This document shows positions 1-64,000 of a stretch of DNA of 64,000 nucleotides, in pieces. Both the position numbers and the translations under genes were made by a program. The DNA comes from Robertmurraya dakarensis (GTDB taxonomy: Bacteria; Bacillota; Bacilli; Bacillales; Cytobacillaceae): NCBI RefSeq assembly GCF_900156875.1, contig NZ_LT707409.1:183122-247121 (forward strand), read 5' to 3'. Numbering within the stretch: the stretch's first letter is position 1; every line of letters starts with the position of its first letter. The notes beneath the pieces are model-generated. The model saw only the letters and a program-made list of their open reading frames with translations, had not been told where the DNA came from and did no database searches.

Positions 1-904
1 TGCTGCAAACATTGGAACTCCTGATGATGTCCAAGGAGTGTTGGAAAACGGAGGAGAAGGCGTAGGTTTATATCGGACCGAATTCCTATATATGGGACGC
101 GAAACTCTTCCGACAGAAGAGGAACAATTCGAGGCTTATAAAGCGGTGCTTGAACGTATGGGTGATAAGCCGGTCGTTGTGCGTACACTCGATATCGGCG
201 GTGACAAAGAGCTTCCATATTTAGATCTTCCGAAAGAAATGAATCCGTTCTTAGGATTCCGCGCGATCCGCTTATGTTTGGAAATGCAGGATATGTTCCG
301 TACACAGCTTCGGGCATTATTGCGTGCAAGTGTATTCGGTAACTTAAAAATCATGTTCCCGATGATTGCTACACTTGATGAGTTCCGTGAGGCAAAGTCA
401 ATACTGCTTGAGGAAAAAGAAAAACTTCAAGGAGAAGGGATTGCGGTTTCTGAAACGATTGAGGTAGGAATCATGGTGGAAATTCCATCTACAGCTGTAA
501 TGGCGGATCTTTTTGCAAAAGAGGTCGATTTCTTTTCAATTGGAACGAATGATTTAATTCAGTATACATTAGCAGCAGATCGCATGAACGAACGAGTTTC
601 TTATCTTTATCAGCCATACAACCCAGCAATTCTTCGCTTGGTTAAAAATGTCATTGATGCAGCGCATAAAGAAGGCAAATGGGCCGGTATGTGCGGAGAA
701 ATGGCAGGGGATGAAGTTGCAATTCCACTGTTACTAGGGCTTGGTTTAGATGAATTTAGTATGAGTGCGACATCGATTTTGAAGGCTCGCAGTCAAATTT
801 TACGATTATCTCGAGAAGAATTGCGATCTGATGCGCAGAAAGCTTTAATGATGAATACAGCTGAGGAAGTTAAACGTTTTATTGAAGAAAAATACATCAA
901 TTAA
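1..904 (+). CDS. ptsI: Phosphoenolpyruvate-protein phosphotransferase (PTS enzyme I), C-terminal part
   Basis: The gene is open at the left edge; about 300 codons remain, read in the frame starting at base 2. Enzyme I is the cytoplasmic kinase that moves phosphate from PEP to HPr in sugar uptake. What is left is the PEP-binding TIM-barrel half: [21 protein letters not shown], the [17 protein letters not shown] block and the active-site cysteine in MCGEMAGD. The phospho-histidine and HPr-binding domains lie outside the window. The fba gene begins 18 bp after the stop with no terminator between, so the two are probably co-transcribed. It could be the general enzyme I or a paralogue belonging to a particular sugar operon; the missing left side would decide. 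Confidence 0.95.
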
Positions 905-922
905 GAACGAGGAGGAACAGAT

Positions 923-1780
923 ATGCCTTTAGTTTCTATGAAAGAAATGCTGATTAAAGCGAAAGAAGAAGGCTATGCGGTAGGGCAGTTTAACTTGAAT
1001 AATCTTGAATTTACTCAAGCTATTTTACAAGCGGCGGAGGATGAAAAATCTCCAGTTATACTAGGGGTCTCTGAAGGTGCTGGAAAATATATGGGTGGTT
1101 TTAAAACAGTTGTAAAAATGGTAGAAGGGCTGTTAGAAGATTACAAAATTACCGTTCCAGTCGCGATTCATTTGGACCATGGTTCTGGTTTTGACAAGTG
1201 TAAACAAGCAATTGACGCTGGTTTCACTTCTGTGATGATTGATGCTTCTCATCATCCGTTTGCAGAAAATGTGAGAATCACTTCTGAAGTAGTGGAGTAT
1301 GCTCATGCTAAAGGCGTTTCGGTGGAAGCAGAACTGGGCATTGTCGGCGGAGAAGAGGATGGCGTCGTTGGGAATGGCGTTATTTATGCAGATCCACGTG
1401 AATGTGAGGAATTAGTGACTCAGACAGGAATCGATTTTCTTGCTCCTGCTCTTGGCTCCGTTCACGGACCATATGTGGGAGAGCCTAACCTTGGTTTTAA
1501 AGAAATGAAGGAAATTGCTGAACTTGCAGGGGTACCGCTTGTGCTGCATGGTGGAACAGGAATCCCGACGAAGGATATTCAAAAAGCGATTTCACTCGGA
1601 ACTGCTAAAATCAATGTGAATACCGAAAACCAAATTTCTTCTGCGAAAAAAGTTCGCGAAGTATTAGCGGCGAATCCAAATATGTATGATCCACGTAAAT
1701 ACCTGGGACCTGCTCGCGAGGCCATTAAAGAAACAGTGATCGGAAAAATCCGTGAGTTTGGTTCTTCAGGGAAGGCGTAA
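923..1780 (+). CDS. fba: Class II fructose-1,6-bisphosphate aldolase
   Basis: This 285-residue cytoplasmic zinc enzyme cleaves fructose-1,6-bisphosphate to two triose phosphates in glycolysis. The start ATG follows GAGGAGG. Visible class II features are HLDHG (residues 83-87) with the metal/catalytic Asp-His, the metal-ligand histidines in GSVHGPY (H181) and VLHGGTG (H209), and the phosphate-binding NVNTENQ segment. The length and sequence closely follow Bacillus FbaA. A tagatose-bisphosphate aldolase is possible but less likely. It lies directly behind ptsI and is closed by the terminator at about 1809-1848. Confidence 0.95.
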
Positions 1781-1808
1781 CACGGCGCTTTAGCTTATAT
1801 AGTGATAG

Positions 1809-1848
1809 AAACACGATATTTCACGAAGTGGAGTATCGTGTTTTTTTT
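1809..1848 (+). terminator. Intrinsic terminator of ptsI-fba
   Basis: A 9-bp stem (AACACGATA / TATCGTGTT) is followed by a run of eight T. Confidence 0.9.
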
Positions 1849-1854
1849 GGATGC

Positions 1855-2035
1855 AGATGTGGGGAATTCTTTTTCAGACAAGGTAAGTGGTAAATGCGTA
1901 AGCGGAGTCTGAATTCTTGGTGGATTCGGACAAGGAGCAAGGGAAAAACGCAAGCGGAGTCTGAATACGAGAAGGATTCGGACAGCTCATGGAGTAAGTG
2001 ATCATACCGAGTCCGATATACGGGTCTAGACAACC
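1855..2035. repeat. 52-bp tandem hairpin array, locus 1
   Basis: Two complete stem-loops with 8-nt arms and a 9-nt loop lie at 1907-1931 and 1959-1983 (arms GTCTGAAT and ATTCGGAC). Degenerate units sit exactly 52 bp to either side: right arm TTTCAGAC at 1872-1879 and left arm GTCCGATA at 2011-2018. The loops and the 27-bp stretches between hairpins vary. The same element with the same period occurs at 25242-25422 and about 54891-55019. It is non-coding and lies between two transcription units. Its function is unknown. Confidence 0.85.
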
Positions 2036-2138
2036 GTTGTCCAGCTTGCGTTCCGCACCTTTTATTGGTGTCAAATAGTATAATCATTATAGTTAAGGTA
2101 GATACAAGTTCAATATTCCGCCATAACTTTTTTACGCA

Positions 2139-2158
2139 TTTGTGACATGTTTCACAAA
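2139..2158. promoter_or_regulatory. Palindromic operator (Fnr/Crp- or Rex-like) upstream of the DoxX gene
   Basis: TTTGTGA-N6-TCACAAA is a perfect 7-bp inverted repeat. It fits the Crp/Fnr family pattern TGTGA-N6-TCACA exactly and differs by one inner base from the Rex pattern TTGTGAA-N4-TTCACAA. It lies about 80 bp upstream of the start codon at 2238 and upstream of an extended -10-like TGGTATTCT near 2182. Control by oxygen or NADH redox state is inferred. Confidence 0.5.
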
Positions 2159-2237
2159 GTGCTGATTGTCCGTCAAGTTCATGGTATTCTCTGAGTATAG
2201 AAATTATCTTATATATTCCTGAAAGGAAGAGATCATA

Positions 2238-2753
2238 ATGATCAACAAAACACTAAGAGAAAATAATATTGTAGCAGGAGTTTTAACATTAATTAGATTA
2301 TATCTAGGTTACGCTTGGTTTACTGCAGGGCTTGGAAAATTAACAGGTGGATTTGACGCTAGTGGATTTTTAGCCAATGCAGTGAAAAATCCAGTTATGG
2401 GCCCAGACGGAAGTGCCGTTTACGGCTGGTATGTAACATTTATTGAAGGCTTTGCTCTTCCAAATGCCGAATTATTCAATGTCTTGATTCCTCTTGGAGA
2501 AACTTTGGTTGGCTTAGGACTGATGCTGGGTGGCTTAACAACGGCAGCTGCATTCTTTGCAGTAGTCATGAACTTTGCTTTTATGCTTGCTGGAACAGTA
2601 TCTCACAATCCAACAGACGTTTTAATGGGCGTTATCATTATTGCAGCTGGCTACAATGCAGGTAAATTCGGATTAGATCGTTATCTATTACCATTCTTAC
2701 GCAAGCTAGTAAACAAAGGAAAAGAAGAAAAAGCACAATCTGTATCTGCTTAA
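2238..2753 (+). CDS. DoxX family membrane protein
   Basis: This 171-residue integral membrane protein starts at an ATG behind GGAAGAGATC. Four hydrophobic segments are visible, with DoxX-type features in the first helix (LYLGYAWFTAGLGKL) and the GETLVGLGLMLGG segment. DoxX proteins are related to a thiosulfate:quinone oxidoreductase subunit and to quinone-stress proteins such as MhqP, but the activity of most members is unknown. It is a single-gene unit with a redox-type palindrome upstream and its own terminator. A second, shorter DoxX protein is encoded at 15021. Confidence 0.8.
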   Translation: MINKTLRENNIVAGVLTLIRLYLGYAWFTAGLGKLTGGFDASGFLANAVKNPVMGPDGSAVYGWYVTFIEGFALPNAELFNVLIPLGETLVGLGLMLGGLTTAAAFFAVVMNFAFMLAGTVSHNPTDVLMGVIIIAAGYNAGKFGLDRYLLPFLRKLVNKGKEEKAQSVSA

Positions 2754-2763
2754 AGAATAGTAG

Positions 2764-2822
2764 AAGAGGATGGCTTGGGGGATCGTTTTAACGATTTCTA
2801 GAGTCATCCTCTTTCTTTTTTG
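2764..2822 (+). terminator. Intrinsic terminator after the DoxX gene
   Basis: The 9-bp stem AAGAGGATG / CATCCTCTT has a smaller inner hairpin and is followed by a T-rich tail. Confidence 0.8.
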
Positions 2823-2947
2823 TTGACCTTTATAGCTTTGAGAGAAGTATTAGGCATTTTTAAAAATAAAAGGTAATTTCGAAAATTTATTGAATTTATC
2901 AATAGATATAAATCATTTTGTTTGTATGATAAAGGAGGGGAACCATA

Positions 2948-3739
2948 ATGGAATTTGGACTTACCGGAAAAAATGCGATTATTACAGGCGGAAGTGCTGG
3001 GATTGGTTTATCGTGTGCGAAAGCATTGGTTTCAGAAGGAGCTAATGTGATGATTATTGGGAGAGATCGTGTAAAACTTGAAAATGCAGTGAACTCTTTA
3101 CGTGAAATTGATGAAAAGCGTAAGGTTATTGCAATTAGTGAGGATTTAACGAGTCCTTCAGTAGCGGAAAGGATAGGGGCAGAGGCCATTTCTCAATTTG
3201 GAAAAATTGATATTTTGATCAATAATGCAGGATCTGCTAAAGCGGGATCATTTTGGGACCTTAGTGATCAAGATTTCTTAGATGCATGGACTTTAAAACT
3301 ATTAGGCTACATTCGGATGGTGAAGGCTGTGGCACCATATATGATGAAGGAAAAGCAAGGAAGGATTCTAAATATTGTCGGTACCGGCGGGAAAACTCCA
3401 AGTCCTACCTTTCTTCCAGGTGGAACAGCCAATGCGGCTTTATTAAATTTCACAAAAGGGATTTCAAAAGAACTGGCTGGGTATGGTGTCCGAATTAATG
3501 TGATTTCTCCAGCCATTACGGCTACCGAACGAGCAGAAACACTCGCTTTACAGGAGGCGGAAGCAAATGGGATCAGTGTAGAAGAACAAAAGGCGTTGAC
3601 TAATGCCAAAATGCCTCTTGGTCAGGTAGTCCAGCCGGAGGAAATAGCGTATATGGCGCTCCTTCTTGTATCGGACCTTATCCCTTCGATAACTGGGACG
3701 GAAATCGCCATTGATGGTGGATTACAGGCTGGTATTTAG
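2948..3739 (+). CDS. SDR-fold protein without the catalytic triad
   Basis: This 263-residue Rossmann-fold protein of the short-chain dehydrogenase/reductase family starts behind AAAGGAGGGG. The NAD(P)-binding TGGSAGIG (residues 13-20), the NNAG motif and the C-terminal IDGG are all present, so it should bind a nicotinamide cofactor. The catalytic positions are not canonical: the usual Y-x-x-x-K segment reads GGTANAAL, with Gly in place of Tyr and Asn in place of Lys, and the usual NISS serine segment reads NIVGTGG. It may therefore be a non-classical SDR or a non-enzymatic sensor or binding protein. It stands alone, and no substrate can be assigned. Confidence 0.85.
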   Translation: MEFGLTGKNAIITGGSAGIGLSCAKALVSEGANVMIIGRDRVKLENAVNSLREIDEKRKVIAISEDLTSPSVAERIGAEAISQFGKIDILINNAGSAKAGSFWDLSDQDFLDAWTLKLLGYIRMVKAVAPYMMKEKQGRILNIVGTGGKTPSPTFLPGGTANAALLNFTKGISKELAGYGVRINVISPAITATERAETLALQEAEANGISVEEQKALTNAKMPLGQVVQPEEIAYMALLLVSDLIPSITGTEIAIDGGLQAGI

Positions 3740-3835
3740 TGCTTTTTAGGCATGCATTAATAATTATAATTAGATTGCTCCGAAAATCTATTTTTTGGTT
3801 AAAATGCGATATTTTGTTGTAATTCTTTTTTGTAA

Positions 3836-3897
3836 AAAAATTAAAGAAGAGGAGACTGTCTTGATTGTTAATACCGCTATTTAACAGCCTCTTTAAG
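3836..3897 (-). terminator. Terminator of the decayed gene at 3898-4289
   Basis: Read on the minus strand, AAGAGGCTGTT and ACAGTCTCCTCTT form an imperfect stem followed by TTTAATTTTTTT. Confidence 0.6.
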
Positions 3898-4289
3898 TTA
3901 AAAGAACCCTTCTGTTGCTTCAAAGCTTCTTAGGACATGGTCTATGGTATTTTTGTTTTCTTGATAAAAACGGGAGGTTACTTGACCGTTAATGTGGTAC
4001 TCGATGCTCACATCTTTAATAAAAACCAACTCAAAGGTAACCATCCCGTTCATGTCTTCCTCATATTAATATGCCGTCTGACCGTTGTTAAAAGTAATTG
4101 GAGTAAAGCTTTGTAGGTCAGGAGAGAACTCAGGGTAGTAAAAGGAACCAAAAGCTGATATGTGATTGCTATCGAATTTATATAAGGATTTTCCATCGCA
4201 TTGCCTGATACTAGCCCGCTTGGCCAGTCTTCAGGATACTCTATTTTAAATCCATATTTAGCGTTTTCGTAAACCGTAAAATATCTCAA
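3898..4289 (-). pseudogene. Decayed lipoprotein-like gene
   Basis: Conserved-looking protein sequence continues across three disruptions on the minus strand. The first piece reads RYFTVYENAKYGFKIEYPED. The frame then shifts near 4155 to SFYYPEFSPDLQSFTPITFN. An internal TAA follows in the segment QTAY-stop-YEEDMNGMVTFE, and the frame stays open to LRSFEATEGFF at a terminator. The YGF-I-YP-W start resembles secreted PsbP-like lipoprotein domains of bacilli. The signal peptide is also damaged or missing. The call as a pseudogene rests on frame continuity; the family name is a weaker inference. Confidence 0.7.
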
Positions 4290-4472
4290 GGGCTTTGTAA
4301 GTCGCAGGAAACCATCATTTTAAGGAATTGCTTTAATCATTGAGTTGTATTGTTAAACGGATTTATCTTATCTCGTAATCCTCCCTACCATAACATCCTT
4401 AAATATAGTAGAATAAGGTGAATTGTTAAAAGAATGTAAAGGCAGAAATACATACAGGTGGAGGATTACAAA

Positions 4473-5423
4473 GTGACGTATCAGCTAAAACCCAGTTTTA
4501 AAATGTTTTCATTGAATTCAAATCGAAAGTTAGCGGAAGAGATGGCAGAACTGTTGGGGTGTAAGTTAGGAAAATGCTCGGTATCTCAATTCAGTGATGG
4601 CGAAATTCAAATACATATCGAGGAAAGTGTACGAGGCTGTGAGGTCTTCGTCGTTCAATCTACATCAAACCCGGTAAATGAGACGATTTTGGAGCTATTG
4701 ATCATGATTGATGCTTTAAAGAGAGCTTCTGCAAGTCAAATTAATGTGGTAATCCCTTATTTTGGCTATGGCCGACAAGATCGAAAGGCACGTTCACGGG
4801 AACCTATTACGGCAAAATTAGTTGCTAATCTTCTAGAGAAAGCCGGAGCAAATCGTGTTGTCACAATGGATTTCCACTCAACACAAGCTCAAGGTTTCTT
4901 TGATATCCCGGTTGAACATTTGATTGGCGTTCCAATTTTGGCCGAATATTTTGAGGCAAAAGGGTTGGAAGATATCGTCGTGGTTGCGCCACATAATGGA
5001 AGCATAGGAAGAGCTAGAAAAATGGCAAATCTTTTGCATGCACCACTAGCTCTTATAGATAAAAGAAAGCTAGAAGACAGTGAAGCAGAAACGTTGGATA
5101 TTGTCGGAAATGTTGAAAGCAAAAATGCGATTATTATCGATGATTTAGTTGATACAGGTACCACTATTACATTAGCAGCTAAGGCTTTAAAAGAACACGG
5201 AGCAAACTCCATTTATGTAGGTCTTACACATGCTGTTTTAACAGGGGATTCTATTATTAAAATTGAATCGTCACCAATTAAAGAACTAGTGGTGACCAAC
5301 ACGATACACCAGCCAAAAGAAAAAGACAGCAAGAAAGTGACAACGATCTCGGTGGCGCCATTGCTTGTTGATGCGATCGATCGTATTCACAACGATAAAG
5401 CGGTTAGTCCACTATTCGAATAA
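4473..5423 (+). CDS. Ribose-phosphate pyrophosphokinase paralogue, probably altered activity
   Basis: This 316-residue protein is homologous along its whole length to PRPP synthetase, which makes PRPP from ribose 5-phosphate and ATP. I chose the GTG at 4473 because GGAGG lies 8 bases upstream; the in-frame GTG at 4458 is too close to any site. The N-terminal FSDGEIQI and the REPITAKL block are conserved. Two catalytic regions are not: the usual SPDxGG motif reads APHNGS, and the flexible loop after IDKR reads KLEDSE instead of the Arg-rich RPRPN. The PRPP loop is [11 protein letters not shown]. It is monocistronic and probably a second, regulatory or inactive copy rather than the housekeeping prs. 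Confidence 0.85.
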
Positions 5424-5431
5424 TAAAATTT

Positions 5432-5478
5432 ATGCCCCCGCTGAATGGAAGATATATTCATTCAGCGGGGGGCATTTT
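5432..5478. terminator. Strong terminator between convergent genes
   Basis: A stem of about 16 bp (ATGCCCCCGCTGAATG with one bulged G on the other arm) is followed by TTTT on the plus strand. It may also stop transcripts from the minus-strand gene at 5529. Confidence 0.85.
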
Positions 5479-5528
5479 GCTGTGAAGCGCAATATTTATT
5501 ATGCTAAGGGGGAAAAGCAAGGACGAGA

Positions 5529-5732
5529 TTATTCTTGCTTTTCGCGATTGTCGTTATTGCCGGTTATATTGTTAACAGCATTTTTAGCCGCATCCACCGT
5601 ATTCATGGCTGCATTTTCAGTTGTCTCCAATGCATTATGCACCGTCTCAAATGCAGAACCGGCTGTATTCTTTAGGCTTTCAGTAAAACTGCTGTTATTC
5701 TGCTGCTGTTGATTATTTTTTTCATTAGCCAT
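5529..5732 (-). CDS. Small hydrophilic LEA-like protein
   Basis: This 67-residue protein starts at the ATG preceded by GGAGGTGATACAT; an upstream in-frame ATG lacks a site. A Gln/Asn-rich head is followed by a long amphipathic helix with regularly spaced Ala and Thr (TAGSAFETVHNALETT, NTVDAAKNAVNN). This composition is typical of LEA-type or YtxH-like stress proteins. It has no Cys, no membrane segment and no recognisable catalytic motif. The function is unknown. Confidence 0.7.
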   Translation of the reverse strand: MANEKNNQQQQNNSSFTESLKNTAGSAFETVHNALETTENAAMNTVDAAKNAVNNITGNNDNREKQE

Positions 5733-5865
5733 ATGTATCACCTCCAACAAAAATAGGATATGTAGGGGGTGATTTTTTATTCTACAAAAATAAAAGTGTC
5801 GTCCTAATGCATTTTTCTGCTAGTACCTAAGCCTAAAATTCTTTTGAACTTCGTTTAAAAATTAA

Positions 5866-5893
5866 TTGACATTCAAAAGACAATGTTTATAAT
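5866..5893 (+). promoter_or_regulatory. SigA-type promoter of the acyl-CoA/TRAP operon
   Basis: TTGACA (5866-5871) and TATAAT (5888-5893) are separated by 16 bp, 60 bp upstream of the first gene. ATTGAC and GACAAT form an imperfect inverted repeat over the -35 region, a possible site for the operon's TetR regulator. Confidence 0.7.
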
Positions 5894-5952
5894 AAAAATA
5901 TATAATATTCAGAAAATTAATAAATTTTATCAATCCGGAGGTGTATGGAAGA

Positions 5953-7101
5953 ATGAAAGCTCCTTTTTTAACAGATGAACATGAGTTGTTTCGCAGTTCA
6001 TTACGGAAAATGCTCGAAAAAGAAGCGTATCCATTTTATAAAGAATGGGAGCAGAATCGAGAAATACCAAGAGAATTTTGGTTGAAAATGGGCGAGAATG
6101 GGTTCCTATGTTCTTGGGTAGATGAAAAATATGGAGGATTAGGGTCTGATTTCGGTTATTCGATGATTTTAAACGAAGAATTAGAAAGAGTCGGTCAAGG
6201 GCTAGCAAGCGGGATGTGTCTACATTCTGAAATTGTAAGCCCTTACATATCCGCGCTGGGAACAGAGGAGCAAAAGCAGAAATGGCTTCCAGGCTGTGTA
6301 AGCGGTGAAATCATTACGGCGATTGCAATGACAGAGCCAGGAGCAGGATCAGACTTGGCTCATATTAAAACAACAGCAAAGCGTGAGGGAGAATACTATA
6401 TTCTCAACGGAGAAAAAACGTTTATCACTAATGCGGTAAAAGCAGATTTAGCGATTGTTGTCTGCAAAACAGATCCTCATGCCAATCCGCCGCATAAAGG
6501 GGTCAGTTTGATTGCTGTTGAAGCAGGGACAGAAGGATTTAAGAAAGGAAAGAAGCTAGAAAAAATAGGAATGCATAGCGGTGAGACAGGTGAACTGATT
6601 TTTGAAGATGCGAAAGTGCCTGTTGCAAACCTTATTGGAGAAGAAGGAAAAGGCTTTTACTATTTAATGAAAAACTTGCAGCAAGAACGTCTTGTTGTCG
6701 CCATTCAATGCCAGGTGGAAGCAGAAGAAATGCTGCGTCTAACGATCGACTATGTGAAAAATCGGCAGGCCTTTGGGCAGTCTGTTAGCAAGTTTCAAAA
6801 TACACAATTTAAAATCGCAGAGATGGCTACGGAAATTGATATCGGCCGTTCTTACCTTAATGGCGTGGTTGAAAGACATATAAAGGGAGCAGATTTAGTC
6901 AAAGAAGTATCGATGGCCAAATGGTGGATCAGTGAAATGGCGAAAAGGGTAGCATCTCAATGTCTTCAGCTTCATGGCGGATATGGATACATGGAAGAAT
7001 ACGAGATTGCGAGGCGTTATCGGGATATTCCTGTAGCAAGCATCTATGCTGGCTCAACGGAGATCATGAAGACGATCATCGCAAAACAACTCAACTTATA
7101 A
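5953..7101 (+). CDS. Acyl-CoA dehydrogenase (long-chain/isovaleryl type active site)
   Basis: This 382-residue cytoplasmic FAD enzyme should oxidise an acyl-CoA to the 2-enoyl-CoA. The ATG at 5953 is chosen because GGAGGTG lies 9 bases upstream. MTEPGAGSDL (FAD/substrate loop), the QAFG segment, CLQLHGGYGY and the C-terminal IYAGSTEI are all visible. The usual medium-chain base (Glu after IY) is Ala here, while QQERLVVA offers the Glu used by long-chain and isovaleryl enzymes. It is the first gene of an operon with a TetR regulator, an acyl-CoA ligase and a TRAP transporter, so the substrate is probably the CoA ester of an imported acid. Confidence 0.9.
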   Translation: MKAPFLTDEHELFRSSLRKMLEKEAYPFYKEWEQNREIPREFWLKMGENGFLCSWVDEKYGGLGSDFGYSMILNEELERVGQGLASGMCLHSEIVSPYISALGTEEQKQKWLPGCVSGEIITAIAMTEPGAGSDLAHIKTTAKREGEYYILNGEKTFITNAVKADLAIVVCKTDPHANPPHKGVSLIAVEAGTEGFKKGKKLEKIGMHSGETGELIFEDAKVPVANLIGEEGKGFYYLMKNLQQERLVVAIQCQVEAEEMLRLTIDYVKNRQAFGQSVSKFQNTQFKIAEMATEIDIGRSYLNGVVERHIKGADLVKEVSMAKWWISEMAKRVASQCLQLHGGYGYMEEYEIARRYRDIPVASIYAGSTEIMKTIIAKQLNL

Positions 7102-7113
7102 GGGTTTTGTGCT

Positions 7114-7698
7114 ATGAAACTATCTGAAAAGAGGCTGCTAAACAAGAAGGAACAAATACTAATATCCGCCATTAAAATTGTTAATCAAAAAGGCTTTCAA
7201 AATACGACGATGGAAGAAGTTGCAGCAGAGCTTTTGATGACGAAGGGATCCCTTTACTACTATTTTAAAAATAAAGAAGATCTCCTCTTTCAATGCCACA
7301 AACTTGTTTTATCAAGGGCGATTGAAGAATTGCAAGCACATATAGATGAAGAAACAACCTATGAAAATCGTTTGAGAAAAATGATCAAAACGCATATTGA
7401 TTATGCAATTGAAGAAAAAGAAACCTTTAATATCATCATTAAACCGAGCGAAACATTCTCGGGCACGAAATTAGAACCGATATTAGAAATCCGCCGCACT
7501 TATGCAGGTTACTTTTACCGTGTCATAAAGGATGGAATATCCGCAAAGGAATTTAAAAACGATGAACCAAAAATCGTCAGCATGTTCTTGCTTGGATCGA
7601 TGAACTGGCTGCAGCAGTGGTATAATCCAGCTGGCAAAAAGTCTAAAGAAGAGATTCAAGACATTTATGCTGAATATATATTAAAAATTCTTAAATAG
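7114..7698 (+). CDS. TetR/AcrR family regulator of the acyl-CoA operon
   Basis: This 194-residue DNA-binding repressor has an N-terminal helix-turn-helix (TTMEEVAAELLMTKGSLYYY) and a ligand-binding C-terminal domain. It begins 12 bp after the dehydrogenase gene and is followed 16 bp later by the ligase gene. TetR regulators placed this way (FadR, PsrA type) usually sense an acyl-CoA and repress their own operon; that role is inferred here. The start site has only a weak ribosome site, which suggests translation coupled to the upstream gene. Confidence 0.85.
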   Translation: MKLSEKRLLNKKEQILISAIKIVNQKGFQNTTMEEVAAELLMTKGSLYYYFKNKEDLLFQCHKLVLSRAIEELQAHIDEETTYENRLRKMIKTHIDYAIEEKETFNIIIKPSETFSGTKLEPILEIRRTYAGYFYRVIKDGISAKEFKNDEPKIVSMFLLGSMNWLQQWYNPAGKKSKEEIQDIYAEYILKILK

Positions 7699-7714
7699 AA
7701 AGGAAGTCTACGAG

Positions 7715-9220
7715 ATGTTTGTTTATGAAAAACTAGAAGAACTTGCAAAACTACAACCAGAGAAAGTGATTACGACTTATCAAGGAAGAGAAACTTCTTA
7801 TGGGCAATTTTATCAGCAAGCGAAGAATTTAGCTGGCTATTTGCAAGGAAAGGGATATCAAAAAGAAGACATTATCGCTCTTTATCTTCCGAACTCAGAT
7901 TATTTCCTTGTTTGTTATTTTGCTTGTCAGCTCGGTGGTTTTTCAGTAATGCCGATTAATACGAAATTAACAGCTCCAGAAGTTGACTATATTCTGAACC
8001 ATTCAGAGGCAAAGGCGATTATTTATGATGTGCGTTATAACGCTATTTTGGGTAAGCTTGAGTCCACGCTTAGCAGATTCCAAGACAAGATTGAATTAGG
8101 GGGAGATGAGACACTCCGTACAATTTTGGCGGATGACACCATCTCTTATCATAAACCAAGCGTTGAACGTGATGATACAGCAGTTGTATTTTACACATCT
8201 GGAACAACAGGAAAGCCAAAAGGGGTTATGCTTTCTGCTGGAAATGTTCAAGCAATTACGCAAATTTGGTCAGATTCATTGGAAATCACCGCAAATGATT
8301 CTATGCAAATTTCTACCCCTCTTTTCCATTGTGCTGCAGCTCATTGCTTTAGTGTTCCGACGATTTATAGCGGCGGAAAGGTAGTGATTGAAGAGGCTTT
8401 TTCTCCTGAAGGTACACTTGACACGATGGAAAAAGAGAAAGTCACGATCTTCTTCGGAGTTCCTGCGATGTTTAGCATTCTATTAAACACGCCAAAAATG
8501 GAGAAGGTAGATTTATCGAATTTACGATTGTTCACATATGGAGCCGCGCCGATGCCATATGAGTTAGTTCGAAAAATAAAAGCACGCTACCCGAAGGTGA
8601 AAGTGCAGAACCTGTATGGACAAACGGAAAACTCGCCAGGTGCGACAACATTGAAAGATCACTACGCGCTGGAAAAGGTTGGTTCGGTTGGTGAACCATT
8701 GCCGATGACACAAGTACAAGTGGTTGATGAAAATGGAAATCCACTGCCAACAGGGCAAGTTGGAGAAATCATTGTTAAGGGACCGCAAGTGATGAAGGGC
8801 TATTTGAAAAATGAAGAAGCCACCCGCAATACTCTTAAAAATGGCTGGATGTATAGCGGTGACTTAGGACGCTTGGACGAAGATGGATTGTTATACATCG
8901 TGGACCGGAAAAAAGATATGATTATTCGCGGTGGTGAAAACGTCTATCCGGTTGAGGTAGAGGAAGTATTGTATGAGATGGATCAAATTTTAGAGGTGGC
9001 AATCGTAGGTGTTCCGCATGAAGTATATGGGGAGGTTCCTAAGGCATTTGTCGTTGTAAAAGAAGGCCAATCTCTTACAGAAGAAGAGGTCCTAAATTAT
9101 TGCAGAACGAAGCTGGCAAAATATAAGTTACCTGCAGAAGTAGAATTCCTTGATGAACTCCCTCGGAATGCGAGTGGAAAAGTGTTGAAGCACAATTTGA
9201 GAGATAATGCGCGAGTGTAG
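7715..9220 (+). CDS. Acyl-CoA synthetase (AMP-forming fatty/organic acid-CoA ligase)
   Basis: This 501-residue ANL-family enzyme activates a carboxylic acid through an acyl-AMP to its CoA thioester. The phosphate loop YTSGTTGKPKG, the YGQTENSPG core motif, the hinge region YSGDLGRLDEDG, DRKKDMIIRGGENVYP and the catalytic C-terminal lysine in NASGKVLK are all present. The start ATG follows AAAGGAAG. It lies between the regulator and the TRAP binding protein with no terminator, so it probably activates the imported acid. Chain length or aromatic specificity cannot be read from the sequence. Confidence 0.9.
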   Translation: MFVYEKLEELAKLQPEKVITTYQGRETSYGQFYQQAKNLAGYLQGKGYQKEDIIALYLPNSDYFLVCYFACQLGGFSVMPINTKLTAPEVDYILNHSEAKAIIYDVRYNAILGKLESTLSRFQDKIELGGDETLRTILADDTISYHKPSVERDDTAVVFYTSGTTGKPKGVMLSAGNVQAITQIWSDSLEITANDSMQISTPLFHCAAAHCFSVPTIYSGGKVVIEEAFSPEGTLDTMEKEKVTIFFGVPAMFSILLNTPKMEKVDLSNLRLFTYGAAPMPYELVRKIKARYPKVKVQNLYGQTENSPGATTLKDHYALEKVGSVGEPLPMTQVQVVDENGNPLPTGQVGEIIVKGPQVMKGYLKNEEATRNTLKNGWMYSGDLGRLDEDGLLYIVDRKKDMIIRGGENVYPVEVEEVLYEMDQILEVAIVGVPHEVYGEVPKAFVVVKEGQSLTEEEVLNYCRTKLAKYKLPAEVEFLDELPRNASGKVLKHNLRDNARV

Positions 9221-9290
9221 GGAATGCAGTATTTTAAATTTAGTTTTTTGAATATTAAAAATATAAATTGCGATTAGGGGGTCTTTAATC

Positions 9291-10433
9291 ATGAAAAAAA
9301 GAAAGTCATTTCTAACACTTGCTATGGGTGCCATGCTGGCTTTAAGTGCCTGCAGCGGCGGGGGCACAACTTCTACTGATGGCTCATCCTCATCATCAAG
9401 TTCTTCGGGAGAAAATGTTAATTTTCGTGCTTCTTCAGGTGTTTCTGACAAACACTTTTGGGATCGCGGCTTTTTCCAGCCGTTGATTGATCGTGTTGAA
9501 GAGGAGACGAATGGTGGAGTTACATTTGATAAGTTTACAGCGGGTGAACTCGTTGGGCTGGGTACAGAGTATGATGCGCTTCGTCAAGGAACCATCGATG
9601 TAGCGTTCACATTCATGGCGCCGTATGATCCACAGCGTTTTCCATACACAGAGGTTGTAATGCTTCCGTTGCTTGAATCAGATGCGCATATCGCTGCAAC
9701 TGCCATGAGCAATATGATGAAAAGTGACCGAGAAATTCAGGATGGAAAAACCTATTACGAACTTGAATTTGCTGAAAAGGGATTAGTAGCTTTTGCCAAT
9801 CCGCCAACAGAACCATACGTTCTTTCTACGACGGAACAGACATTTGAAAGTGTTGATGATTTTAATAATAAAATACGGATGCGTACAGCATCGCGCGTTC
9901 ATGAGATTCTATCTGAGAACTTAGGGATTACTTCTCTTTCCATGCCGATTACAGATGCTTATGACAGTTTAAGCCGTAATGCCTTGGATGGTATCTTCTA
10001 TAATATACCGGACTGGCAAGCATTCGGGTTTGATGAGTTGATTAAGCATACGATTGTAGGTGCTAACCTAGGACACTTTGTCGGCCATACGGCGATGACG
10101 CAGGAAACATGGGATTCTCTGCCAAAAGAAACACAAGATATCTTTACAAATGCTGCTGAAGAGCTCATTTTCAATGGTGCTGAATTAGCGATGAGTGAAA
10201 CAAAGTTAAATGAAGAAAGCAACCTGGAAAAAGGGGGACAGTTTACACACTTAGATGAATTGAACCCAGAGGTATCTGAACGAATTCAAAAGGCAATGGT
10301 TGATACTTGGATGGACTGGATTGAAAACCTTGAGGGCCAAGGCATAGCTGGAAAAGAAATGGCGATGCTTTGGAGAGATATGCTGGTTGAAGCTGGTGCA
10401 AAATTACCTGAAGAAATTATGAACCTACAATAA
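9291..10433 (+). CDS. TRAP transporter solute-binding lipoprotein (DctP family)
   Basis: This 380-residue exported protein has a Lys-Arg start, a hydrophobic signal and the lipobox LSAC (Cys about residue 21), followed by a Ser/Gly-rich linker. The DctP fold is indicated by FTAGELVGLGTEYDALRQG and MRTASRVHEIL around the conserved Arg that normally holds the ligand carboxylate. It is the extracellular receptor for the permeases encoded next. The operon context suggests a monocarboxylate later coupled to CoA. A strong AGGGGG site lies 8 bases upstream. Confidence 0.9.
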   Translation: MKKRKSFLTLAMGAMLALSACSGGGTTSTDGSSSSSSSSGENVNFRASSGVSDKHFWDRGFFQPLIDRVEEETNGGVTFDKFTAGELVGLGTEYDALRQGTIDVAFTFMAPYDPQRFPYTEVVMLPLLESDAHIAATAMSNMMKSDREIQDGKTYYELEFAEKGLVAFANPPTEPYVLSTTEQTFESVDDFNNKIRMRTASRVHEILSENLGITSLSMPITDAYDSLSRNALDGIFYNIPDWQAFGFDELIKHTIVGANLGHFVGHTAMTQETWDSLPKETQDIFTNAAEELIFNGAELAMSETKLNEESNLEKGGQFTHLDELNPEVSERIQKAMVDTWMDWIENLEGQGIAGKEMAMLWRDMLVEAGAKLPEEIMNLQ

Positions 10434-10519
10434 TAGAAAAAATGGGAGTGGAGCTCAAACGGCTCCATTTCCTTTATCTTAATCGAAAATTTGAGTGTTT
10501 AGAAAAGGAGGCGAAAACA

Positions 10520-11848
10520 TTGTTTGAGAATATCGTAATCATTGTGGTGTTACTGATTTTTTTATACTTGCTGATGATGGGGCAATATATAAGTTCATTG
10601 CTTTTAACGGTCGGTATACTAGGAATCTTTTTATTAGGCGGCTTAGAATTGTTGAATGGCTTTATTCAAAGCGAACCATTTAACCGGACGGCAAGTTATG
10701 CGCTGACAACGATACCGCTATATATTTTGATGGCACAGTTCATCATGCAAGCTGGTATTGTAAAAGATTTATATGGATTATTTTATCGATTATCACGCGG
10801 TCGCCGTAGTGTTTTAAGTGTGTTGACCATTGTTTTGGGAGGCTTGTTAGGAGGGGTGTCTGGTTCTGGTACGGCCACTTCAGCGGCGCTGGGACAAATT
10901 GCTGTTCCTGAGTTAAAAAGGAGAGGATATCCGGATAATTTAGCAGGGACGATTGCCGCATCGGCCGGGTCCTTATCGTCGATCATTCCCCCAAGTATCT
11001 TCTTAATCATTTACGGGGTTGTTGCGCAAATTTCGATTGGACAGTTATTTACTGCAGCGATTATTCCTGGAATCCTGCTCGTTATTGTGTTTTCTTTAAC
11101 GACGATTGCGTATTTGCAAGTTTATAAGAAAAGGATGGAGATCACGACAGGTACGAACGAAACTGCCGCTACGATTGAAGATGAACATACTCCTGTTTCC
11201 CGTTATGTTGTAGTCGTTTTAGCTGGTACGTTAATGATGGCAGCGATTTTTGGCGGGATTTATACGGGATTTTTCACTCCGACTGAAGCGGGAGCTGTAG
11301 GTGCTTTCATTGCCCTCATATTGGCCTTATTATTACGAAAAGTGAACAAGGCGTTCATTAAAGAATCTTTTTCAGAGACAGTTAAAGTCACGGTGATGGC
11401 AATGTTTATTGTCATTGGGGCATCCCTTTTTGGAAGATTTATTTCACTATCATTAGTTCCTCGGAAAATTATTGATTTACTAGGTCCATTAATGGAAACG
11501 CCGCTGTTAGTTCTGGCAATCATCATGTTAATCTATTTCTTCTTATTTATGTTTATTGAAGGAGTTGCGGTAATTTTAATGACGGTTCCGATTATTTCAC
11601 CAATGCTGGATACGATGAACATTGATCCGCTATGGTTTGGGATTATGTTAACGGTTGTTTGTACATTAGGTATGCTTACGCCTCCTGTAGGAATAAGCGT
11701 GTATGTGGTAGGGGGAGTTTCTAATATCCCGATCGAAAGGTTATTCCCTACATCAATGGTGTACGCGGCTGTTGCCATGTTTTTCGTCATTGGAACTTTA
11801 TTAGTTTTTCCAGAATTAGTAACATGGCTGCCAAGTCAGATGAAGTAA
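10520..11848 (+). CDS. TRAP transporter large permease (DctM family)
   Basis: This 442-residue inner-membrane protein has 11-12 hydrophobic segments and is the ion-coupled transport subunit. I chose the TTG at 10520 because AAAGGAGG lies 8 bases upstream and the following residues (LFENIVIIVVLL) enter the first helix at once; the reading frame is open further upstream, but without a site. GGVSGSGTATSAALG and SIIPPSIFLIIYG are typical DctM signatures. It precedes dctQ, so the order is P-M-Q rather than the usual P-Q-M. Confidence 0.9.
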   Translation: MFENIVIIVVLLIFLYLLMMGQYISSLLLTVGILGIFLLGGLELLNGFIQSEPFNRTASYALTTIPLYILMAQFIMQAGIVKDLYGLFYRLSRGRRSVLSVLTIVLGGLLGGVSGSGTATSAALGQIAVPELKRRGYPDNLAGTIAASAGSLSSIIPPSIFLIIYGVVAQISIGQLFTAAIIPGILLVIVFSLTTIAYLQVYKKRMEITTGTNETAATIEDEHTPVSRYVVVVLAGTLMMAAIFGGIYTGFFTPTEAGAVGAFIALILALLLRKVNKAFIKESFSETVKVTVMAMFIVIGASLFGRFISLSLVPRKIIDLLGPLMETPLLVLAIIMLIYFFLFMFIEGVAVILMTVPIISPMLDTMNIDPLWFGIMLTVVCTLGMLTPPVGISVYVVGGVSNIPIERLFPTSMVYAAVAMFFVIGTLLVFPELVTWLPSQMK

Positions 11849-11863
11849 AGGAGGGGATTTTGA

Positions 11864-12364
11864 ATGGAAAGATTGGAAAGATGGACAAAAAAAATGGAGT
11901 TCTTTGGGATGGTCGTTAGCGGCCTATCTATAGCCACTATGATGCTCTTGATTATGACCGATGTGGTCATGCGTAATTTTCTAGATTCACCTATTACGGG
12001 AACGTACGAACTTGTCCAATATTTCTTAATGCCGCTGGCTGTTTTTCCAGCGCTGGCATACACCTACACTTCAGGTGTGCTTCCTAGATTAGGAGAGTTA
12101 GTCTCGAAAATGCCTGGTAAATTTCAAATTTTCAATAAAAATATGATCATCGTCATCGAAATCGTTATTTTTGTCTTGTTAACACTGTACGGTATGAAGT
12201 TTGCTCAAGCAGGTATCGCAGATCGCATGGCGATTCCAGTCAGCGGAAATTTAATCCCTGTGTATCCTGTTTATGTGGTCGTACCATTAGGATTCTTGAG
12301 TGTACTTTGGGTCATCATTCTGGAGAGAGTCAAAGGACTTGTTGGTAATAAAGAGACTGCCTAA
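11864..12364 (+). CDS. TRAP transporter small permease (DctQ family)
   Basis: This 166-residue protein has four hydrophobic helices and the DctQ-type MTDVVMRNFLDSPITGTYEL segment, near the loop that contacts the large subunit. It starts at an ATG behind AAAGGAGGGG, 15 bp after dctM. It completes the three-part transporter and is the last certain gene of the operon that began at 5953. Confidence 0.9.
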   Translation: MERLERWTKKMEFFGMVVSGLSIATMMLLIMTDVVMRNFLDSPITGTYELVQYFLMPLAVFPALAYTYTSGVLPRLGELVSKMPGKFQIFNKNMIIVIEIVIFVLLTLYGMKFAQAGIADRMAIPVSGNLIPVYPVYVVVPLGFLSVLWVIILERVKGLVGNKETA

Positions 12365-12434
12365 GGAAAGTGCTTAATTTAAATTTTAATGAGAGTCGGG
12401 GGTCTGGCTCCGTTGGAGGTTCTTTCTGGGTTTA

Positions 12435-12566
12435 ATGGGAATTCCTCTTATTTTCATTCAGTTCTTAACCATATATGCTGCTAAGAAAATGATGGATGAA
12501 GATGAAAGGCTAGTAATTATTAAACATTTTAATGAGACCACTAAAGGGCCGGACCTGCATCAGTAA
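12435..12566 (+). CDS. Possible small single-helix membrane protein
   Basis: A 43-codon frame has one hydrophobic helix (IPLIFIQFLTIYAA) followed by a charged tail (KKMMDEDERLVIIKHF), a protein-like composition. The only ribosome site (GGAGG) lies 15 bases upstream of the ATG; an in-frame CTG at 12426 would be better spaced. It ends inside the terminator. It may be a real small protein of the TRAP operon or the remnant of a larger gene. Confidence 0.3.
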   Translation: MGIPLIFIQFLTIYAAKKMMDEDERLVIIKHFNETTKGPDLHQ

Positions 12567-12602
12567 ACGTTACTGCGGCGGGGCTGGTCCGCTTTTGTTT
12601 TT
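12548..12602 (+). terminator. Terminator of the acyl-CoA/TRAP operon
   Basis: The CGGACC / GGTCCG stem contains an inner CAGTAA / TTACTG hairpin and is followed by TTTTGTTTTTT. Confidence 0.75.
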
Positions 12603-12657
12603 TGTCTGGCCAAGAAATGAAGAACAATACTATCGATTAAAAATTTTATAAAAAGGA

Positions 12658-12703
12658 TTGACACATTCAGATAAACATATTAATATTATCTCATATTCAA
12701 GAT
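12658..12703 (+). promoter_or_regulatory. Promoter and MhqR-box-like operator of the MarR gene
   Basis: TTGACA (12658-12663) and TAATAT (12681-12686) are 17 bp apart. ATCTCATATTCAAGAT at 12688-12703 overlaps the start region and matches 13 of 16 positions of the palindrome ATCTCGAATTCGAGAT, known as the MhqR operator core of B. subtilis. This suggests that the gene represses itself. Confidence 0.65.
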
Positions 12704-12744
12704 ATTTTAAATAAAGGTAATTAGTTAGGTGAGGTGATGATTCA

Positions 12745-13182
12745 ATGCAAGGAAAATGTAGTAATCAGCCTTATTTACTGTTAATGCAAACATCAAAAGC
12801 GATACAGGAAAGAATCAAAACCGAGTTAGTTCCATATAAGTTAAACCTCACTGAATTTTCTGTATTAGAAGTGCTGCATCTTAAGGGAACCCAAACGATT
12901 CAGCAGGTTGGTCATAGCATTTTAATATCAAGTGGTTCGATGACTTATGTGATAGATAAATTGGAGCAACGAGGCTTGCTGGAAAGAAAGGCTTGTCCTA
13001 ATGATCGTAGGGCCATACATGTATTGCTAACTGAGGACGGAACCAATTTGATGACAGAATTGATGCCTATGCATCAGGAACTGGTAGATGACATGTTTAG
13101 CGATTTGGATCATGAAGAGGCTGAAACAATAGTGAAGCTCTTGGAGAAAGTAAATAGAAAGCCTAGACGTGAATTTATTTGA
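12745..13182 (+). CDS. mhqR: MarR family repressor, MhqR-like
   Basis: This 145-residue winged-helix regulator starts behind GAGGTGATG. The recognition region TIQQVGHSILISSGSMTYV and the wing PNDRRAIHVLLT are clear. In B. subtilis MhqR represses genes that detoxify quinones and other electrophiles. Here an MhqR-box-like palindrome lies in its own promoter and a better one lies in front of the adjacent dioxygenase operon, whose products (dioxygenase, esterase, DoxX, quinone reductase) match the known regulon. The specific name rests on this context. Confidence 0.75.
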   Translation: MQGKCSNQPYLLLMQTSKAIQERIKTELVPYKLNLTEFSVLEVLHLKGTQTIQQVGHSILISSGSMTYVIDKLEQRGLLERKACPNDRRAIHVLLTEDGTNLMTELMPMHQELVDDMFSDLDHEEAETIVKLLEKVNRKPRREFI

Positions 13183-13215
13183 ACAGATGTAATCTATATT
13201 TTTTTATTCTAAAAT

Positions 13216-13231
13216 ATCTCGAATTAGAGAT
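13216..13231. promoter_or_regulatory. MhqR-box operator of the quinone-stress operon
   Basis: ATCTCGAATTAGAGAT is palindromic apart from one base pair and differs at one base from the MhqR core ATCTCGAATTCGAGAT. It lies 34 bp after the regulator and 126 bp before the dioxygenase gene. A second small palindrome, AGAAAATTTTCT, follows near 13256. Confidence 0.7.
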
Positions 13232-13356
13232 TCTTAATTCTAAATTAAATGATTAGAAAATTTTCTCTTTAGGATTGGGGAAAATAAGCAAACTATTATC
13301 ATGATAGATTCATCTGAATTTCTCCGTTTAGGTTTGGAAAAAGGAGTGGATATAAG

Positions 13357-14295
13357 ATGTCAAAGAAGACGATGGGTATACACCATATCACGGCAATTGT
13401 GGGCCATCCTCAAGAAAATGTGGATTTTTATGCGGGTGTTTTGGGGCTGCGCTTAGTCAAACAAACGGTCAACTTTGATGATCCAGGAACTTATCATTTT
13501 TATTTTGGCAATGAAGGCGGGAAACCAGGAACAATTATTACTTTTTTTCCTTGGCCGGATGCTTATCGAGGAAGCATTGGGGATGGTCAAGTAGGGGTCA
13601 CCTCTTATGTTGTCCCTAAAGGTGCACTGCCGTTCTGGGAAAAGAGGCTGGAAAAGTTCAACGTACCATTCACCAAATTAAAACGTTTTGGTGAGAACTA
13701 TTTGGAATTTGATGACCCGCATGGTCTTCATTTGGAATTAGTTGAACGCGAAGAAGGAGAAATAAATAACTGGACCTTTGGAGGAGTAACGCCTGAAGTG
13801 GCGATTAAAGGGTTCGGTGGAGCAACCCTATTATCATCTCAACCTGATCGTACTGCGGAATTGCTAGAAAAAATTATGGACCTTGAAAAAGTCGGCACAG
13901 AAGGAGATTTTATTCGGTACCGTTCCACTGCTGATATCGGAAATATTATAGATTTAAAGTTAACGCCAATTGGACGCGGAAAAATGGGGGTTGGTACGGT
14001 CCACCATATCGCATGGCGAGCAGCAGATGACCAAGATCAGTTGAATTGGAAAAAGCATATTGAAGGAAATGGGTATGGTGTTACACCTGTTCGAGACCGG
14101 AATTACTTTAATGCTATCTACTTTAGAGAGCATGGGGAAATACTATTTGAAATTGCAACAGATCCTCCGGGATTTTCTCATGATGAATCACAAGAAACGA
14201 TGGGCAGCGAGTTAAAATTACCGCATCAGTATGAACCGCATCGAGGCAAAATACAACAAGTTTTACTTCCATTTGAAGTAAGAGAGTTAGATTAA
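13357..14295 (+). CDS. Ring-cleaving dioxygenase of the VOC family (MhqA/MhqO-like)
   Basis: This 312-residue protein has two glyoxalase/VOC modules, each entered by a paired-histidine motif: IHHITAIVG at the N terminus and VHHIAWRA near residue 214. The glutamate in ILFEIATDPPGF completes a His-His-Glu metal site. Bacillus homologues are hydroquinone-linked dioxygenases induced by quinones. The start lies behind AAAAGGAG. It is the first gene of a likely four-gene operon behind an MhqR box. The actual substrate is not shown by the sequence. Confidence 0.85.
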   Translation: MSKKTMGIHHITAIVGHPQENVDFYAGVLGLRLVKQTVNFDDPGTYHFYFGNEGGKPGTIITFFPWPDAYRGSIGDGQVGVTSYVVPKGALPFWEKRLEKFNVPFTKLKRFGENYLEFDDPHGLHLELVEREEGEINNWTFGGVTPEVAIKGFGGATLLSSQPDRTAELLEKIMDLEKVGTEGDFIRYRSTADIGNIIDLKLTPIGRGKMGVGTVHHIAWRAADDQDQLNWKKHIEGNGYGVTPVRDRNYFNAIYFREHGEILFEIATDPPGFSHDESQETMGSELKLPHQYEPHRGKIQQVLLPFEVRELD

Positions 14296-14373
14296 TTTCC
14301 TGAGTGCGGGATGTAAACAAAATGAAAAGACCTTACCTCCTGGAAAGGTTCGAATTTTGAAAGGAGACAAAGT

Positions 14374-14979
14374 ATGAAACATATATTTCAAAAAGGTAAG
14401 AATGATTCAAAGCCAACTTTACTATTGCTGCATGGAACAGGTGGAAATGAATTAGACATGCTGCCGCTTGCAGGACGAGTGGATGATGAAGCATCTATTC
14501 TAAGTGTACGTGGGAATGTTTTGGAAAATGGCATGCCTCGTTTCTTCCGCCGATTAGCTGAAGGAGTGTTTGACGAGGAGGATCTAGTCTTCCGTACGAA
14601 GGAATTATATCAGTTCCTTGATGAAGCGTCACAACAATACAGTTTTGACAGAGGAAATATCGTGGCGATTGGTTATTCCAATGGAGCAAACATTGCTGCA
14701 AGCATGTTGTTTCACTATCAAGATGCACTAAAGGGAGCCATTCTTCATCACCCGATGGTTCCTAGAAGGGGGATTGATCTGCCTGACTTATCAGGAACCT
14801 CCGTGTTTATGGGGGCTGGGACAAACGATCCGATATGCCCAGCAGCAGAATCAACTGAGCTGCAAGCTCTATTAGAAAACGCGAATGCAAAGGTTGAACT
14901 TTATTGGGAAAACAGAGGTCACCAATTAACGATTGAGGAAGTAGACGCTGCCGCACAGTGGTATCGTAAAAACTTTTAA
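14374..14979 (+). CDS. mhqD: Alpha/beta hydrolase, phospholipase/carboxylesterase family (MhqD-like)
   Basis: This 201-residue esterase has the oxyanion motif LLLHGTGGNELD, the nucleophile elbow IGYSNGAN (Ser), the acid in GTNDPICP and the final histidine in NRGHQLT, so the catalytic triad is complete. The start follows AAAGGAG. MhqD of B. subtilis is of this family and under MhqR control, in line with its position between the dioxygenase and the DoxX gene. The physiological ester is unknown. Confidence 0.85.
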   Translation: MKHIFQKGKNDSKPTLLLLHGTGGNELDMLPLAGRVDDEASILSVRGNVLENGMPRFFRRLAEGVFDEEDLVFRTKELYQFLDEASQQYSFDRGNIVAIGYSNGANIAASMLFHYQDALKGAILHHPMVPRRGIDLPDLSGTSVFMGAGTNDPICPAAESTELQALLENANAKVELYWENRGHQLTIEEVDAAAQWYRKNF

Positions 14980-15020
14980 TCAATAAATTATAATAAAAAA
15001 TATTTGGAGGTTACAACATC

Positions 15021-15443
15021 ATGGTAAAACACGAAATTGGCGCATTGATTTTGCGTGTCACATTAGGGGTATTATTCTTCATTCATGGACTTGTTAAGTT
15101 TCAGGGAGGAATTGAGAATACAGTAGGATGGTTTGACAGCATTGGGATCCCAGGATTTATGGCTTATGTCGTTGCTTTGATTGAATTAGTGGGAGGAATT
15201 GCCTTGATCCTAGGAGTGGCAACTAGACTAGTGTCTGCTCTATTAGCCATCATTATGATTGGGGCAATTTTTACAGCGAAATTATCTCTTGGACTATTAG
15301 GAGATGGACAAATGGCTGGTTATGAATTAGATATAGCTTTCTTTGTGATCGCGGTATTTCTTGCCATCAATGGAAGCAAACTATATTCACTTGGAAACTT
15401 AATTTTCAAAAAAGATTTACAAGAGACATCAAAAGCAGCTTAG
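15021..15443 (+). CDS. DoxX family membrane protein (MhqP-like)
   Basis: This 140-residue protein has four hydrophobic helices. The start is marked by GGAGG, and it opens with LRVTLGVLFFIHGLVKFQGG, typical of DoxX proteins. In B. subtilis the MhqR-regulated DoxX protein MhqP is encoded with a dioxygenase, as here. A role in membrane quinone handling is inferred. It is shorter than the DoxX protein encoded at 2238 and not closely similar to it. Confidence 0.8.
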   Translation: MVKHEIGALILRVTLGVLFFIHGLVKFQGGIENTVGWFDSIGIPGFMAYVVALIELVGGIALILGVATRLVSALLAIIMIGAIFTAKLSLGLLGDGQMAGYELDIAFFVIAVFLAINGSKLYSLGNLIFKKDLQETSKAA

Positions 15444-15545
15444 TTCAAAGTATGGAAAATGAATAGTAGAGAAAACTAGGGAGTGACAGTAATGGGATTT
15501 TGGTCCAAACTTTTTGGAAATTCATCAGAAAAGGAGAATGAAAAA

Positions 15546-16157
15546 ATGACAAACGTAAAATTAGCAGTAATTTTCTACAGCATGGGTGGAACAAACTATC
15601 AATTAGCAAAGTGGGCTGAAGAAGGAGCAAAAGAAGCAGGTGCAGAGGTTAAAGTATTAAAAGTGCAGGAATTAGCACCCGATTCCGTCATTGAAGGCAA
15701 TGAAGTTTGGAAAGCGACAGTCAATGCAACGAAGGATGTACCTGTAGCAACTGGAGACGATATTGAATGGGCAGACGCGGTAATCTTTAGTGTGCCAACT
15801 CGTTTTGGAAATATGCCGTCACAAATGAAGCAGTTCCTTGATTTACAAGGTGGACTATGGGCTACCGGTAAGACTGTCAATAAAGTAGTCAGTGCGATGA
15901 CGTCTGCACAAAACCCACATGGTGGTCAGGAAGCTACATTATTATCATTATATACTTCCATGATGCACTGGGGTGCGATTATTGCAACTCCTGGTTACAC
16001 GGATCCGGTCATCTTTGGTGCTGGAGGAAATCCATACGGAACAAGCGTAACAGTGGACCAAGATGGGAAAATGATTGAAGACGTTCAAGCAGCAGTGAAG
16101 CACCAAGCGAAGCGTACGGTTACAGTCGCTGAGTGGGTTAAAAAAGGAAATCAATAA
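15546..16157 (+). CDS. NAD(P)H:quinone oxidoreductase, WrbA type
   Basis: This flavodoxin-fold protein of 203 residues should reduce quinones by two electrons with FMN. FMN-binding signatures are the phosphate loop IFYSMGGTNYQLAKWA, SVPTRFGNMPSQMKQFLD and TSAQNPHGGQEAT. I chose the ATG at 15546, with AAGGAG 9 bases upstream and a product of usual WrbA length. An in-frame ATG at 15492, also with a GGGAGTG site, would add an 18-residue head (MGFWSKLF...) and cannot be excluded. It is the last gene of the MhqR-type cluster. Confidence 0.85.
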   Translation: MTNVKLAVIFYSMGGTNYQLAKWAEEGAKEAGAEVKVLKVQELAPDSVIEGNEVWKATVNATKDVPVATGDDIEWADAVIFSVPTRFGNMPSQMKQFLDLQGGLWATGKTVNKVVSAMTSAQNPHGGQEATLLSLYTSMMHWGAIIATPGYTDPVIFGAGGNPYGTSVTVDQDGKMIEDVQAAVKHQAKRTVTVAEWVKKGNQ

Positions 16158-16171
16158 ATCTTTATCATTCT

Positions 16172-16204
16172 AGGGCCAAGCAATTGTTTGGCTCTTCTTT
16201 TTTT
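16172..16204 (+). terminator. Terminator of the quinone-stress operon
   Basis: The AGGGCCAA / TTGGCTCT stem (with G-T pairing) has a 7-8 base loop and is followed by TCTTTTTTT. Confidence 0.8.
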
Positions 16205-16361
16205 GACTAAGTAATTTAAAAGAACCCACCTCCTCCTAATTGATTTTTTATGAACAAAATTTATGAAATACCCTTATAAAAAGGAAAGTGCTGACGAAAT
16301 TTATAAGGTGTGCAATACAAAACTAGTCAACTTTGAGTAACTTAACATGGGAGAGAAAAGG

Positions 16362-18509
16362 ATGTCGGAAGGAAATTATCGTTATCGTCAGGAACGAAAA
16401 GAATCTGAAAAGAAGAGTAGGGAAAAAAACAGGAAAACTGGTTCTTTGATTAAAAAAATAGTCATTGTGTGTTTGGTGCTCGGACTTTTATCCATAGGTG
16501 CCGGAGCCATTACCTTTGCTTCAATGGTCAAGGGTGCACCTGAATTAGACTCTACTAAACTTGTAGATCCACTTTCTACGAAGTTTTATGATATGAACGG
16601 AAACTTTATTTATGAATATGGCAAGGAAAAACGAACGAAAATCACCTATGATCAGCTTCCAAAGGTGTTGGAACAAGCCATTATCGCTACCGAAGATTCC
16701 CGCTTTTATGAACATCAAGGCATTGACGTGAAAAGGACGGCGAAGGCTATTTTTGTGAACATAACGGATGATTTTGGATCACAGGGCGGTAGTACGATTA
16801 CGCAGCAAGTGATTAAAAATTCATTTCTTACTCCTGATAAGACAGTGAAGAGGAAAGTGCAGGAATGGCGTCTGGCTTATGAGCTAGAACAAGAGTACTC
16901 CAAACAAGAAATATTAATGATGTATGTGAATAAAATCTATCTTGGCAACCGTTCGTATGGAGTGGCTGCAGCAGCTAAGAATTATTATGGGATTGAAGTG
17001 GAGGATCTGCAAAAATTAACGCTGGCACAAGCGGCGCTGATTGCCGGGCTGCCGCAAAGTCCGAACAATTACGATCCAACAAAACCTGAAAATCTAGAAG
17101 CAGCGACGGATCGCCGCAATGTTGTTTTACGTTTGATGAACAGACATGGTTATATAACAGAACAACAAATGGAAGAAGCCTCAAAAGTTTCCGTAACGGA
17201 AGGCATTGTTACCAACAACCAACAAAGGATGCCGTATGAAGCCTTTTTTGATGCAGCTGTACAAGAGGTAACGAGAAAATTGAAGGATGTTGATATAAGC
17301 ACGGACGGATTAAAGATTTATACAACGTTGGATCCAAAAGCACAGGATTACGCGGAAAAAATGTTGAATACAAATGAAATTATTGTTTACCCGAATGCTA
17401 ACTTTCAGGGAGCTTTTGTCTTTTTAGATACCAAAACCGGTGAAGTCAGGGCGATTGGTAGCGGGCGAAACGAATATAAAGCGGAGTTTTTTGGCAACAA
17501 CTTTGCAATAAACATGAAGCGTCAATCTGGATCTGTATTTAAGCCGATTTTTGATTATGGCCCTGCGATTGAGCATCTGAAATGGTCGACGGCTCATCTG
17601 ATTAATGACCAAAAGACGACTTATTCAAGCGGAGAGCCTATATCCAACTGGGATAATCAACATCACGGAATAATGACCATTCGCAAAGCCCTGCAATATT
17701 CCTATAATATTCCAGCTCTTCTTACATTAAGAGAGGTGGGGCTGGAGAAGGCAAAGGGATTTGCCGAGCAGCTTGGTATTATCTTTAAAGATGACAAGGT
17801 TTATGAATCCTATGCAATTGGTAGTAATACCGTCAGTCCCATAGAGATGGCGGGAGCTTATAGCGCTTTTGGTAATGGCGGTGTTTTCAATCAGCCCCAT
17901 ACGGTTCAAAAGGTTATATTCCCAGACGGAAAAGAAATTAGCTTTACCCCAGAACCAAGGAAGGTCATGCAGGACTACACGGCCTATATGATGACCGATA
18001 TGATGCGGACTGTTGTTGATACGGGAACCGGTACAACAGCCAATGTCCCGGAACTTGATGTTGCCGGAAAAACAGGAACTACTAATTTTGATGAAAAAAC
18101 AAAAGCTAAATATGGTTACCCGAACAATGCTACAAATGACAGCTGGTTTGCAGGATATACGCCGCAATACACGATGGCGGTCTGGAGCGGTTATGCTCAA
18201 AACGGTGAAGGAAATTACATGGCAGGTGACACAACGAAGATTTCACAGCGAATGTTTAAAGCGATGATGCAAAATTTTGGTAGTGATACTTCTTCATTCA
18301 AGCAGCCAGAAAGTGTCTATGCAGTGAATGGTGAACTGTATATCAAAGGTGTACCTTCTGCGGAAGTTCCGGTAATACCAAAAATTAATAAAGAAGATAA
18401 ACCAAAAGATTGGAAGAAGAATAAAGGGAAAGATAAAAAGCAAAAAGGGAAGAAAGAAAATCCGGGGAAGGGAAAAGGAAAAGAGAAAAAGAAACATAAA
18501 CAAGATTAA
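16362..18509 (+). CDS. Class A penicillin-binding protein (glycosyltransferase/transpeptidase)
   Basis: This 715-residue membrane-anchored murein polymerase has a basic cytoplasmic head, one helix (residues about 30-52), a GT51 domain with the catalytic EDSRFYEHQG and GGSTITQQVIKN, then a transpeptidase domain with the nucleophile motif SVFK, the SYN motif and KTGT. All motifs are intact. I chose the ATG at 16362 (GGGAG 8 bases upstream) over 16347. The last 30 residues are almost entirely Lys, Gly and Glu, a highly basic tail that may bind teichoic acids. It stands alone. Confidence 0.92.
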   Translation: MSEGNYRYRQERKESEKKSREKNRKTGSLIKKIVIVCLVLGLLSIGAGAITFASMVKGAPELDSTKLVDPLSTKFYDMNGNFIYEYGKEKRTKITYDQLPKVLEQAIIATEDSRFYEHQGIDVKRTAKAIFVNITDDFGSQGGSTITQQVIKNSFLTPDKTVKRKVQEWRLAYELEQEYSKQEILMMYVNKIYLGNRSYGVAAAAKNYYGIEVEDLQKLTLAQAALIAGLPQSPNNYDPTKPENLEAATDRRNVVLRLMNRHGYITEQQMEEASKVSVTEGIVTNNQQRMPYEAFFDAAVQEVTRKLKDVDISTDGLKIYTTLDPKAQDYAEKMLNTNEIIVYPNANFQGAFVFLDTKTGEVRAIGSGRNEYKAEFFGNNFAINMKRQSGSVFKPIFDYGPAIEHLKWSTAHLINDQKTTYSSGEPISNWDNQHHGIMTIRKALQYSYNIPALLTLREVGLEKAKGFAEQLGIIFKDDKVYESYAIGSNTVSPIEMAGAYSAFGNGGVFNQPHTVQKVIFPDGKEISFTPEPRKVMQDYTAYMMTDMMRTVVDTGTGTTANVPELDVAGKTGTTNFDEKTKAKYGYPNNATNDSWFAGYTPQYTMAVWSGYAQNGEGNYMAGDTTKISQRMFKAMMQNFGSDTSSFKQPESVYAVNGELYIKGVPSAEVPVIPKINKEDKPKDWKKNKGKDKKQKGKKENPGKGKGKEKKKHKQD

Positions 18510-18601
18510 TGATTTGGGAATTAGGGAGATTCAATTCCCGGGTAACCGAATGTAGTATGATGCTTTGATAGATGAAGTTAGAGCGCTTGATCTTAATGTT
18601 T

Positions 18602-18629
18602 GCTGTCCATGCGGGCAGTTTTTTTTTAT
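18602..18629 (+). terminator. Probable terminator after the penicillin-binding protein gene
   Basis: CTGTCC, ATGC, GGGCAG forms a short hairpin followed by nine T. The rest of the 18510-18738 gap shows only an inverted GGGAATT / AATTCCC at 18516-18540. Confidence 0.65.
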
Positions 18630-18738
18630 GGTGTATTAAAAATGGATAAGTTCCTCTTGAGCCATGAATAGTGTAAAAAAGTTGGAAGAGACTAGTAGTT
18701 GTACATGCAATTGTATATACAAATAGGGAGATGAAGCT

Positions 18739-19227
18739 TTGAAATTCATGTTAAAACAGGAAATGCTTTTAATGGTAAGAGCGTTGTATTTTTGTATGGA
18801 AGATACGTGGGATAAAATTGGAAAGAAATATGATATTTCACCTGCCCAGCAGCATATTTTGTTCCTGCTGTCGACGAATGGGAATAAGCTTACTCCGTCG
18901 AAAATTGGTGAATTGGGATGCTGGCATCCATCCACTGTATCAAGATTGATAAACCGGCTTCAGAAAAATGGTTATATCAAAGTAAACGCGGACAAAAGCT
19001 CTAGATTTAAAATGGTTTCAATGACAGATGAAGGAAAGCAATTACTTGAACAATTGCTTGATGCAGCTAAAGCTATGGAGGAATTTCCATTTGATATGCA
19101 GCATTTATCAGAACAAGAAATTTTGACCTTTTTAGAGTGTGGTCAGAAAATTTTGGAAGTTCAAAAAGGAAAGGATTTTAGACAAAATGTAATCAGCAAG
19201 AGAGTGGATAATTATGATTATGCATAA
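18739..19227 (+). CDS. MarR family transcriptional regulator (Hpr/ScoC-like)
   Basis: This 162-residue winged-helix protein starts at a TTG behind GGGAGATG. Recognition region: LTPSKIGELGCWHPSTVSRL; wing region: NADKSSRFKMVSMT. The WDKIGKKYDISPAQQHILF entry and the WHPST core recall Hpr/ScoC of B. subtilis, a repressor of proteases and sporulation, but the protein is shorter. The target is unknown. The next gene starts 39 bp downstream. Confidence 0.75.
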   Translation: MKFMLKQEMLLMVRALYFCMEDTWDKIGKKYDISPAQQHILFLLSTNGNKLTPSKIGELGCWHPSTVSRLINRLQKNGYIKVNADKSSRFKMVSMTDEGKQLLEQLLDAAKAMEEFPFDMQHLSEQEILTFLECGQKILEVQKGKDFRQNVISKRVDNYDYA

Positions 19228-19266
19228 CGCGGGACGGATTTAATTTTCATCAGGAGGATTGCTGCT

Positions 19267-19752
19267 ATGTCTAGGGATAAAGGCATTTTAATTAGCATTT
19301 GGTTTATCATGATTATACTGATATTAAAATTTATTAAAAAGAGCGAAATCAAGCATGGCATACTAGCATTCCAATTTAAACAAATGATCACGTGGCTAGT
19401 GGGGTTACTTGTAGTCGAAAAAGGGCTAATCAGATATCCTGTTCGAGAATTTAAAAAAGCCAATAAGACGAGTTTTACGTTTGAGTATTTTATTTATCCC
19501 GCTTGCTGTGCGATTTTTAATGTGCGCTATCCAGAAAACAAGGGGAAAGGGATTAAGCTTCTCTACTATATATTCCATGCAGGGATCATCACGATCATAG
19601 AAGTTGTTATAGAGAGGTATACAAATCTTGTGACCTATATTAAATGGAGATGGTATTGGACTTTTATATCCATAGGCTTAACCTATTACATATCAAGGCT
19701 TTTTTATTGTTGGTACTTTAAGGATGAAGGCAGCAACTTCACCAAAAACTAA
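19267..19752 (+). CDS. CBO0543-like multi-helix membrane protein
   Basis: This 161-residue protein has four hydrophobic segments. The block YPENKGKGIKLLYYIFHAG, followed by EVVIERYTNL and the aromatic IKWRWYWTF, resembles the CBO0543 family of small Firmicute membrane proteins of unknown function. It starts behind AGGAGG. Related proteins appear at 53059 and 57750. Confidence 0.65.
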   Translation: MSRDKGILISIWFIMIILILKFIKKSEIKHGILAFQFKQMITWLVGLLVVEKGLIRYPVREFKKANKTSFTFEYFIYPACCAIFNVRYPENKGKGIKLLYYIFHAGIITIIEVVIERYTNLVTYIKWRWYWTFISIGLTYYISRLFYCWYFKDEGSNFTKN

Positions 19753-19863
19753 TTATTAATTAGTTAGAGAATGAAATTACTAATTATCTGAAATCTCTTG
19801 TATTTTTGTTAATGAAGTGATATTATCAGTAACAATAGTTAATAAAAAATCAATAGCGATAAC

Positions 19864-20033
19864 TTCTTATCCAGAGTGGTGGAGGGACAGGCCCGATGAA
19901 ACCCGGCAACCATCAAGACAATCGTATTGTCTTGAACGGTGCTAATTCCTGCAAAGGTGCAAGCCTTTGAAAGATGAGAAACGTATGATATCATACGGCC
20001 TCTCTTTCATGAAAGAGAGGTCTTTTTACTGGA
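19864..20033 (+). promoter_or_regulatory. SAM-I (S-box) riboswitch with terminator
   Basis: All conserved S-box blocks are present in order: CTTATCCAGAG, GGTGGAGGGA, GGCCCGATGAAACCCGGCAA, GGTGCTAATTCCTGC, then TGAAAGATGAG closing helix P1. A terminator follows at 19998-20031 (CCTCTCTTTC / GAAAGAGAGG, then TCTTTTT). When SAM is plentiful the terminator should form and switch off the gene at 20059; when methionine/SAM is low the gene is expressed. Confidence 0.95.
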
Positions 20034-20041
20034 GAAGCTTA

Positions 20042-20057
20042 TCGCTCGAAGGAGCGA
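20042..20057 (+). promoter_or_regulatory. Hairpin over the ribosome-binding site
   Basis: TCGCTC, loop GAAG, GAGCGA is a perfect 6-bp hairpin directly before the ATG at 20059. It contains the AAGGAG ribosome site, so translation may be restrained in addition to the riboswitch. Confidence 0.5.
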
Positions 20058-20058
20058 A

Positions 20059-20421
20059 ATGAACATGGAAAGAGCAGTATTTGGTGCTAGTGAATTTTTT
20101 AGTGAAGAAGCATTTGTTACAGGTTTTCGCGGAATTGAATATGTTAAGACCGGGCATTTGAAAGGGAAAAATATAGACATCGTCGAAATATGGTTTAATC
20201 CGTGGAAGGTATCTTATGATGAATTATTAGAATTATTTTTTGATCTACATGACCCAACATCAACCGGGAATTATTCCATGATTTTTTTCTCTAATAAAAA
20301 ACAATTAAATGTAGCCAAAAATAAGAAAGACGAGATGAAACAAATTTTTAAAGATAAAATTATTACAGAAATCACGCCAGCGAGTGATGTAAAGAATATT
20401 TTTGCGTCGCTGAGGCATTAA
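20059..20421 (+). CDS. MsrA-like protein lacking cysteine, S-box controlled
   Basis: This 120-residue protein aligns with the N-terminal two thirds of peptide-methionine-(S)-sulfoxide reductase. AVFGASEFFSEEAF matches MsrA's FGGGCFWCVEAPF, and VEIWFNPWKVSYDELLELFF with LHDPT matches the following strand and helix. The catalytic Cys of GCFW is Glu here, the protein has no Cys at all, the usual NPTYEEVC loop is deleted and the EGYHQ end is missing. It therefore cannot be a normal reductase. Control by a SAM riboswitch links it to methionine status. A role in binding methionine sulfoxide or sensing is only a guess. Confidence 0.8.
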   Translation: MNMERAVFGASEFFSEEAFVTGFRGIEYVKTGHLKGKNIDIVEIWFNPWKVSYDELLELFFDLHDPTSTGNYSMIFFSNKKQLNVAKNKKDEMKQIFKDKIITEITPASDVKNIFASLRH

Positions 20422-20429
20422 ATAACATG

Positions 20430-20466
20430 GAGAAAAGGCTGATTTCATAGAATATCAGCCTTTTTT
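20430..20466. terminator. Bidirectional terminator
   Basis: AAAAGGCTGAT / ATCAGCCTTTTTT has a T run on the plus strand and A/T-rich ends on both sides. It separates the MsrA-like gene from the convergent phosphodiesterase gene. Confidence 0.85.
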
Positions 20467-20470
20467 ATTG

Positions 20471-21331
20471 CTATTTTCCTTTTTTAACTTCGTGGAGCAA
20501 GTCAGGGAAGTTTGTGAACATACCGGTTACACCCCAGTCTATTAACTGCTTCATTCTTTCCTTATCATTGACTGTATAAGGGTGGATTTCAAGTCCGCTG
20601 TTGACAACCTTTTGCACATATTCTTCATTTAAATAAGTATGGTTTGGGCCAACTCCGACCGCATATTCCTTGATAGCATCAATTTGTTCATCGGTAATTT
20701 CGGCATAGCTGCGATACGAGATTAATTGAACTAGATTCACAGTTGGATCAAGGTCATGCATGATTTGTAAGCTTTGCTGGCTAAATGATTGCACAAGAAG
20801 TTTGTCTTTATCGATTCGATATTCATTGACGAGTCGCAGAAGTTCCTTCTCCATCCCTGGATAAATTTCAGGCGATTTCGTTTCGATATAGTAGCTAGCG
20901 TTTTTGCCGAACTTTTGGAACACTTCTTCTAATGTCGGTACTTCTAATCCTATATACTTGCTGTCTGCGTATTGAGGATATTTTTCATTGAACCAGCTTC
21001 CAGCATCCAGTTCCTTAACTTCCTTTAGGGTAAAGTCTTTAACATAACCAGTTCCATCTGTTGTACGGTCCACTTTTTCGTCATGCATCGCAATCAAATG
21101 GCCATCCTTTGTCATTTGGAGATCGACCTCGATGTAATCCCCGTGCATTTGTTCTCCCATCTTATAGGAAACTAGCGTATGCTCAGGGGCATGTCCGGAA
21201 GCTCCACGATGCGACACGTTCAAAATCTCCTTATGTTTTTCCTTTGCTGAGGCGACTTCTCCACCAGCCGTAACACCAACGACCATAACAAGAGCAGCCA
21301 ATGACGACAACCATTTCTTTTTCTTCAACAT
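20471..21331 (-). CDS. glpQ: Secreted glycerophosphodiester phosphodiesterase (GlpQ type)
   Basis: This 286-residue exported enzyme hydrolyses glycerophosphodiesters to glycerol 3-phosphate and an alcohol. It has a signal peptide with the basic start LKKKKW, a hydrophobic core and a cut near VASA-KE. The catalytic and calcium-binding residues are in NVSHRGASGHAPEHT and EVDLQMTKDGHLIAMHD, and the TIM barrel ends with HPYTVND. Size and signal match B. subtilis GlpQ. It is monocistronic; phosphate control is possible, but I see no convincing Pho boxes. Confidence 0.9.
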   Translation of the reverse strand: MLKKKKWLSSLAALVMVVGVTAGGEVASAKEKHKEILNVSHRGASGHAPEHTLVSYKMGEQMHGDYIEVDLQMTKDGHLIAMHDEKVDRTTDGTGYVKDFTLKEVKELDAGSWFNEKYPQYADSKYIGLEVPTLEEVFQKFGKNASYYIETKSPEIYPGMEKELLRLVNEYRIDKDKLLVQSFSQQSLQIMHDLDPTVNLVQLISYRSYAEITDEQIDAIKEYAVGVGPNHTYLNEEYVQKVVNSGLEIHPYTVNDKERMKQLIDWGVTGMFTNFPDLLHEVKKGK

Positions 21332-21499
21332 ATTTCCAACTCCTTTAGTAGATTACTATTTAAAGGTAGCAAGTGAATGTTAATATTTTTCTATAATGAA
21401 GTAAATCTTGATAAAATTTCTATTACAATTGTAAAAAAGTGGGTGTTTATTCCTGTTACTTTTGTGGTAGATATAAATACTAGAAAGGGAGGAGATATT

Positions 21500-21754
21500 A
21501 TTAGAAAAAAAGAAGAAATTCAGATTGATAGGATGATTAACGAAGGATTAGGCGCAGGTGAAATCAACGATAAGGATGATAGAGAACAGTTAGATTCACC
21601 GATATCTAAAAAAACAGGAACGACGAGAATAAATAATACTATGGTAGAGGGTATGTCAGATGCAAAGGAACTCGGAAAAGAAATGGAAGTTCTAAAAACG
21701 AATAAAGAAGTTAAAAAAGATGGTCATATACCCGACCCTATTCAACATAGTTGA
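21500..21754 (+). CDS. Small acidic/basic hydrophilic protein, probable ATT start
   Basis: The frame is open from 21377, but no ATG, GTG or TTG lies near a ribosome site. The only strong site, AGGGAGGAG (21486-21494), is followed by ATT ATT AGA AAA, so an AUU start at 21500 (or 21497) is the best reading, giving 84 residues. The product is hydrophilic (GLGAGEINDKDDREQLDSP) with no membrane segment or known motif. An internal ATG at 21533 has no site. A terminator follows, supporting a real gene. Confidence 0.55.
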   Translation: MRKKEEIQIDRMINEGLGAGEINDKDDREQLDSPISKKTGTTRINNTMVEGMSDAKELGKEMEVLKTNKEVKKDGHIPDPIQHS

Positions 21755-21761
21755 TAATATT

Positions 21762-21796
21762 AAAAAGCAATGGTAGAAGTCTTCCATTGCTTTTCT
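21762..21796 (+). terminator. Terminator after the small gene
   Basis: AAAAGCAATGG / CCATTGCTTTT is an 11-bp stem ending in TTTTCT. The following stretch to 22068 shows no convincing gene or site. Confidence 0.85.
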
Positions 21797-22068
21797 AGTT
21801 ACTTATAAAGTATGGTCCACTTATCCTGAATCAAGTCTGGTATAATATAATTGTTGGAAAGTTTAAGCTTCTGTAATACCTTTACCAAAAACTGGATGAA
21901 AGCAGCGGCTAACTGAAAGTCACGATGGCTAAAATTTATGAAAAATCTGGAGGTACATTCAAGAAAAATCATCATTAAAACGAGAAACTTCCTAAGCATC
22001 CTGCAATAGACTAATATTAGAAGGGATCTTTATTTTCCTCTAAATGGAGTTTTAAAGGGGGGAACAAG

Positions 22069-22266
22069 ATGTCAGTCAATCATTACACTAAAGGCTCTTA
22101 TGAATACGCACAAAAACAGAAAATTATTGAACTTCAATCCAAAGGTTTTACAGATGTACAGACCATTAAAGAGGCAAAAGAGCTTATTCGTTTTGCCTAC
22201 GCCAGAGAGGGCATTCCGCTGCGTTATACTCAAATGGGTGTAAGTATTAGAATCTTTCCTGCTTAA
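22069..22266 (+). CDS. Small hypothetical protein
   Basis: This 65-residue protein starts at an ATG behind AAAGGGGGG. It is rich in Lys, Glu and Tyr (GSYEYAQKQKIIELQSKGF) and ends RYTQMGVSIRIFPA. No signal, membrane helix or known motif is visible. It stands alone. The strong ribosome site and protein-like composition support it as real. Confidence 0.6.
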   Translation: MSVNHYTKGSYEYAQKQKIIELQSKGFTDVQTIKEAKELIRFAYAREGIPLRYTQMGVSIRIFPA

Positions 22267-22313
22267 ATCCTATTTTTTCGTTTATTGTTGTATTCATTAA
22301 GCTTATTTTTTAA

Positions 22314-22353
22314 ACTCGATATGTAAGCGTTTACATAACGTTTCATATCGAGT
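22314..22353. promoter_or_regulatory. Catabolite (cre) site inside a 10-bp inverted repeat
   Basis: TGTAAGCGTTTACA (22322-22335) fits the CcpA cre consensus TGWNANCGNTNWCA at every position. It is enclosed by ACTCGATATG and CATATCGAGT. A second exact 10-bp inverted pair, ATAACGTTTC (22335-22344) and GAAACGTTAT (22429-22438), overlaps it. The gene downstream encodes the SLH protein at 22534. Confidence 0.6.
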
Positions 22354-22533
22354 ACCTGCAAACATACGCCTTTAATTATTTTCCTTTTGCGTTTTGATAT
22401 CTTTAATTTTATACAGTTTTCACCGTACGAAACGTTATTACCACTTCCATATTTTTTAATATATTCTTTTCTCTTTAAATAGAGTAATATCTTCTAGAAA
22501 GATAAAAGATTATATGGAAGAGGGGTTAACAAA

Positions 22534-23649
22534 TTGAAATATATTCGTATTTTGCTAGCATTAGTTGTTACGTTTGGAATTTTTACGGCAACACACGCTT
22601 TTGCAGCTGAAAAAACCATTGATCAGTATTATATGGACGATGTAAGTTACGAGCATGGAGCGTATGAAGAATTAGAACGTTTCTTGTATACAGATATTCT
22701 AGATGGGTATGAGGAAACTGAAACTTTTGAAGAAGATGGAGAAGTATATGAATACACATCTATTTTATTAAAACCTGAAAATACCATTACTCGTGCACAG
22801 TTCACAAAGATTTTGGTGAATGCTATGAACTTAACACGCGGGGAGATTTCAAAAACATTCCCTGATGTAAACGAGTCAGATTGGTATTATGAATTTGTCC
22901 AAATTGCGAGCAGCAGAGGGATTATTACTGGTAAAGAAGATGGGACGTTCAAACCATATGATAAAATCACACGTGCGCAAATGGCTGTTATGATACACCG
23001 TGCTTTTGAGCCAACTGTTGATTTTTCTGCAACAGGAAAAACGTTCAAAGATGTCAGCGAAAGCAACTTTGCCTATGAAGCGGTTGTTAAAACAGCGGCT
23101 GTCGGAATCATTAAAGGATATGGAGATGAATTCAGACCGAATCATTTTGCAAAACGTTCACAAGCTGTACTGATGATCGATCGTGCGTTACATCAAGAGC
23201 CTGGAACAGCACAAGACGAAATTTCCGTACTTGATACAGTAGACCGCAACGTTACAGAAGAGCTGCTATACTCTGAGCAACAAGATGTTGAAGCATTGGA
23301 AGCACTTTACCGTGAAACTACAATGGGTTACTATCTTGCTTACGCACTTGATAACGTTAGTATGCTTACTGATTCTGACTATTTAGGATCTTCTATTTCA
23401 ATGGAAAAAGCAGGCGAACATTCAAGCAGCATCGTTTCACTAAATAATCGTTTTGCAGTAGTAAAAGTAGACAACTTAAAGGTTCTTGCTTCTATCGATG
23501 AACCGGATATGTCGCTTGAAATGAAAATCGACTTATCAGGAACTGCTTACCTTAAGAAAACAGAAGATGGAACTTGGAAAATCTATAATATCGTCTATGA
23601 TGAAGATTTCCTTGAGGAGTTTCTAACTGCTGCTGAAGAAGGTAACTAA
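22534..23649 (+). CDS. S-layer homology (SLH) domain surface protein
   Basis: This 371-residue exported protein has a signal peptide (KYIRILLALVVTFGIF, cut near AFA-AE) and three SLH repeats in residues about 55-225, which bind secondary cell-wall polymer. Typical SLH pieces are TITRAQFTKILVNAM, FPDVNESDWYYEFV and FKPYDKITRAQMAVM. The C-terminal 140 residues carry an unassigned acidic domain with a repeated EALEALYRETT-like helix. It starts at a TTG behind AGAGGGG. It is probably anchored non-covalently to the wall. Confidence 0.85.
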   Translation: MKYIRILLALVVTFGIFTATHAFAAEKTIDQYYMDDVSYEHGAYEELERFLYTDILDGYEETETFEEDGEVYEYTSILLKPENTITRAQFTKILVNAMNLTRGEISKTFPDVNESDWYYEFVQIASSRGIITGKEDGTFKPYDKITRAQMAVMIHRAFEPTVDFSATGKTFKDVSESNFAYEAVVKTAAVGIIKGYGDEFRPNHFAKRSQAVLMIDRALHQEPGTAQDEISVLDTVDRNVTEELLYSEQQDVEALEALYRETTMGYYLAYALDNVSMLTDSDYLGSSISMEKAGEHSSSIVSLNNRFAVVKVDNLKVLASIDEPDMSLEMKIDLSGTAYLKKTEDGTWKIYNIVYDEDFLEEFLTAAEEGN

Positions 23650-23657
23650 TATATAAA

Positions 23658-23697
23658 AGAATTCCCACCTTTTTATAAAGATGGGGATTTTTTTTGT
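23658..23697 (+). terminator. Terminator after the SLH gene
   Basis: ATTCCCACC and GATGGGGAT form an imperfect stem with eight or more T following. Confidence 0.7.
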
Positions 23698-23861
23698 ATA
23701 AAGATAGAAGTGCAAATCGTTGTCTTTTGGGGCAATGCGGCATTACAAATTGAGTGATATATTGATCACTTAAATTAGTTATCTAGCTGTTTAGACCTAT
23801 GAGCTTCGTATCTCAACGCTGGTATATATTGTCTGTTACACTTGTAGTTGAGGTGAAACTG

Positions 23862-25220
23862 ATGCGAAGATTATTTCTTTTTGTTATCGTATGGGGATTA
23901 TTTTTAGCAGGGTGCAGCGGGGAGGATCAACATATTTCAGGGGAACAGGAAGAACTTCCTGCAGATGAAAAGATCGAAGAAAAAGTGGAGGAAGTCCCAG
24001 AAGAAGTTCCACCGGCTGCGGTTGACAATGTCCATGAAATCGTGAAGGAGCAGGGAAAGTATGATGTCGATGAGGTTAATAAAAATGAAGAATTAAAAGC
24101 ACAACTGATGGCAGAATTGAAGGATTTTCCTGATAATCTATCAGGTGAAGAAGCTTATAATCGTGTTATTCCATTAATTGCAGCGGACATTAAAAAAGAG
24201 GCGGAGTTATTTGAGGCCGTTGATCCTGTGATTAAGTTTGATTCTTCTTCGCCAGATAATGAGTTTGCCTTACCGGAGACGGAGACCGTAAACGTCGCTA
24301 TTTTGCTCGATGCAAGCGGCAGTATGGCAGGCCAAGTGAGTGGTGGTCAGAAGATGAAGCTTGCAAAGGAAGCAATTAAGAACTATGCTTCTGATTTGCC
24401 TGAAGGGTCCAATGTCATGCTGAGGGTGTATGGGCATAAAGGGACCGGAAGTGATGCGGATAAAGAACTATCTTGCAGCAGCCATGAAGTAGTTTTTCCG
24501 CTTGGGGCATATGAAGAAGGGCAATTTGAATCTGCGTTGAATCAATTTGCACCTGCTGGCTGGACGCCGCTTGCCGGGGCTATCGAGGAAGCCAAAAAAG
24601 ATCTGGAGTCTCAAAAGGGAGAAAACGTGCGGAATGTAATCTACATTGTAAGTGATGGTATTGAAACATGTGATGGTGATCCCGTTGCGGCTGCGAAGGC
24701 ATTGTATTCTTCAGATATCCAGGCAGAGGTGAACATCATCGGTTTTGATGTAGACAATGAAGGGCAAGCTCAGCTAAAAGAAGTAGCCGAAGCAGGAGGC
24801 GGAGTCTACAAAACGGTTTATTCCGAGAGTGATTTGAATGATTACTTGAAGGAAGAATATAGCCGATTGTACTGGGAATGGCTGGCTTGGAGCAACGATC
24901 GTTATTTTGATGTATTAGGTCAAAGCAATGATATTTATTTTGATATGCTCGGCTATACGAATGATATTTACTTTAAATCTTTAGCGGAAAAAAATATGAT
25001 GAGCACGATCCGATATGAATTAAAAGATCTCGGGAAGTTTAAAGATGGAGATGCAGCAGATGAATTCATGAAACTGGCCAGAATCCGTCATGAGACAGTC
25101 GATCAATATTTTGATCAAGAGGAAGACAGGAAGAATAAAATTCGAAAAGAATTAAAAGAAAAGTATCAAAAATTAATTAAAGAAAAGAAAGAAGAAAATC
25201 TTGAGAAGTACTCTTCTTAG
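23862..25220 (+). CDS. von Willebrand A domain lipoprotein with C-terminal 11-residue repeats
   Basis: This 452-residue protein starts at the ATG behind GAGGTGAAAC; its signal ends in the lipobox LAGC (Cys 18). A Glu-rich linker leads to a vWA domain with the metal-ion site DASGS and SDGIETC. Residues about 341-384 contain repeats of eleven residues, LAWSNDRYFDV, LGQSNDIYFDM, LGYTNDIYFKS, followed by a strongly charged coiled coil to the end. It resembles the secreted YwmC/YwmD vWA proteins of B. subtilis but is larger. Protein binding at the cell surface is inferred. Confidence 0.85.
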   Translation: MRRLFLFVIVWGLFLAGCSGEDQHISGEQEELPADEKIEEKVEEVPEEVPPAAVDNVHEIVKEQGKYDVDEVNKNEELKAQLMAELKDFPDNLSGEEAYNRVIPLIAADIKKEAELFEAVDPVIKFDSSSPDNEFALPETETVNVAILLDASGSMAGQVSGGQKMKLAKEAIKNYASDLPEGSNVMLRVYGHKGTGSDADKELSCSSHEVVFPLGAYEEGQFESALNQFAPAGWTPLAGAIEEAKKDLESQKGENVRNVIYIVSDGIETCDGDPVAAAKALYSSDIQAEVNIIGFDVDNEGQAQLKEVAEAGGGVYKTVYSESDLNDYLKEEYSRLYWEWLAWSNDRYFDVLGQSNDIYFDMLGYTNDIYFKSLAEKNMMSTIRYELKDLGKFKDGDAADEFMKLARIRHETVDQYFDQEEDRKNKIRKELKEKYQKLIKEKKEENLEKYSS

Positions 25221-25241
25221 AGTTTTGTGCGGGATGGGGAT

Positions 25242-25422
25242 AAGGGAGTTGCAGCGGTATTCGGACTAGTCCTGCGTGAACTGGATTGGAACAGTCTGAA
25301 TCCGTTTCCTATTCGGGCTAGACCTCCGAGGAACAGGCAGGAGTAGTCCGAATCTGATAGTTTTTCAGACTCAAAGCTTTAACCACCCCGAGGGTTAGTC
25401 TGAATCCCTTAGCTATTCAGAC
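25242..25422. repeat. 52-bp tandem hairpin array, locus 2
   Basis: Three full stem-loops begin at 25294, 25346 and 25398, exactly 52 bp apart, each with 8-nt arms (GTCTGAAT or GTCCGAAT; ATTCAGAC or close variants) and a 9-nt loop of changing sequence. A fourth unit 52 bp upstream keeps only its right arm (ATTCGGAC at 25259-25266). It lies between the convergent vWA gene and the 25460 gene. It is the longest of the three arrays in the window. Confidence 0.9.
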
Positions 25423-25459
25423 TGGATAATCAGAAAGCTGCATGCACTAGATCGGATAC

Positions 25460-25753
25460 TTAGCTAACAGGATTCATGGCTCTTAAAATTAAGGAATAAA
25501 GCAGGTAAACTCCTAAATAGGCTCCTGTTAGTAAGAATAAGGGATTGAGGAATAAACCATGAATATTGGTCATAAATACTGTATCATCCTTGATTATGTT
25601 GTATAAGGCGATGGAAGCAATATTTCCGAAAAGAAGTGCTGACAGAATAGCGGCTATAGTAAACAAGATTTGAAACTTTGAGTCCTTTCTATGAAGTACC
25701 ACCATTATGACAGGAATAACCACACTACCTGTTATGATAAGTATTTTCATCAT
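25460..25753 (-). CDS. Small three-helix membrane protein of unknown function
   Basis: This 97-residue protein starts at tandem ATGs behind GAGGTGATC. Three hydrophobic stretches are visible (ILIITGSVVIPVIMVV, FTIAAILSALLFGNIASIAL, LLTGAYLGVYLLYSLIL). I recognise no family. It lies in convergent orientation to the vWA gene, across the hairpin array. Confidence 0.6.
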   Translation of the reverse strand: MMKILIITGSVVIPVIMVVLHRKDSKFQILFTIAAILSALLFGNIASIALYNIIKDDTVFMTNIHGLFLNPLFLLTGAYLGVYLLYSLILRAMNPVS

Positions 25754-25938
25754 GATCACCTCGACTTTCATTCTTCTCTAAAACGTTCCAAACTATGCTC
25801 GAGGCCTAAATTAAAGGAAAGAAACTATCTCACTTCAAAAAACCATAGCTTCGAATTGCAAACTAAATGTAAAAACTGGTTCCTTCTTACCTCTAAATCC
25901 ATATATATAGAATAAAAGCCTAACAGGAGTAGTCAGCA

Positions 25939-27201
25939 TTGGATAAACAAAATAGCGCATTTAGATGGATTGTGTTTGCTTCTGTCTTGTTTACTTATGT
26001 ATTGATGTCGAGTCAGCGGACCGCACCAGGATTGATTACGGATCAGATAATGTTGGATTTTCAGGTTACAGCCACCACGATTGGGTTGATAACGAGCATT
26101 CAATTTTTTGTGTATACGGGATTGCAAATTCCGATGGGGATTCTGGCTGATCGGTTTGGACCGAATTTTTTCCTGCTAATGGGTGCCCTGCTTACAGGTG
26201 CAGGAACAATGATTTACAGCCTTGGTACGCATGAATATATTTTGTTTTTGGCCAGGATCATGATAGGAATTGGAGATTCGACCATTTGGGTCAATATGGT
26301 GCTGATTTTAAGCCAATGGTTTAGTGCAAAGGAATTTACAAAATTGATTGGTATAACTGCTATGACAGGAAGCCTTGGTTTTCTTATAGCGACAGTACCG
26401 TTTTCCTTATTAATCGAATTCCTTGGCTGGAGGGCATCATTTTTCTCAGCTGGACTGCTGCTATGTTTATGCAGCGTTCTCCTTTACTTTGTTCTTTTAA
26501 AGAAACCGAAACAATCACTATTTATAAAAAGTGAAACAAAACGAGAAAAGACAATGGTGATCCTGCGGAGAGTTTTTTCCAGCCGGCAAGCTTGGGCTTT
26601 ATTTTGTTGTCACTTCGGGATTGTCGGAACGTATGTTGGATTTATCAGTTCGTGGGGAGTGCCCTATGGCATGGATATGTACGGAATGACACGGACAGAT
26701 GCGAGTCAGCTCATGATGCTGGGACTAATCGGGGCACTCATTGGAGCTCCTTTAGCTGGATGGATTTCAAGTGTGCTAGAAGCCATTAAACGTCCTTATG
26801 TTGTTGTCCACACCATTCTGGTATTAGCATGGTCCGTCTTTCTTTTATTTAGCGGGAATCCACCTATTTCCTTATTGTATATGCTTTTCTTCATTATTGG
26901 CCTTGCCTACGGGGCAAATGCCTTAACTTTTGCTGCTGTCAGGCAATCTTTTTCTATTAAAGAAGCCGGACTTGTCTCTGGTTTTGCCAACACGGGTGGT
27001 TTTTTAAGTGCCGTCTTGCTGCCGAGTATTTTTGGAAAAATATTGGACTATTTTCAAGTTTCTGGGGATATCAGTTCTGGGTATTATTATGGTTTCATTA
27101 CACCTGTTATTTTCGCTATGGTTGGTTTACTGGGAGTTTTGATTTTAAAAGAAAAGCGTCAGTTGCAGGAGGTAAAAACGATATCTACTTACCATAAATA
27201 A
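25939..27201 (+). CDS. Major facilitator superfamily transporter
   Basis: This 420-residue protein has twelve hydrophobic segments. The loop 2-3 signature GILADRFGPNF and the matching GWISSVLEAIKRP after helix 8 identify the MFS. It starts at a TTG behind AGGAG (14 bases, a weak arrangement). The organisation resembles the NarK/OFA-like anion:cation group, but no substrate can be assigned. It is monocistronic. Confidence 0.85.
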   Translation: MDKQNSAFRWIVFASVLFTYVLMSSQRTAPGLITDQIMLDFQVTATTIGLITSIQFFVYTGLQIPMGILADRFGPNFFLLMGALLTGAGTMIYSLGTHEYILFLARIMIGIGDSTIWVNMVLILSQWFSAKEFTKLIGITAMTGSLGFLIATVPFSLLIEFLGWRASFFSAGLLLCLCSVLLYFVLLKKPKQSLFIKSETKREKTMVILRRVFSSRQAWALFCCHFGIVGTYVGFISSWGVPYGMDMYGMTRTDASQLMMLGLIGALIGAPLAGWISSVLEAIKRPYVVVHTILVLAWSVFLLFSGNPPISLLYMLFFIIGLAYGANALTFAAVRQSFSIKEAGLVSGFANTGGFLSAVLLPSIFGKILDYFQVSGDISSGYYYGFITPVIFAMVGLLGVLILKEKRQLQEVKTISTYHK

Positions 27202-27236
27202 ACGGCCATGCTTCAAGTGAAGTGTGGCTATTCTTA
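27202..27236 (+). terminator. Probable terminator after the MFS gene
   Basis: GCCATGCTTCA / TGAAGTGTGGC forms a stem with a weak T-rich tail. Confidence 0.5.
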
Positions 27237-27343
27237 TGAGGGAAGGGTTAGTATTCCTTTTCACAGATGGGAACAGTATTTTATGATACAATGATAGGGA
27301 AAATGAGTGTTAAATCGAATATTTATGATGGGGCTAGATAGAT

Positions 27344-27526
27344 ATGAAGCGATATAAGCTAAAGAATAATTTTAAAGGTTTAAAAAAGGGAACACAATTC
27401 TATTTAATTGCAGAGTCTGAGTTTATTGGCGTGAAGGAATTTGTGTTACGAACTAGCGACCTATCGATTAGAATATCTATTAACGAAAAAGAACTGCAGA
27501 AGTATTTTACCATAATGTATTATTAA
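27344..27526 (+). CDS. Small basic hypothetical protein
   Basis: A 60-codon frame encodes a Lys-rich, possibly all-beta product (KNNFKGLKKGTQFYLIAES, FVLRTSDLSIRISINEKEL). The ribosome site is weak (GGGGCT). No known motif is visible. The composition favours a real small protein. Confidence 0.45.
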   Translation: MKRYKLKNNFKGLKKGTQFYLIAESEFIGVKEFVLRTSDLSIRISINEKELQKYFTIMYY

Positions 27527-27670
27527 CATTGCCGCTGTGCTTATATAGGATGAATCTGGGAAAGCCTTTGGCTGTATTCTATTGGATGTTTTCGTAATTT
27601 TTCGATAATGATCTATATGACCAGAAAGATTCATTATAGTGATTATGAAGAAAGGCGAGGGGATCAGTAA

Positions 27671-28039
27671 ATGCAAACTGTTATTACATACGTAATAACC
27701 TTGGTTGTGATTGTGATTTCAGTCTTTATTACACTACTATTCAAGGTTGAATTAGAAAAGATGTTTCGTGAAAAAAAAGAGGTTACTGCCTTCCATATTT
27801 GTAATGTCGTCATTGTTTTAATGGTTGCGTTTATGACAAATGCTGTATTTACTATTTACATCATGGAAAATGAATTTAATATGCTATTACAATTAGTCAT
27901 TCTTTTCTTCATTATTTTACCAATATATCTCATTGGGTACTTAGCTTTTGAAAAATATAAAATCACCAATCGTAAATATGTAAAAGCTGAGAACGGGAAG
28001 GTTCTTATTATCAATGAAAGGTTTTTGAATAGGAAGTAA
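27671..28039 (+). CDS. Three-helix membrane protein of unknown function
   Basis: This 122-residue protein starts behind GAGGGGATC. Helices lie at about residues 3-24, 43-68 and 73-94, and a basic cytoplasmic tail follows (KYKITNRKYVKAENGKVLII). I recognise no family. A terminator follows. Confidence 0.6.
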   Translation: MQTVITYVITLVVIVISVFITLLFKVELEKMFREKKEVTAFHICNVVIVLMVAFMTNAVFTIYIMENEFNMLLQLVILFFIILPIYLIGYLAFEKYKITNRKYVKAENGKVLIINERFLNRK

Positions 28040-28080
28040 AATTTCGATGATATCGAAACTGATTTTAAATGAATACGAAT

Positions 28081-28118
28081 GAAGCGTTTAATCTAAGATG
28101 GATGGACGCTTTTTTTTA
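28081..28118 (+). terminator. Terminator after the membrane protein gene
   Basis: AAGCGT / ACGCTT stem, long loop, followed by a run of T. Confidence 0.6.
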
Positions 28119-28279
28119 TTGGTGTATTGTATATTGATAAAGTAGATAGAAAATAATCGATTGAATCTATATTACGAATGAAAGAAAAAATAGATTGATG
28201 ATAAAATTCAATATATGTGTGTCTCATGCACCTGCAAAAAGAGATACATATACCAAAGAATAATATTGAGGTGGAGAAC

Positions 28280-28618
28280 GTGAAGAATAAAGTTATTTTG
28301 CTAGCATCAGATCAGCTTGGAAAAGGGGAAAAGGAATTAGGAGAAGGAATTTTAGAAACCTTTTTTACGATTCTTAAGCAAAAGGAAGAATTGCCTGCTG
28401 CTGTTTTTTGCATGAACAGAGGGGTGTTTGCTTTGACAGAATATTCGCTTGTTTCTCTTCAATTAAAGGAATTGGAAGAAAAAGGTGTTGATATTCTAGC
28501 TTGTAAAACATGTGTAGACTATTATGAGCTGGAGGATAAGCTTGCAGTTGGAGAAATCAGCGGGATGGCACAATTTATTGAGCTGGCTTCTAAATATGAG
28601 GTTATGACACTCTCATAA
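28280..28618 (+). CDS. DsrE-fold selenium/sulfur-relay protein (YedF C-terminal-domain type)
   Basis: This 112-residue cytoplasmic protein starts at the GTG directly behind GAGGTGGAG; upstream in-frame codons lack a site. The opening KVILLASDQLGKGEKELG, the FCMNRGVF segment and the two cysteines of ACKTCVDYY match the DsrE-like half of YedF, a protein linked to selenium metabolism. In many YedF proteins this half is fused to a TusA domain; here a TusA-like gene stands two places downstream instead. It probably relays persulfide or selenide to that protein. It is the first gene of the selenium cassette. Confidence 0.8.
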   Translation: MKNKVILLASDQLGKGEKELGEGILETFFTILKQKEELPAAVFCMNRGVFALTEYSLVSLQLKELEEKGVDILACKTCVDYYELEDKLAVGEISGMAQFIELASKYEVMTLS

Positions 28619-28664
28619 GTTAGGTGTCTGACATCCATTTACATAAAGGAGATGCAGAACATTT

Positions 28665-29891
28665 ATGAAAGTATACAATAAAATCTTTAAGGAGTATTGG
28701 AACCCCTATGTGGCGATTAGTATTGCCGGGCTGCTGAGTGCTTTGTATTTTGGCATAACTGGGACCGTTTGGGCCGTAACCGGAGAGTTTACTAGATTAG
28801 GGGGCCATATCTTGCAGTGGTTTGGCGTAGATGTGTCAGGCTGGGATTATTTCGAACTCATCGGTATCCAGGGATCGCCTATTAGTCGAACAGATGGTTG
28901 GATTGTCATTGGGATGCTAGTTGGGGCATTAATGATGATCCTACTCAGCGGCAGTTTTAAAATTCGGATGCCAAAACAAAAGCGGCGCATTGTGCAAGGT
29001 TTTATCGGGGGAATTATCGCTGGCTTTGGTGCGCGGCTCGCAATGGGCTGTAACTTAGCTGCCTTTTTTACTGGTGTTCCGCAATTTTCATTTCATGCAT
29101 GGATTTTTATGTTGACGACTGCAATTGGTACATATTTCGGAGTAAAGGTAGTCAATACAAAATGGTGGCTTGGGAAACCGAACCTGCAAAGAAGTAAGGG
29201 GAAAAGAGTGGCAGTAAAGAAGAATGCTAACAAAACCAATATACAGCCGATTTTAGGTTTGATAGTAGCATGCGTTTATTTAGGAATTATTGTGTACTTT
29301 TTCGCAGCAGGCAAGACTCTTTTAGCAGTTGGAGCAATTGCGGGAGCTGCATTTGGTATTTTAATTGAACGCGGACAAATCTGCTTTACATCTGCTTTCC
29401 GTGATATGTGGATCAGCGGCCGTGCAGTCATGTCAAAAGCAATCGCTGTTGGGATGATGGTCAGTGTCGTCGTTACTTTTATTCATATTCAGACCGGTAC
29501 AATGCAGATTATTAAAATGGCGGCTCCAAGTACAGTAATTGGCGGCCTGTTATTCGGATTCGGAATCGTTCTTGCGGGAGGCTGTGAAACAGGAATGATG
29601 TATCGTGCAATGGAAGGACAAGTGCTGTTCTGGATTGTCGGGGCAGGGAATATTGTCGGAGCAACCTTGCTGTCCTACGGATGGGACCACCTAGGAATCT
29701 TTAATGCGCTTGCAGAAGGCTGGCCGGCCGTTAATTTAGTAGTAGAGTGGGGACCGGCTGGAGCGTTAGTGGGAACATTGGCGATGTTAGTTCTCTGGTT
29801 CTTATTCTCGAACTGGTGGGAAAAACGATTCCGTTATGGTACTGGGATCAAGCAGGCAGAAAGACAACATTTCGCACCAAAGGAGGTATAA
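28665..29891 (+). CDS. YeeE/YedE family membrane protein (FdhT-like selenium/sulfur transporter)
   Basis: This 408-residue protein has about ten hydrophobic segments. Two copies of a Gly-Cys motif, ARLAMGCNLAAFF and LAGGCETGMMY, are typical of the YeeE/YedE fold, where cysteines pass thiosulfate or a selenium species through the membrane. In Campylobacter a YedE protein (FdhT) and a TusA protein (FdhU) are needed to make selenium-dependent formate dehydrogenase. The start lies behind AAAGGAGATG. The TusA-like gene begins 3 bases after its stop, with the ribosome site inside this gene. Confidence 0.85.
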   Translation: MKVYNKIFKEYWNPYVAISIAGLLSALYFGITGTVWAVTGEFTRLGGHILQWFGVDVSGWDYFELIGIQGSPISRTDGWIVIGMLVGALMMILLSGSFKIRMPKQKRRIVQGFIGGIIAGFGARLAMGCNLAAFFTGVPQFSFHAWIFMLTTAIGTYFGVKVVNTKWWLGKPNLQRSKGKRVAVKKNANKTNIQPILGLIVACVYLGIIVYFFAAGKTLLAVGAIAGAAFGILIERGQICFTSAFRDMWISGRAVMSKAIAVGMMVSVVVTFIHIQTGTMQIIKMAAPSTVIGGLLFGFGIVLAGGCETGMMYRAMEGQVLFWIVGAGNIVGATLLSYGWDHLGIFNALAEGWPAVNLVVEWGPAGALVGTLAMLVLWFLFSNWWEKRFRYGTGIKQAERQHFAPKEV

Positions 29892-29894
29892 GTT

Positions 29895-30140
29895 TTGTCA
29901 CAAGAATTTGAAATTGATTACACGTTAGATATTCGCGGCGAGCCTTGACCATACCCAGTCATTTATGCGCTGGATGCGCTAAAAACGATGAAAATCGGGG
30001 AAGTATTAGAGGTCATTGCAGACTGTCCGCAATCCTTCCGCAGTGTGCCGGAAGAAGCAGTCAAACATGGTTATGAGCTGGTCACCGATCCGGAAAAGGA
30101 CGGGCAGGATATCTATTTTTATATTAAAGTAATAAAGTAA
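29895..30140 (+). CDS. TusA/SirA/FdhU-like protein with in-frame TGA: probable selenoprotein
   Basis: The frame starts at TTG 29895 (AAGGAGG 9 bases upstream) and runs 81 residues to the TAA at 30138, interrupted only by TGA at codon 18 (29946-29948). The product reads LDIRGEP-X-PYPVIYALDAL, where X is the invariant Cys of the TusA CPxP motif. The rest is a complete TusA fold (GEVLEVIADCPQSFRSVPEEA). A stem-loop suitable as a SECIS begins 13 bases after the TGA. With YedF- and YedE-type genes immediately upstream, X is most likely selenocysteine. The alternative is a point nonsense mutation (TGC or TGT to TGA). Nothing else in the frame has decayed. Confidence 0.85.
29962..29983 (+). promoter_or_regulatory. 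Candidate bacterial SECIS element
   Basis: TTTA, one bulged T, GCGC, apical loop TGGAT, GCGC, TAAA forms a hairpin. The first loop G (29972) is 24 nt after the TGA, inside the distance used by bacterial SelB elements, and the loop carries two G as in E. coli fdhF. It lies within the coding sequence, as bacterial SECIS elements do. Confidence 0.6.
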
Positions 30141-30183
30141 AAGATAAGGGGAGTTTCCTTAACGGGGGTTCTCTTTAGAGGTA

Positions 30184-30561
30184 AAAATAAGGTGAGAAAT
30201 CGTAGTGATTTTCTCACCTTATTTTTTTGGCAAACGCACGGTCAGTCATATAGTAAATAATAACCCGCGAATAGACTGTGTTAAAAAATAAAGGGAAAAA
30301 TTCCGTTTAAATTGGGAGATATCTATATTTCCTAAAAATTAAGGGGAGTTTTTCCCTTTATATGATTGGAACCTTTTGGTTTTTCCTTAATTTAGAGAGG
30401 ATAGCGGGAATTTCTCCTCTTATTTCTGCCTCATAAGCTCACTTTTATACAATAGCGGGAAATTCTACCCCTAAAAAGCATGGCAAATTTTATATACAAA
30501 TTACCATGCTTTTTCGTAAGTTATTTAATCTGTTTTTCACTTATTGCACTTGAAAAGAGTT
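30184..30561. repeat. Long dispersed repeat, copy 1 (terminator hairpin plus four palindromic cores)
   Basis: The element begins with the hairpin AAGGTGAGAA / TTCTCACCTT and a T run (30184-30229), which also terminates the selenium operon. Four palindromic cores follow, near 30293 (GGGAAAAATTCC), 30343 (GGGGAGTTTTTCCC), 30405 and 30456, spaced about 50, 62 and 51 bp. The end block has AAGTTATTTAA and TTGAAAAGAG. A diverged copy with the same order and spacing is at 43885-44206. It carries no convincing reading frame. Confidence 0.8.
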
Positions 30562-30633
30562 TCCTTCCTTGCCTTTTTTCGAAAAATTGTCCTAACCATA
30601 TTGCTTTCAGTCGCTGGCCAATTCTGAAGATGA

Positions 30634-31368
30634 TTATAAATATAAACCGCCATCGACAAAAACAACCTGCCCTTGAATCATTTGCAGTTCTGGTTTCGTA
30701 ATACCATAGATGGTTTCGGTTATATCATCGAATGTAATATTTCTGCCGCTTGGATTGGCTTTTGCCGCTGCTTCTAGTCTAGCTTTTGCAGAATCACCAA
30801 ACATTGTTCTAAAGGCTTCTGTGTCAATTGGGCCTGCAGCAACGATGTTAGCTCGGATGCCGTGTGGTGCTAATTCTTTTGCCATATATTGAATGATGGA
30901 ATGGGTAAAGGCTTTTGTTGTGCCAAGTGCCGCATAATGAGGAATCGCACTTGTTGCACCTTTGCTTGACAATGCAATAATATTGGAACCTCTTTTCAGG
31001 AGAGGGCGAACTTCCCGAACGATATCGATCAAGGAGAGGCTGCTAATTTCAACTGCTTTTCGCCACTCTTCAGGTGGAATTTCCAGTGAATTACCTCGCA
31101 CAATCCCTGTTGCGCAATGAACAATTAAATCAATGGAATCAACTTCACTTTTTATGACAGTGCTCATTTCTCTAACTTGGTGGAAATCACCAACATTATA
31201 TTTTAATAGTATAGGTGTGGCGCCTATTGCAGCCACCTCAGCTTTGGCCGCATTTGCTGCATGATCGTCATGGAAATAATTAAGGAGCACCTTATTTCCA
31301 GGGGCAGAGAACCGCAACGCGACGGCTTTTCCAATGCCTTTTGTGCCGCCAGTAACTAAAATATTCAT
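30634..31368 (-). CDS. FabL-like enoyl-ACP reductase/SDR
   Basis: This 244-residue SDR has the cofactor motif TGGTKGIG. The active site is of the enoyl-reductase type Y-x6-K (HYAALGTTKAFTH), followed by PHGIRANIVAAGPIDTEAF, close to B. subtilis FabL. It probably reduces an enoyl thioester with NADPH, although a specialised carbonyl reductase is possible. It starts at the base after the stop codon of the EthD gene, so the two are co-translated; the partner may form or handle its substrate. It is not in a fatty-acid synthesis cluster. Confidence 0.8.
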   Translation of the reverse strand: MNILVTGGTKGIGKAVALRFSAPGNKVLLNYFHDDHAANAAKAEVAAIGATPILLKYNVGDFHQVREMSTVIKSEVDSIDLIVHCATGIVRGNSLEIPPEEWRKAVEISSLSLIDIVREVRPLLKRGSNIIALSSKGATSAIPHYAALGTTKAFTHSIIQYMAKELAPHGIRANIVAAGPIDTEAFRTMFGDSAKARLEAAAKANPSGRNITFDDITETIYGITKPELQMIQGQVVFVDGGLYL

Positions 31369-31692
31369 CTATTTATCCTCTAATAATGTATTGACCTCGA
31401 AACCTACCATCGTGACTTTCCCTTTAGCGAAGCTTTCGAAATCATCATGTGATCTTTTTCCATCTGGAGTTTGCAAGGCCTCCTGCATTGCTTCCTTACT
31501 GTCCCATTCCATTGTGGCAATGAGGTGGTATGGATTTATACCTTCCATTTGGTCAACGGCTTTACTTACAGAAAGGATTTTCGCATTCGGAATTTTTTTA
31601 GCGAGGGGAATATGAACATTAAAGTAATGCTCCTCCCAACTTTTAATCTCTTCTGGTTTTGGTTTGTGATACATAATTAATAGTCTATACAT
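31369..31692 (-). CDS. EthD domain protein
   Basis: This 107-residue protein starts at the ATG preceded by AGGGAGA; an ATG six codons earlier overlaps the site. YRLLIMYHKP at the start, the YFNVHIPLAKKIP helix and the PYHLIATMEWDS strand identify the dimeric alpha-beta barrel EthD family, members of which act on polyketide-like or ether substrates or have no known activity. The downstream FabL-like reductase gene abuts it without a gap. Confidence 0.8.
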   Translation of the reverse strand: MYRLLIMYHKPKPEEIKSWEEHYFNVHIPLAKKIPNAKILSVSKAVDQMEGINPYHLIATMEWDSKEAMQEALQTPDGKRSHDDFESFAKGKVTMVGFEVNTLLEDK

Positions 31693-31948
31693 TTTGTATT
31701 CTCCCTTCATAATTAAATTACTCGTCCTTTTTATTTATATTGTTGTTTTTTGAAAATTATTTAAATTTAGATAAATAATATGAAAGCTAATCTATAAAGG
31801 GAAATCTATTATTCCATTGACAGCCGGAACAATTTGCATAAATTGATGTCATGGTTGCGCATAGCATGGGATATGATTACACTTTTCTTGGAATTATACA
31901 TATATTGGTAAGTACTGGGGGAAATAAAGCGATGAATGGGGGAGTAAT

Positions 31949-32131
31949 ATGATAACCTTTTTAACCTCGATCATCCCATTGTTATATTCTGTCCTTTTTA
32001 TTTTTTTGGTGTCCTGGTGTTTTTTTGTTTCTAAAAAACTAGTACAACAAAACAATGAAATCATTGAACTACTTAAGGAGTTAAATCGTAAAAATCACGA
32101 TCATCGATCAAGGTATAGGGATGATGAGTAG
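31949..32131 (+). CDS. Small single-helix membrane protein
   Basis: This 60-residue protein starts behind GGGGGAG. One long hydrophobic helix (IIPLLYSVLFIFLVSWCFF) is followed by a charged tail ending in RKNHDHRSRYRDDE. Unknown function. A terminator follows. Confidence 0.6.
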   Translation: MITFLTSIIPLLYSVLFIFLVSWCFFVSKKLVQQNNEIIELLKELNRKNHDHRSRYRDDE

Positions 32132-32152
32132 TTCTATATTTACAAAGAAATG

Positions 32153-32182
32153 AAAGGGGACAATAGTCAAAATTCCCCTTTC
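32153..32182. terminator. Terminator between convergent genes
   Basis: AAAGGGGA / TTCCCCTTT stem with a 12-base loop. The minus-strand guanine deaminase-like gene ends 10 bp away and may share it. Confidence 0.6.
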
Positions 32183-32191
32183 ATTAATGAA

Positions 32192-32647
32192 TTAAAGCTG
32201 CTTGCTTTTCCATGCCTTCATTGGATTATCTAGCTCACCTGTCAGGCTCATTTGGATTATTTGAAGACTGCGTTCTTCCCTGGATTTCTTTAATTCGTGA
32301 TAAATAAACTGCGATTTATCTAAACCTGCTTCAACAGCGTCTTCGACAGACTGGCAATAAATGACCTTCTCCATGCCAGCAAAATACATGGCTGTTAAGC
32401 ACATGGGGCAGGGCTCACCACTAGCATACATCGTATACCCGGATAAATCATTTGTCTGCAGCTGTTCCTGTGCTCTCCTAATTGCAAGAAGTTCAGCATG
32501 TCCGCTAACATCATACGTTTTGTGAAGTTCGTTTACCCCTTCACTTACCACCTTGTTATCTTTGATGAGAACCGCTCCGAAAGGCTGGCCGCCTTCTTTT
32601 ACATTATTAAGTGCAAGCTCTACTGCTCTTTTCATGAATTGATCCAT
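32192..32647 (-). CDS. Guanine deaminase-like nucleoside/base deaminase
   Basis: This 151-residue cytosolic zinc enzyme of the CDA fold has the zinc ligands in HAELLAIRRA (His with catalytic Glu) and PCPMCLTAMYF (two Cys). The C-terminal IYHELKKSREERSLQIIQ segment resembles B. subtilis GuaD, which turns guanine into xanthine. Adenine or cytosine derivatives remain possible substrates. It starts behind AGGGAGG and stands alone. Confidence 0.85.
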   Translation of the reverse strand: MDQFMKRAVELALNNVKEGGQPFGAVLIKDNKVVSEGVNELHKTYDVSGHAELLAIRRAQEQLQTNDLSGYTMYASGEPCPMCLTAMYFAGMEKVIYCQSVEDAVEAGLDKSQFIYHELKKSREERSLQIIQMSLTGELDNPMKAWKSKQL

Positions 32648-32912
32648 ATTACAAAAAACCTCCCTAAATAGATATTCTTAATTGGTAGTATAACTAATTT
32701 TGGGAGATAACACATTAGCAGTGGATTTTTCGGACAAGAGTCGTTGATTTGAGAGGACAGTGTGTTCGATTCCGTTTTTCATTGCAAAAGGAAGTTTGTT
32801 TTCATGAAAATGGGGTATTTATATAAAAATCACTATTCGAGAGGTTTTTTAAAGAAACCAAAACGAAAGTGTAATAGTCATAAACAGATATAGTAGCAAG
32901 GAGGATTTTATC

Positions 32913-33050
32913 ATGCCCAAGAACAGTAATGAATTAGATATGGAGTGGATGAAGCTCGTCCAAGAATTTATGGATTCGGATGTAACGAAGGATGAATTTA
33001 GACAGTTTTTGGAATTAAAGAAGGCAGAAAAATTAAAAAGGAAAGATTAG
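32913..33050 (+). CDS. SinI-like anti-repressor peptide (1)
   Basis: This 45-residue protein starts behind AAGGAGG. The core LDMEWMKLVQEFMDSDVTKD with EFRQFLELKK matches the SinI domain, a helix-turn-helix hook with which SinI captures the biofilm repressor SinR. No SinR gene is in the window. A second SinI-like gene lies 131 bp away on the opposite strand. The target repressor is inferred from family only. Confidence 0.75.
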   Translation: MPKNSNELDMEWMKLVQEFMDSDVTKDEFRQFLELKKAEKLKRKD

Positions 33051-33097
33051 TTGGAGCAGCATAAAGAGGACTGTGTTTAGTTCAGAATACATAATTA

Positions 33098-33160
33098 AAT
33101 ATCCTTTACAATGGGATACGCAGGAAGACCTATAGCATCCGATCGTAAAGGATATTTTTG
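33098..33160. terminator. Bidirectional terminator between the SinI-like genes
   Basis: AATATCCTTTAC / GTAAAGGATATT is a 12-bp stem with a long loop, and T runs follow on the plus strand. Confidence 0.8.
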
Positions 33161-33181
33161 TTGTTTTATAGAATCGGGAAT

Positions 33182-33307
33182 TTAAACAACTTTATCTTTC
33201 TTTTTATCTATAAAAATCGCACGTACTTCCTCTTTTGTTAACCCTAGATTCCGAGCTTCCATAATTAAGCTAATCCATTCCTCATCCAATTTGTCATTCT
33301 TTCCCAT
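33182..33307 (-). CDS. SinI-like anti-repressor peptide (2)
   Basis: This 41-residue protein starts at the ATG 7 bases after GGAGG; an ATG two codons earlier is too close to the site. The sequence KLDEEWISLIMEARNLGLTK, followed by EEVRAIF, is very close to the SinI/SlrA hook domain (L-x-EW-L--A---G-----VR-F). It is convergent with SinI-like gene 1 and upstream of the response regulator operon end, but has its own ribosome site. Confidence 0.8.
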   Translation of the reverse strand: MGKNDKLDEEWISLIMEARNLGLTKEEVRAIFIDKKKDKVV

Positions 33308-33422
33308 AGGCATTCCTCCCTATTTAATCTCCATTAATCTCTCTATTACGTTAATCATAAATGGCTAAGGTTAAAATTAGGTAAAGAGATAGAAAATTCA
33401 GTGATTTTTTCGTGCCGCTTAT

Positions 33423-34106
33423 CTATGTCAGGAATTTATATCCGAATCCTCTTACTGTAATAATATAATCTGGTTTAGAAGGGTTTCTTTCAATTTTCTT
33501 TCTTAATTTGCTGATATGAACAGACACCGTTTTTAAATCACCAACATCATATTCTCCCCAAATTAAATCATATAATTGTTCCGTACTGTATACTCTCCGT
33601 GGATTTGTCGCCAATAGAATTAAAAGCTGCATTTCCTTTGTTGATAAATGGACAGGATTTCCGCTGAGGGTAACCGTATATCGATCTAAATCAATGCGTA
33701 AATCCTTCCATTCAATGATGTGGCTATTTTTTTCACTAGAGGCTGAATGATTGCGGCGTAAGTTGGCTTTTACTCTTGCCATGAGCTCTCCCGGATCAAA
33801 GGGTTTTGTAATATAGTCGTCAGCACCCATTTCTAGGCCGCGTATTTTGTCACTTTGCTCTCTTTTTGCACTGATAAAGATCACGGGGATATGTATATTA
33901 GCAGATCTTAATTCTTCACAAATCCTAAATCCATTCATGCCAGGAAGGAGGACATCAAGAAGTATAATGTCCGGCATTAATTCCATGATTCCTGACAGAG
34001 CTTCTTCACCATCTGAAAAAGAAATGACCTTATATTCTCGTTCTAGATAAAGTGTTAATAGATTCCTTATATCCACTTCATCTTCGGCAATTAACACGGT
34101 TTGCAT
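33423..34106 (-). CDS. OmpR-family response regulator
   Basis: This 227-residue regulator starts at the ATG of MQTVLIAEDE, 10 bases after AAGGA; an in-frame GTG at 34130 would add eight residues. The receiver domain has the acidic AEDE, the phosphorylated Asp in ILLDVLLPG and the Lys in YITKPF. A winged-helix DNA-binding domain follows (STKEMQLLILL, TVRGFGYKF). The start overlaps the end of the sensor kinase gene by 29 bp, so they are coupled and are probably partners. Confidence 0.9.
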   Translation of the reverse strand: MQTVLIAEDEVDIRNLLTLYLEREYKVISFSDGEEALSGIMELMPDIILLDVLLPGMNGFRICEELRSANIHIPVIFISAKREQSDKIRGLEMGADDYITKPFDPGELMARVKANLRRNHSASSEKNSHIIEWKDLRIDLDRYTVTLSGNPVHLSTKEMQLLILLATNPRRVYSTEQLYDLIWGEYDVGDLKTVSVHISKLRKKIERNPSKPDYIITVRGFGYKFLT

Positions 34107-37100
34107 GTACTTCACATCCTTCATAATCACTTTCAGTATAAATAGGCAATGTAAAATAAAAAGAGCTGCCTTTTGTTTTTATGCTATTTGCCCATATAAT
34201 TCCTTTATGATAGGTTATGATTTCTTTTGCAATGGCTAGTCCTAATCCAGCATTCCTGAAAGAGTCATATTTTTCTTTATCACCACGATAGAAACGGTCA
34301 AAAATATAGGGCAGATCTTCAGAATGAATTCCCTCGCCGTTATCGTGAACAGCAATAACAAGGTTGTATTGATGACTGCTTTTTTCTTTACCTTCTAATG
34401 CAGCGGCAATCTCTTTAATATAATTCCGCTTTTCTTTATTCATTGAGAAAAATTCATCACATATCACAGTTTCAATTGTAATGCTGCCATTCTTTTTTGA
34501 ATATTTTATGGCATTTGAAATAAGATTTCCTAAAACCTGCCGAATCCGATCAAGGTCGATATGAAGGAACATCTGTTTATGTTCAGGTGAAATATAGGAA
34601 TCAAGAATAAATGCAATGTTATAAGGTGTAATATCGGCTTCAAATTCTCGTAAGAAATGATCTACAAAGTCCTTAATCGTAACTTGTTCCAAATAAAAAC
34701 TCGCCTGACCCGTCTCTAATTGAGAAAGATCATGCAGGTCCTGGATCAGACGGTCGATATACAAAGTCTTCTCATAAATGATGCCTAAATAATGGAGATT
34801 ATTAGAATCAATGACACCGTCCAACATTGCTTTCACATATCCTTGAATCGATGTCATAGGTGTGGCCAAATCATGGGAAATATTTGATAATAAATGACGG
34901 CGGGACAACTCCATTTCTAATAGTTTTTCTGTTTTAATTTCAATTTCGCGCGTTCTGTCCATCACCCGTTGTTCAAGCTCCTCATTTAAAGATGAGAGTT
35001 CCTTATTTAGCTTGTTTAACGTATGGCTCTTTTCAATTACTTCTGCTATCACTTTCTTTAAGGTAATTAATGTTTCTACGCGGGCTAATAGTTCTTCTTT
35101 AAAATACGGTTTAATCAAGTAATCATTGGCGCCTGATTGGAAGGCTGTCACAACGTCTTTTACTTGGCTTCGGGCTGTTAAAATCAGTACCGGCAGTTCA
35201 GTTAATGAGTAGTCCTTTCTTAGTTCTTTGCAGACATCATATCCTGATAATTTCGGCATCATGAGATCTAGAATCACAAGGTCGAAAGTTTTATCATGAC
35301 GAATAAGAGTAAGGGCCTCTTCTCCGTCTTTGGCAGCAACCAATTGATAACCATTTAAGTTCAAATGATTGGAGAGAATCTGAATATTGACAGGATCGTC
35401 ATCAGCGATTAAAACTTTCCCTTTTAAGGTACCTGGAATGGTTTTATAGGTACTCATTTCATCCAATTGTGCAGATTTCTTTTTAACTAGATAACGTGAA
35501 CTAGAAGGGGAGTCTTTTACGATCCCTTTAAAAATAGGCAAAGTGAACTCAACCGCAGTTCCTTTATCTTGAACCGATGTTAAGGAAACCTTTCCACCGT
35601 GCAGGGTTACTAGATTCTTAGTGATGCTAAGCCCAAGTCCAGTGCCGCCAAGCGATCTGTCTTTTGAATGCGCACCTTGTTCAAATTCATTAAAAGCGTT
35701 TTGGATATCCTCGGGGCTCATTCCGAGCCCTGTATCTGTTATCTTAATAACTACATTGTCTTTATTTATTTCACCTGACACTGTTACTGACCCAGCATCC
35801 GTAAATTTAACTGCGTTGCCGATGAGATTATAGAAGATTTGCTGTACCCGATTTTCATCAGCATATGCATATGGGAAGTCGGCCGGGAGCATATTGACAA
35901 GTTCTACGTCTTTCTTCTGAGTTAACGGTTCGATTAAAGTCATGACAACGTTGGCAGCATCTTGAAGTCGAACAGGACCAAGGTCTAGCTTTATTTCATG
36001 TGATTTAAGTTTCGAGTAATCTAGTAAATCATTTAATAGATTGGCCAAGCGCTGCCCGCTATTGATCATCAAGGATAGGTTGTATTTTAGAATGGGGTTT
36101 GGTTCTCCTGCCACTCCATCGCGCAAGGATTCGGCAATGCCAATCATCCCATAAAGCGGTGTTCTTAATTCATGCGTGGTATTTGCCAAAAATTCATCTT
36201 TTAGGCGATCTACTCGCTTTAAGTGCTCCAGCGCCATTTCTTTGTTGACAAGTGAAATTTTCTCGAATTTTTCTTTTTCCTTTTGAATCATTGAAAATCG
36301 ATCAGCTAGCGCAATGGAAAAGAGAAGCATTTCAATGACTGAACCGAACAATGAGCCATATCTAGTAAAAGTATTTACCGGTACAACTCCAGCATCAGCT
36401 AATGAAGTAAGCAGTCCGCTAAACAAGAAAAAGAACCATCCGAAAAACAAGAATCGTGCGGATTTATTTCCTCTTTTCCAGCATAAAATGGTAGTAATAA
36501 AAATAGCCACGATAAGAAAAGTGGTGGAAATCATGACAAGGTTTAGAGCTAAGGAATAGCTTATCATCAATATACCGATGAACCCTATATTTAAGACGGC
36601 AAGCAGGTTCAAGAACTGGCTCCAACCCTTAATAAATTGACGAACATCAAGAAACCTATTGACAAAGAGGGCGCCAGCAGCGTTTGTTAAAGCAAGTGTA
36701 AAGACAATGGATCGGTTATTCCACCATGGATTTTCCGGCCATAGAAACTGATAAGCAAAACCATGAAAGGTAAGTTGATTCATGCTAATCGCAATAATAA
36801 AAAGGGCATACCACAAATAACTTTGCAGCCTTAACGAGAAAAATAAAAATAAATTATAAATAATCATGACAAGAGTAGCACCGAAATATAGACCTAGTAC
36901 CGCATACTCTTTTAAACTTTTGACTTCAAAAGCTTCTCCTTTCCAAAGAACGACGGGAAGCTGCAGAGAGCCTTCGCTTTCTAATCGGACAAAATAAGTA
37001 CGAGTTTCTTTCATTGGAATCGTAATATTAAACGTGATGTAACGATGAGTTCGCTGCCGTTCATTGAATGGCAGTAAATCGCCGCCCGTTGAAACATCGT

Positions 37101-37458
37101 AACCATTCCCATTTAGTTCATATAAAGAAATGGAATCATGTGGGGCATAGGGGAATTCCAAAGTAAATTCTTCATCGTTAGAGGAATTGTCTATTTCAAA
37201 CATCATCCAGTAGACAGAATTAGAGTAGCCATAACTCGGAATACCATGATTATTACTTTTGAAATCTTCTGAAATATCAATGTCTAATATATCTTCAAAA
37301 CTTAGATGACCTTCTTTATCCTCCAATACATGCATATTAAGATGAATGTCATATTTTTCTTTACGATCATCTATTAATACGGCAGCGCCAACTTCACCTG
37401 TGTCATAGTGGATGAAAAAGAGAAACATCAAAATCCATAGAATTTTACTTGTCATCAC
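34078..37458 (-). CDS. Hybrid sensor kinase with two histidine kinase modules and an internal receiver
   Basis: This 1126-residue membrane protein has, in order, a signal peptide, an extracellular 7TMR-DISM ligand domain (about 30-185), seven helices (about 190-390), a first kinase core with phospho-acceptor TTHELRTPLYG (His near 429) and ATP site motifs NAVKFTD, DTGLGMS and GGTGLGLSI, a receiver domain with ADDDPVN and the acceptor Asp in LVILDLMMPK (about 729), a coiled coil, and a second kinase core with SNISHDLATPM (His near 860), NAIKYSK, DNGEGIH and NAGLGLAI. Both kinases look intact. The adjacent response regulator is the likely output. 7TMR-DISM domains often bind carbohydrates, but the signal here is unknown. 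Confidence 0.9.
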   Translation of the reverse strand: MMTSKILWILMFLFFIHYDTGEVGAAVLIDDRKEKYDIHLNMHVLEDKEGHLSFEDILDIDISEDFKSNNHGIPSYGYSNSVYWMMFEIDNSSNDEEFTLEFPYAPHDSISLYELNGNGYDVSTGGDLLPFNERQRTHRYITFNITIPMKETRTYFVRLESEGSLQLPVVLWKGEAFEVKSLKEYAVLGLYFGATLVMIIYNLFLFFSLRLQSYLWYALFIIAISMNQLTFHGFAYQFLWPENPWWNNRSIVFTLALTNAAGALFVNRFLDVRQFIKGWSQFLNLLAVLNIGFIGILMISYSLALNLVMISTTFLIVAIFITTILCWKRGNKSARFLFFGWFFFLFSGLLTSLADAGVVPVNTFTRYGSLFGSVIEMLLFSIALADRFSMIQKEKEKFEKISLVNKEMALEHLKRVDRLKDEFLANTTHELRTPLYGMIGIAESLRDGVAGEPNPILKYNLSLMINSGQRLANLLNDLLDYSKLKSHEIKLDLGPVRLQDAANVVMTLIEPLTQKKDVELVNMLPADFPYAYADENRVQQIFYNLIGNAVKFTDAGSVTVSGEINKDNVVIKITDTGLGMSPEDIQNAFNEFEQGAHSKDRSLGGTGLGLSITKNLVTLHGGKVSLTSVQDKGTAVEFTLPIFKGIVKDSPSSSRYLVKKKSAQLDEMSTYKTIPGTLKGKVLIADDDPVNIQILSNHLNLNGYQLVAAKDGEEALTLIRHDKTFDLVILDLMMPKLSGYDVCKELRKDYSLTELPVLILTARSQVKDVVTAFQSGANDYLIKPYFKEELLARVETLITLKKVIAEVIEKSHTLNKLNKELSSLNEELEQRVMDRTREIEIKTEKLLEMELSRRHLLSNISHDLATPMTSIQGYVKAMLDGVIDSNNLHYLGIIYEKTLYIDRLIQDLHDLSQLETGQASFYLEQVTIKDFVDHFLREFEADITPYNIAFILDSYISPEHKQMFLHIDLDRIRQVLGNLISNAIKYSKKNGSITIETVICDEFFSMNKEKRNYIKEIAAALEGKEKSSHQYNLVIAVHDNGEGIHSEDLPYIFDRFYRGDKEKYDSFRNAGLGLAIAKEIITYHKGIIWANSIKTKGSSFYFTLPIYTESDYEGCEVHANRVNCRR

Positions 37459-37664
37459 GAAACACCCGTCTTTCTGCCCGTTAAATAAGCTCTATGTATA
37501 AGTTCGATTAAAGAACAAATTTTCCTTTTTTTACGAGAAGTTGAGGATTTTGAAATCTAGTAAAATAGATATCTATTATGATAATGTAGAAATCAATGGA
37601 AATTAAGTTTTAGTACTAAGTTATTTATTTCCTTGAAAAGAGATATCAGCAAAGAGGTGGCATC

Positions 37665-38339
37665 ATGAAAGGTCGAACTCATTTAGCGGTGGGTTTAGGA
37701 ATTGGGATAATTGCTTCTGTTCGTTCTTCTCCAGAAGATATCCCGGTTATTTTAGCAGCAGCAGGAGTCGCTTCTCTTGCTCCAGATTTAGATGGAAGGA
37801 ACTTGTTAAATAGACGAGTGACGAAGACGGCGAAAAAAATTAAAAAGAGTGGCGTTTATATTGCGGCGGTGCTGATGCTACTGGCGTTGCTCTCGTTCTT
37901 TTTTGATTTCAGTATCCTGCCCTTTGTAGATAAAAATTGGTTTGGGCTGCAGAATAAGCTTCTTCTTTTTGCATGGGGTGTAGTGATTTTAGGGTTTTCT
38001 GTCAGGAGTCAAGAAACGCTAAAAAATATCCTTATGAGCATCATTGGATTGTTCTTGATGTATTACGCAGCGAATAATGAATTTTGGTGGCTGGTGATGT
38101 TTGCCTTATACATTGGCGTGGCAGGCTGGTTCGCTCATCGGGGAACGACCCATACTCTCTGGGCGCTGGTGTATTGGTGGTACATGAGTTTTTTAATGGA
38201 AAACAGCACAGCCGTGAACGGGTTGGCAGTTGTATCAACATTAGCTTATCTTTCACATATTGTCGGAGATATGATGACGGTAAAAGGAGTGAAATTTTTA
38301 TTTCCTCTTACAAAAAAGTCATTCAGATTTTTACGCTGA
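37665..38339 (+). CDS. YdjM-type metal-dependent hydrolase membrane protein
   Basis: This 224-residue protein has five or six hydrophobic segments. The histidines and aspartates typical of the YdjM/DUF457 family are present: RTHLAVGLG at the start, LAPDLDGRN, HRGTTHTLW and LSHIVGDMMT. The family is thought to bind metal near the membrane; the reaction is unknown. It starts behind AGAGGTGG and is monocistronic. Confidence 0.85.
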   Translation: MKGRTHLAVGLGIGIIASVRSSPEDIPVILAAAGVASLAPDLDGRNLLNRRVTKTAKKIKKSGVYIAAVLMLLALLSFFFDFSILPFVDKNWFGLQNKLLLFAWGVVILGFSVRSQETLKNILMSIIGLFLMYYAANNEFWWLVMFALYIGVAGWFAHRGTTHTLWALVYWWYMSFLMENSTAVNGLAVVSTLAYLSHIVGDMMTVKGVKFLFPLTKKSFRFLR

Positions 38340-38376
38340 TAAAGCCAGTTCCCCAGGTGAGGGGACTGGCTTTATC
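38340..38376. terminator. Bidirectional terminator
   Basis: AAAGCCAGTTCCCC / GGGGACTGGCTTT is a long stem and overlaps the stop codon of the convergent diguanylate cyclase gene. Confidence 0.85.
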
Positions 38377-39568
38377 CAGTTACTGGATGTGAAGATAATG
38401 CAATGTCTCCCGTATCTCCGCAGGAAATGCAATCTCTTCCATTATGTTTTGCTTCATATAGAGCCCTATCACAAAAAACATACAGAGTTTCTAAGTCTGT
38501 CTGTTTAGTAGGAATGAGGGTGATTACACCAATACTAATGGAATATCTTTCAGGAACTCCGTCAATTTTTGCCAGCTCCAGCAGCTCCCGTATTTGCTCT
38601 AACTTATTTGCTGTTTCCTTTTGATTTAGACCGGTGAATAGAATGGCAAATTCGTCACCACCATATCGCCCAAACAGGTCGTGTGGTCCTAGAAACCCAT
38701 TAATTCGCATGGAAAGGTCTTGAAGAATGCGATCCCCGGCTTCATGCCCATAAAGGTCATTAAATTTCTTGAAATAGTCGATGTCAAATAGAATAAAAGA
38801 AAGATAGGTTTGTTCTTTTACACAACGTGATAATGTTTCTTTTGCTCGTGTAATAAAACTTCTGCGATTTAACGTGTTTGTGAGATCATCATAATATGCC
38901 ATCCTAATGAGCTCATCATCTGCACGTTCCTTCAAGATTAAAATAAAACCCGTATTTCCTAGAATCATAACTAAAAATAGCGTTAAAAATGAAAGCGTTT
39001 GGATGAGCCCTGGAGTAAATAATCCCATTTCTTGCTGAGTTGTGAGTGCGACAATGCCTCTGACTAAGAATGACAGCGTAACGAGATAATAGAGAACCCC
39101 CATTAACTTCATTAATAAGGTCGAACCATTTCCACTCATTAACCGATAGGCGGGGAGGAAACACAATACTGCCGTACCGAACGAGGCAAAGACAATCCGG
39201 ATGAATTCATAGTTATAGAAAAGCAGGAGAAGATGAAAGCCTATTACATAAACAATCGTCAATCCCATATAGAACTTCTTTGTAACAGCTTGAAAGGAGC
39301 CTGTTAATTTTAAAATGGCAACGGCCTCTAATGATGAACCGATAAACAAAAAAGAATTTGCGATTGAAATGGTAAATAGGTCCGGTATTCCGCCTCTTAG
39401 AGCCAATAATAACCAAGCGCAGGCTTGGATACATTTTGCTAGGAAAAAAGTATTTAATATGGAGTCTCTTGTATGTTTCTGCCAATAGGCACTGATGAGA
39501 ACAACTGTGAATAAATGGCCGACTACTAATGTTAAGACAATTGTTTTCATATCGAGATATAATTCCAT
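38372..39568 (-). CDS. Membrane-bound diguanylate cyclase (GGDEF)
   Basis: This 398-residue protein has about seven hydrophobic helices in residues 8-215, followed by a GGDEF domain that makes cyclic di-GMP. The catalytic loop GRYGGDEFAILF is intact, preceded by FDIDYFKKFNDLYGH with the metal-binding Asp. No RxxD inhibitory site precedes the loop. There is no EAL domain. It starts behind GGTGAT. It probably influences motility or biofilm, as the nearby SinI-like peptides may do. Confidence 0.9.
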   Translation of the reverse strand: MELYLDMKTIVLTLVVGHLFTVVLISAYWQKHTRDSILNTFFLAKCIQACAWLLLALRGGIPDLFTISIANSFLFIGSSLEAVAILKLTGSFQAVTKKFYMGLTIVYVIGFHLLLLFYNYEFIRIVFASFGTAVLCFLPAYRLMSGNGSTLLMKLMGVLYYLVTLSFLVRGIVALTTQQEMGLFTPGLIQTLSFLTLFLVMILGNTGFILILKERADDELIRMAYYDDLTNTLNRRSFITRAKETLSRCVKEQTYLSFILFDIDYFKKFNDLYGHEAGDRILQDLSMRINGFLGPHDLFGRYGGDEFAILFTGLNQKETANKLEQIRELLELAKIDGVPERYSISIGVITLIPTKQTDLETLYVFCDRALYEAKHNGRDCISCGDTGDIALSSHPVTG

Positions 39569-39787
39569 TCTATCACCAAACCTGAACGTATATTAGATAG
39601 TCTTTATAACCTAGTTCTTTTGAACCTAATCAATTATACACCGCCCTTCACGAGAATAAAAGAATTATATGGAAGGATGAGGAAGGGAAAATTAGCTCTT
39701 TTAGAGAGGCAAATATAAGGAATTAAGGAAGTTATTTTGATAAAATAACGTATGCTCCATATTGGGAGATGAGTAGGGAGGGAGAGT

Positions 39788-40873
39788 ATGTTATATATTG
39801 TATTCGCGGTATTCATGGCGATATACTTCGTGATTTGTTTCTATGTTGGATACAATGGATGGGTTTGGCTTCGTGAAACCTTTTCCTTTCGTTATAAAAA
39901 GAGCTATTTCGCTGCCATTATCGCGATATCCTTGATGATTTTTTTAGACCGGTTGATTTCATCCAAAATAGTCGCTTTTATAGGCGGTTCGTGGCTTTTG
40001 ATCATCGGGTACAGTTTGATCCTTTTGCCGATTGCTAATTTGCTTTATTACCTGTTTAAAAATAAGGGTGCAAAAGTGTTAGGTGGAACTGTCATCGTCT
40101 TCTTTGTTTTTGTATTCGTGTTCGGCTCCTACAATGCTTGGAGTCCCGTAATCCGTACGTATGATATTTCATTAGATAAACCTGCTGCTCAGAAGGAACT
40201 GAAAATCCTAATGGTATCTGATTTACATTTAGGAAAAATTGTGGGCGAAAAGCATTTAAAGAGATTAGTAGATATTGTTAAAGAGAGAAAACCAGATATT
40301 GTCTTAATTCCCGGTGATCTTATTGATGATTATATTGAACCGTATTTAACTGACAATATGGGGGAAACGATGCAGAAGATTAGAGCACCACTCGGTGTCT
40401 ATGCCACATCAGGGAATCATGATTATTATGGCAATGATTTAGAAATCATTTTTGAAGAAATGGAAAAAGCCGGCTTGACAATGTTGGATGATGAAACAGT
40501 CCAAATTCTGGATAGCATTTACATTGTGGGAAGAAATGATTTAACAGATAATAACCGAAAAAGTATTGAGGAATTGGTGAAGAACTTAGACAAAGATAAA
40601 CCGATTATAATGCTCGATCATCAACCAGACCAACTGAGTGAAGCAAATACAAATGGTGTTGATGTTCTGCTCTCCGGCCATACACACGGGGGACAGGTAG
40701 CTCCAGCAAACCTCATTACCGGTATGATTTATGAAAACGATTGGGGATATTTGAAAAAGGGAGATTTGCATTCGATTGTGTCGTCTGGTTTTGGTCTCTG
40801 GGGTCCGCCTTTTCGTATTGGGACAAGAGCTGAAGTGGTTGAGATTAAAATAGAATTTGAGACACAGGAGTAA
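39788..40873 (+). CDS. Membrane-anchored metallophosphoesterase
   Basis: This 361-residue protein has four N-terminal hydrophobic helices (residues about 5-120) and a calcineurin-type domain with all metal-ligand motifs: SDLHLGK, GDLIDD, GNHDYYG and SGHTHGGQ. Homologues (YkuE/YpbG group) act on the outer face of the membrane, but the substrate is unsettled. It starts behind GGGAGGGAG. Confidence 0.9.
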   Translation: MLYIVFAVFMAIYFVICFYVGYNGWVWLRETFSFRYKKSYFAAIIAISLMIFLDRLISSKIVAFIGGSWLLIIGYSLILLPIANLLYYLFKNKGAKVLGGTVIVFFVFVFVFGSYNAWSPVIRTYDISLDKPAAQKELKILMVSDLHLGKIVGEKHLKRLVDIVKERKPDIVLIPGDLIDDYIEPYLTDNMGETMQKIRAPLGVYATSGNHDYYGNDLEIIFEEMEKAGLTMLDDETVQILDSIYIVGRNDLTDNNRKSIEELVKNLDKDKPIIMLDHQPDQLSEANTNGVDVLLSGHTHGGQVAPANLITGMIYENDWGYLKKGDLHSIVSSGFGLWGPPFRIGTRAEVVEIKIEFETQE

Positions 40874-40877
40874 CTAA

Positions 40878-40906
40878 AAAACCCCACAATTTGTGGGGTA
40901 TTTCCC
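40878..40906. terminator. Bidirectional terminator
   Basis: AACCCCACA / TGTGGGGTA stem with a 4-base loop, between convergent genes. Confidence 0.8.
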
Positions 40907-41347
40907 TTACCATCTATAAGCGTCTTCGCATGTATTTGCCTGTGGTTCGTAATAACAATGCTGTTTGAATTGACCAGCAAACGGTTGATCGTACCAGGTT
41001 GGGGGACAAGGAGCATACGGATTAAAATACCAGAGCGAATGCTTGGAAGGATGCTCTCTCCAGTAATTTATAACTTGTTGTGCTAATTTCTTTTCTACAG
41101 TTCTTGCGGGTTGGTAGAAAACATTCCCTTTTTGTACCGCTTCAAAAGAATAATTTCCTCCCTGCACTTGAAATATTACGTCTGATATCGAACGCACGTC
41201 TTTAAAGTCTAAACAATTAGCTTTTGCTCGATTGACAATGACATTTCCAACCATCAGCATTCCCATGCGCCCTTCACCTTCGGCTTCAGCTCTCATCATT
41301 CTGGCCATTAGCGCAACATCACTGCTGTTATGTTTTACCCTCGCCAC
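40907..41347 (-). CDS. Spore cortex-lytic/cell-wall hydrolase (SleB/CwlJ family)
   Basis: This 146-residue protein starts at a GTG behind AGAGGTGATG. The catalytic Glu lies in RAEAEGEGRMGM, followed by VGNVIVNRAK and the C-terminal aromatic block WYFNPYAP. It has no signal peptide, as in CwlJ, which acts in the spore coat layers during germination. The gerQ partner is not adjacent. This supports a spore-forming host. Confidence 0.85.
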   Translation of the reverse strand: MARVKHNSSDVALMARMMRAEAEGEGRMGMLMVGNVIVNRAKANCLDFKDVRSISDVIFQVQGGNYSFEAVQKGNVFYQPARTVEKKLAQQVINYWREHPSKHSLWYFNPYAPCPPTWYDQPFAGQFKQHCYYEPQANTCEDAYRW

Positions 41348-41579
41348 TTTTTCATCACCTCTAAAAGAATTGTATGATAAAAGCCAGCAAAAATGCTTTT
41401 ACATCCTTCAACAAATCGGAAGGAAGCTGCATGTTTTTACCGAAAATGATTCTGACTAGTTGAATAGTATCTTTTCAGTTATCATTATACGTATCACAGA
41501 CTATTCATTGTTTAGGGTACCTATGTTGCTTAAAAGAAAATATCACACTACATAATAGGATAGAGAAAGGAGTTTCACC

Positions 41580-41879
41580 ATGAAGAAGATTGATGAATAC
41601 TTTGAAACGGCGATGGAAGCATGGGGAATGATGCAGGAGACTTCCGGTGATGAAGGGGCAGAATGGGCAGAGAGATTCGAGCGCTACTTTTACGAATTTA
41701 TTGATGAATTGAAGAAGTGGTGGGGAACTCTTGATCATCAGCCAGCGAACATAGAGGAAGCGGAGGAGCTGCCCCAAATAAAAAAATGGATGGAGAGAAT
41801 CCCTGATCCTGTTCAATTGAACTTTATAACAGAATTAGAGGATATTATAGATGGGTTTGAAACAGAACGTTTTGACTAA
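41580..41879 (+). CDS. Small acidic hypothetical protein
   Basis: This 99-residue protein starts at an ATG behind GAAAGGAG. It is helical and acidic with many Trp (EAWGMMQE, GAEWAERFERYF, LKKWWGTLD). No signal, membrane helix or known motif. A strong terminator follows, so it is a separate unit. Confidence 0.65.
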   Translation: MKKIDEYFETAMEAWGMMQETSGDEGAEWAERFERYFYEFIDELKKWWGTLDHQPANIEEAEELPQIKKWMERIPDPVQLNFITELEDIIDGFETERFD

Positions 41880-41888
41880 GCTGTCGAA

Positions 41889-41930
41889 TGAGAGGGCCAC
41901 AACATTTTTGAGATGTTGTGGTCCTTGTCA
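41889..41930 (+). terminator. Terminator after the acidic protein gene
   Basis: GGGCCACAACAT / ATGTTGTGGTCC stem followed by a short T-rich tail. Confidence 0.75.
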
Positions 41931-42015
41931 TGTTAAATATGAAGTTTTTTAAAAAAATGAAACCTGCCACTTCGCTGATGCATCTAACCAATAGATAAAC
42001 AAGAAAGGAGCGCGC

Positions 42016-42558
42016 ATGGTGAATATTACGAAAGAAGTGAAGAAAGCAATGAAAGGAAACTCATCTTCCTTTGAAAAGCTTATCCTTTCACATAAATTAA
42101 TGATGTACCGCGTTAGTCGTACGATCCTTTCACGTGATGAGGATTGTGCGGATGCTATACAAGAAGCTATTTTGAAGGCTTTCCAGAAGATTCATACATT
42201 AAGAGAACCTCGTTATTTTAAGACATGGTTGATTCGGATTCTCCTAAATGAATGCCATCAAATCCATCGAAAGAGAAAGAATCTCATCCAAATGGATGAA
42301 TTAGCAGAACCAATTTCAAACGAAAATGGGTACGACAAAATAGAGGTAGTACAATTACTCGATATACTCCCTTCAGAAGATAAACAGCTTTTAAGACTTT
42401 ATTATATTGATGACCTATCCATTCATGATTTAGCAATTATTTTGGAACTGCCCGAAAATACGATTAAAACCAGATTACGGAGATCTCGTGAGAAAATTCA
42501 AAAAGCGTTAGCGAAGGACGAGGAGGTTAAGACATGGAAAAATGGGAACAGCAATTAA
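42016..42558 (+). CDS. ECF-type RNA polymerase sigma factor
   Basis: This 180-residue sigma-70 family protein has region 2 (CADAIQEAILKAFQKIHTL, then YFKTWLIRILLNE) and region 4 with the helix-turn-helix LSIHDLAIILELPENTIKTR. The start lies behind AAAGGAG. It overlaps the following anti-sigma gene by 25 bp. It resembles SigV/SigM-type envelope-stress factors. I see no clear autoregulatory promoter upstream. Confidence 0.9.
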   Translation: MVNITKEVKKAMKGNSSSFEKLILSHKLMMYRVSRTILSRDEDCADAIQEAILKAFQKIHTLREPRYFKTWLIRILLNECHQIHRKRKNLIQMDELAEPISNENGYDKIEVVQLLDILPSEDKQLLRLYYIDDLSIHDLAIILELPENTIKTRLRRSREKIQKALAKDEEVKTWKNGNSN

Positions 42559-43844
42559 AAAATGACGTGAACCGGTCGGTGCCAACTATGATCGATGTGA
42601 GAGTCGAAGAAACCCTAAGAAGACTCCCTCGCAAAAAAACAGTGAAGAAGAAAATTTATTACGGATTGTCTGCGGCAGCGGTTGCGGTGCTCATGACTTT
42701 CGGTTTGTCGGTTATATCACCTTCATTTGCGAACACGATAAAAGAGATTCCCATTATTGGCTCAGCGTTTGAATTTGTTGGAAATATTGGCGTGAAAAAG
42801 GGAAAAGAAGAAGGTTTAACGACAGAACTTGGAGAACAAATAGAGATTGATGGCCAGTTGATTACGTTTACGGAAACCCTGTACGACGGCGGTGAAATTC
42901 ATATTGGCTATATTGCACAGCGGAATGAAGATAACACAAATCCTCATTTTATGAATCACCTCGAGTTGTTTATTGATGGGAAACGTATTGGAAGTTATGG
43001 CATGGGAGGAAATGAATCAAAAATTGAAAATGGGATGTATGCAGGAACGATAAGCATACGTGTTCGGGAGGAAATTCCAGATTCTTTTGTGCTGGGGATT
43101 CGCCCTCATGAGGGAAAATCCTGGTCTGTTGAACTGCAAGTTGAAATGAAAGGAGAGCATCAAACTTTTATAGTGAATAAGGTAGAGCAAAATGATGACT
43201 TATCCATTTTATTTGATAAAGTAAATTTCTTTCCTACTTCAACAGAAATATCTCTCCGTTTAGTTATGGATGAGGAAGCATTTTCTAAAAATAAATATAG
43301 AGACCTCGGCTATGTAGTGATTGATGATAAAGGACGTGTTCTGCAGCCATTCAGCGGTGGTGGAGGAGGCGGCGGTCCTGTTAATGGAAAGGTTATTCAC
43401 AATTTTAAGCAATACTATGAACCGTTGCAGCCAACCCCCGAAACAATTACGATAAAGCCTTATTTAATGGATTTTAGTGAATCAGCTCCGACTAGAAAAA
43501 GAGTAAAATGGGAAGGAGAGAAAATCACGCTTTCTCAAGGTGAAATCGGTCATTTAACGGTATTGGAATCTAGTGAGGAAAATAACGTCAAAACGTTCAC
43601 ATATGAAGTACAGGGCGAAGATTTATATTCACAAGCAACCGCCATCTGGCTTGAAGATTCAAATGGTAATTGGTATCATTCTGAACAACCTGCGGTAAGG
43701 GTTGATGGAACTGTCAATCAATATCAAGTTTCATTTACAGAATTCCCGAGTTCTGACGATACGTATGTTTCAACAGTCAAAATGGATTCTCCGAACTTTA
43801 TAGAAGAGTTGGAGACGACGATTGATTTTACAAAAATAGATTAA
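42534..43844 (+). CDS. Membrane anti-sigma factor with DUF4179-like domain
   Basis: This 436-residue protein has a short cytoplasmic N-terminal part, one membrane helix (residues about 42-62, YYGLSAAAVAVLMTFGLSV) and a large extracellular region. The segment after the helix (IKEIPIIGSAFEFVGNIG) is typical of DUF4179 proteins encoded beside ECF sigma factors. A run of seven glycines interrupts the ectodomain near residue 278. The start lies behind GAGGAGG within the sigma gene. It should hold the sigma factor at the membrane until a signal frees it. Confidence 0.8.
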   Translation: MEKWEQQLKNDVNRSVPTMIDVRVEETLRRLPRKKTVKKKIYYGLSAAAVAVLMTFGLSVISPSFANTIKEIPIIGSAFEFVGNIGVKKGKEEGLTTELGEQIEIDGQLITFTETLYDGGEIHIGYIAQRNEDNTNPHFMNHLELFIDGKRIGSYGMGGNESKIENGMYAGTISIRVREEIPDSFVLGIRPHEGKSWSVELQVEMKGEHQTFIVNKVEQNDDLSILFDKVNFFPTSTEISLRLVMDEEAFSKNKYRDLGYVVIDDKGRVLQPFSGGGGGGGPVNGKVIHNFKQYYEPLQPTPETITIKPYLMDFSESAPTRKRVKWEGEKITLSQGEIGHLTVLESSEENNVKTFTYEVQGEDLYSQATAIWLEDSNGNWYHSEQPAVRVDGTVNQYQVSFTEFPSSDDTYVSTVKMDSPNFIEELETTIDFTKID

Positions 43845-43884
43845 GGGCACAGTTGTGTTCCCTTTTAAAGGTTGCAATGCAAAT

Positions 43885-44206
43885 AGGGTGAGGAATCGGA
43901 GTGATTTTCTCACCCTATAAAATAGATGTTTCCTGTGGTTGAAAAATAAGAGGAAAAATTCCGCTTAAATAGGGAAATAGCCATAATTCCTTAAAGATAA
44001 GGGGAGCTTTTCCGTCTATATGAACAAAATCTTTGTATTTTGCCTTTTTTACAGAAGTTAACGGGAAAAGCTCCCCTTATATCAGCTTCTTCAGCCTCCT
44101 CTCAATACATTAGAGGGAAATTCTCCACCTATAAATTCTCCGAATCTATTCCCAGGCTTTTTCACAAGTTATTTAACCAGTTTTATTCACCTTTTTCAAA
44201 AGAGAA
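43885..44206. repeat. Long dispersed repeat, copy 2
   Basis: This is a diverged copy of the element at 30184-30561. It starts with GGGTGAGGAATCGGAGTGAT and its TCTCACCC partner, continues with cores near 43951 (AGGAAAAATTCC), 44001 (GGGGAGCTTTTCC), 44062 (CGGGAAAAGCTCCCC) and 44113 (GAGGGAAATTCTCC), and ends with AAGTTATTTAACC and CAAAAGAG. Core spacings (50, 61, 51 bp) match copy 1. It lies between the anti-sigma and DMT transporter genes. Confidence 0.8.
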
Positions 44207-44325
44207 CCCGTTATGGGGAACGCGGCAATTCATACCCGAAGCAAGGAATAATGATACTCTTAAAAATTATCAATCCATTTTACCTCTCCTTGTGATATTA
44301 TTTTTATTCAGGGGGAGAAGTAGAG

Positions 44326-45210
44326 ATGAAACAATACATTGGCGATGGAATGCTGCTTATTACTGCGCTCGTATGGGGCAGTGGATTTGTTGTGACCGCT
44401 ATTGCACTAGAATATTTAACGGCTTTTCAAGTAATGGCAGGTCGATTTGTACTTGCTACACTAATTCTGACCATCCTTTTTGGCCATAAGTTCAAAAAGT
44501 TCAATAAAGCTGTCGTGTGGAAAGGTGCTACAATAGGGGTATTTTTATTTATTGGTTTTGCTTTGCAGACAGTCGGTTTAGAATATACAACACCTTCAAA
44601 AAATGCATTTTTAACAGCGGTCAATGTGGTGGTTGTCCCAATGATTGCTTATCTTGTTTATAAACGGAGAATTGATCGATATGAATTGACAGGGTCCTTT
44701 TTAGCGCTTGCGGGAATTGGATTCTTATCATTGCAAGGTTCTTTAACGATCAATATTGGGGATGCACTATCCCTTGCATGTGCAGTAGCGTTTGCTTTTG
44801 ATATTTTTTATACGAATCTATTTGTTAAAAAAGAAGACGCGATTTCGCTGACAATCGTACAATTTATAACGGCTTCTTTGCTCAGTGTCATTACGGTGCT
44901 GATTCAAGGAGATATCCCAACTTCGTTTGAAAAAGAAGCGGTCTTTTCGATCGTCTATTTAGCTGTTTTTTCAACGACGATCGCCTATATTTTCCAAAAT
45001 GTAGCTTTTAAATATACGACAGCCACAAAGGCGGCAATTATTTTATCACTTGAATCTTTTTTCGGGATGGTATTGTCCGTATTATTCCTCCACGAAATAC
45101 TGACGGGCCGGATGGTGCTGGGGGCCGTATTGATCATGGTCGCCATCTTAATCGCTGAAGTAAAGCCGGTTTTCCGGAAGAAGCCTATTGCGGAGAATGT
45201 CGGTAAATAA
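44326..45210 (+). CDS. DMT-family (EamA) transporter
   Basis: This 294-residue protein has ten hydrophobic segments arranged as two EamA repeats; the first is marked by ALVWGSGFVVTAIAL and the second by VVFSTTIAYIF-type residues (AVFSTTIAYIFQNVAFKYT). Family members export amino acids or metabolites. The start lies behind AGGGGGAG. It is monocistronic. Confidence 0.85.
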   Translation: MKQYIGDGMLLITALVWGSGFVVTAIALEYLTAFQVMAGRFVLATLILTILFGHKFKKFNKAVVWKGATIGVFLFIGFALQTVGLEYTTPSKNAFLTAVNVVVVPMIAYLVYKRRIDRYELTGSFLALAGIGFLSLQGSLTINIGDALSLACAVAFAFDIFYTNLFVKKEDAISLTIVQFITASLLSVITVLIQGDIPTSFEKEAVFSIVYLAVFSTTIAYIFQNVAFKYTTATKAAIILSLESFFGMVLSVLFLHEILTGRMVLGAVLIMVAILIAEVKPVFRKKPIAENVGK

Positions 45211-45274
45211 ATAGATTAGGTCATTTATTTTGTTTTGAGTGTCACGTTACAGATATAAATAAATCGTTTATTAA

Positions 45275-45306
45275 AAGGTCAGGGGGCTCCAGGCCTTTTT
45301 TTTTGG
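45275..45306 (+). terminator. Terminator after the DMT transporter gene
   Basis: AAGGTC / GGCCTT stem with a G-rich loop and ten T following. Confidence 0.75.
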
Positions 45307-45379
45307 TGAAGGGAAGGCATAAAATCAAGATTCCTCGTCATTCAATTGCAGAATGAGCCGCTAAGGAACATATCTTATA

Positions 45380-45489
45380 GCATTTCGGCTTTATTCAGAT
45401 TATTTGAGAGTTATATTAAGATATGGTCTGGACCAACCCTCCTGAGAAGGAATAGAATAACTAGAGCCCTGAATAAGCCCGAAATATGC
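45380..45489. other. 110-bp imperfect inverted-repeat element in a 585-bp gap
   Basis: GCATTTCGGCTTTATTCAG (45380-45398) is repeated in inverse orientation at 45469-45489 (CTGAATAAGCCCGAAATATGC), with two or three mismatches. Between the arms lies a palindromic TGGTCTGGACCA. There is no reading frame and no T-box or other known leader motif. The rest of the gap 45211-45795 holds the terminator of the upstream gene and nothing else that I recognise. Confidence 0.5.
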
Positions 45490-45795
45490 ATGTGATTGCT
45501 GAAACATTTTTTGGTATAGTTTAATTATTCCTCTTAAAAGCCTATAAAAAATCCATAGTAAATACCTCTGCCGTATTTAATCTGTCTAATCATCGTATTC
45601 CCAAAGAGATGGACAATGGTAATTTTTAAGATTGTAAGAAAATGCGTAGACGCAATTTTTATACGGGTTCGTTATATGAGTATTATTTCTTCTCTCCAAA
45701 AAAAAATTTCAACACATGGTTTTGCATTTTATATGTTCACCAATTGAAGGAAGAACCCTCTGCGACTAAATCAAAGATGGGAGTTAAAATTTAAT

Positions 45796-47352
45796 ATGAG
45801 AAATGCTTCAATTGTTTTTTACGTATCATTAGCCATTATGGCTGGTCTTGTTTTAATGGGCATTACAATGCCTGCAGCATTAGAAAGTATCACGAGTACT
45901 GCACAAGGGATGATTACTGATTCATTTGGGTGGTATTATCTAATCATCGTTTCATTGTTTGTGTTTGTATGTTTTTATTTATTAGTAAGTCCAATTGGCC
46001 GGATAAAGCTCGGGAAACAGGAGGACAAGCCTGAGTTTTCCCGCCCAACTTGGCTTGCAATGCTATTTAGTGCAGGTGTGGGAATTGGATTGATTTTTTA
46101 TGGTACAGCGGAACCAATTAGTCATTATGCCGTTAGTTCTCCAACAGGGCAAGAAGGCACGGCTCAAGGGATTAAGGATGCGATGAGGTTTACTTTCTTC
46201 CATTGGGGAATCCATGCATGGGCAATCTATGGTTCGGTTGCATTGGCTTTGGCTTATTTTACTTTCCGAAAAGGGGAGCTGAGCTTAATTAGCAGGACGT
46301 TAAGACCGCTGATTGGGAAACATGCAGATGGATTTATTGGAAAGGCTATCGATGTCATAGCAGTCATTTCTACGGTTATTGGGGTAGCCACAACTTTGGG
46401 ATTTGGTGCCATGCAAATTAACGGTGGACTGTCATACCTATTTGGGATATCTAGTACGATGACAAGCCAAACCATCATCATTCTTGCTGTTACAGTGTTA
46501 TTTATGATTTCGGCCTTAACAGGTCTAAGCAAAGGGATTAAAATTTTAAGTAATGTAAATATGGGGCTTTCGGCTGTCCTCTTCTTGATTGTATTTATTT
46601 TTGGACCGACTATTTTTACACTTAACTTATTTACAGATACGGTAGGGGCTTATATGCAAAACTTTATTAACATGAGTTTACGCATGGCGCCTGTGAGTGA
46701 AGAAGGACGCAGCTGGATTAATGGTTGGACTATCTTTTATTGGGCATGGTGGATTGCATGGGCTCCATTCGTTGGTGTCTTTATTGCTAGAGTATCAAAA
46801 GGTCGAACGATTCGTGAGTTTGTTGTATGTGTCTTACTTGTTCCTTCACTTATTGGATTCCTTTGGTTTTCTACGTTTGGAAGTGCAGCAATTGTCACTG
46901 AAACTTCAGGGCTGATGTCCATTTCAACATTAGGTGCTGAGGAATCACTTTTCGGAGTGTTAGAAGGTTTTCCAATGGGCTTAGTTTTATCACTATTAGC
47001 TATTTTAATCATTGTCACATTCTTTGTTACATCGGCAGACTCTGGTACATTTGTTTTAGGGATGATGACAACAAATGGATCTCAAAATCCGAGCACAGCC
47101 ATCAAAGTGATTTGGGGAGTTTTTCTTTCCGTAACGTCGATCGTTCTGCTTTATTCTGGAGGCTTGCAAGCTCTTGAAAACACTATGATCATTGCGGCCC
47201 TTCCATTTTCAGCCATTATGGTGTTAATGGTCGCAAGCTTACTCAAGTCTTTAAAACAGGAAGCAAAAGAGCTCGGACTCGCACAGTTAAAAATGGAACG
47301 AAAGAAACTGGCTGAGGATCAAATGAAAGAGGATGTTAAGGAAGCTATATAA
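45796..47352 (+). CDS. BCCT-family transporter (glycine betaine/choline type)
   Basis: This 518-residue protein has twelve hydrophobic segments. The glycine-rich GVGIGLIFYGTAEPISHY and the Trp-rich signature WTIFYWAWWIAWAPFVGVFI in helix 8 identify the betaine/carnitine/choline family, close to OpuD. It imports a trimethylammonium solute with sodium, often for osmotic protection. The ribosome site (GGGAG) is 12 bases from the ATG. It is monocistronic. Confidence 0.9.
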   Translation: MRNASIVFYVSLAIMAGLVLMGITMPAALESITSTAQGMITDSFGWYYLIIVSLFVFVCFYLLVSPIGRIKLGKQEDKPEFSRPTWLAMLFSAGVGIGLIFYGTAEPISHYAVSSPTGQEGTAQGIKDAMRFTFFHWGIHAWAIYGSVALALAYFTFRKGELSLISRTLRPLIGKHADGFIGKAIDVIAVISTVIGVATTLGFGAMQINGGLSYLFGISSTMTSQTIIILAVTVLFMISALTGLSKGIKILSNVNMGLSAVLFLIVFIFGPTIFTLNLFTDTVGAYMQNFINMSLRMAPVSEEGRSWINGWTIFYWAWWIAWAPFVGVFIARVSKGRTIREFVVCVLLVPSLIGFLWFSTFGSAAIVTETSGLMSISTLGAEESLFGVLEGFPMGLVLSLLAILIIVTFFVTSADSGTFVLGMMTTNGSQNPSTAIKVIWGVFLSVTSIVLLYSGGLQALENTMIIAALPFSAIMVLMVASLLKSLKQEAKELGLAQLKMERKKLAEDQMKEDVKEAI

Positions 47353-47358
47353 TGAAAC

Positions 47359-47402
47359 AAAACAAGCACCGTCTCAACTTCGGCTGGGACGGTGTTTGTT
47401 TT
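47359..47402. terminator. Terminator between convergent genes
   Basis: CACCGTCTCA / TGGGACGGTG stem followed by TTTGTTTTATTTT. Confidence 0.85.
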
Positions 47403-47419
47403 ATTTTATCTCCGCGTAT

Positions 47420-48346
47420 TTATAATTTCGAAATGTCTGCCTCAATCCTGCTCATGAATTCTTCAGCTGCGCTGTATCCTTGTTCTTTTAAGTACCAGTT
47501 ATTTGCAGCCGCCTCAATTAACCCCGCCACATCACGACCAGGCTGAAGCTGGATTTCGATGGAAGGAATCTTAACCCCCATATAGTCCATATCATGGAAT
47601 TCCTGTTCCAAGTCATTATACAAGGCATCCTTTTCCCATTTTGTTAAATGGATATCAAGAGCGATTCGTGTTTCCTCCTGAAAAGCTTTACGGCCGTATA
47701 AGCGAACCACATTCAGCAGCCCAATACTGCGAAGAGCTAAAAACTCTCTTGTTTTCTCGTCATGTGTACCTAGTATTGTTTGCGCACTAAGCTTCTTTAA
47801 GATCACAATATCATCGGCAACCAGACGGTGTCCGCGGCGAATTAATGTGTGCGCTGTTTCACTTTTGCCTACTCCGGAACTTCCCCGAAGTAAAATCCCA
47901 ATGCCTGACACATTCATACAAACTCCGTGTACGGCCATTTCAGGTGCTAATTCCTTTGTTAAAAATGCGTCTAATTTGGTGATGAATTCAGACGTTGTCT
48001 CAGGCTTTTTAGTGATTAACAAGGGGATACCTTGTTCTGTACAATGGTGAATCAAATAGGTAAGGCCTTCTTCACCAGCGGTTACAATAAAACAGGGAGG
48101 ATGGTAGTGGACAATATTTCCAATTCTGTATTTCCGTTCTTCGTGGCTTAATTTTAATAAATAAGTAATTTCCTTTTTTCCTAGAATTTGAACTTGCTCG
48201 GTGGGGAAAAAATCAAAATGACCAACAAATTCAAGGCCTGGACGATGCACACGCGGCTGCGTAATCACTCTCTGAAGTTGGTCTTCACCAGCAAGTACCT
48301 TCAATGAAAACTTCTGAGCCAAGTTTTCAACCGTTATCTTTTTCAC
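47420..48346 (-). CDS. HPr kinase/phosphorylase-like protein (divergent paralogue)
   Basis: This 308-residue protein has the full HprK layout: an N-terminal domain with RPGLEFVGHFDFFP, the P-loop RGSSGVGKSETAHTLIRRGH and VADDIV. The HprK signature that normally reads LEIRGLGI is LALRSIGL here, losing the Glu, and the C-terminal basic motif is QPGRDVAGLIEAAA. It is not followed by lgt as housekeeping hprK usually is. It probably phosphorylates HPr, Crh or another protein, or has become a regulator. Confidence 0.8.
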   Translation of the reverse strand: MKKITVENLAQKFSLKVLAGEDQLQRVITQPRVHRPGLEFVGHFDFFPTEQVQILGKKEITYLLKLSHEERKYRIGNIVHYHPPCFIVTAGEEGLTYLIHHCTEQGIPLLITKKPETTSEFITKLDAFLTKELAPEMAVHGVCMNVSGIGILLRGSSGVGKSETAHTLIRRGHRLVADDIVILKKLSAQTILGTHDEKTREFLALRSIGLLNVVRLYGRKAFQEETRIALDIHLTKWEKDALYNDLEQEFHDMDYMGVKIPSIEIQLQPGRDVAGLIEAAANNWYLKEQGYSAAEEFMSRIEADISKL

Positions 48347-48785
48347 CCTATACTCACGTCCTATTTGCGATTTTATTAATAGATTATACTTTAGTTTAGT
48401 GGAAGCGTCATCATTTATGCATTGGTTGTTCCAAAAGAGGAATATTTAACCTAATTCGGCATTTAATTTTACATTTCATGCTAAAAATATTATTAAATAA
48501 TATAACAATATATGAATCGCGGAAAAAGAATAAGCTTAATATGGATAGGGAGTAGGAATTTTATTTAGAAATAAAGGGAATCCTTAAGGATGAACATATA
48601 ATAGAAGAAGTAGGAATTTAATTTAAATATTACTTTTATATAATATTTAAAAAATTCAAAATTATTTGACTCTAAATCTAGTATCATGCTAAACTCAACA
48701 TATCGGTATGGGATACCGGCTATTAGTATTATTGGCAATATCTTTTGTAACAACGTTAGCAGTTATGTTCTTATTTTGGTAGTTA

Positions 48786-48799
48786 TTAAAGCGTTTTCA
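48786..48799. promoter_or_regulatory. Probable cre (CcpA) site before the orphan TRAP binding protein
   Basis: TTAAAGCGTTTTCA fits the cre consensus except for the second base. It lies 137 bp before the start at 48936. The remainder of the 589-bp gap from 48347 is AT-rich without a convincing gene; a 24-codon hydrophobic frame at 48708 has no ribosome site. Confidence 0.45.
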
Positions 48800-48935
48800 C
48801 AAGTGTCGTAAAATGAAATCTAGTGAAGTGGCGGTGATAGAAAAGAAGTTTGTATGTTGAAGGTTACAAACGATTTTTATAATTTCTAGAAGCAGTTGAC
48901 CAATCAAGTGTTAATTAAGAAAGGGAGATGAAGAA

Positions 48936-50024
48936 TTGAAAGTGAGGAAGTTCTTCTTATTTACAATATTTATTATGATTCTTACTCTAGTTGGCTGCAG
49001 TTCAAGCTCATCCAACGAGGCAAAAGATAGTGAAACAGAAGGCGAAAATGGAGAAACAGGTGAAAAGATTACATTAAAATTGGGAACTTACTTTGCTAAC
49101 ACGTCAACAGTTTGGACAGGTTACACCGAGCCTTGGATCAAAAGGGTGGAGGAACTAACGGATGGGAAAGTTGAGTTCGATGTTTATCCTTCAGAGCAGT
49201 TAGGAAAAGCTCACGATATGCTCAAATTGACAAGAGACCGTGTAATGGATATCGGTGTTTATCCTACGAACTATTTTCCAGATAATATGCCACTAGGAAA
49301 TATGTTGGCTGGTATGCCTAATCTAAGTGAGTCTGTTAGTCAAGGAACCCGTGCTTTTAATGAACTAGTTCAGACGAATGCTGAGTTTTTAGAAACAGAT
49401 TATCTAAAAAATGGTGTAAGACCGATTATGACTCTAGTATCGCCTACCTTTGAGGTTTGGACTACGGGTAAAGAAATTCGTGTTCCAGAGGATTTGAATG
49501 GACTGAAAGTTAGAACTCCCGGCGGGGTTACAAATGAAGTTTACGAATACATGGGAGTAGTGCCTGTGGCTGTCCCTCATCCTGAGGTATATGAAGCGAT
49601 TGAGAAGGGGGTTATTGAAGCACATACTGCTTACAGTAACTCGTTAATAAGTAATGGAACTCATGAACTTTTAAAATATGCGATATACCCTCATATTGGA
49701 ACGGCTATTCATGCCTTACATATCAATGAAGAGGTTTGGCAAAGTCTGCCTAAGGACGTACAAGATGCGATGATCCTTGCAGGTGAAGAGGCTATGGATA
49801 GAATGGGTGAATTATATCTTGAAGAAGAAGTGAAATTCCAAGAAGAATTCAAAGCTGCTGGCGGTACAATTGCAGAATTAACTCCTGAAGAAGAGGAAAA
49901 ATGGAGAAATATCACAGAAGAATTCACAAAAGTATGGCTGGAGGAGCACAAATCCGATGGTCCTCCATATGAAGAAGTTTTGAATCAGTATAAAGAGCTT
50001 CTTGAAAAATACAAAGATAGCTAA
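48936..50024 (+). CDS. TRAP solute-binding lipoprotein (DctP family) without permease genes
   Basis: This 362-residue exported protein has the lipobox LVGC (Cys about 22) and a Ser/Glu-rich linker. The DctP fold is recognised by WIKRVEELTDGKVEFDVYPS and LNGLKVRTPGGVTNE with the ligand-binding Arg. It starts at a TTG behind AAAGGGAG. No DctQ or DctM genes are adjacent, so it must work with permeases encoded elsewhere or act as a sensor partner. It is not a close copy of the DctP encoded at 9291. Confidence 0.85.
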   Translation: MKVRKFFLFTIFIMILTLVGCSSSSSNEAKDSETEGENGETGEKITLKLGTYFANTSTVWTGYTEPWIKRVEELTDGKVEFDVYPSEQLGKAHDMLKLTRDRVMDIGVYPTNYFPDNMPLGNMLAGMPNLSESVSQGTRAFNELVQTNAEFLETDYLKNGVRPIMTLVSPTFEVWTTGKEIRVPEDLNGLKVRTPGGVTNEVYEYMGVVPVAVPHPEVYEAIEKGVIEAHTAYSNSLISNGTHELLKYAIYPHIGTAIHALHINEEVWQSLPKDVQDAMILAGEEAMDRMGELYLEEEVKFQEEFKAAGGTIAELTPEEEEKWRNITEEFTKVWLEEHKSDGPPYEEVLNQYKELLEKYKDS

Positions 50025-50027
50025 TGA

Positions 50028-50074
50028 TAAAAGAAACCAATTTCGAATAATTTATTTGAAATTGGTTTCTTTAA
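50028..50074 (+). terminator. Terminator after the orphan TRAP gene
   Basis: AAGAAACCAATTTC / GAAATTGGTTTCTT is a 14-bp stem with TTT following. Confidence 0.85.
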
Positions 50075-50140
50075 TAATGTTAAAGGTGGAAATGCCCTAA
50101 TATCAGCTGCGGTTAGGTAAGTTGCAATGACATACTTCCT

Positions 50141-50342
50141 TTATTCAACGATCTCCCAAAACTGGGTAACGACCTTTGAGATGGGTTCATTTTTTAATTT
50201 TAAAAAGACGGGCTCCACGCTGAAATTAAATTCTTTAAGTTCATAAAGAAATGTTTGGTCTGCCAAATGCGATGAATAATGCTTTTGAAATGCTGCCCTG
50301 TTTAACAATTTCTTTGAAATAGTGTAATTGTCGAATGTCCAT
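50141..50342 (-). pseudogene. LysR-family regulator remnant with internal deletion
   Basis: The minus strand begins with MDIRQLHYFKEIVKQGSISK, the unmistakable LysR helix-turn-helix start, then switches frame straight into HLADQTFLYELKEFNFSVEP, followed by VFLKLKNEPISKVV, which looks like the end of a LysR protein, with a stop at 50141. About 700 bp of the middle are missing, and the junction is out of frame. Confidence 0.75.
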
Positions 50343-50457
50343 TGTGTTTCTCCATTATATGTTTTTTCATATGATTAGTTTATCATTTATATATTATTTA
50401 TATCTTGAATTCAATGTTATATTTAATTCTATATTCTTATAGAAGGTGAGAGGGACA

Positions 50458-51126
50458 ATGAATCATTTTAGTAGAACGTTGAAGAGGCTTCTAATATATG
50501 TGCTTGGCTTATTTTTTTTGTCGCTGGGTGTTAGCTTGTCCATTATAGCAGGATTTGGGGTATCACCGGTTTCGTCACTAGCGTGTGCAGGTGCGCTGAC
50601 AATCGGTATATCGGTGGGTACTACCACGGTTATGGCAAATGTCCTGTATATTATAGTTCAACTCATCTTAACTAGACGAAGGCAGTTAAATGAATTTGCA
50701 GGTCAGTTTATCATTTCGTTTTTATTTGGGTTCTTCATGGATGCCACACTCCTCCTAGTCCAACTCTTTCCAACGCCTGAAACCATCTTTATGCGAAGTG
50801 TTTATCTCATAATCAGTTTATTTATAGTAGCAATTGGTTTATTGGGTTATACAACAGCGAAACTTCCGTTAATGCCGTATGATGCATTAACGTATGCCAT
50901 CAGTGAAAAATTTAATGTAAAATTTGGTAAAGCCAAAATATCAAGTGATTTAATTAATGTCGGTGTGGCAGGTGCAATATGTTTATTTTTCCTGGGGTCA
51001 CTCGGTTCAATCGGAATCGGTACACTTATCGCGGCCTATTTCATTGGTAAAATCTTAGGCTGGATGATCCCGCATTATCAGCAGCATCTTAAACAATGGG
51101 CTTTTGAAACGAGGAAAGCGGCTTAA
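50458..51126 (+). CDS. YczE/YitT-type membrane protein
   Basis: This 222-residue protein has five or six helices. The opening LLIYVLGLFFLSLGVSLSII with GFGVSPVSSL, and later LPLMPYDALTYAIS, match the YczE family. YczE is required for surfactin-type lipopeptide production in B. subtilis, but most members are uncharacterised. The ATG at 50458 is chosen because AAGGTGAGAG precedes it; a GTG four codons earlier overlaps the site. Confidence 0.75.
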   Translation: MNHFSRTLKRLLIYVLGLFFLSLGVSLSIIAGFGVSPVSSLACAGALTIGISVGTTTVMANVLYIIVQLILTRRRQLNEFAGQFIISFLFGFFMDATLLLVQLFPTPETIFMRSVYLIISLFIVAIGLLGYTTAKLPLMPYDALTYAISEKFNVKFGKAKISSDLINVGVAGAICLFFLGSLGSIGIGTLIAAYFIGKILGWMIPHYQQHLKQWAFETRKAA

Positions 51127-51189
51127 CGATAATATTCAGTTACCTGCTTGTACATGTTTTTTAGTAACAATAAAGGTTAAGAGATTCCC

Positions 51190-51212
51190 GCTGTCGGATG
51201 ACAGCTTTTTTA
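51190..51212 (+). terminator. Terminator after the YczE-like gene
   Basis: GCTGTC / GACAGC hairpin with a short loop followed by TTTTTT. Confidence 0.8.
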
Positions 51213-51306
51213 TTGAAAACCTTTGGAATATTCGAAGATATAATCATGCAAACTAAGAAAAAAATATGTATCTTCAAAAAAATCTTTCATTAAAGAAGGG
51301 ATCAAC

Positions 51307-52701
51307 TTGAATACATTTTTAGTTATCGTGAATATCTTTATATTTCTAGCTATCATAATTGGATTGTATAGGATGCAGCAGAAACATGTTTCTTTCTCAA
51401 AACGAGTGTTCGCTGGACTTGGTCTAGGTATATTGTTTGGGTTGATTATGAATCTTTTGTATGGCCTGGCCTCTGACGTAACTGCAACTACGATTGAGTG
51501 GTTCAGTATTGTGGGTTCTGGTTATGTGAAGCTGTTACAAATGATTGTGATGCCATTAGTGTTTATCTCCATTGTCGGGGCATTTTCAAAGGTGAAATTA
51601 TCAAATAATCTTGGGAAAATAAGTTTTTTTGGGATTGGGATATTGTTATTAACAACTGGGATTTCTGCAGCAATTGGGATTGGAGCTGCTTTGGGCTTTG
51701 GTTTAGAGGGCATTCAATTACAAGCAGGAGAAGCGGAAGAAACTCGTAATGCAGAACTTACGGAACGGGTCGCAACGGTAGAGGATTTAACGATTCCTGA
51801 ACAAGTTCTCTCTTTTATCCCAGCTAATCCGTTTGCAGATTTAACGGGTTCTCGACCAACATCAACGATAGCTGTTGTTATTTTTGCGTCATTTATCGGG
51901 CTGGCCTATTTAGGTGTAAGCCGGAAGCAGCCAGAACAAGCTGAATTGTTTGCTAAAATTGTCGATGCTTTTTATGCCATTATAATGCGGATCGTCACAT
52001 TAATCTTAAGGTTAACACCTTATGGGGTGTTGGCATTAATGATAAAAGTAGCGGCAACAAGTGATTATGAGTCGATTCTGAACTTAGGTAAATTTGTGAT
52101 TGCTTCTTATGCAGCTCTTATTGTGATGTTCTTGATACACTTGCTCATGATTAGTTTAGCAAAATTAAATCCTGTAACGTATGTAAAAAAAGGGCTGCCA
52201 ACTTTAACGTTTGCCTTTACATCTCGTTCGAGCGCCGGTACACTGCCCCTCAATATTAAGACTCAAACGGATGGATATGGTGTGTCGGAAGGAGTAGCCA
52301 ACTTTGTTGGACCATTTGGTTTATCGATTGGACAAAATGGTTGTGCAGGTATTTATCCAGCCATGTTAGCGGTTATGGCAGCCCCAACGGCTGGTATTAA
52401 TCCCTTGGAACCAGGGTTTATCCTAACACTTATTATTGTAATTATAATCAGTTCATTTGGAGTAGCCGGTGTAGGCGGCGGAGCAACATTTGCTTCCTTA
52501 ATCGTTCTCTCTGTATTGAATCTGCCTTTGGTAATCGTAGGACTGTTAATCTCTGTAGAGCCTCTTATCGATATGGGGCGTACTGCATTAAATGTAAGCG
52601 GCAGTATGTTATCTGGTATTTTAACAAGTAAAATAACTGGTGATTTAGACGAAGAGGTATATAACAATAAAAAGGGATTGGATGAATTAGTTGAAGTATA
52701 A
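51307..52701 (+). CDS. tcyP: L-cystine:cation symporter, TcyP type
   Basis: This 464-residue protein of the dicarboxylate/amino acid:cation symporter family has eight helices and two re-entrant loops. It follows B. subtilis TcyP through its length: the start VIVNIFIFLAIIIGLYRMQQ, the FTSRSSAGTLPLN substrate loop, GQNGCAGIYPAML and SVEPLIDMGRTALNV. It imports cystine for sulfur supply. The start is a TTG behind GAAGGGA. It is monocistronic with a terminator. Confidence 0.9.
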   Translation: MNTFLVIVNIFIFLAIIIGLYRMQQKHVSFSKRVFAGLGLGILFGLIMNLLYGLASDVTATTIEWFSIVGSGYVKLLQMIVMPLVFISIVGAFSKVKLSNNLGKISFFGIGILLLTTGISAAIGIGAALGFGLEGIQLQAGEAEETRNAELTERVATVEDLTIPEQVLSFIPANPFADLTGSRPTSTIAVVIFASFIGLAYLGVSRKQPEQAELFAKIVDAFYAIIMRIVTLILRLTPYGVLALMIKVAATSDYESILNLGKFVIASYAALIVMFLIHLLMISLAKLNPVTYVKKGLPTLTFAFTSRSSAGTLPLNIKTQTDGYGVSEGVANFVGPFGLSIGQNGCAGIYPAMLAVMAAPTAGINPLEPGFILTLIIVIIISSFGVAGVGGGATFASLIVLSVLNLPLVIVGLLISVEPLIDMGRTALNVSGSMLSGILTSKITGDLDEEVYNNKKGLDELVEV

Positions 52702-52720
52702 GAAAGATATTATTAGCAGT

Positions 52721-52756
52721 GCTGTCCGAAAAGTCATTTGGGCAGTCTTTTTTTTC
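52721..52756 (+). terminator. Terminator of tcyP
   Basis: CTGTCC / GGGCAG stem with a 12-base loop, followed by T-rich sequence of ten bases. Confidence 0.8.
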
Positions 52757-52761
52757 GAACT

Positions 52762-52954
52762 TGCTGCTATGCACACAAGAAAAGTTTTGGATAACAGATC
52801 CCAATGGAATGAGTGGGAATTCTTTTATACAAAGACCGATGTGGAAAAGATGGATTCCTACGAAAGCGGAGAATGTTGTTCTAGTGATCCGCAACAAAGA
52901 GAGGCTTGTTGTGAACCAGATACCCAGAAAGTTGATTTGCTGAATAGAGCCTAA
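52762..52954 (+). pseudogene. C-terminal remnant of an ArsI/CadI-like dioxygenase gene
   Basis: In one frame the sequence reads CTQEKFWITDPNG; one missing base near 52810 shifts it to NEWEFFYTKTDVEKMDSYES, followed by the cysteine-rich tail GECCSSDPQQREACC and a stop at 52952. DPNGNEWEFFY plus a Cys-rich tail is characteristic of the ArsI/CadI VOC proteins that break carbon-arsenic bonds. The first two thirds of the gene are gone. It has a good terminator just behind the stop. Confidence 0.6.
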
Positions 52955-52956
52955 AA

Positions 52957-52999
52957 AAGAAAGCGAATTCGAGCGTTCCCGGATTCGCTTTCTTTTTTT
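52957..52999 (+). terminator. Terminator behind the ArsI-like remnant
   Basis: AAGAAAGCGAAT / ATTCGCTTTCTT stem followed by seven T. Confidence 0.85.
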
Positions 53000-53058
53000 G
53001 CGAGAAGGAATAAAAAGATACATAAATGGAATACTAACCAAAAACTGGAGGCAACATT

Positions 53059-53646
53059 GTGGAAAAAGGTCAGCTGGAAATGATTGACAAAATCATGAAG
53101 GTCGAAATTGAACAGAATGCCAGACTGTTGGATTATTGGAAGGAGTTTTCAACCTTCTCTAATTGGCAAGTTTGGATTGTCCTTGCAATGCTTGTAGTTC
53201 CTCTCATTATTTTATTGCTTTTCATAGATCGAAGAAAAGCATTTCAACTTGGATTTTATGGATACAGTGTGCATGTGTTTTTTGCTTATACAGATATAAT
53301 GGGCACGGAACGAGGGATTTGGTTCTATCCTTATAAAATTCTTCCATTTCTTCCTTCTAATTTCACATTGGACGCATCATTGGTGCCTGTGATCTATATT
53401 CTTTTTTATCAGTGGACCCTAAACAAAAGTAAGAATTATTATATTTGGATGATCCCTTTATGTTTGGTGTTAGCATTTTTAATGAAGCCGCTTATGGTGG
53501 GCCTCGGCTTGTTTTACTTTCGGGAGAAAGAGAACTTTTTCTTGCTCTTTTTAGGGTATGTATTCGTCGCACTGATTTCCAAATTCTTAACGGAATTTTT
53601 TATTCTCTTGGGAAAAACTACAAAGTGGAGTTTAAATAATAAGTAG
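53059..53646 (+). CDS. CBO0543-like membrane protein
   Basis: This 195-residue protein begins at a GTG behind GGAGG with a soluble head of about 35 residues, then five or six hydrophobic helices. FYPYKILPFLPSNFTLDASL followed by VPVIYILFYQW is typical of the CBO0543 membrane family of unknown function. It is monocistronic and closed by a terminator. Confidence 0.65.
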   Translation: MEKGQLEMIDKIMKVEIEQNARLLDYWKEFSTFSNWQVWIVLAMLVVPLIILLLFIDRRKAFQLGFYGYSVHVFFAYTDIMGTERGIWFYPYKILPFLPSNFTLDASLVPVIYILFYQWTLNKSKNYYIWMIPLCLVLAFLMKPLMVGLGLFYFREKENFFLLFLGYVFVALISKFLTEFFILLGKTTKWSLNNK

Positions 53647-53654
53647 AGCGGTTA

Positions 53655-53687
53655 AAAGGACAATCCCAAACAGATTGTCCTTTATGG
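53655..53687. terminator. Terminator between convergent genes
   Basis: AAAGGACAAT / ATTGTCCTTT stem with a 9-base loop. Confidence 0.8.
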
Positions 53688-53692
53688 TGAAA

Positions 53693-54373
53693 TTATAAAA
53701 ACATCTTTTCTAATTCTAACGGTTCGATGTATTCTCCATCTTTGTATGCACGCATATTTCCTCCGGAGATTTCATCGATTAGAACGATTTGCTTGTCGTC
53801 ACCAACTCGTCCAAATTCAAATTTGATGTCATAAAGCTCAATGCCTTTTTTTGTTAGTTCATCTTTCACGACATTTCCGATTTGCTGTGTCAGGGCTTTT
53901 AACACTTGATATTCGTCCTTTGTTAAAATACCAAGCATATCTAATGCATCCTCACTGATTGGCGGGTCCTGGCGATCATCATCTTTTAAGGTGACTTCAA
54001 CAAATGCATCTAGAGGTTGTCCTTCTTCGGCATACAAACCATACCGGCGTAAAAAGCTTCCTACTGCGCGATAACGGCAAATGACTTCAAGTCCTTTTCC
54101 AAACACTTCAGCAGGCTTGACTGTCATCGTAGCTTGTTCTATATCAGCATCAATATAATGCGTAGGAATTCCTTTTTCTTTTAAAATTTCAAAAAAGAAT
54201 TTCGTTAATTTTAGACCGGCACGGCCAGCACCTTCCATCGTAAGGCCGACTGTGTTTGCTCCTGGATCAAACACGCCATCAACGCCAGTAACGTCATCCT
54301 TAAATTTAAGCAAGTAATTTCCGTCTTCTAATGCATAAACATCCTTTGTTTTTCCTGTGTACGTGAGCTTCAT
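53693..54373 (-). CDS. purC: Phosphoribosylaminoimidazole-succinocarboxamide synthase, divergent stand-alone type
   Basis: This 226-residue protein of the SAICAR synthetase family makes SAICAR from CAIR, aspartate and ATP in purine synthesis. GKTKDVYALEDGNYLLKFKD (ATP loop), VICRYRAVGSFLRRYG (substrate Arg) and IVLIDEISGGNMR are visible. It differs from Bacillus PurC, which reads DEISPDT at the last motif, and it lies outside any pur operon. It may be a second PurC acquired from clostridia or one with another substrate. It starts behind AAAGGAG. Confidence 0.8.
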   Translation of the reverse strand: MKLTYTGKTKDVYALEDGNYLLKFKDDVTGVDGVFDPGANTVGLTMEGAGRAGLKLTKFFFEILKEKGIPTHYIDADIEQATMTVKPAEVFGKGLEVICRYRAVGSFLRRYGLYAEEGQPLDAFVEVTLKDDDRQDPPISEDALDMLGILTKDEYQVLKALTQQIGNVVKDELTKKGIELYDIKFEFGRVGDDKQIVLIDEISGGNMRAYKDGEYIEPLELEKMFL

Positions 54374-54503
54374 GTTAAATCTCCTTTGAGGGTTTTATTA
54401 TTTACATAGATTATTATAATCTAATAATAATAAAATTTCAGATGAAATTGAAAAATGTTTGTGATGACGGGACAAGAGGGGGAGATAGTGCGTAAAAACT
54501 TCG

Positions 54504-54545
54504 AATTGAAAAGTCCCTACTTACACTGAAGTAGGGGGCTTTAAA
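54504..54545 (-). terminator. Terminator of the small membrane protein gene at 54568
   Basis: Read on the minus strand, AAAGCCCCCTACTT / AAGTAGGGACTTTT forms a stem followed by T-rich sequence. Confidence 0.7.
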
Positions 54546-54567
54546 CAGTTAACAATATTGAACAGCA

Positions 54568-54747
54568 TTATCCTTTGAAATAAAGTAACGCAATAAGGAA
54601 AATGATGAGTCCTATCATAAAAATAGAACCGATTCCTGCACTGTACACTACATAAACTTTCACATGAATAACGATATGAACAATCAGAATAATCAGTAAT
54701 AAAAGCAGCAACAAAAGAAATAATTTTACGTTTCTCTTCCTATACAA
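54568..54747 (-). CDS. Small two-helix membrane protein
   Basis: This 59-residue protein starts at a TTG seven bases after AAGGTG. A basic start (YRKRNVK) leads into a Leu-rich helix (LFLLLLLLLLIILIVHIVI), a short loop, and a second helix (GIGSIFMIGLIIFLIALLYF). No family is recognised. A terminator follows in the right orientation. Confidence 0.6.
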   Translation of the reverse strand: MYRKRNVKLFLLLLLLLLIILIVHIVIHVKVYVVYSAGIGSIFMIGLIIFLIALLYFKG

Positions 54748-54890
54748 AGAATCAGCACCTTATATCCTTTTTTGAGAAGCGTTATTATTGTACTGTTATT
54801 CATTGTATATTTTGCTTTAGCTTGTATCATTCGTGGAAATTCCTTCGATACCATACGGCGGGGGATTTTGACAAGAAAATGCCACGGTAT

Positions 54891-55019
54891 CAGTCGGTGG
54901 AACTTTGATTGTGACAGGGAACGAACGAAGAGGCCGCATCGAGTCTGAAAAGAGCAGGGATTCAGACAGGGGAGGCCCTAAGGGGGTCCACCGAGTCTGA
55001 ATGGCGTGCGGGTTCCACA
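54891..55019. repeat. 52-bp tandem hairpin array, locus 3
   Basis: One full stem-loop at 54943-54967 (GTCTGAAA, 9-nt loop, ATTCAGAC), a left arm GTCTGAAT exactly 52 bp later (54995-55002) with a decayed right arm, and a decayed right arm ATTGTGAC 52 bp earlier (54908-54915). It is the most degenerate of the three arrays. It lies in the 289-bp gap between minus-strand genes. Confidence 0.8.
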
Positions 55020-55036
55020 ATAGTAAGCTCTAATTC

Positions 55037-55282
55037 TTATAAAAACATTAGAATTTGTATCAATGTGACCACAGCTGTTCCAATGATGGGTGCGATTTTT
55101 AACAGTATCAGTCCGCTCGGTGTGGAGATTAATGGATCAAGCGGATCCTTGGCAGGTGAGGCTAGAAGATTGATGAAACGGATCCATCGGCTAGGTTTCA
55201 TTGGGAAATCAGGAACATCAACATGATATTCATCTAACTTTGTACGCAAATGACGGTCTTGTTTAAAGGGATCCTGACTCAT
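55037..55282 (-). CDS. Small membrane protein, probable anti-sigma factor
   Basis: This 81-residue protein has a charged head (DPFKQDRHLRTKLDEYHVD) and one C-terminal helix (GLILLKIAPIIGTAVVTLIQ). Its start overlaps the end of the ECF sigma gene by 20 bp. Short one-helix proteins coupled to an ECF gene usually restrain the sigma factor; that is the basis for the role, as no sequence family is recognised. Confidence 0.65.
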   Translation of the reverse strand: MSQDPFKQDRHLRTKLDEYHVDVPDFPMKPSRWIRFINLLASPAKDPLDPLISTPSGLILLKIAPIIGTAVVTLIQILMFL

Positions 55283-55811
55283 TGTAGCCGCCCTCCAATT
55301 CTTTTTTTAATTTTTTGATAGCTGCGTGTAATCTAGACTTAACCGTCCCTATAGGAATACCTAGGATTTGGGCTATTTCTTCTTGCGGCATATCGTGGTA
55401 GTAGAATAATAATACAACGGCACGCTGAATATCAGGGAGACGCGCGACTGCTTCCCGAATTGTCATTCTATCAGAATGAGGCAATTCCTCTGACTGCTGC
55501 AGGGGAGCCAGAAAGGGCAAGAGACTCCTCCATTTTTTCCGACGGTTTAATTTTGTGATCATCAGTCGATAAGCTGTCTGAAAGAGATAGGATTTAAGTT
55601 TTCCATGCTTTGGATTGTAATGATGCTTATAGCGCTGCAGTTTGACAAATGTGTCTTGAACGATATCAATGCTCAATTGCTCATCCCTTGTGCAGCGAAA
55701 AATAAACGAATAAATCGGCTGCTTTAGAAGAGTGTATATTCTTTCTAATGCGTCTTCATCTCCATTTTGATAAGCGGTCATCCATTCTTCTTCACGTTCA
55801 CTCAATATCAT
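55263..55811 (-). CDS. ECF-type RNA polymerase sigma factor
   Basis: This 182-residue protein has region 2 (IDIVQDTFVKLQRYKHHY, then LKSYLFQTAYRLM) and region 4 (MPQEEIAQILGIPIGTVKSR). The start overlaps the preceding membrane-protein gene by 14 bp, and the following small gene overlaps its end. The layout resembles the B. subtilis sigY operon, in which the sigma factor is followed by small membrane regulators. Confidence 0.85.
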   Translation of the reverse strand: MILSEREEEWMTAYQNGDEDALERIYTLLKQPIYSFIFRCTRDEQLSIDIVQDTFVKLQRYKHHYNPKHGKLKSYLFQTAYRLMITKLNRRKKWRSLLPFLAPLQQSEELPHSDRMTIREAVARLPDIQRAVVLLFYYHDMPQEEIAQILGIPIGTVKSRLHAAIKKLKKELEGGYNESGSL

Positions 55812-56169
55812 CGCCCCAGCGTTCTTTAATCGATTTTAATGTCATCGAGACCCTGCATATTAAATAAATCATGGATACAAGTGTCCACACTTGTGCTTGG
55901 TTCGTAAAAAATTGCACAAACACATTCTCAACACTTTCTCCATTCGAGATTAAAAAATTAAGAGCTTGCACACAAATAATCGCATAGATTGCTAGACCGA
56001 TGGTGAGTGTATCAAAGACGTTCCATCTTAAGTAAACTTTCGTTTTCTTATAATTGATTTTACCATTTTCCCGGACTACATGCTTGCGGTCCATTGGAAT
56101 CGCAATTGCTAAAATGAAAACCATTAACACACCTGCTACAATAAGAGAAACAATCCAGCCTGTATCCAT
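55798..56169 (-). CDS. Membrane protein co-transcribed with an ECF sigma factor
   Basis: This 123-residue protein starts at the ATG preceded by GGGGATG; an ATG ten codons earlier has no site. Three hydrophobic helices are visible (IVSLIVAGVLMVFILAIAI, TLTIGLAIYAIICVQALNF, VWTLVSMIYLICRVSM). No family is recognised. As the first gene of the sigma operon it may take part in sensing or in restraining the sigma factor. Confidence 0.65.
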   Translation of the reverse strand: MDTGWIVSLIVAGVLMVFILAIAIPMDRKHVVRENGKINYKKTKVYLRWNVFDTLTIGLAIYAIICVQALNFLISNGESVENVFVQFFTNQAQVWTLVSMIYLICRVSMTLKSIKERWGDDIE

Positions 56170-56537
56170 TTTATAACATCCCCAATCTTTATTCTTCACT
56201 AACTATACAAGCGGGAAGGCAAAAAGGTTCAAGTAAAATAAGGGGAATTTATATCTTAAGTAAAAAGAAGGGAATGAAAGCCATTTTTTATCTCCTCTAA
56301 TGACATTCCTTCCTGGTTATGTTTTTCAGTTCAGTGAATTCTCTCTATAGATACCATGTAATGATAATTGGAAGTGGAATTTCTGCTTTTACAAATAATT
56401 GGGTCAAATATTACGAAGCTGTTTCTTTTTTAAATAGTTGGAATGATTCCATGACGAGAGAGTGATTTTTTATTATGATAGGGTATGCTAAGTACTTTCT
56501 GGAAGTCTTAAGGTAGGAGAAGGAGTGAATTGAACAG
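56170..56537. other. Gene-free gap
   Basis: These 368 bases hold a loose inverted repeat (AGAAGGGAATG / CATTCCTTCCT, about 56270-56313) and AT-rich sequence. No gene or convincing control site was found. Confidence 0.4.
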
Positions 56538-56978
56538 TTGGTGTTTCGTTCGAAAATAGATAAATATTTTTTATTTGTGATAACGGTTGCGATTATTGTC
56601 TTAGCTTTTGCTTGTCTTTTTCCACTTTTTTTAGATGGACAAAAGGAACCTTTTGGAATCGTATTGATGTTTTCTATGTTTACTTTAACAACGGGCTTTT
56701 TATTATGGATTAGCTTTTCAATCAGATATATATTCCAGGAAAAATATTTGTTGGTGAAGGCTGGCCCTCTAAACAAACGTATTGCTTATAGTGAAATGAT
56801 AAGTATCCGGCCAACAAAAGACATTTTAACTGGTTATCGTATTTTGTCTTCTATCGATGCTTTGGCTATTTCTTATCAGACAGGTTTGATGGGGGAGATA
56901 AAAATCTCTCCAAAAGACAAGGAACGATTTATAGAAGAGTTAAAAATGAGAGTTTCGGGCATAAAGATCTTACAATGA
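56538..56978 (+). CDS. Membrane protein with bacterial PH-like domain
   Basis: This 146-residue protein has two hydrophobic helices (LFVITVAIIVLAFACLFPLF, IVLMFSMFTLTTGFLLWI) followed by a PH-like beta domain (YIFQEKYLLVKAGPLNKRIA, then YSEMISIRPTKDILTGYRIL). Such proteins are common in bacilli and of unknown role. The start is a TTG or the next GTG; the AAGGAG site is rather far (about 14 bases), so the start is uncertain. Confidence 0.65.
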   Translation: MVFRSKIDKYFLFVITVAIIVLAFACLFPLFLDGQKEPFGIVLMFSMFTLTTGFLLWISFSIRYIFQEKYLLVKAGPLNKRIAYSEMISIRPTKDILTGYRILSSIDALAISYQTGLMGEIKISPKDKERFIEELKMRVSGIKILQ

Positions 56979-57071
56979 TACATAAGCAGATTACCAACGG
57001 TTTGAGAGGTATTAGAGTAGAATTACTATTTGCTTGACAGTTCTGAAAAGTAAATTAATAAGGGGAAGAGT

Positions 57072-57674
57072 CTGGAAAAATGGTTAATTGAAATTATGAA
57101 TGAGTTTGGATATATGGGGGTAATGTTTCTCATTGCGCTCGAAAATATTTTTCCCCCTATCCCTTCTGAAGTGATTTTGACGTTCGGAGGATTTATGACA
57201 ACGACATCAAATTTATCGATTTTTGGTGTTATCATGTCAGCGACGGCAGGATCGGTGATTGGTGCCGTAGTTCTTTATATAATTGGATTACAGCTTGATG
57301 TAGAAAGGTTGGAGAAAATTGTAAATAGATAGGGACATATCCTGCGTTTAACCACCAACGATATCCATAAGGCCGATGCTTGGTTTGATAAATATGGTCC
57401 ATGGACAGTGTTTTTTTGCCGTTTTATTCCTTTAATTCGCAGTTTAATTTCAATTCCTGCGGGTATGTCTAAGATGAAATTTGTCTTATTTCTTGTACTC
57501 ACAACATTTGGAACATTGATTTGGAATATTGTACTTGTGTTCTTGGGCGCTTCTGTCGGTGCATCGTGGGAAGTTATTGTAGAATATATGGACGTTTATT
57601 CAAATGCAGTTTATGTCATACTGGCTCTATTCCTTATTATTCTAATCTTTATTTTTGTGAAAAAAAGAAAGTAA
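57072..57674 (+). pseudogene. DedA-family gene interrupted by an amber codon
   Basis: The frame reads EKWLIEIMNEFGYMGVMFLI and FPPIPSEVILTFGGFMTT as in intact DedA/SNARE-associated membrane proteins, stops at TAG (57330-57332) after KIVNR, and resumes in the same frame with GHILRLTTNDIHKADAWFDK and FFCRFIPLIRSLISIPAGMS to a proper stop. DedA proteins usually have a Tyr here (RYG), one base from TAG. The first codon also looks damaged: CTG at 57072 stands where a start is expected behind AGGGGAAGAG. Confidence 0.8.
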
Positions 57675-57705
57675 TTGCTGGTATTTAGCTCTTTTTTTCT
57701 TAAAA

Positions 57706-57738
57706 ATAGCCCTTTCCTTGGTTATGGAGGGGCTTTTT
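57706..57738 (+). terminator. Terminator after the DedA remnant
   Basis: AGCCC / GGGCT stem with a long loop followed by TTTTT. Confidence 0.65.
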
Positions 57739-57749
57739 GCAGTTATTTT

Positions 57750-58280
57750 TTATGGCTGTTTAAGTGATCTATTTACTAACCGTTGGAATAACTTAAAATG
57801 AAGGACTAGAAACATAATTAAAAAGGGATAGCATAGGACTGAGTACCAAATTTTCCACTCATTATATTTAATAAAACCAAATAGAGAAGACAATAATTCA
57901 AATGCAACCGTAAGCAATGTCAAAATGGATACGTAAATGAATTTTTTTGTTTTTGACTGATCAAAAGGGTACAAATTCAAGGTTATGATACTTGCCGTCC
58001 AGTATAAAACAACTTGTCCTATTAGCGGGTTTATTTGTATTCCGGGATCATCGAGTACATAAAGTTTATACTTTACAGCTAAGACTAAATCTACAATAAG
58101 ACCAAATAATACTGCGAACAATGATGTAACATATATTTCATAGGGTTTCATTTTTTTAGGGATTTTATAGGCCGTTAGTACAAAAATAAAGCATGATATA
58201 TACATAAAAATCGTTTGTGATTTTATGGCCCATCCCCCCGTAGAATGAATGATTACTGTTATTATGTAAGTAATGTTCAT
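57750..58280 (-). CDS. CBO0543-like membrane protein
   Basis: This 176-residue protein has five or six hydrophobic helices. YKLYVLDDPGIQINPLIGQV with VLYWTASIITLNLYPF resembles the CBO0543 family. The ribosome site is weak (GAATAGAAG). It is the third member of this loose family in the window. Unknown function. Confidence 0.6.
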   Translation of the reverse strand: MNITYIITVIIHSTGGWAIKSQTIFMYISCFIFVLTAYKIPKKMKPYEIYVTSLFAVLFGLIVDLVLAVKYKLYVLDDPGIQINPLIGQVVLYWTASIITLNLYPFDQSKTKKFIYVSILTLLTVAFELLSSLFGFIKYNEWKIWYSVLCYPFLIMFLVLHFKLFQRLVNRSLKQP

Positions 58281-58332
58281 CTTCTATTCTTTATGGCAGG
58301 GATTCGAGGAGTTAGCTAGTATCACCAAACCC

Positions 58333-58353
58333 AAAAGCTAAAGAGTTTTTAGC
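58333..58353 (-). terminator. Possible terminator of the Spo0E-like gene
   Basis: On the minus strand GCTAAA / TTTAGC forms a 6-bp hairpin followed by TTTTGGG; weak. Confidence 0.35.
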
Positions 58354-58404
58354 GTGATAAAAAGGTAGGAAGTAAAGTTAGCAGCGCGTTTGAGGTCTTT
58401 TTCT

Positions 58405-58581
58405 CTACCTTTTCGTTTTTTCATATACATTTAAAAAGTAATCCAGTTCCTCGCTGGCTTGAATAGTCAGTTTATGATTGAACCCCAATTTTTGCCCGGT
58501 TTGAATTAGTTCGTTTCTTAAATATTCAATATACAGTCGAAGACTAAACGGTCCTAATATATGCAAATTTTTATCATCCAT
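58405..58581 (-). CDS. Spo0E-like aspartyl-phosphate phosphatase peptide
   Basis: This 58-residue peptide starts behind GAGGGA. LYIEYLRNELIQTGQKLGFN and QASEELDYFLNVYEK match the Spo0E family, in which the motif is usually SQELD (SEELD here). Family members remove phosphate from Spo0A and delay sporulation. It supports a spore-forming host. It is monocistronic. Confidence 0.85.
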   Translation of the reverse strand: MDDKNLHILGPFSLRLYIEYLRNELIQTGQKLGFNHKLTIQASEELDYFLNVYEKTKR

Positions 58582-58903
58582 TTAAATCCCTCTTTTGGAA
58601 TAATGAGTAAAAACACAACAAGATCAATTTTATCAATTACTTCTAATGCATTCAAAAGGTTTTTTCGATAGGTGTTAATCGGTGGGGAGGATAAGTTGTT
58701 AAAGATGGATTTTTGTAAAATTAACCGATGTACTGTCTCCTTCATCCTGTTGAGGTGTTAACATTTTTATTATTTTTACCATAAAAAGATGAAATACTTC
58801 AAACTTCTCTCACAAAAATATGGTTTCCTTCTTATTAAGATATTCATTATATATAAGTTAACGGACATATTCATGATGAAGTAAATAAAGACTTGAATTT
58901 GTC

Positions 58904-58951
58904 ATGAGGCCAAAGACGACTATTTCTATCTAGTCTTCTTTGGCCTCATTT
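58904..58951. terminator. Strong isolated hairpin terminator
   Basis: GAGGCCAAAGACGACT and AGTCTTCTTTGGCCTC form a stem of about 16 bp with one mismatch. It lies in the 570-bp gap 58582-59151 with no gene directly upstream on the plus strand, so it may end an unrecognised small RNA or be left from a lost gene. Confidence 0.55.
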
Positions 58952-59047
58952 TAACTATGCATTTCGGTACTATTACATATTCTTGGGTGAAGTATTAACT
59001 ATTAGGCGCTCGTTACTTGGTAAATAATAAGAAAATACTTTATAGCA

Positions 59048-59124
59048 TGACACTGTGTCATTAAAAACATTGACAAGTGACATTGTGTCATATAGTATAG
59101 AAGTATACAAACGACACGTTGTCA
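59048..59124. promoter_or_regulatory. Promoter with three palindromic operators of the TetR gene
   Basis: Three related palindromes are TGACACTGTGTCA (59048-59060), TGACATTGTGTCA (59078-59090) and CGACACGTTGTCA (59112-59124). The second lies between TTGACA (59070-59075) and TAGTAT (59093-59098), which are 17 bp apart. The TetR protein encoded at 59152 very probably binds here and represses itself and the Spx-like gene. Confidence 0.75.
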
Positions 59125-59151
59125 TACATACGTTAACTTGGAGGAAGAACA

Positions 59152-59766
59152 TTGCCAAAACAAACGTTTTTTAATTTGCCCGAGAATAAAAGAAAAACTT
59201 TAATTGAAGCAGCAGAACAGGAATTTGCAAGGGTTCCGCCTTTTGAGGCTTCGATAGCTAACATCATAAAAGCGGCTGGTATACCAAGGGGGAGTTTTTA
59301 CCAATATTTTGAAGACAAAGAAGACCTTTTTTCTTTTTTACTAGATGAGAAATTAAAAGAGAGAAAAGTGTATTTTATCACCTTACTGAAAAAACACAAC
59401 GGAGATATCGTCAGTGCTTTAATGGAAACGTACCACAACTTTCTGGTCGAATTGCCGGATGAGGAGGAACGAAATTTTTTAAAAAATGCAATGTTGTACG
59501 CCTCCAATCGGATTGAAAACTCCTTCAGCGATATGTTTGATGCTGAACAGGACAAGCGGTATTTTAATGACATTAAAGAATTAATTGATACAAGCAACTT
59601 AAATGTTAAAGATGAAAAGGATTTGATTCTCATCATTCAGATTATTTCTGCTGTTGCTTTTCATAATTTTGTTGAAAAATCGATTAAGAAATTATCAGAT
59701 CACGAAGCGATGGAGTTATTTATCACTAAGATGAATTTAATCAAGCAAGGGATTTATAAACAATAA
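59152..59766 (+). CDS. TetR family regulator
   Basis: This 204-residue protein starts at a TTG behind TGGAGGAAG. Helix-turn-helix region: FEASIANIIKAAGIPRGSFYQY. The rest is an all-helical ligand domain. Three matching palindromes lie in its promoter. The Spx-like gene follows 12 bp later, so the two form an operon. The inducer is unknown. Confidence 0.9.
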   Translation: MPKQTFFNLPENKRKTLIEAAEQEFARVPPFEASIANIIKAAGIPRGSFYQYFEDKEDLFSFLLDEKLKERKVYFITLLKKHNGDIVSALMETYHNFLVELPDEEERNFLKNAMLYASNRIENSFSDMFDAEQDKRYFNDIKELIDTSNLNVKDEKDLILIIQIISAVAFHNFVEKSIKKLSDHEAMELFITKMNLIKQGIYKQ

Positions 59767-59778
59767 GGAGAATGCAAG

Positions 59779-60189
59779 ATGACTGTAGCTATATATGGAT
59801 TAGATTGTAAATCAACAAAAAAAGCAAAACAGTGGTTTAAAAAGCATGGAGTTCCTTTTTCTGAACGGAATATTGTCAAAGAGCCGCTTACGGTAAGCGA
59901 ACTTCGGGAGATACTGCGGATGTCCGAAGATGGAACAGATGGAATTATCTCAACAAGATCACAAATTTATAAAGAACTGAACTTGGATTTGGATGAATTG
60001 TCCCTGCACGAACTGCTGGAGTATATTCAAGAGCACCCGAGATTACTCAAAAGCCCTATTATCGTTGATGAAAAAAGACTTCAGGCTGGTTACCATGAAG
60101 ATGGAATTCGTCAATTTCTGCCGAGGAAGACCCGTAAAACAGAATGGTTAAAATGGCGAATGAATCATTTGCATTTAGTTGAAGGCTAG
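59779..60189 (+). CDS. Spx/ArsC-family regulator lacking the second redox cysteine
   Basis: This 136-residue thioredoxin-fold protein follows Spx: FSERNIVKEPLTVSELREIL, SEDGTDGIISTRS and SPIIVDEKRLQAGYHEDGIR. Spx senses disulfide stress with a CxxC switch; here the position reads GLDCKSTKKA, one Cys and Thr in place of the second. It should still bind RNA polymerase alpha through the conserved surface but cannot form the intramolecular disulfide. It starts behind AAGGAG, 12 bp after the TetR gene. Confidence 0.85.
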   Translation: MTVAIYGLDCKSTKKAKQWFKKHGVPFSERNIVKEPLTVSELREILRMSEDGTDGIISTRSQIYKELNLDLDELSLHELLEYIQEHPRLLKSPIIVDEKRLQAGYHEDGIRQFLPRKTRKTEWLKWRMNHLHLVEG

Positions 60190-60214
60190 GGCTTGTAGAC
60201 AACAGCTAATAGAA

Positions 60215-60250
60215 CAAAGGAAACCTAATATCAAGGGGTTTCCTTTTTGA
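60215..60250 (+). terminator. Terminator of the TetR-Spx operon
   Basis: AAAGGAAACC / GGTTTCCTTT stem with a T tail. Confidence 0.85.
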
Positions 60251-60318
60251 ATTTTCATGTAATTAGAAAGTCATAAAACAGGTTATTTCGATAAAATCTT
60301 TTTATGGTAACTTATCCT

Positions 60319-60768
60319 TTATGAATTCTTCTTATCCAGTCGGTCCAATGCCAACTCTATTATGGCAATGATCAAAGCTGCTAGAACTTGAGTGATAAAG
60401 CTAATATCAATAGATTGCATAAAAAAGTTCAGTATGGAAATGATGGACCAATTGACTAAGAAGTATATGAAAAACTCTATCGGCGTAGATGTGGAATTAC
60501 GTAGCGGAATTTTTGACAGCAAGATCATGAATGCTTTTATTATCAAATCACCGATGAGACCCAGAAGAAAGTAAAGAACAACAAACAGAAATAAGGAAGA
60601 GAAAGACTCATATTGCACTCCTAACAATTTAAATATGCCTAGAATACCAAAATAATAGATTCCAATGACGAATCCGATTGAAAAAATAATTAATAAGGAT
60701 ATCGTTATCACAATAACAATCTTCATCCCTAATTTTTCATTTTTAAACGGTTTATCCTCATTTGCCAA
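60319..60768 (-). CDS. Four-helix membrane protein, YrvL-like
   Basis: This 149-residue protein has a short charged head and four hydrophobic helices. GIYYFGILGIFKLLGVQYES and the LFLFVVLYFLLGLIGDLI segment recall the YrvL regulatory membrane protein family. The family assignment is tentative. It lies between convergent units and is monocistronic. Confidence 0.55.
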   Translation of the reverse strand: MANEDKPFKNEKLGMKIVIVITISLLIIFSIGFVIGIYYFGILGIFKLLGVQYESFSSLFLFVVLYFLLGLIGDLIIKAFMILLSKIPLRNSTSTPIEFFIYFLVNWSIISILNFFMQSIDISFITQVLAALIIAIIELALDRLDKKNS

Positions 60769-60857
60769 TGTTTTTACACTCCAATCAATCAGTGAATGAA
60801 ATTAATTCATTGATATCATTGTAGCATTTTGTGGTAAAACCTGTGATTTATAATAAG

Positions 60858-60906
60858 AAAAATGGAGTCAGCCCTTTGTATTTACTAGGGACTGACTCCA
60901 TTTCTG
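60858..60906. terminator. Terminator of the siderophore ATPase gene
   Basis: AAATGGAGTCAG-CCCT / AGGG-CTGACTCCATTT is a stem of about 16 bp with one unpaired base. It works for the minus strand and possibly both. Confidence 0.8.
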
Positions 60907-60943
60907 TGAAACAATAACTCGTGAAACAAGATTATTCGGGTCG

Positions 60944-61744
60944 TCACAGTGACGCAATGGAACGGCCTTTGCCGTGTGGTACGCATACTGGGGTTCCGAA
61001 GATGGGGTCGCATGAGATGTTGCATTTCATTTGGAAGACGTCGTGTACTAATTGACAGGTAATGATGTCTTCTGGTTTTCCTTGTGCGTATACTTTTTTA
61101 TCTTTAACGGCGACGATATGATGGGCATAGCGGCTGGCAAGGTTTAAATCATGTAAAACCATGACAATTGTATGTCCTTTTTGCTCGTTTAAGTCAAATA
61201 ATAAATCCAGTATTTCAATCTGATGGGTCATATCTAAATATGTCGTCGGTTCATCTAATAGGATAACATCGGTTTCCTGTGCCAGTGTTAAGGAAATCCA
61301 GGCGCGCTGACGCTGACCACCTGACAATGAATCGACTGCTCGATCTTTTAAATGAAGCATATTGGTTGATTGAAGTGCACGGGTAACAGCTTCTTCATCC
61401 TCTTTTGACCATTTCTTCATTAACGAACGATAAGGATGTCTTCCTTGTTTCACAAGTTCATAGACGGTTAACCCTTCAGGTGAAACTGGGCTTTGCGGCA
61501 ATATCGCTAATTTTTGCGCAATCTCTTTTGTTTTCATTTTAGCGATTTCATCACCATATAATAGGATGCTGCCATTTTTAGGTTTCAATAGCCGAGCCAT
61601 TGAACGCAGTAGGGTGGATTTCCCGCAGCCATTACCGCCAATGAAAACAGTTATTTCCCCTTTAGGGATTTTAATATCCAAATCATCAATGATGATATTT
61701 TCCCCATAACCTAATGTTAAATTCTTTGCTGATAATGAGTGCAT
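60944..61744 (-). CDS. Iron-siderophore ABC transporter ATP-binding protein (FecE/FhuC type)
   Basis: This 266-residue cytoplasmic ATPase starts at the ATG seven bases after GGGAGGG; the frame is open upstream, but that part is promoter sequence with the Fur box. Walker A GGNGCGKSTLLRSM, signature LSGGQRQRAWISL, Walker B VILLDEPTTYLD and the switch VLHDLNLASRYAHH are intact. It powers the permease encoded at 62969 and its partner. It has its own Fur-controlled promoter. Confidence 0.92.
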   Translation of the reverse strand: MHSLSAKNLTLGYGENIIIDDLDIKIPKGEITVFIGGNGCGKSTLLRSMARLLKPKNGSILLYGDEIAKMKTKEIAQKLAILPQSPVSPEGLTVYELVKQGRHPYRSLMKKWSKEDEEAVTRALQSTNMLHLKDRAVDSLSGGQRQRAWISLTLAQETDVILLDEPTTYLDMTHQIEILDLLFDLNEQKGHTIVMVLHDLNLASRYAHHIVAVKDKKVYAQGKPEDIITCQLVHDVFQMKCNISCDPIFGTPVCVPHGKGRSIASL

Positions 61745-61804
61745 GGAAACCCTCCCAATTCCGAAGTCGTTACGTTTATTGTAATTTCTTTTTAGCTTAC
61801 CGTC

Positions 61805-61823
61805 AATGATAATCGTTATCATT
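61805..61823. promoter_or_regulatory. Fur box before the siderophore ATPase gene
   Basis: AATGATAATCGTTATCATT is a perfect 19-bp palindrome around the 7-1-7 Fur core TGATAAT-C-GTTATCA. It lies 61 bp upstream of the ATPase start. Confidence 0.9.
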
Positions 61824-61853
61824 AAAAAAATAGACACAATTACATTAAAAAGA

Positions 61854-61885
61854 AAAATGCTGTTCTCATAGTGAGACAGCATTTT
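61854..61885 (-). terminator. Terminator of the siderophore-binding protein gene
   Basis: AAAATGCTGT / ACAGCATTTT stem with a loop of about 12 bases; a T run follows on the minus strand. Confidence 0.75.
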
Positions 61886-61900
61886 AAATTTCTTTTTGGG

Positions 61901-62866
61901 CTATTTTACTAACGCGTTTAAGACGTCATCAATCGTTTTTTGCGAAGCAAGCAGCCCTTTGTTAGTCCAATTACTTGGATCATGGAGAATATGAACATTT
62001 CCATTTTTGGCAGCAGGGGTGCTTTGCCAAACGGAGCTATTTTCAAGGGTTGCGATTCCTTGTTCACCTTCTAAGGCTAATAACAACACATGATCTGCAT
62101 CGAGTTCAGATAATTTTTCAACTGAAATTGGATTCCAAGATGCAGCCTCGGCAGTACCTAGTTCTTCAACAAGTGCTGGAAACTTCAATCCTAATTCAGA
62201 ATAGATCACTTCGGCACTATGACGGTTTTGTTCAAATAAAAAGAATTGATTTCCTGCTGCCCAAATGACAGCGACTGTTTCATCTCCGACTGCTTCAGCC
62301 AATTGCTCGCGGGCATCGGAAACTTTCTCTTCGTAGTCCGTCAATACTTGTTTGGCTTGATCTTCTTTACCGAGGATGACTCCAAACGTTTCCACTTGTT
62401 TGCGCCAGTCTTTTACAGTTTCCTCTGTCATGGCATAAGTTGGGGCGATTTTTTGATAATCTTCATACGTTCCTTCATAGCTATCCATGTTATTTTCTAA
62501 AATAATCAGGTCAGGCTCATGACTTAATACCTGTTCCAATGGAAGATTCCATTCAATGCTAGGTACATCCTTCAGGTCAGCTTCTAAATAATCTTGAACG
62601 CTCTGGCCAATTGCCCATTTGGCAACAGGGGTAACACCTAGCGCTAATAAAGCATCTTCATGATAGGGAGCAAGAATTCTTTCGGCATTTGTTGGAACGG
62701 TTACTTCACCCATGGCAGAATCTAGAGTCACTTCTGCATTTTCAGTACCTGCATCTGTTTCAGGTTCAGGGGATGAATCATCATTTCCACATGCAGAGAT
62801 AATAAGTAAGGTGAAGACAACGACTATTGTGAAAAAAAGTCGAGGAAATTTTAAATTCATTTTCAT
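61901..62866 (-). CDS. Iron-siderophore binding lipoprotein (FecB/YfiY type)
   Basis: This 321-residue exported protein has a signal ending in the lipobox ISAC (Cys about 26) and an acidic linker. The class III binding fold is shown by ERILAPYHEDALLALGV, HEPDLIILENN and the helical backbone between two lobes. It delivers ferric siderophore (probably a catecholate or hydroxamate) to the divergently encoded permease. It starts behind AAAGGAG and shares a Fur box with that gene. Confidence 0.9.
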   Translation of the reverse strand: MKMNLKFPRLFFTIVVVFTLLIISACGNDDSSPEPETDAGTENAEVTLDSAMGEVTVPTNAERILAPYHEDALLALGVTPVAKWAIGQSVQDYLEADLKDVPSIEWNLPLEQVLSHEPDLIILENNMDSYEGTYEDYQKIAPTYAMTEETVKDWRKQVETFGVILGKEDQAKQVLTDYEEKVSDAREQLAEAVGDETVAVIWAAGNQFFLFEQNRHSAEVIYSELGLKFPALVEELGTAEAASWNPISVEKLSELDADHVLLLALEGEQGIATLENSSVWQSTPAAKNGNVHILHDPSNWTNKGLLASQKTIDDVLNALVK

Positions 62867-62900
62867 ATGATTTTCTCCTTTATGTTATAATTTCATGGTT

Positions 62901-62920
62901 AATGATAATCATTTTCAATG
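62901..62920. promoter_or_regulatory. Fur box in the divergent promoter region
   Basis: AATGATAATCATTTTCAATG contains TGATAAT-C-ATTTTCA, 13 of 15 positions of the Fur core. It lies between the divergent binding-protein and permease genes, so iron probably represses both. Confidence 0.85.
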
Positions 62921-62968
62921 AAAGAGTCAATTGACATTTCAGTATTTTGCAGAAAACAGGAGAGAGCA

Positions 62969-63988
62969 ATGCGATTATTTATTCATCACTCGAACACTTC
63001 AAAAATCATTATTAATATTGTAACCATTGTTGCCTTGATTTTTTCAATTGGCTTATCGGTTTCTTATGGAACAACGGATATTGCTCTTGGAACGGTGTGG
63101 CAAGCAGTTTTTCATTTTGATGCTGATTTAACGACACACCAAGTGATTCAAGAATTACGTCTGCCCCGTGCTGTGTCAGCAGTCTTTGTTGGCGCTTTTC
63201 TTGCGGTTTCCGGTGCGCTCATGCAGGGGATGACCCGAAACCCGTTAGCTTCTCCTTCGATTATGGGGGTGACAGATGGTGCCGCTTTTGCCCTCGTGAT
63301 GATGCTGGCATTCTTTCCGGCCATTTCTGGGGTTGGGATGATTTCTTCATCCTTCGTTGGAGCGGGATTAGCCGTTGCCCTTGTTTTTACGATTGGGTCA
63401 TTTTCGTCTGGCGGCTTAACACCTGTTAAATTAGCCCTAGCTGGCGTGGCGATCGGAACCATGCTGAGATCAATTTCTTCAATCATCTCCCTTCATTTTA
63501 ATTTAGAAAAAGAAATGGGGTTCTGGCTTGCAGGGGGATTAGATGGAACAAGCTGGACATCCGTTAAAGTCTTAGTCTTTTCTGGTATTGCTGGTTTGCT
63601 CATCGCACTATCTATTTCTAAATCGATGACGGTGCTAAGTTTAGGAGAAGACATTGCCACGGGATTGGGGCAAAATAACCTGATGATAAAATTTCTTGGG
63701 ATACTGTCAATATTAATCCTTACAGGAGCAGCAGTTTCTGTGGCTGGAGCAGTTGGTTTTGTTGGACTCATTGTTCCTCATATTACAAGATTTATTATTG
63801 GAAATGACTATCGGTGGATTATTCCGACATCGATTCTTTTTGGAGGGCTGTTAGTCGTTTTATCCGATGTGGTGGCTAGGCTCATCAATGCTCCCTTTGA
63901 AACACCGGTGGGGGCCATAACCTCCCTGATTGGAGTTCCATTCTTCCTTTATTTAGCTCGAGGCAGTGGAGGTGGAAAGAATGAATAA
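62969..63988 (+). CDS. Iron-siderophore permease (FecCD family), first subunit
   Basis: This 339-residue protein has nine or ten hydrophobic helices. The start is the ATG behind AGGAGAG; an upstream in-frame ATG lies in the Fur box region. LRLPRAVSAVFVGAFLAVSG, GMTRNPLASP and the coupling segment GFVGLIVPHITRFI are FecCD signatures. The next gene starts inside its last codons, as expected for the second permease subunit. Confidence 0.92.
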   Translation: MRLFIHHSNTSKIIINIVTIVALIFSIGLSVSYGTTDIALGTVWQAVFHFDADLTTHQVIQELRLPRAVSAVFVGAFLAVSGALMQGMTRNPLASPSIMGVTDGAAFALVMMLAFFPAISGVGMISSSFVGAGLAVALVFTIGSFSSGGLTPVKLALAGVAIGTMLRSISSIISLHFNLEKEMGFWLAGGLDGTSWTSVKVLVFSGIAGLLIALSISKSMTVLSLGEDIATGLGQNNLMIKFLGILSILILTGAAVSVAGAVGFVGLIVPHITRFIIGNDYRWIIPTSILFGGLLVVLSDVVARLINAPFETPVGAITSLIGVPFFLYLARGSGGGKNE

Positions 63989-64000
63989 GGTCGAAGGTCA
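63981..64000 (+). CDS. Start of a second siderophore permease gene (partial)
   Basis: An ATG at 63981 lies 8 bases after GGAGGTGG and overlaps the end of the first permease gene by 8 bp. Only six codons (MNKVEG) are in the window. FecCD permeases usually come in pairs; the identity is inferred from this. Confidence 0.55.

Follow-up and report, generated by a model that had tools for sequence, protein, structure and literature searches.

YedF (PRK11018/NF008242), a family named for selenium metabolism, is the nearest described match to the protein reported here, which shares the GEP-[C/U]-PYP and DCPQS motifs of the family and scores above its cut-off but differs in that a predicted selenocysteine (Sec) replaces the CPxP cysteine and is accompanied by a predicted SECIS element. 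While in YedF of the TIGR03527 type a DsrE-like domain follows the TusA domain, here the DsrE-like protein has its own gene, which yedE separates from tusA. A further comparison is with Campylobacter jejuni, whose FdhU we take to be a TusA-like protein paired with FdhT; Shaw et al. 2012 are said to have reported that FdhT and FdhU control the biogenesis of selenium-dependent formate dehydrogenase in this organism. Our locus has YedE in common with that system (FdhT, by the NCBIfam model) but a predicted Sec at the CPxP position, and the parts of the literature available to us describe no Sec version of FdhU. In the YeeD/TsuB and YeeE/TsuA thiosulfate uptake pair, a TusA-like protein likewise adjoins a YeeE/YedE-family membrane protein, and the CPxP cysteine of YeeD is the catalytic centre of a partner that YeeE requires for uptake (PMC11073785; papers cited by PMC number are represented here by parts of their text). 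The corresponding scores of our proteins, however, are far below the cut-offs of the models of this pair (32.5 of 147.5 bits for the TusA protein with the TsuB/YeeD model NF041048, 118.9 of 400 with the TsuA model), and the families involved here are tied to selenium, with the residue in question predicted to be Sec.

As for selenoproteins of the same pathway, YeeE/YedE (GUxSG), DsrE-like proteins (UxxC) and SelD likewise carry Sec in place of Cys and are pathway neighbours of the protein described here, but belong to different families. The 2022 catalogue of selenoproteins (87 families, PMC9312934) and the 2026 catalogue (119 families, PMC13188914) include YedE, DsrE-like and rhodanese selenoproteins and have no TusA/SirA/YedF entry. 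Full-text literature searches, which leave most subscription journals uncovered and returned papers in part, yielded no description of a Sec-containing TusA, SirA or YedF, and no Sec form appears in the passages available of papers on SirA-like/YedF proteins (PMC2432076, PMC5322559, PMC4607533). The protein is most suitably regarded as a Sec form of YedF and as a predicted selenoprotein family outside both catalogues, with a function that we infer.

A YedF-type gene with one in-frame TGA

The gene lies in the 64,000-nucleotide stretch of Robertmurraya dakarensis DNA that was analysed as a whole (the window). The locus comprises the following features.

28280..28618, + strand: gene for a DsrE-like protein resembling the C-terminal half of YedF (TIGR03527 positions 85-186)
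28665..29891, + strand: yedE/fdhT, putative selenium transporter of the YeeE/YedE family, 408 aa (NF033796, 4.9e-171)
29880..29887, + strand: Shine-Dalgarno sequence of tusA, AAGGAGGT, within the 3' end of yedE
29895..30140, + strand: tusA/yedF-type gene, 81 residues, with predicted Sec18 (UPYP motif) and Cys44 (DCPQS)
29946..29948, + strand: in-frame TGA, codon 18, predicted selenocysteine codon at the CPxP cysteine position
30184..30228, + strand: probable transcription terminator, a hairpin followed by a run of T (-19.5 kcal/mol, z -6.70)

The original prediction, made from the window alone, was of an intact TusA-like frame with a ribosome-binding site and a normal stop, damaged only by a TGA, and this is what we find: translation would start at a TTG eight bases after GGAGG and end at a TAA, and the 81-codon frame in between is interrupted once, at codon 18, in the context RGEP*PYP. 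The TGA was also said to occupy the place of the only, catalytic cysteine of the family; the assignment to the CPxP cysteine stands, but the protein has a second cysteine, Cys44 of the DCPQS motif, which is almost invariant in the alignment. Two Sec forms, in Mesobacillus zeae (L060:1317-1553) and Bacillus mediterraneensis (L061:6383-6619), are without the DCPQSF cysteine and have a cysteine four alignment columns later instead (PQSC and ANSC, respectively), as if the second cysteine had to stay near the Sec.

With the TGA read as a residue, the product belongs to the TusA family (Pfam TusA, 5.6e-21, 74.6 bits, cut-off 28.6), while FdhU-like, as in the original label, is a loose description, the curated model that it passes being that of YedF (NCBIfam PRK11018, 2.2e-32, 110.5 bits, cut-off 79). 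All 32 aligned members match PRK11018 at E up to 0.001. The model of TusA proper (PRK00299) gives 34.4 bits, below its cut-off of 78, and TIGR03527, which describes TusA and DsrE domains in one protein (cut-off 110), is missed both by the TusA protein (25.8 bits) and by the separate DsrE protein (107.2 bits). The best sequence match in the PDB is 1je3 (1.4e-19), presumably the structure of E. coli YedF. Downstream of the UGA the gene is under purifying selection, with a median dN/dS of 0.07 and a highest value of 0.47 in the 36 usable of 68 pairs, hairpin codons excluded.

The tusA gene adjoins yedE

The order on the + strand is the DsrE-like gene, yedE, tusA and the probable terminator, which is missing from the list of the consensus terminator scanner. 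The yedE product scores 569 bits with its NCBIfam model (cut-off 350), and for the DsrE-like gene we chose a GTG start, the mechanical open reading frame beginning at 28217. Elsewhere in the window, a SAM riboswitch is found at 19864-19980 (RF00162, 91.5 bits).

Adjacency to yedE is close to universal, being seen in 135 of 138 Sec and Cys loci (records that partly repeat one another); two of the three others are cut at the edge of the locus and one is a second tandem copy. DsrE, considered as an obligatory neighbour, was rejected as such, because a tblastn search within the loci found the gene in only 6 of 29 well-flanked 8-kb loci, either before yedE or after tusA. The yedE-tusA pair adjoins genes of the Sec machinery in two lineages: selB lies upstream of it in Siminovitchia fortis, selA precedes it in Brevibacillus massiliensis (L104), and selB follows it in L171 (genome G474), whose TusA protein is identical to that of L104.

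Two further arrangements were noted. In a Neobacillus (L037 and L080; N. piezotolerans in the named record), yedE seems disrupted, being in two pieces with a TAA stop, while the Sec-type tusA is intact and may thus persist there after the loss of yedE. Two copies of Sec-TusA, about 2.4 kb from each other, occur in one genome (L136, G022:C1:4114775-4115002), and no yedE was found in the 1.5 kb upstream of the second.

The genome encodes the machinery for selenocysteine

If the UGA at codon 18 is translated, it would be decoded by SelB and tRNA-Sec under the direction of a SECIS hairpin. The genome (5.48 Mb in 11 contigs) has a tRNA-Sec with a UCA anticodon, SelB (362 bits, cut-off 242), SelA (565 bits, cut-off 268) and a selD with one in-frame TGA. 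It also encodes two formate-dehydrogenase-alpha-like proteins whose UH motif contains a TGA; one exceeds the cut-off of TIGR01591 and the other falls short of it. With selA, selB, tRNA-Sec, selD and these formate-dehydrogenase-like TGA sites in the same genome, Sec decoding is expected to be active. Likely further selenoproteins, in the region L159:8893-9816 and in L122 and L126, are SelD and the two formate-dehydrogenase-alpha-like proteins.

A conserved hairpin follows the UGA

Downstream of the TGA, the coding sequence can fold into a hairpin.

29962..29983, + strand: predicted SECIS hairpin UUUA-U-GCGC-UGGAU-GCGC-UAAA, apical loop 29971-29975, 22 nt after the UGA

According to the parts available of PMC13188914, bacterial SECIS elements have a loop of 3-9 nt with a G in its first two positions, an upper stem of at least 4 bp, a distance of 16-37 nt from the UGA and an energy of -7.5 kcal/mol or lower. 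The tusA hairpin has a 5-nt loop (UGGAU) with G in position 2, 4 bp above the bulge (8 in total) and a spacing of 22 nt. Its folding energy straddles the published limit, at -7.3 kcal/mol for 31 nt and -9.6 for 42 nt, and it is only modestly better than shuffled sequences (z -1.31 and -2.14, respectively). The loop, UGGAN among Sec forms, differs from the GGUCU loops of the two formate-dehydrogenase-like sites in the same genome. The window hairpin alone is borderline in energy and modest against shuffles; the case for a SECIS element rests on comparison.

For this comparison we used the 61 distinct Sec sequences from 117 of 118 TGA loci (L075 being too short), which share the consensus UUUA-U-GCGC-UGGAN-GCGC-UAAA. 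The four upper pairs are kept in 244 of 244 cells, five of them double changes: the compensatory variant ACGC/GCGU occurs in four sequences and GCAC/GUGC in one, where the pair is kept at the price of a change from DAL to DVL. At the second pair of the lower stem, 39 sequences have UA, 8 have GC, 2 have CG and 2 have a wobble, while 10 are unpaired. When the eight pairs are taken together, 95.7% of cells are paired, against 91.7% in shuffles (none of 500 as high) and at most 58.2% when the structure is slid along the alignment, and changes on both sides of a pair number 17 cells against 3.7 in shuffles. By one covariation measure, the number of further pair types, 63 of 500 shuffles equalled or exceeded the observed count, and RNAalifold recovered the upper but not the lower stem, proposing another helix on the 5' side. 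A model built from the Sec sequences (R1) matches the window with 67.9 bits by construction, and reaches at most 23.4 bits in Cys loci, which reflects shared coding sequence.

Among 20 distinct Cys sequences, the upper pairs are present in 28 of 80 cells, with no sequence having all four, and over the whole structure 56.9% of cells are paired, no better than in shuffles. Three of the four upper pairs are present in one Cys homologue (L189, from G408, a genome with selB), possibly as a relic of a former SECIS or as an effect of high G+C.

Constraint on the hairpin is also visible in the choice of synonymous codons. Codons +7 to +10 read GCG, CTG, GAT and GCG in 63 of 64, 69 of 69, 63 of 63 and 68 of 68 codons for the same residue, that is, with one synonymous exception in 264 core hairpin codons of 69 unique genes, in contrast to the Ala at +24, which uses all four codons, and to the Ala, Leu and Asp codons elsewhere in the gene, which vary freely. 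The comparative data indicate that the hairpin after the UGA is in all likelihood a SECIS element.

TGA and cysteine codons alternate at the CPxP position

Homologues were collected from a family sample of 193 genomes and a class sample of 398, the genome studied here being counted in both. Of the 85 loci read, codon 18 is TGA in 65, TGT or TGC in 20, and TAA or TAG in none; on these sequences, TGA at the CPxP codon is far beyond chance. One locus (L180) had been flagged for a TGA that lies elsewhere, and is in fact a Cys form. The family search gave 48 TGA copies in 47 of 193 genomes, each at the exact codon, and the YedF-type Cys version in eight; matches of about 30% identity were taken as ordinary TusA paralogues and excluded. 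In the class sample, 18 of 398 genomes have the TGA form and 13 a stop-free homologue, 12 of which were read as Cys, the other (G451) being left out of the reading as it came without a locus. On a protein tree of 85 rows, which has few resolved forks (77 columns), at least three changes between Sec and Cys are needed, and a Cys form (G382) adjoins the Sec form of Aneurinibacillus terranovensis.

The TGA form tracks selB. All 47 TGA-bearing family genomes have selB, against a background of 170 of 193 (hypergeometric p=0.001), as do 17 of 18 class carriers, against 85 of 398 overall (p=1.5e-11; selB called at E up to 1e-70), while selB is present in 3 of the 13 stop-free class genomes (Sec versus stop-free, p=6e-5). 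In the family sample, selB is likewise present in each of the eight genomes with the Cys form, so the possibility of using Sec does not make it a requirement. The one TGA carrier in which no selB was found above the cut-off (G296, 100% complete by markers) has a selD that also carries a TGA, and therefore a gap in the assembly at selB is likely.

A pattern scan of one genome per species (84,980 species) returned 73 loci, of which 20 were chance matches outside tusA and were removed before counting. All names among the 53 genuine loci are Bacillota: Neobacillus, Mesobacillus, Robertmurraya, Cytobacillus, Schinkia, Siminovitchia, Litchfieldia, Calidifontibacillus, Alkalihalobacillus, Aneurinibacillus and Brevibacillus, together with Bacillus species or MAGs. 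Three loci of the genus to which the window belongs encode TusA proteins identical to those at named R. massiliosenegalensis, R. siralis and R. yapensis loci. The pattern required RGEPUPYP with TGA, and hence misses PFP and EGEP variants and is uninformative on the share of Cys forms. Phages had no tusA match at E 1e-8, and the 21 plasmid records found at E 1e-12 are all below 60% identity.

A standard reading of the gene sees an open frame of only 17 codons, as would be expected of a TusA gene inactivated by a plain nonsense mutation or of a sequencing error. This explanation is refuted by the occurrence of TGA to the exclusion of TAA and TAG, by the low dN/dS downstream of the TGA, by the codon-level constraint on the hairpin and by the many genera that share the TGA form, and we give it practically no credence. 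Reading of the UGA as Trp, Cys or Arg by a near-cognate tRNA, without selenium, would likewise yield a full-length product and could accommodate G296, but is very improbable: TGA carriage follows selB, a conserved hairpin stands at SECIS spacing with its codons constrained, TGA is the only stop at the site, and the 20 stop-free loci read have Cys there rather than Trp or Arg. General readthrough was rejected on these grounds.

The locus has an in-frame UGA with conserved coding sequence on both sides, selA, selB, selC and selD in the same genome, and Cys in homologues, features by which bacterial selenoproteins are recognized. The original prediction had named the four sel genes as a check, and all are present (tRNA-Sec with a UCA anticodon, selD itself with a TGA); it had expected Cys and TGA to alternate among homologues, which they do, and had held that a TGA peculiar to this strain would count against it, when in fact dozens of species share it. 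Its proposal of a probable selenoprotein is borne out by the machinery, by the Sec/Cys alternation and by the conserved, covarying SECIS-type hairpin. We conclude, with high confidence for a reading drawn from comparison of sequences, that tusA very probably encodes a selenoprotein, a YedF-type TusA in which UGA codon 18 is decoded as selenocysteine.

A proposed role in selenium handling

That the protein is a selenium relay made only when selenium is available is a reasonable proposal from gene context and analogy. TusA(Sec) would bind YedE on its cytoplasmic side, in the way that YeeD (TsuB) docks on YeeE (TsuA), and Sec18 would take over the selenium species that comes in, in the form of a Se-Se or Se-S adduct; on the analogy with YeeD, we rate these two steps slightly better than an even bet. 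Cys44 and, where present, the DsrE-like protein may then help to release the selenium and pass it towards SelD, the receiver, itself a predicted selenoprotein here. In this scheme the acceptor is built with selenium, and hence a cell would need some selenium in order to capture more. The complete route, in which Sec18 carries selenium from YedE as a perselenide or selenosulfide and Cys44 with the DsrE-like partner relays it to a Sec-containing SelD, is put forward tentatively, its chances being somewhat short of even. SirA-like/YedF proteins have been linked to SelD (PMC2432076, PMC5322559, PMC4607533, as far as the available parts go).

The protein could instead be a selenoprotein in which Sec18 serves redox defence, or selenium export or detoxification together with YedE, rather than acquisition. 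Lin et al. 2015 suggested export of excess selenium as a possible function of YedE, and a part in selenium-related redox processes as one of YedF (PMC5322559), and redox proteins are believed to make up the majority of the uncharacterised selenoproteins (PMC13188914). Furthermore, deletion of yedE in Methanococcus maripaludis had no clear selenium phenotype or loss of selenium use, with a mild effect in the presence of oxidised selenocysteine (PMC11097638), and dependence of its synthesis on selenium would be fitting for a safety valve. However, the close analogue YeeD/YeeE is an uptake pair in which the CPxP cysteine is critical (PMC11073785), UPYP is not a UxxC redox motif, and the yedE transcript of M. 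maripaludis rises upon selenium starvation (PMC11097638). We consider a redox or export role a serious possibility, though one less likely than not.

Alternatively, the UGA and its SECIS could act mainly as a selenium-sensing switch, with 17 residues made at low selenium and the full protein when selenium is plentiful, the purpose being regulation rather than chemistry. The position of tusA, last before a strong terminator hairpin, would make polarity harmless, with DsrE and YedE, encoded upstream, still being made. Yet the Sec falls exactly at the reactive residue of the family, and selenium-dependent translation is common to all selenoproteins, so no separate purpose is needed; a switch is accordingly an unlikely explanation.

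Implications

Under the standard reading of UGA, dozens of genomes carry the Sec-type tusA as a 17-codon fragment. Reading it as we propose adds the TusA/SirA/YedF sulfur-carrier family, whose reactive residue carries the chalcogen, to the predicted selenoproteins, and would mean that selenium is a building block of a protein which is itself connected with selenium handling. Through its link with yedE, the Sec protein would also offer a handle traceable with 75Se. If the proposed relay from YedE to SelD is true, selenium assimilation in these bacteria would be self-reinforcing, and the missing route of delivery from the membrane to SelD would be encoded in one small operon.
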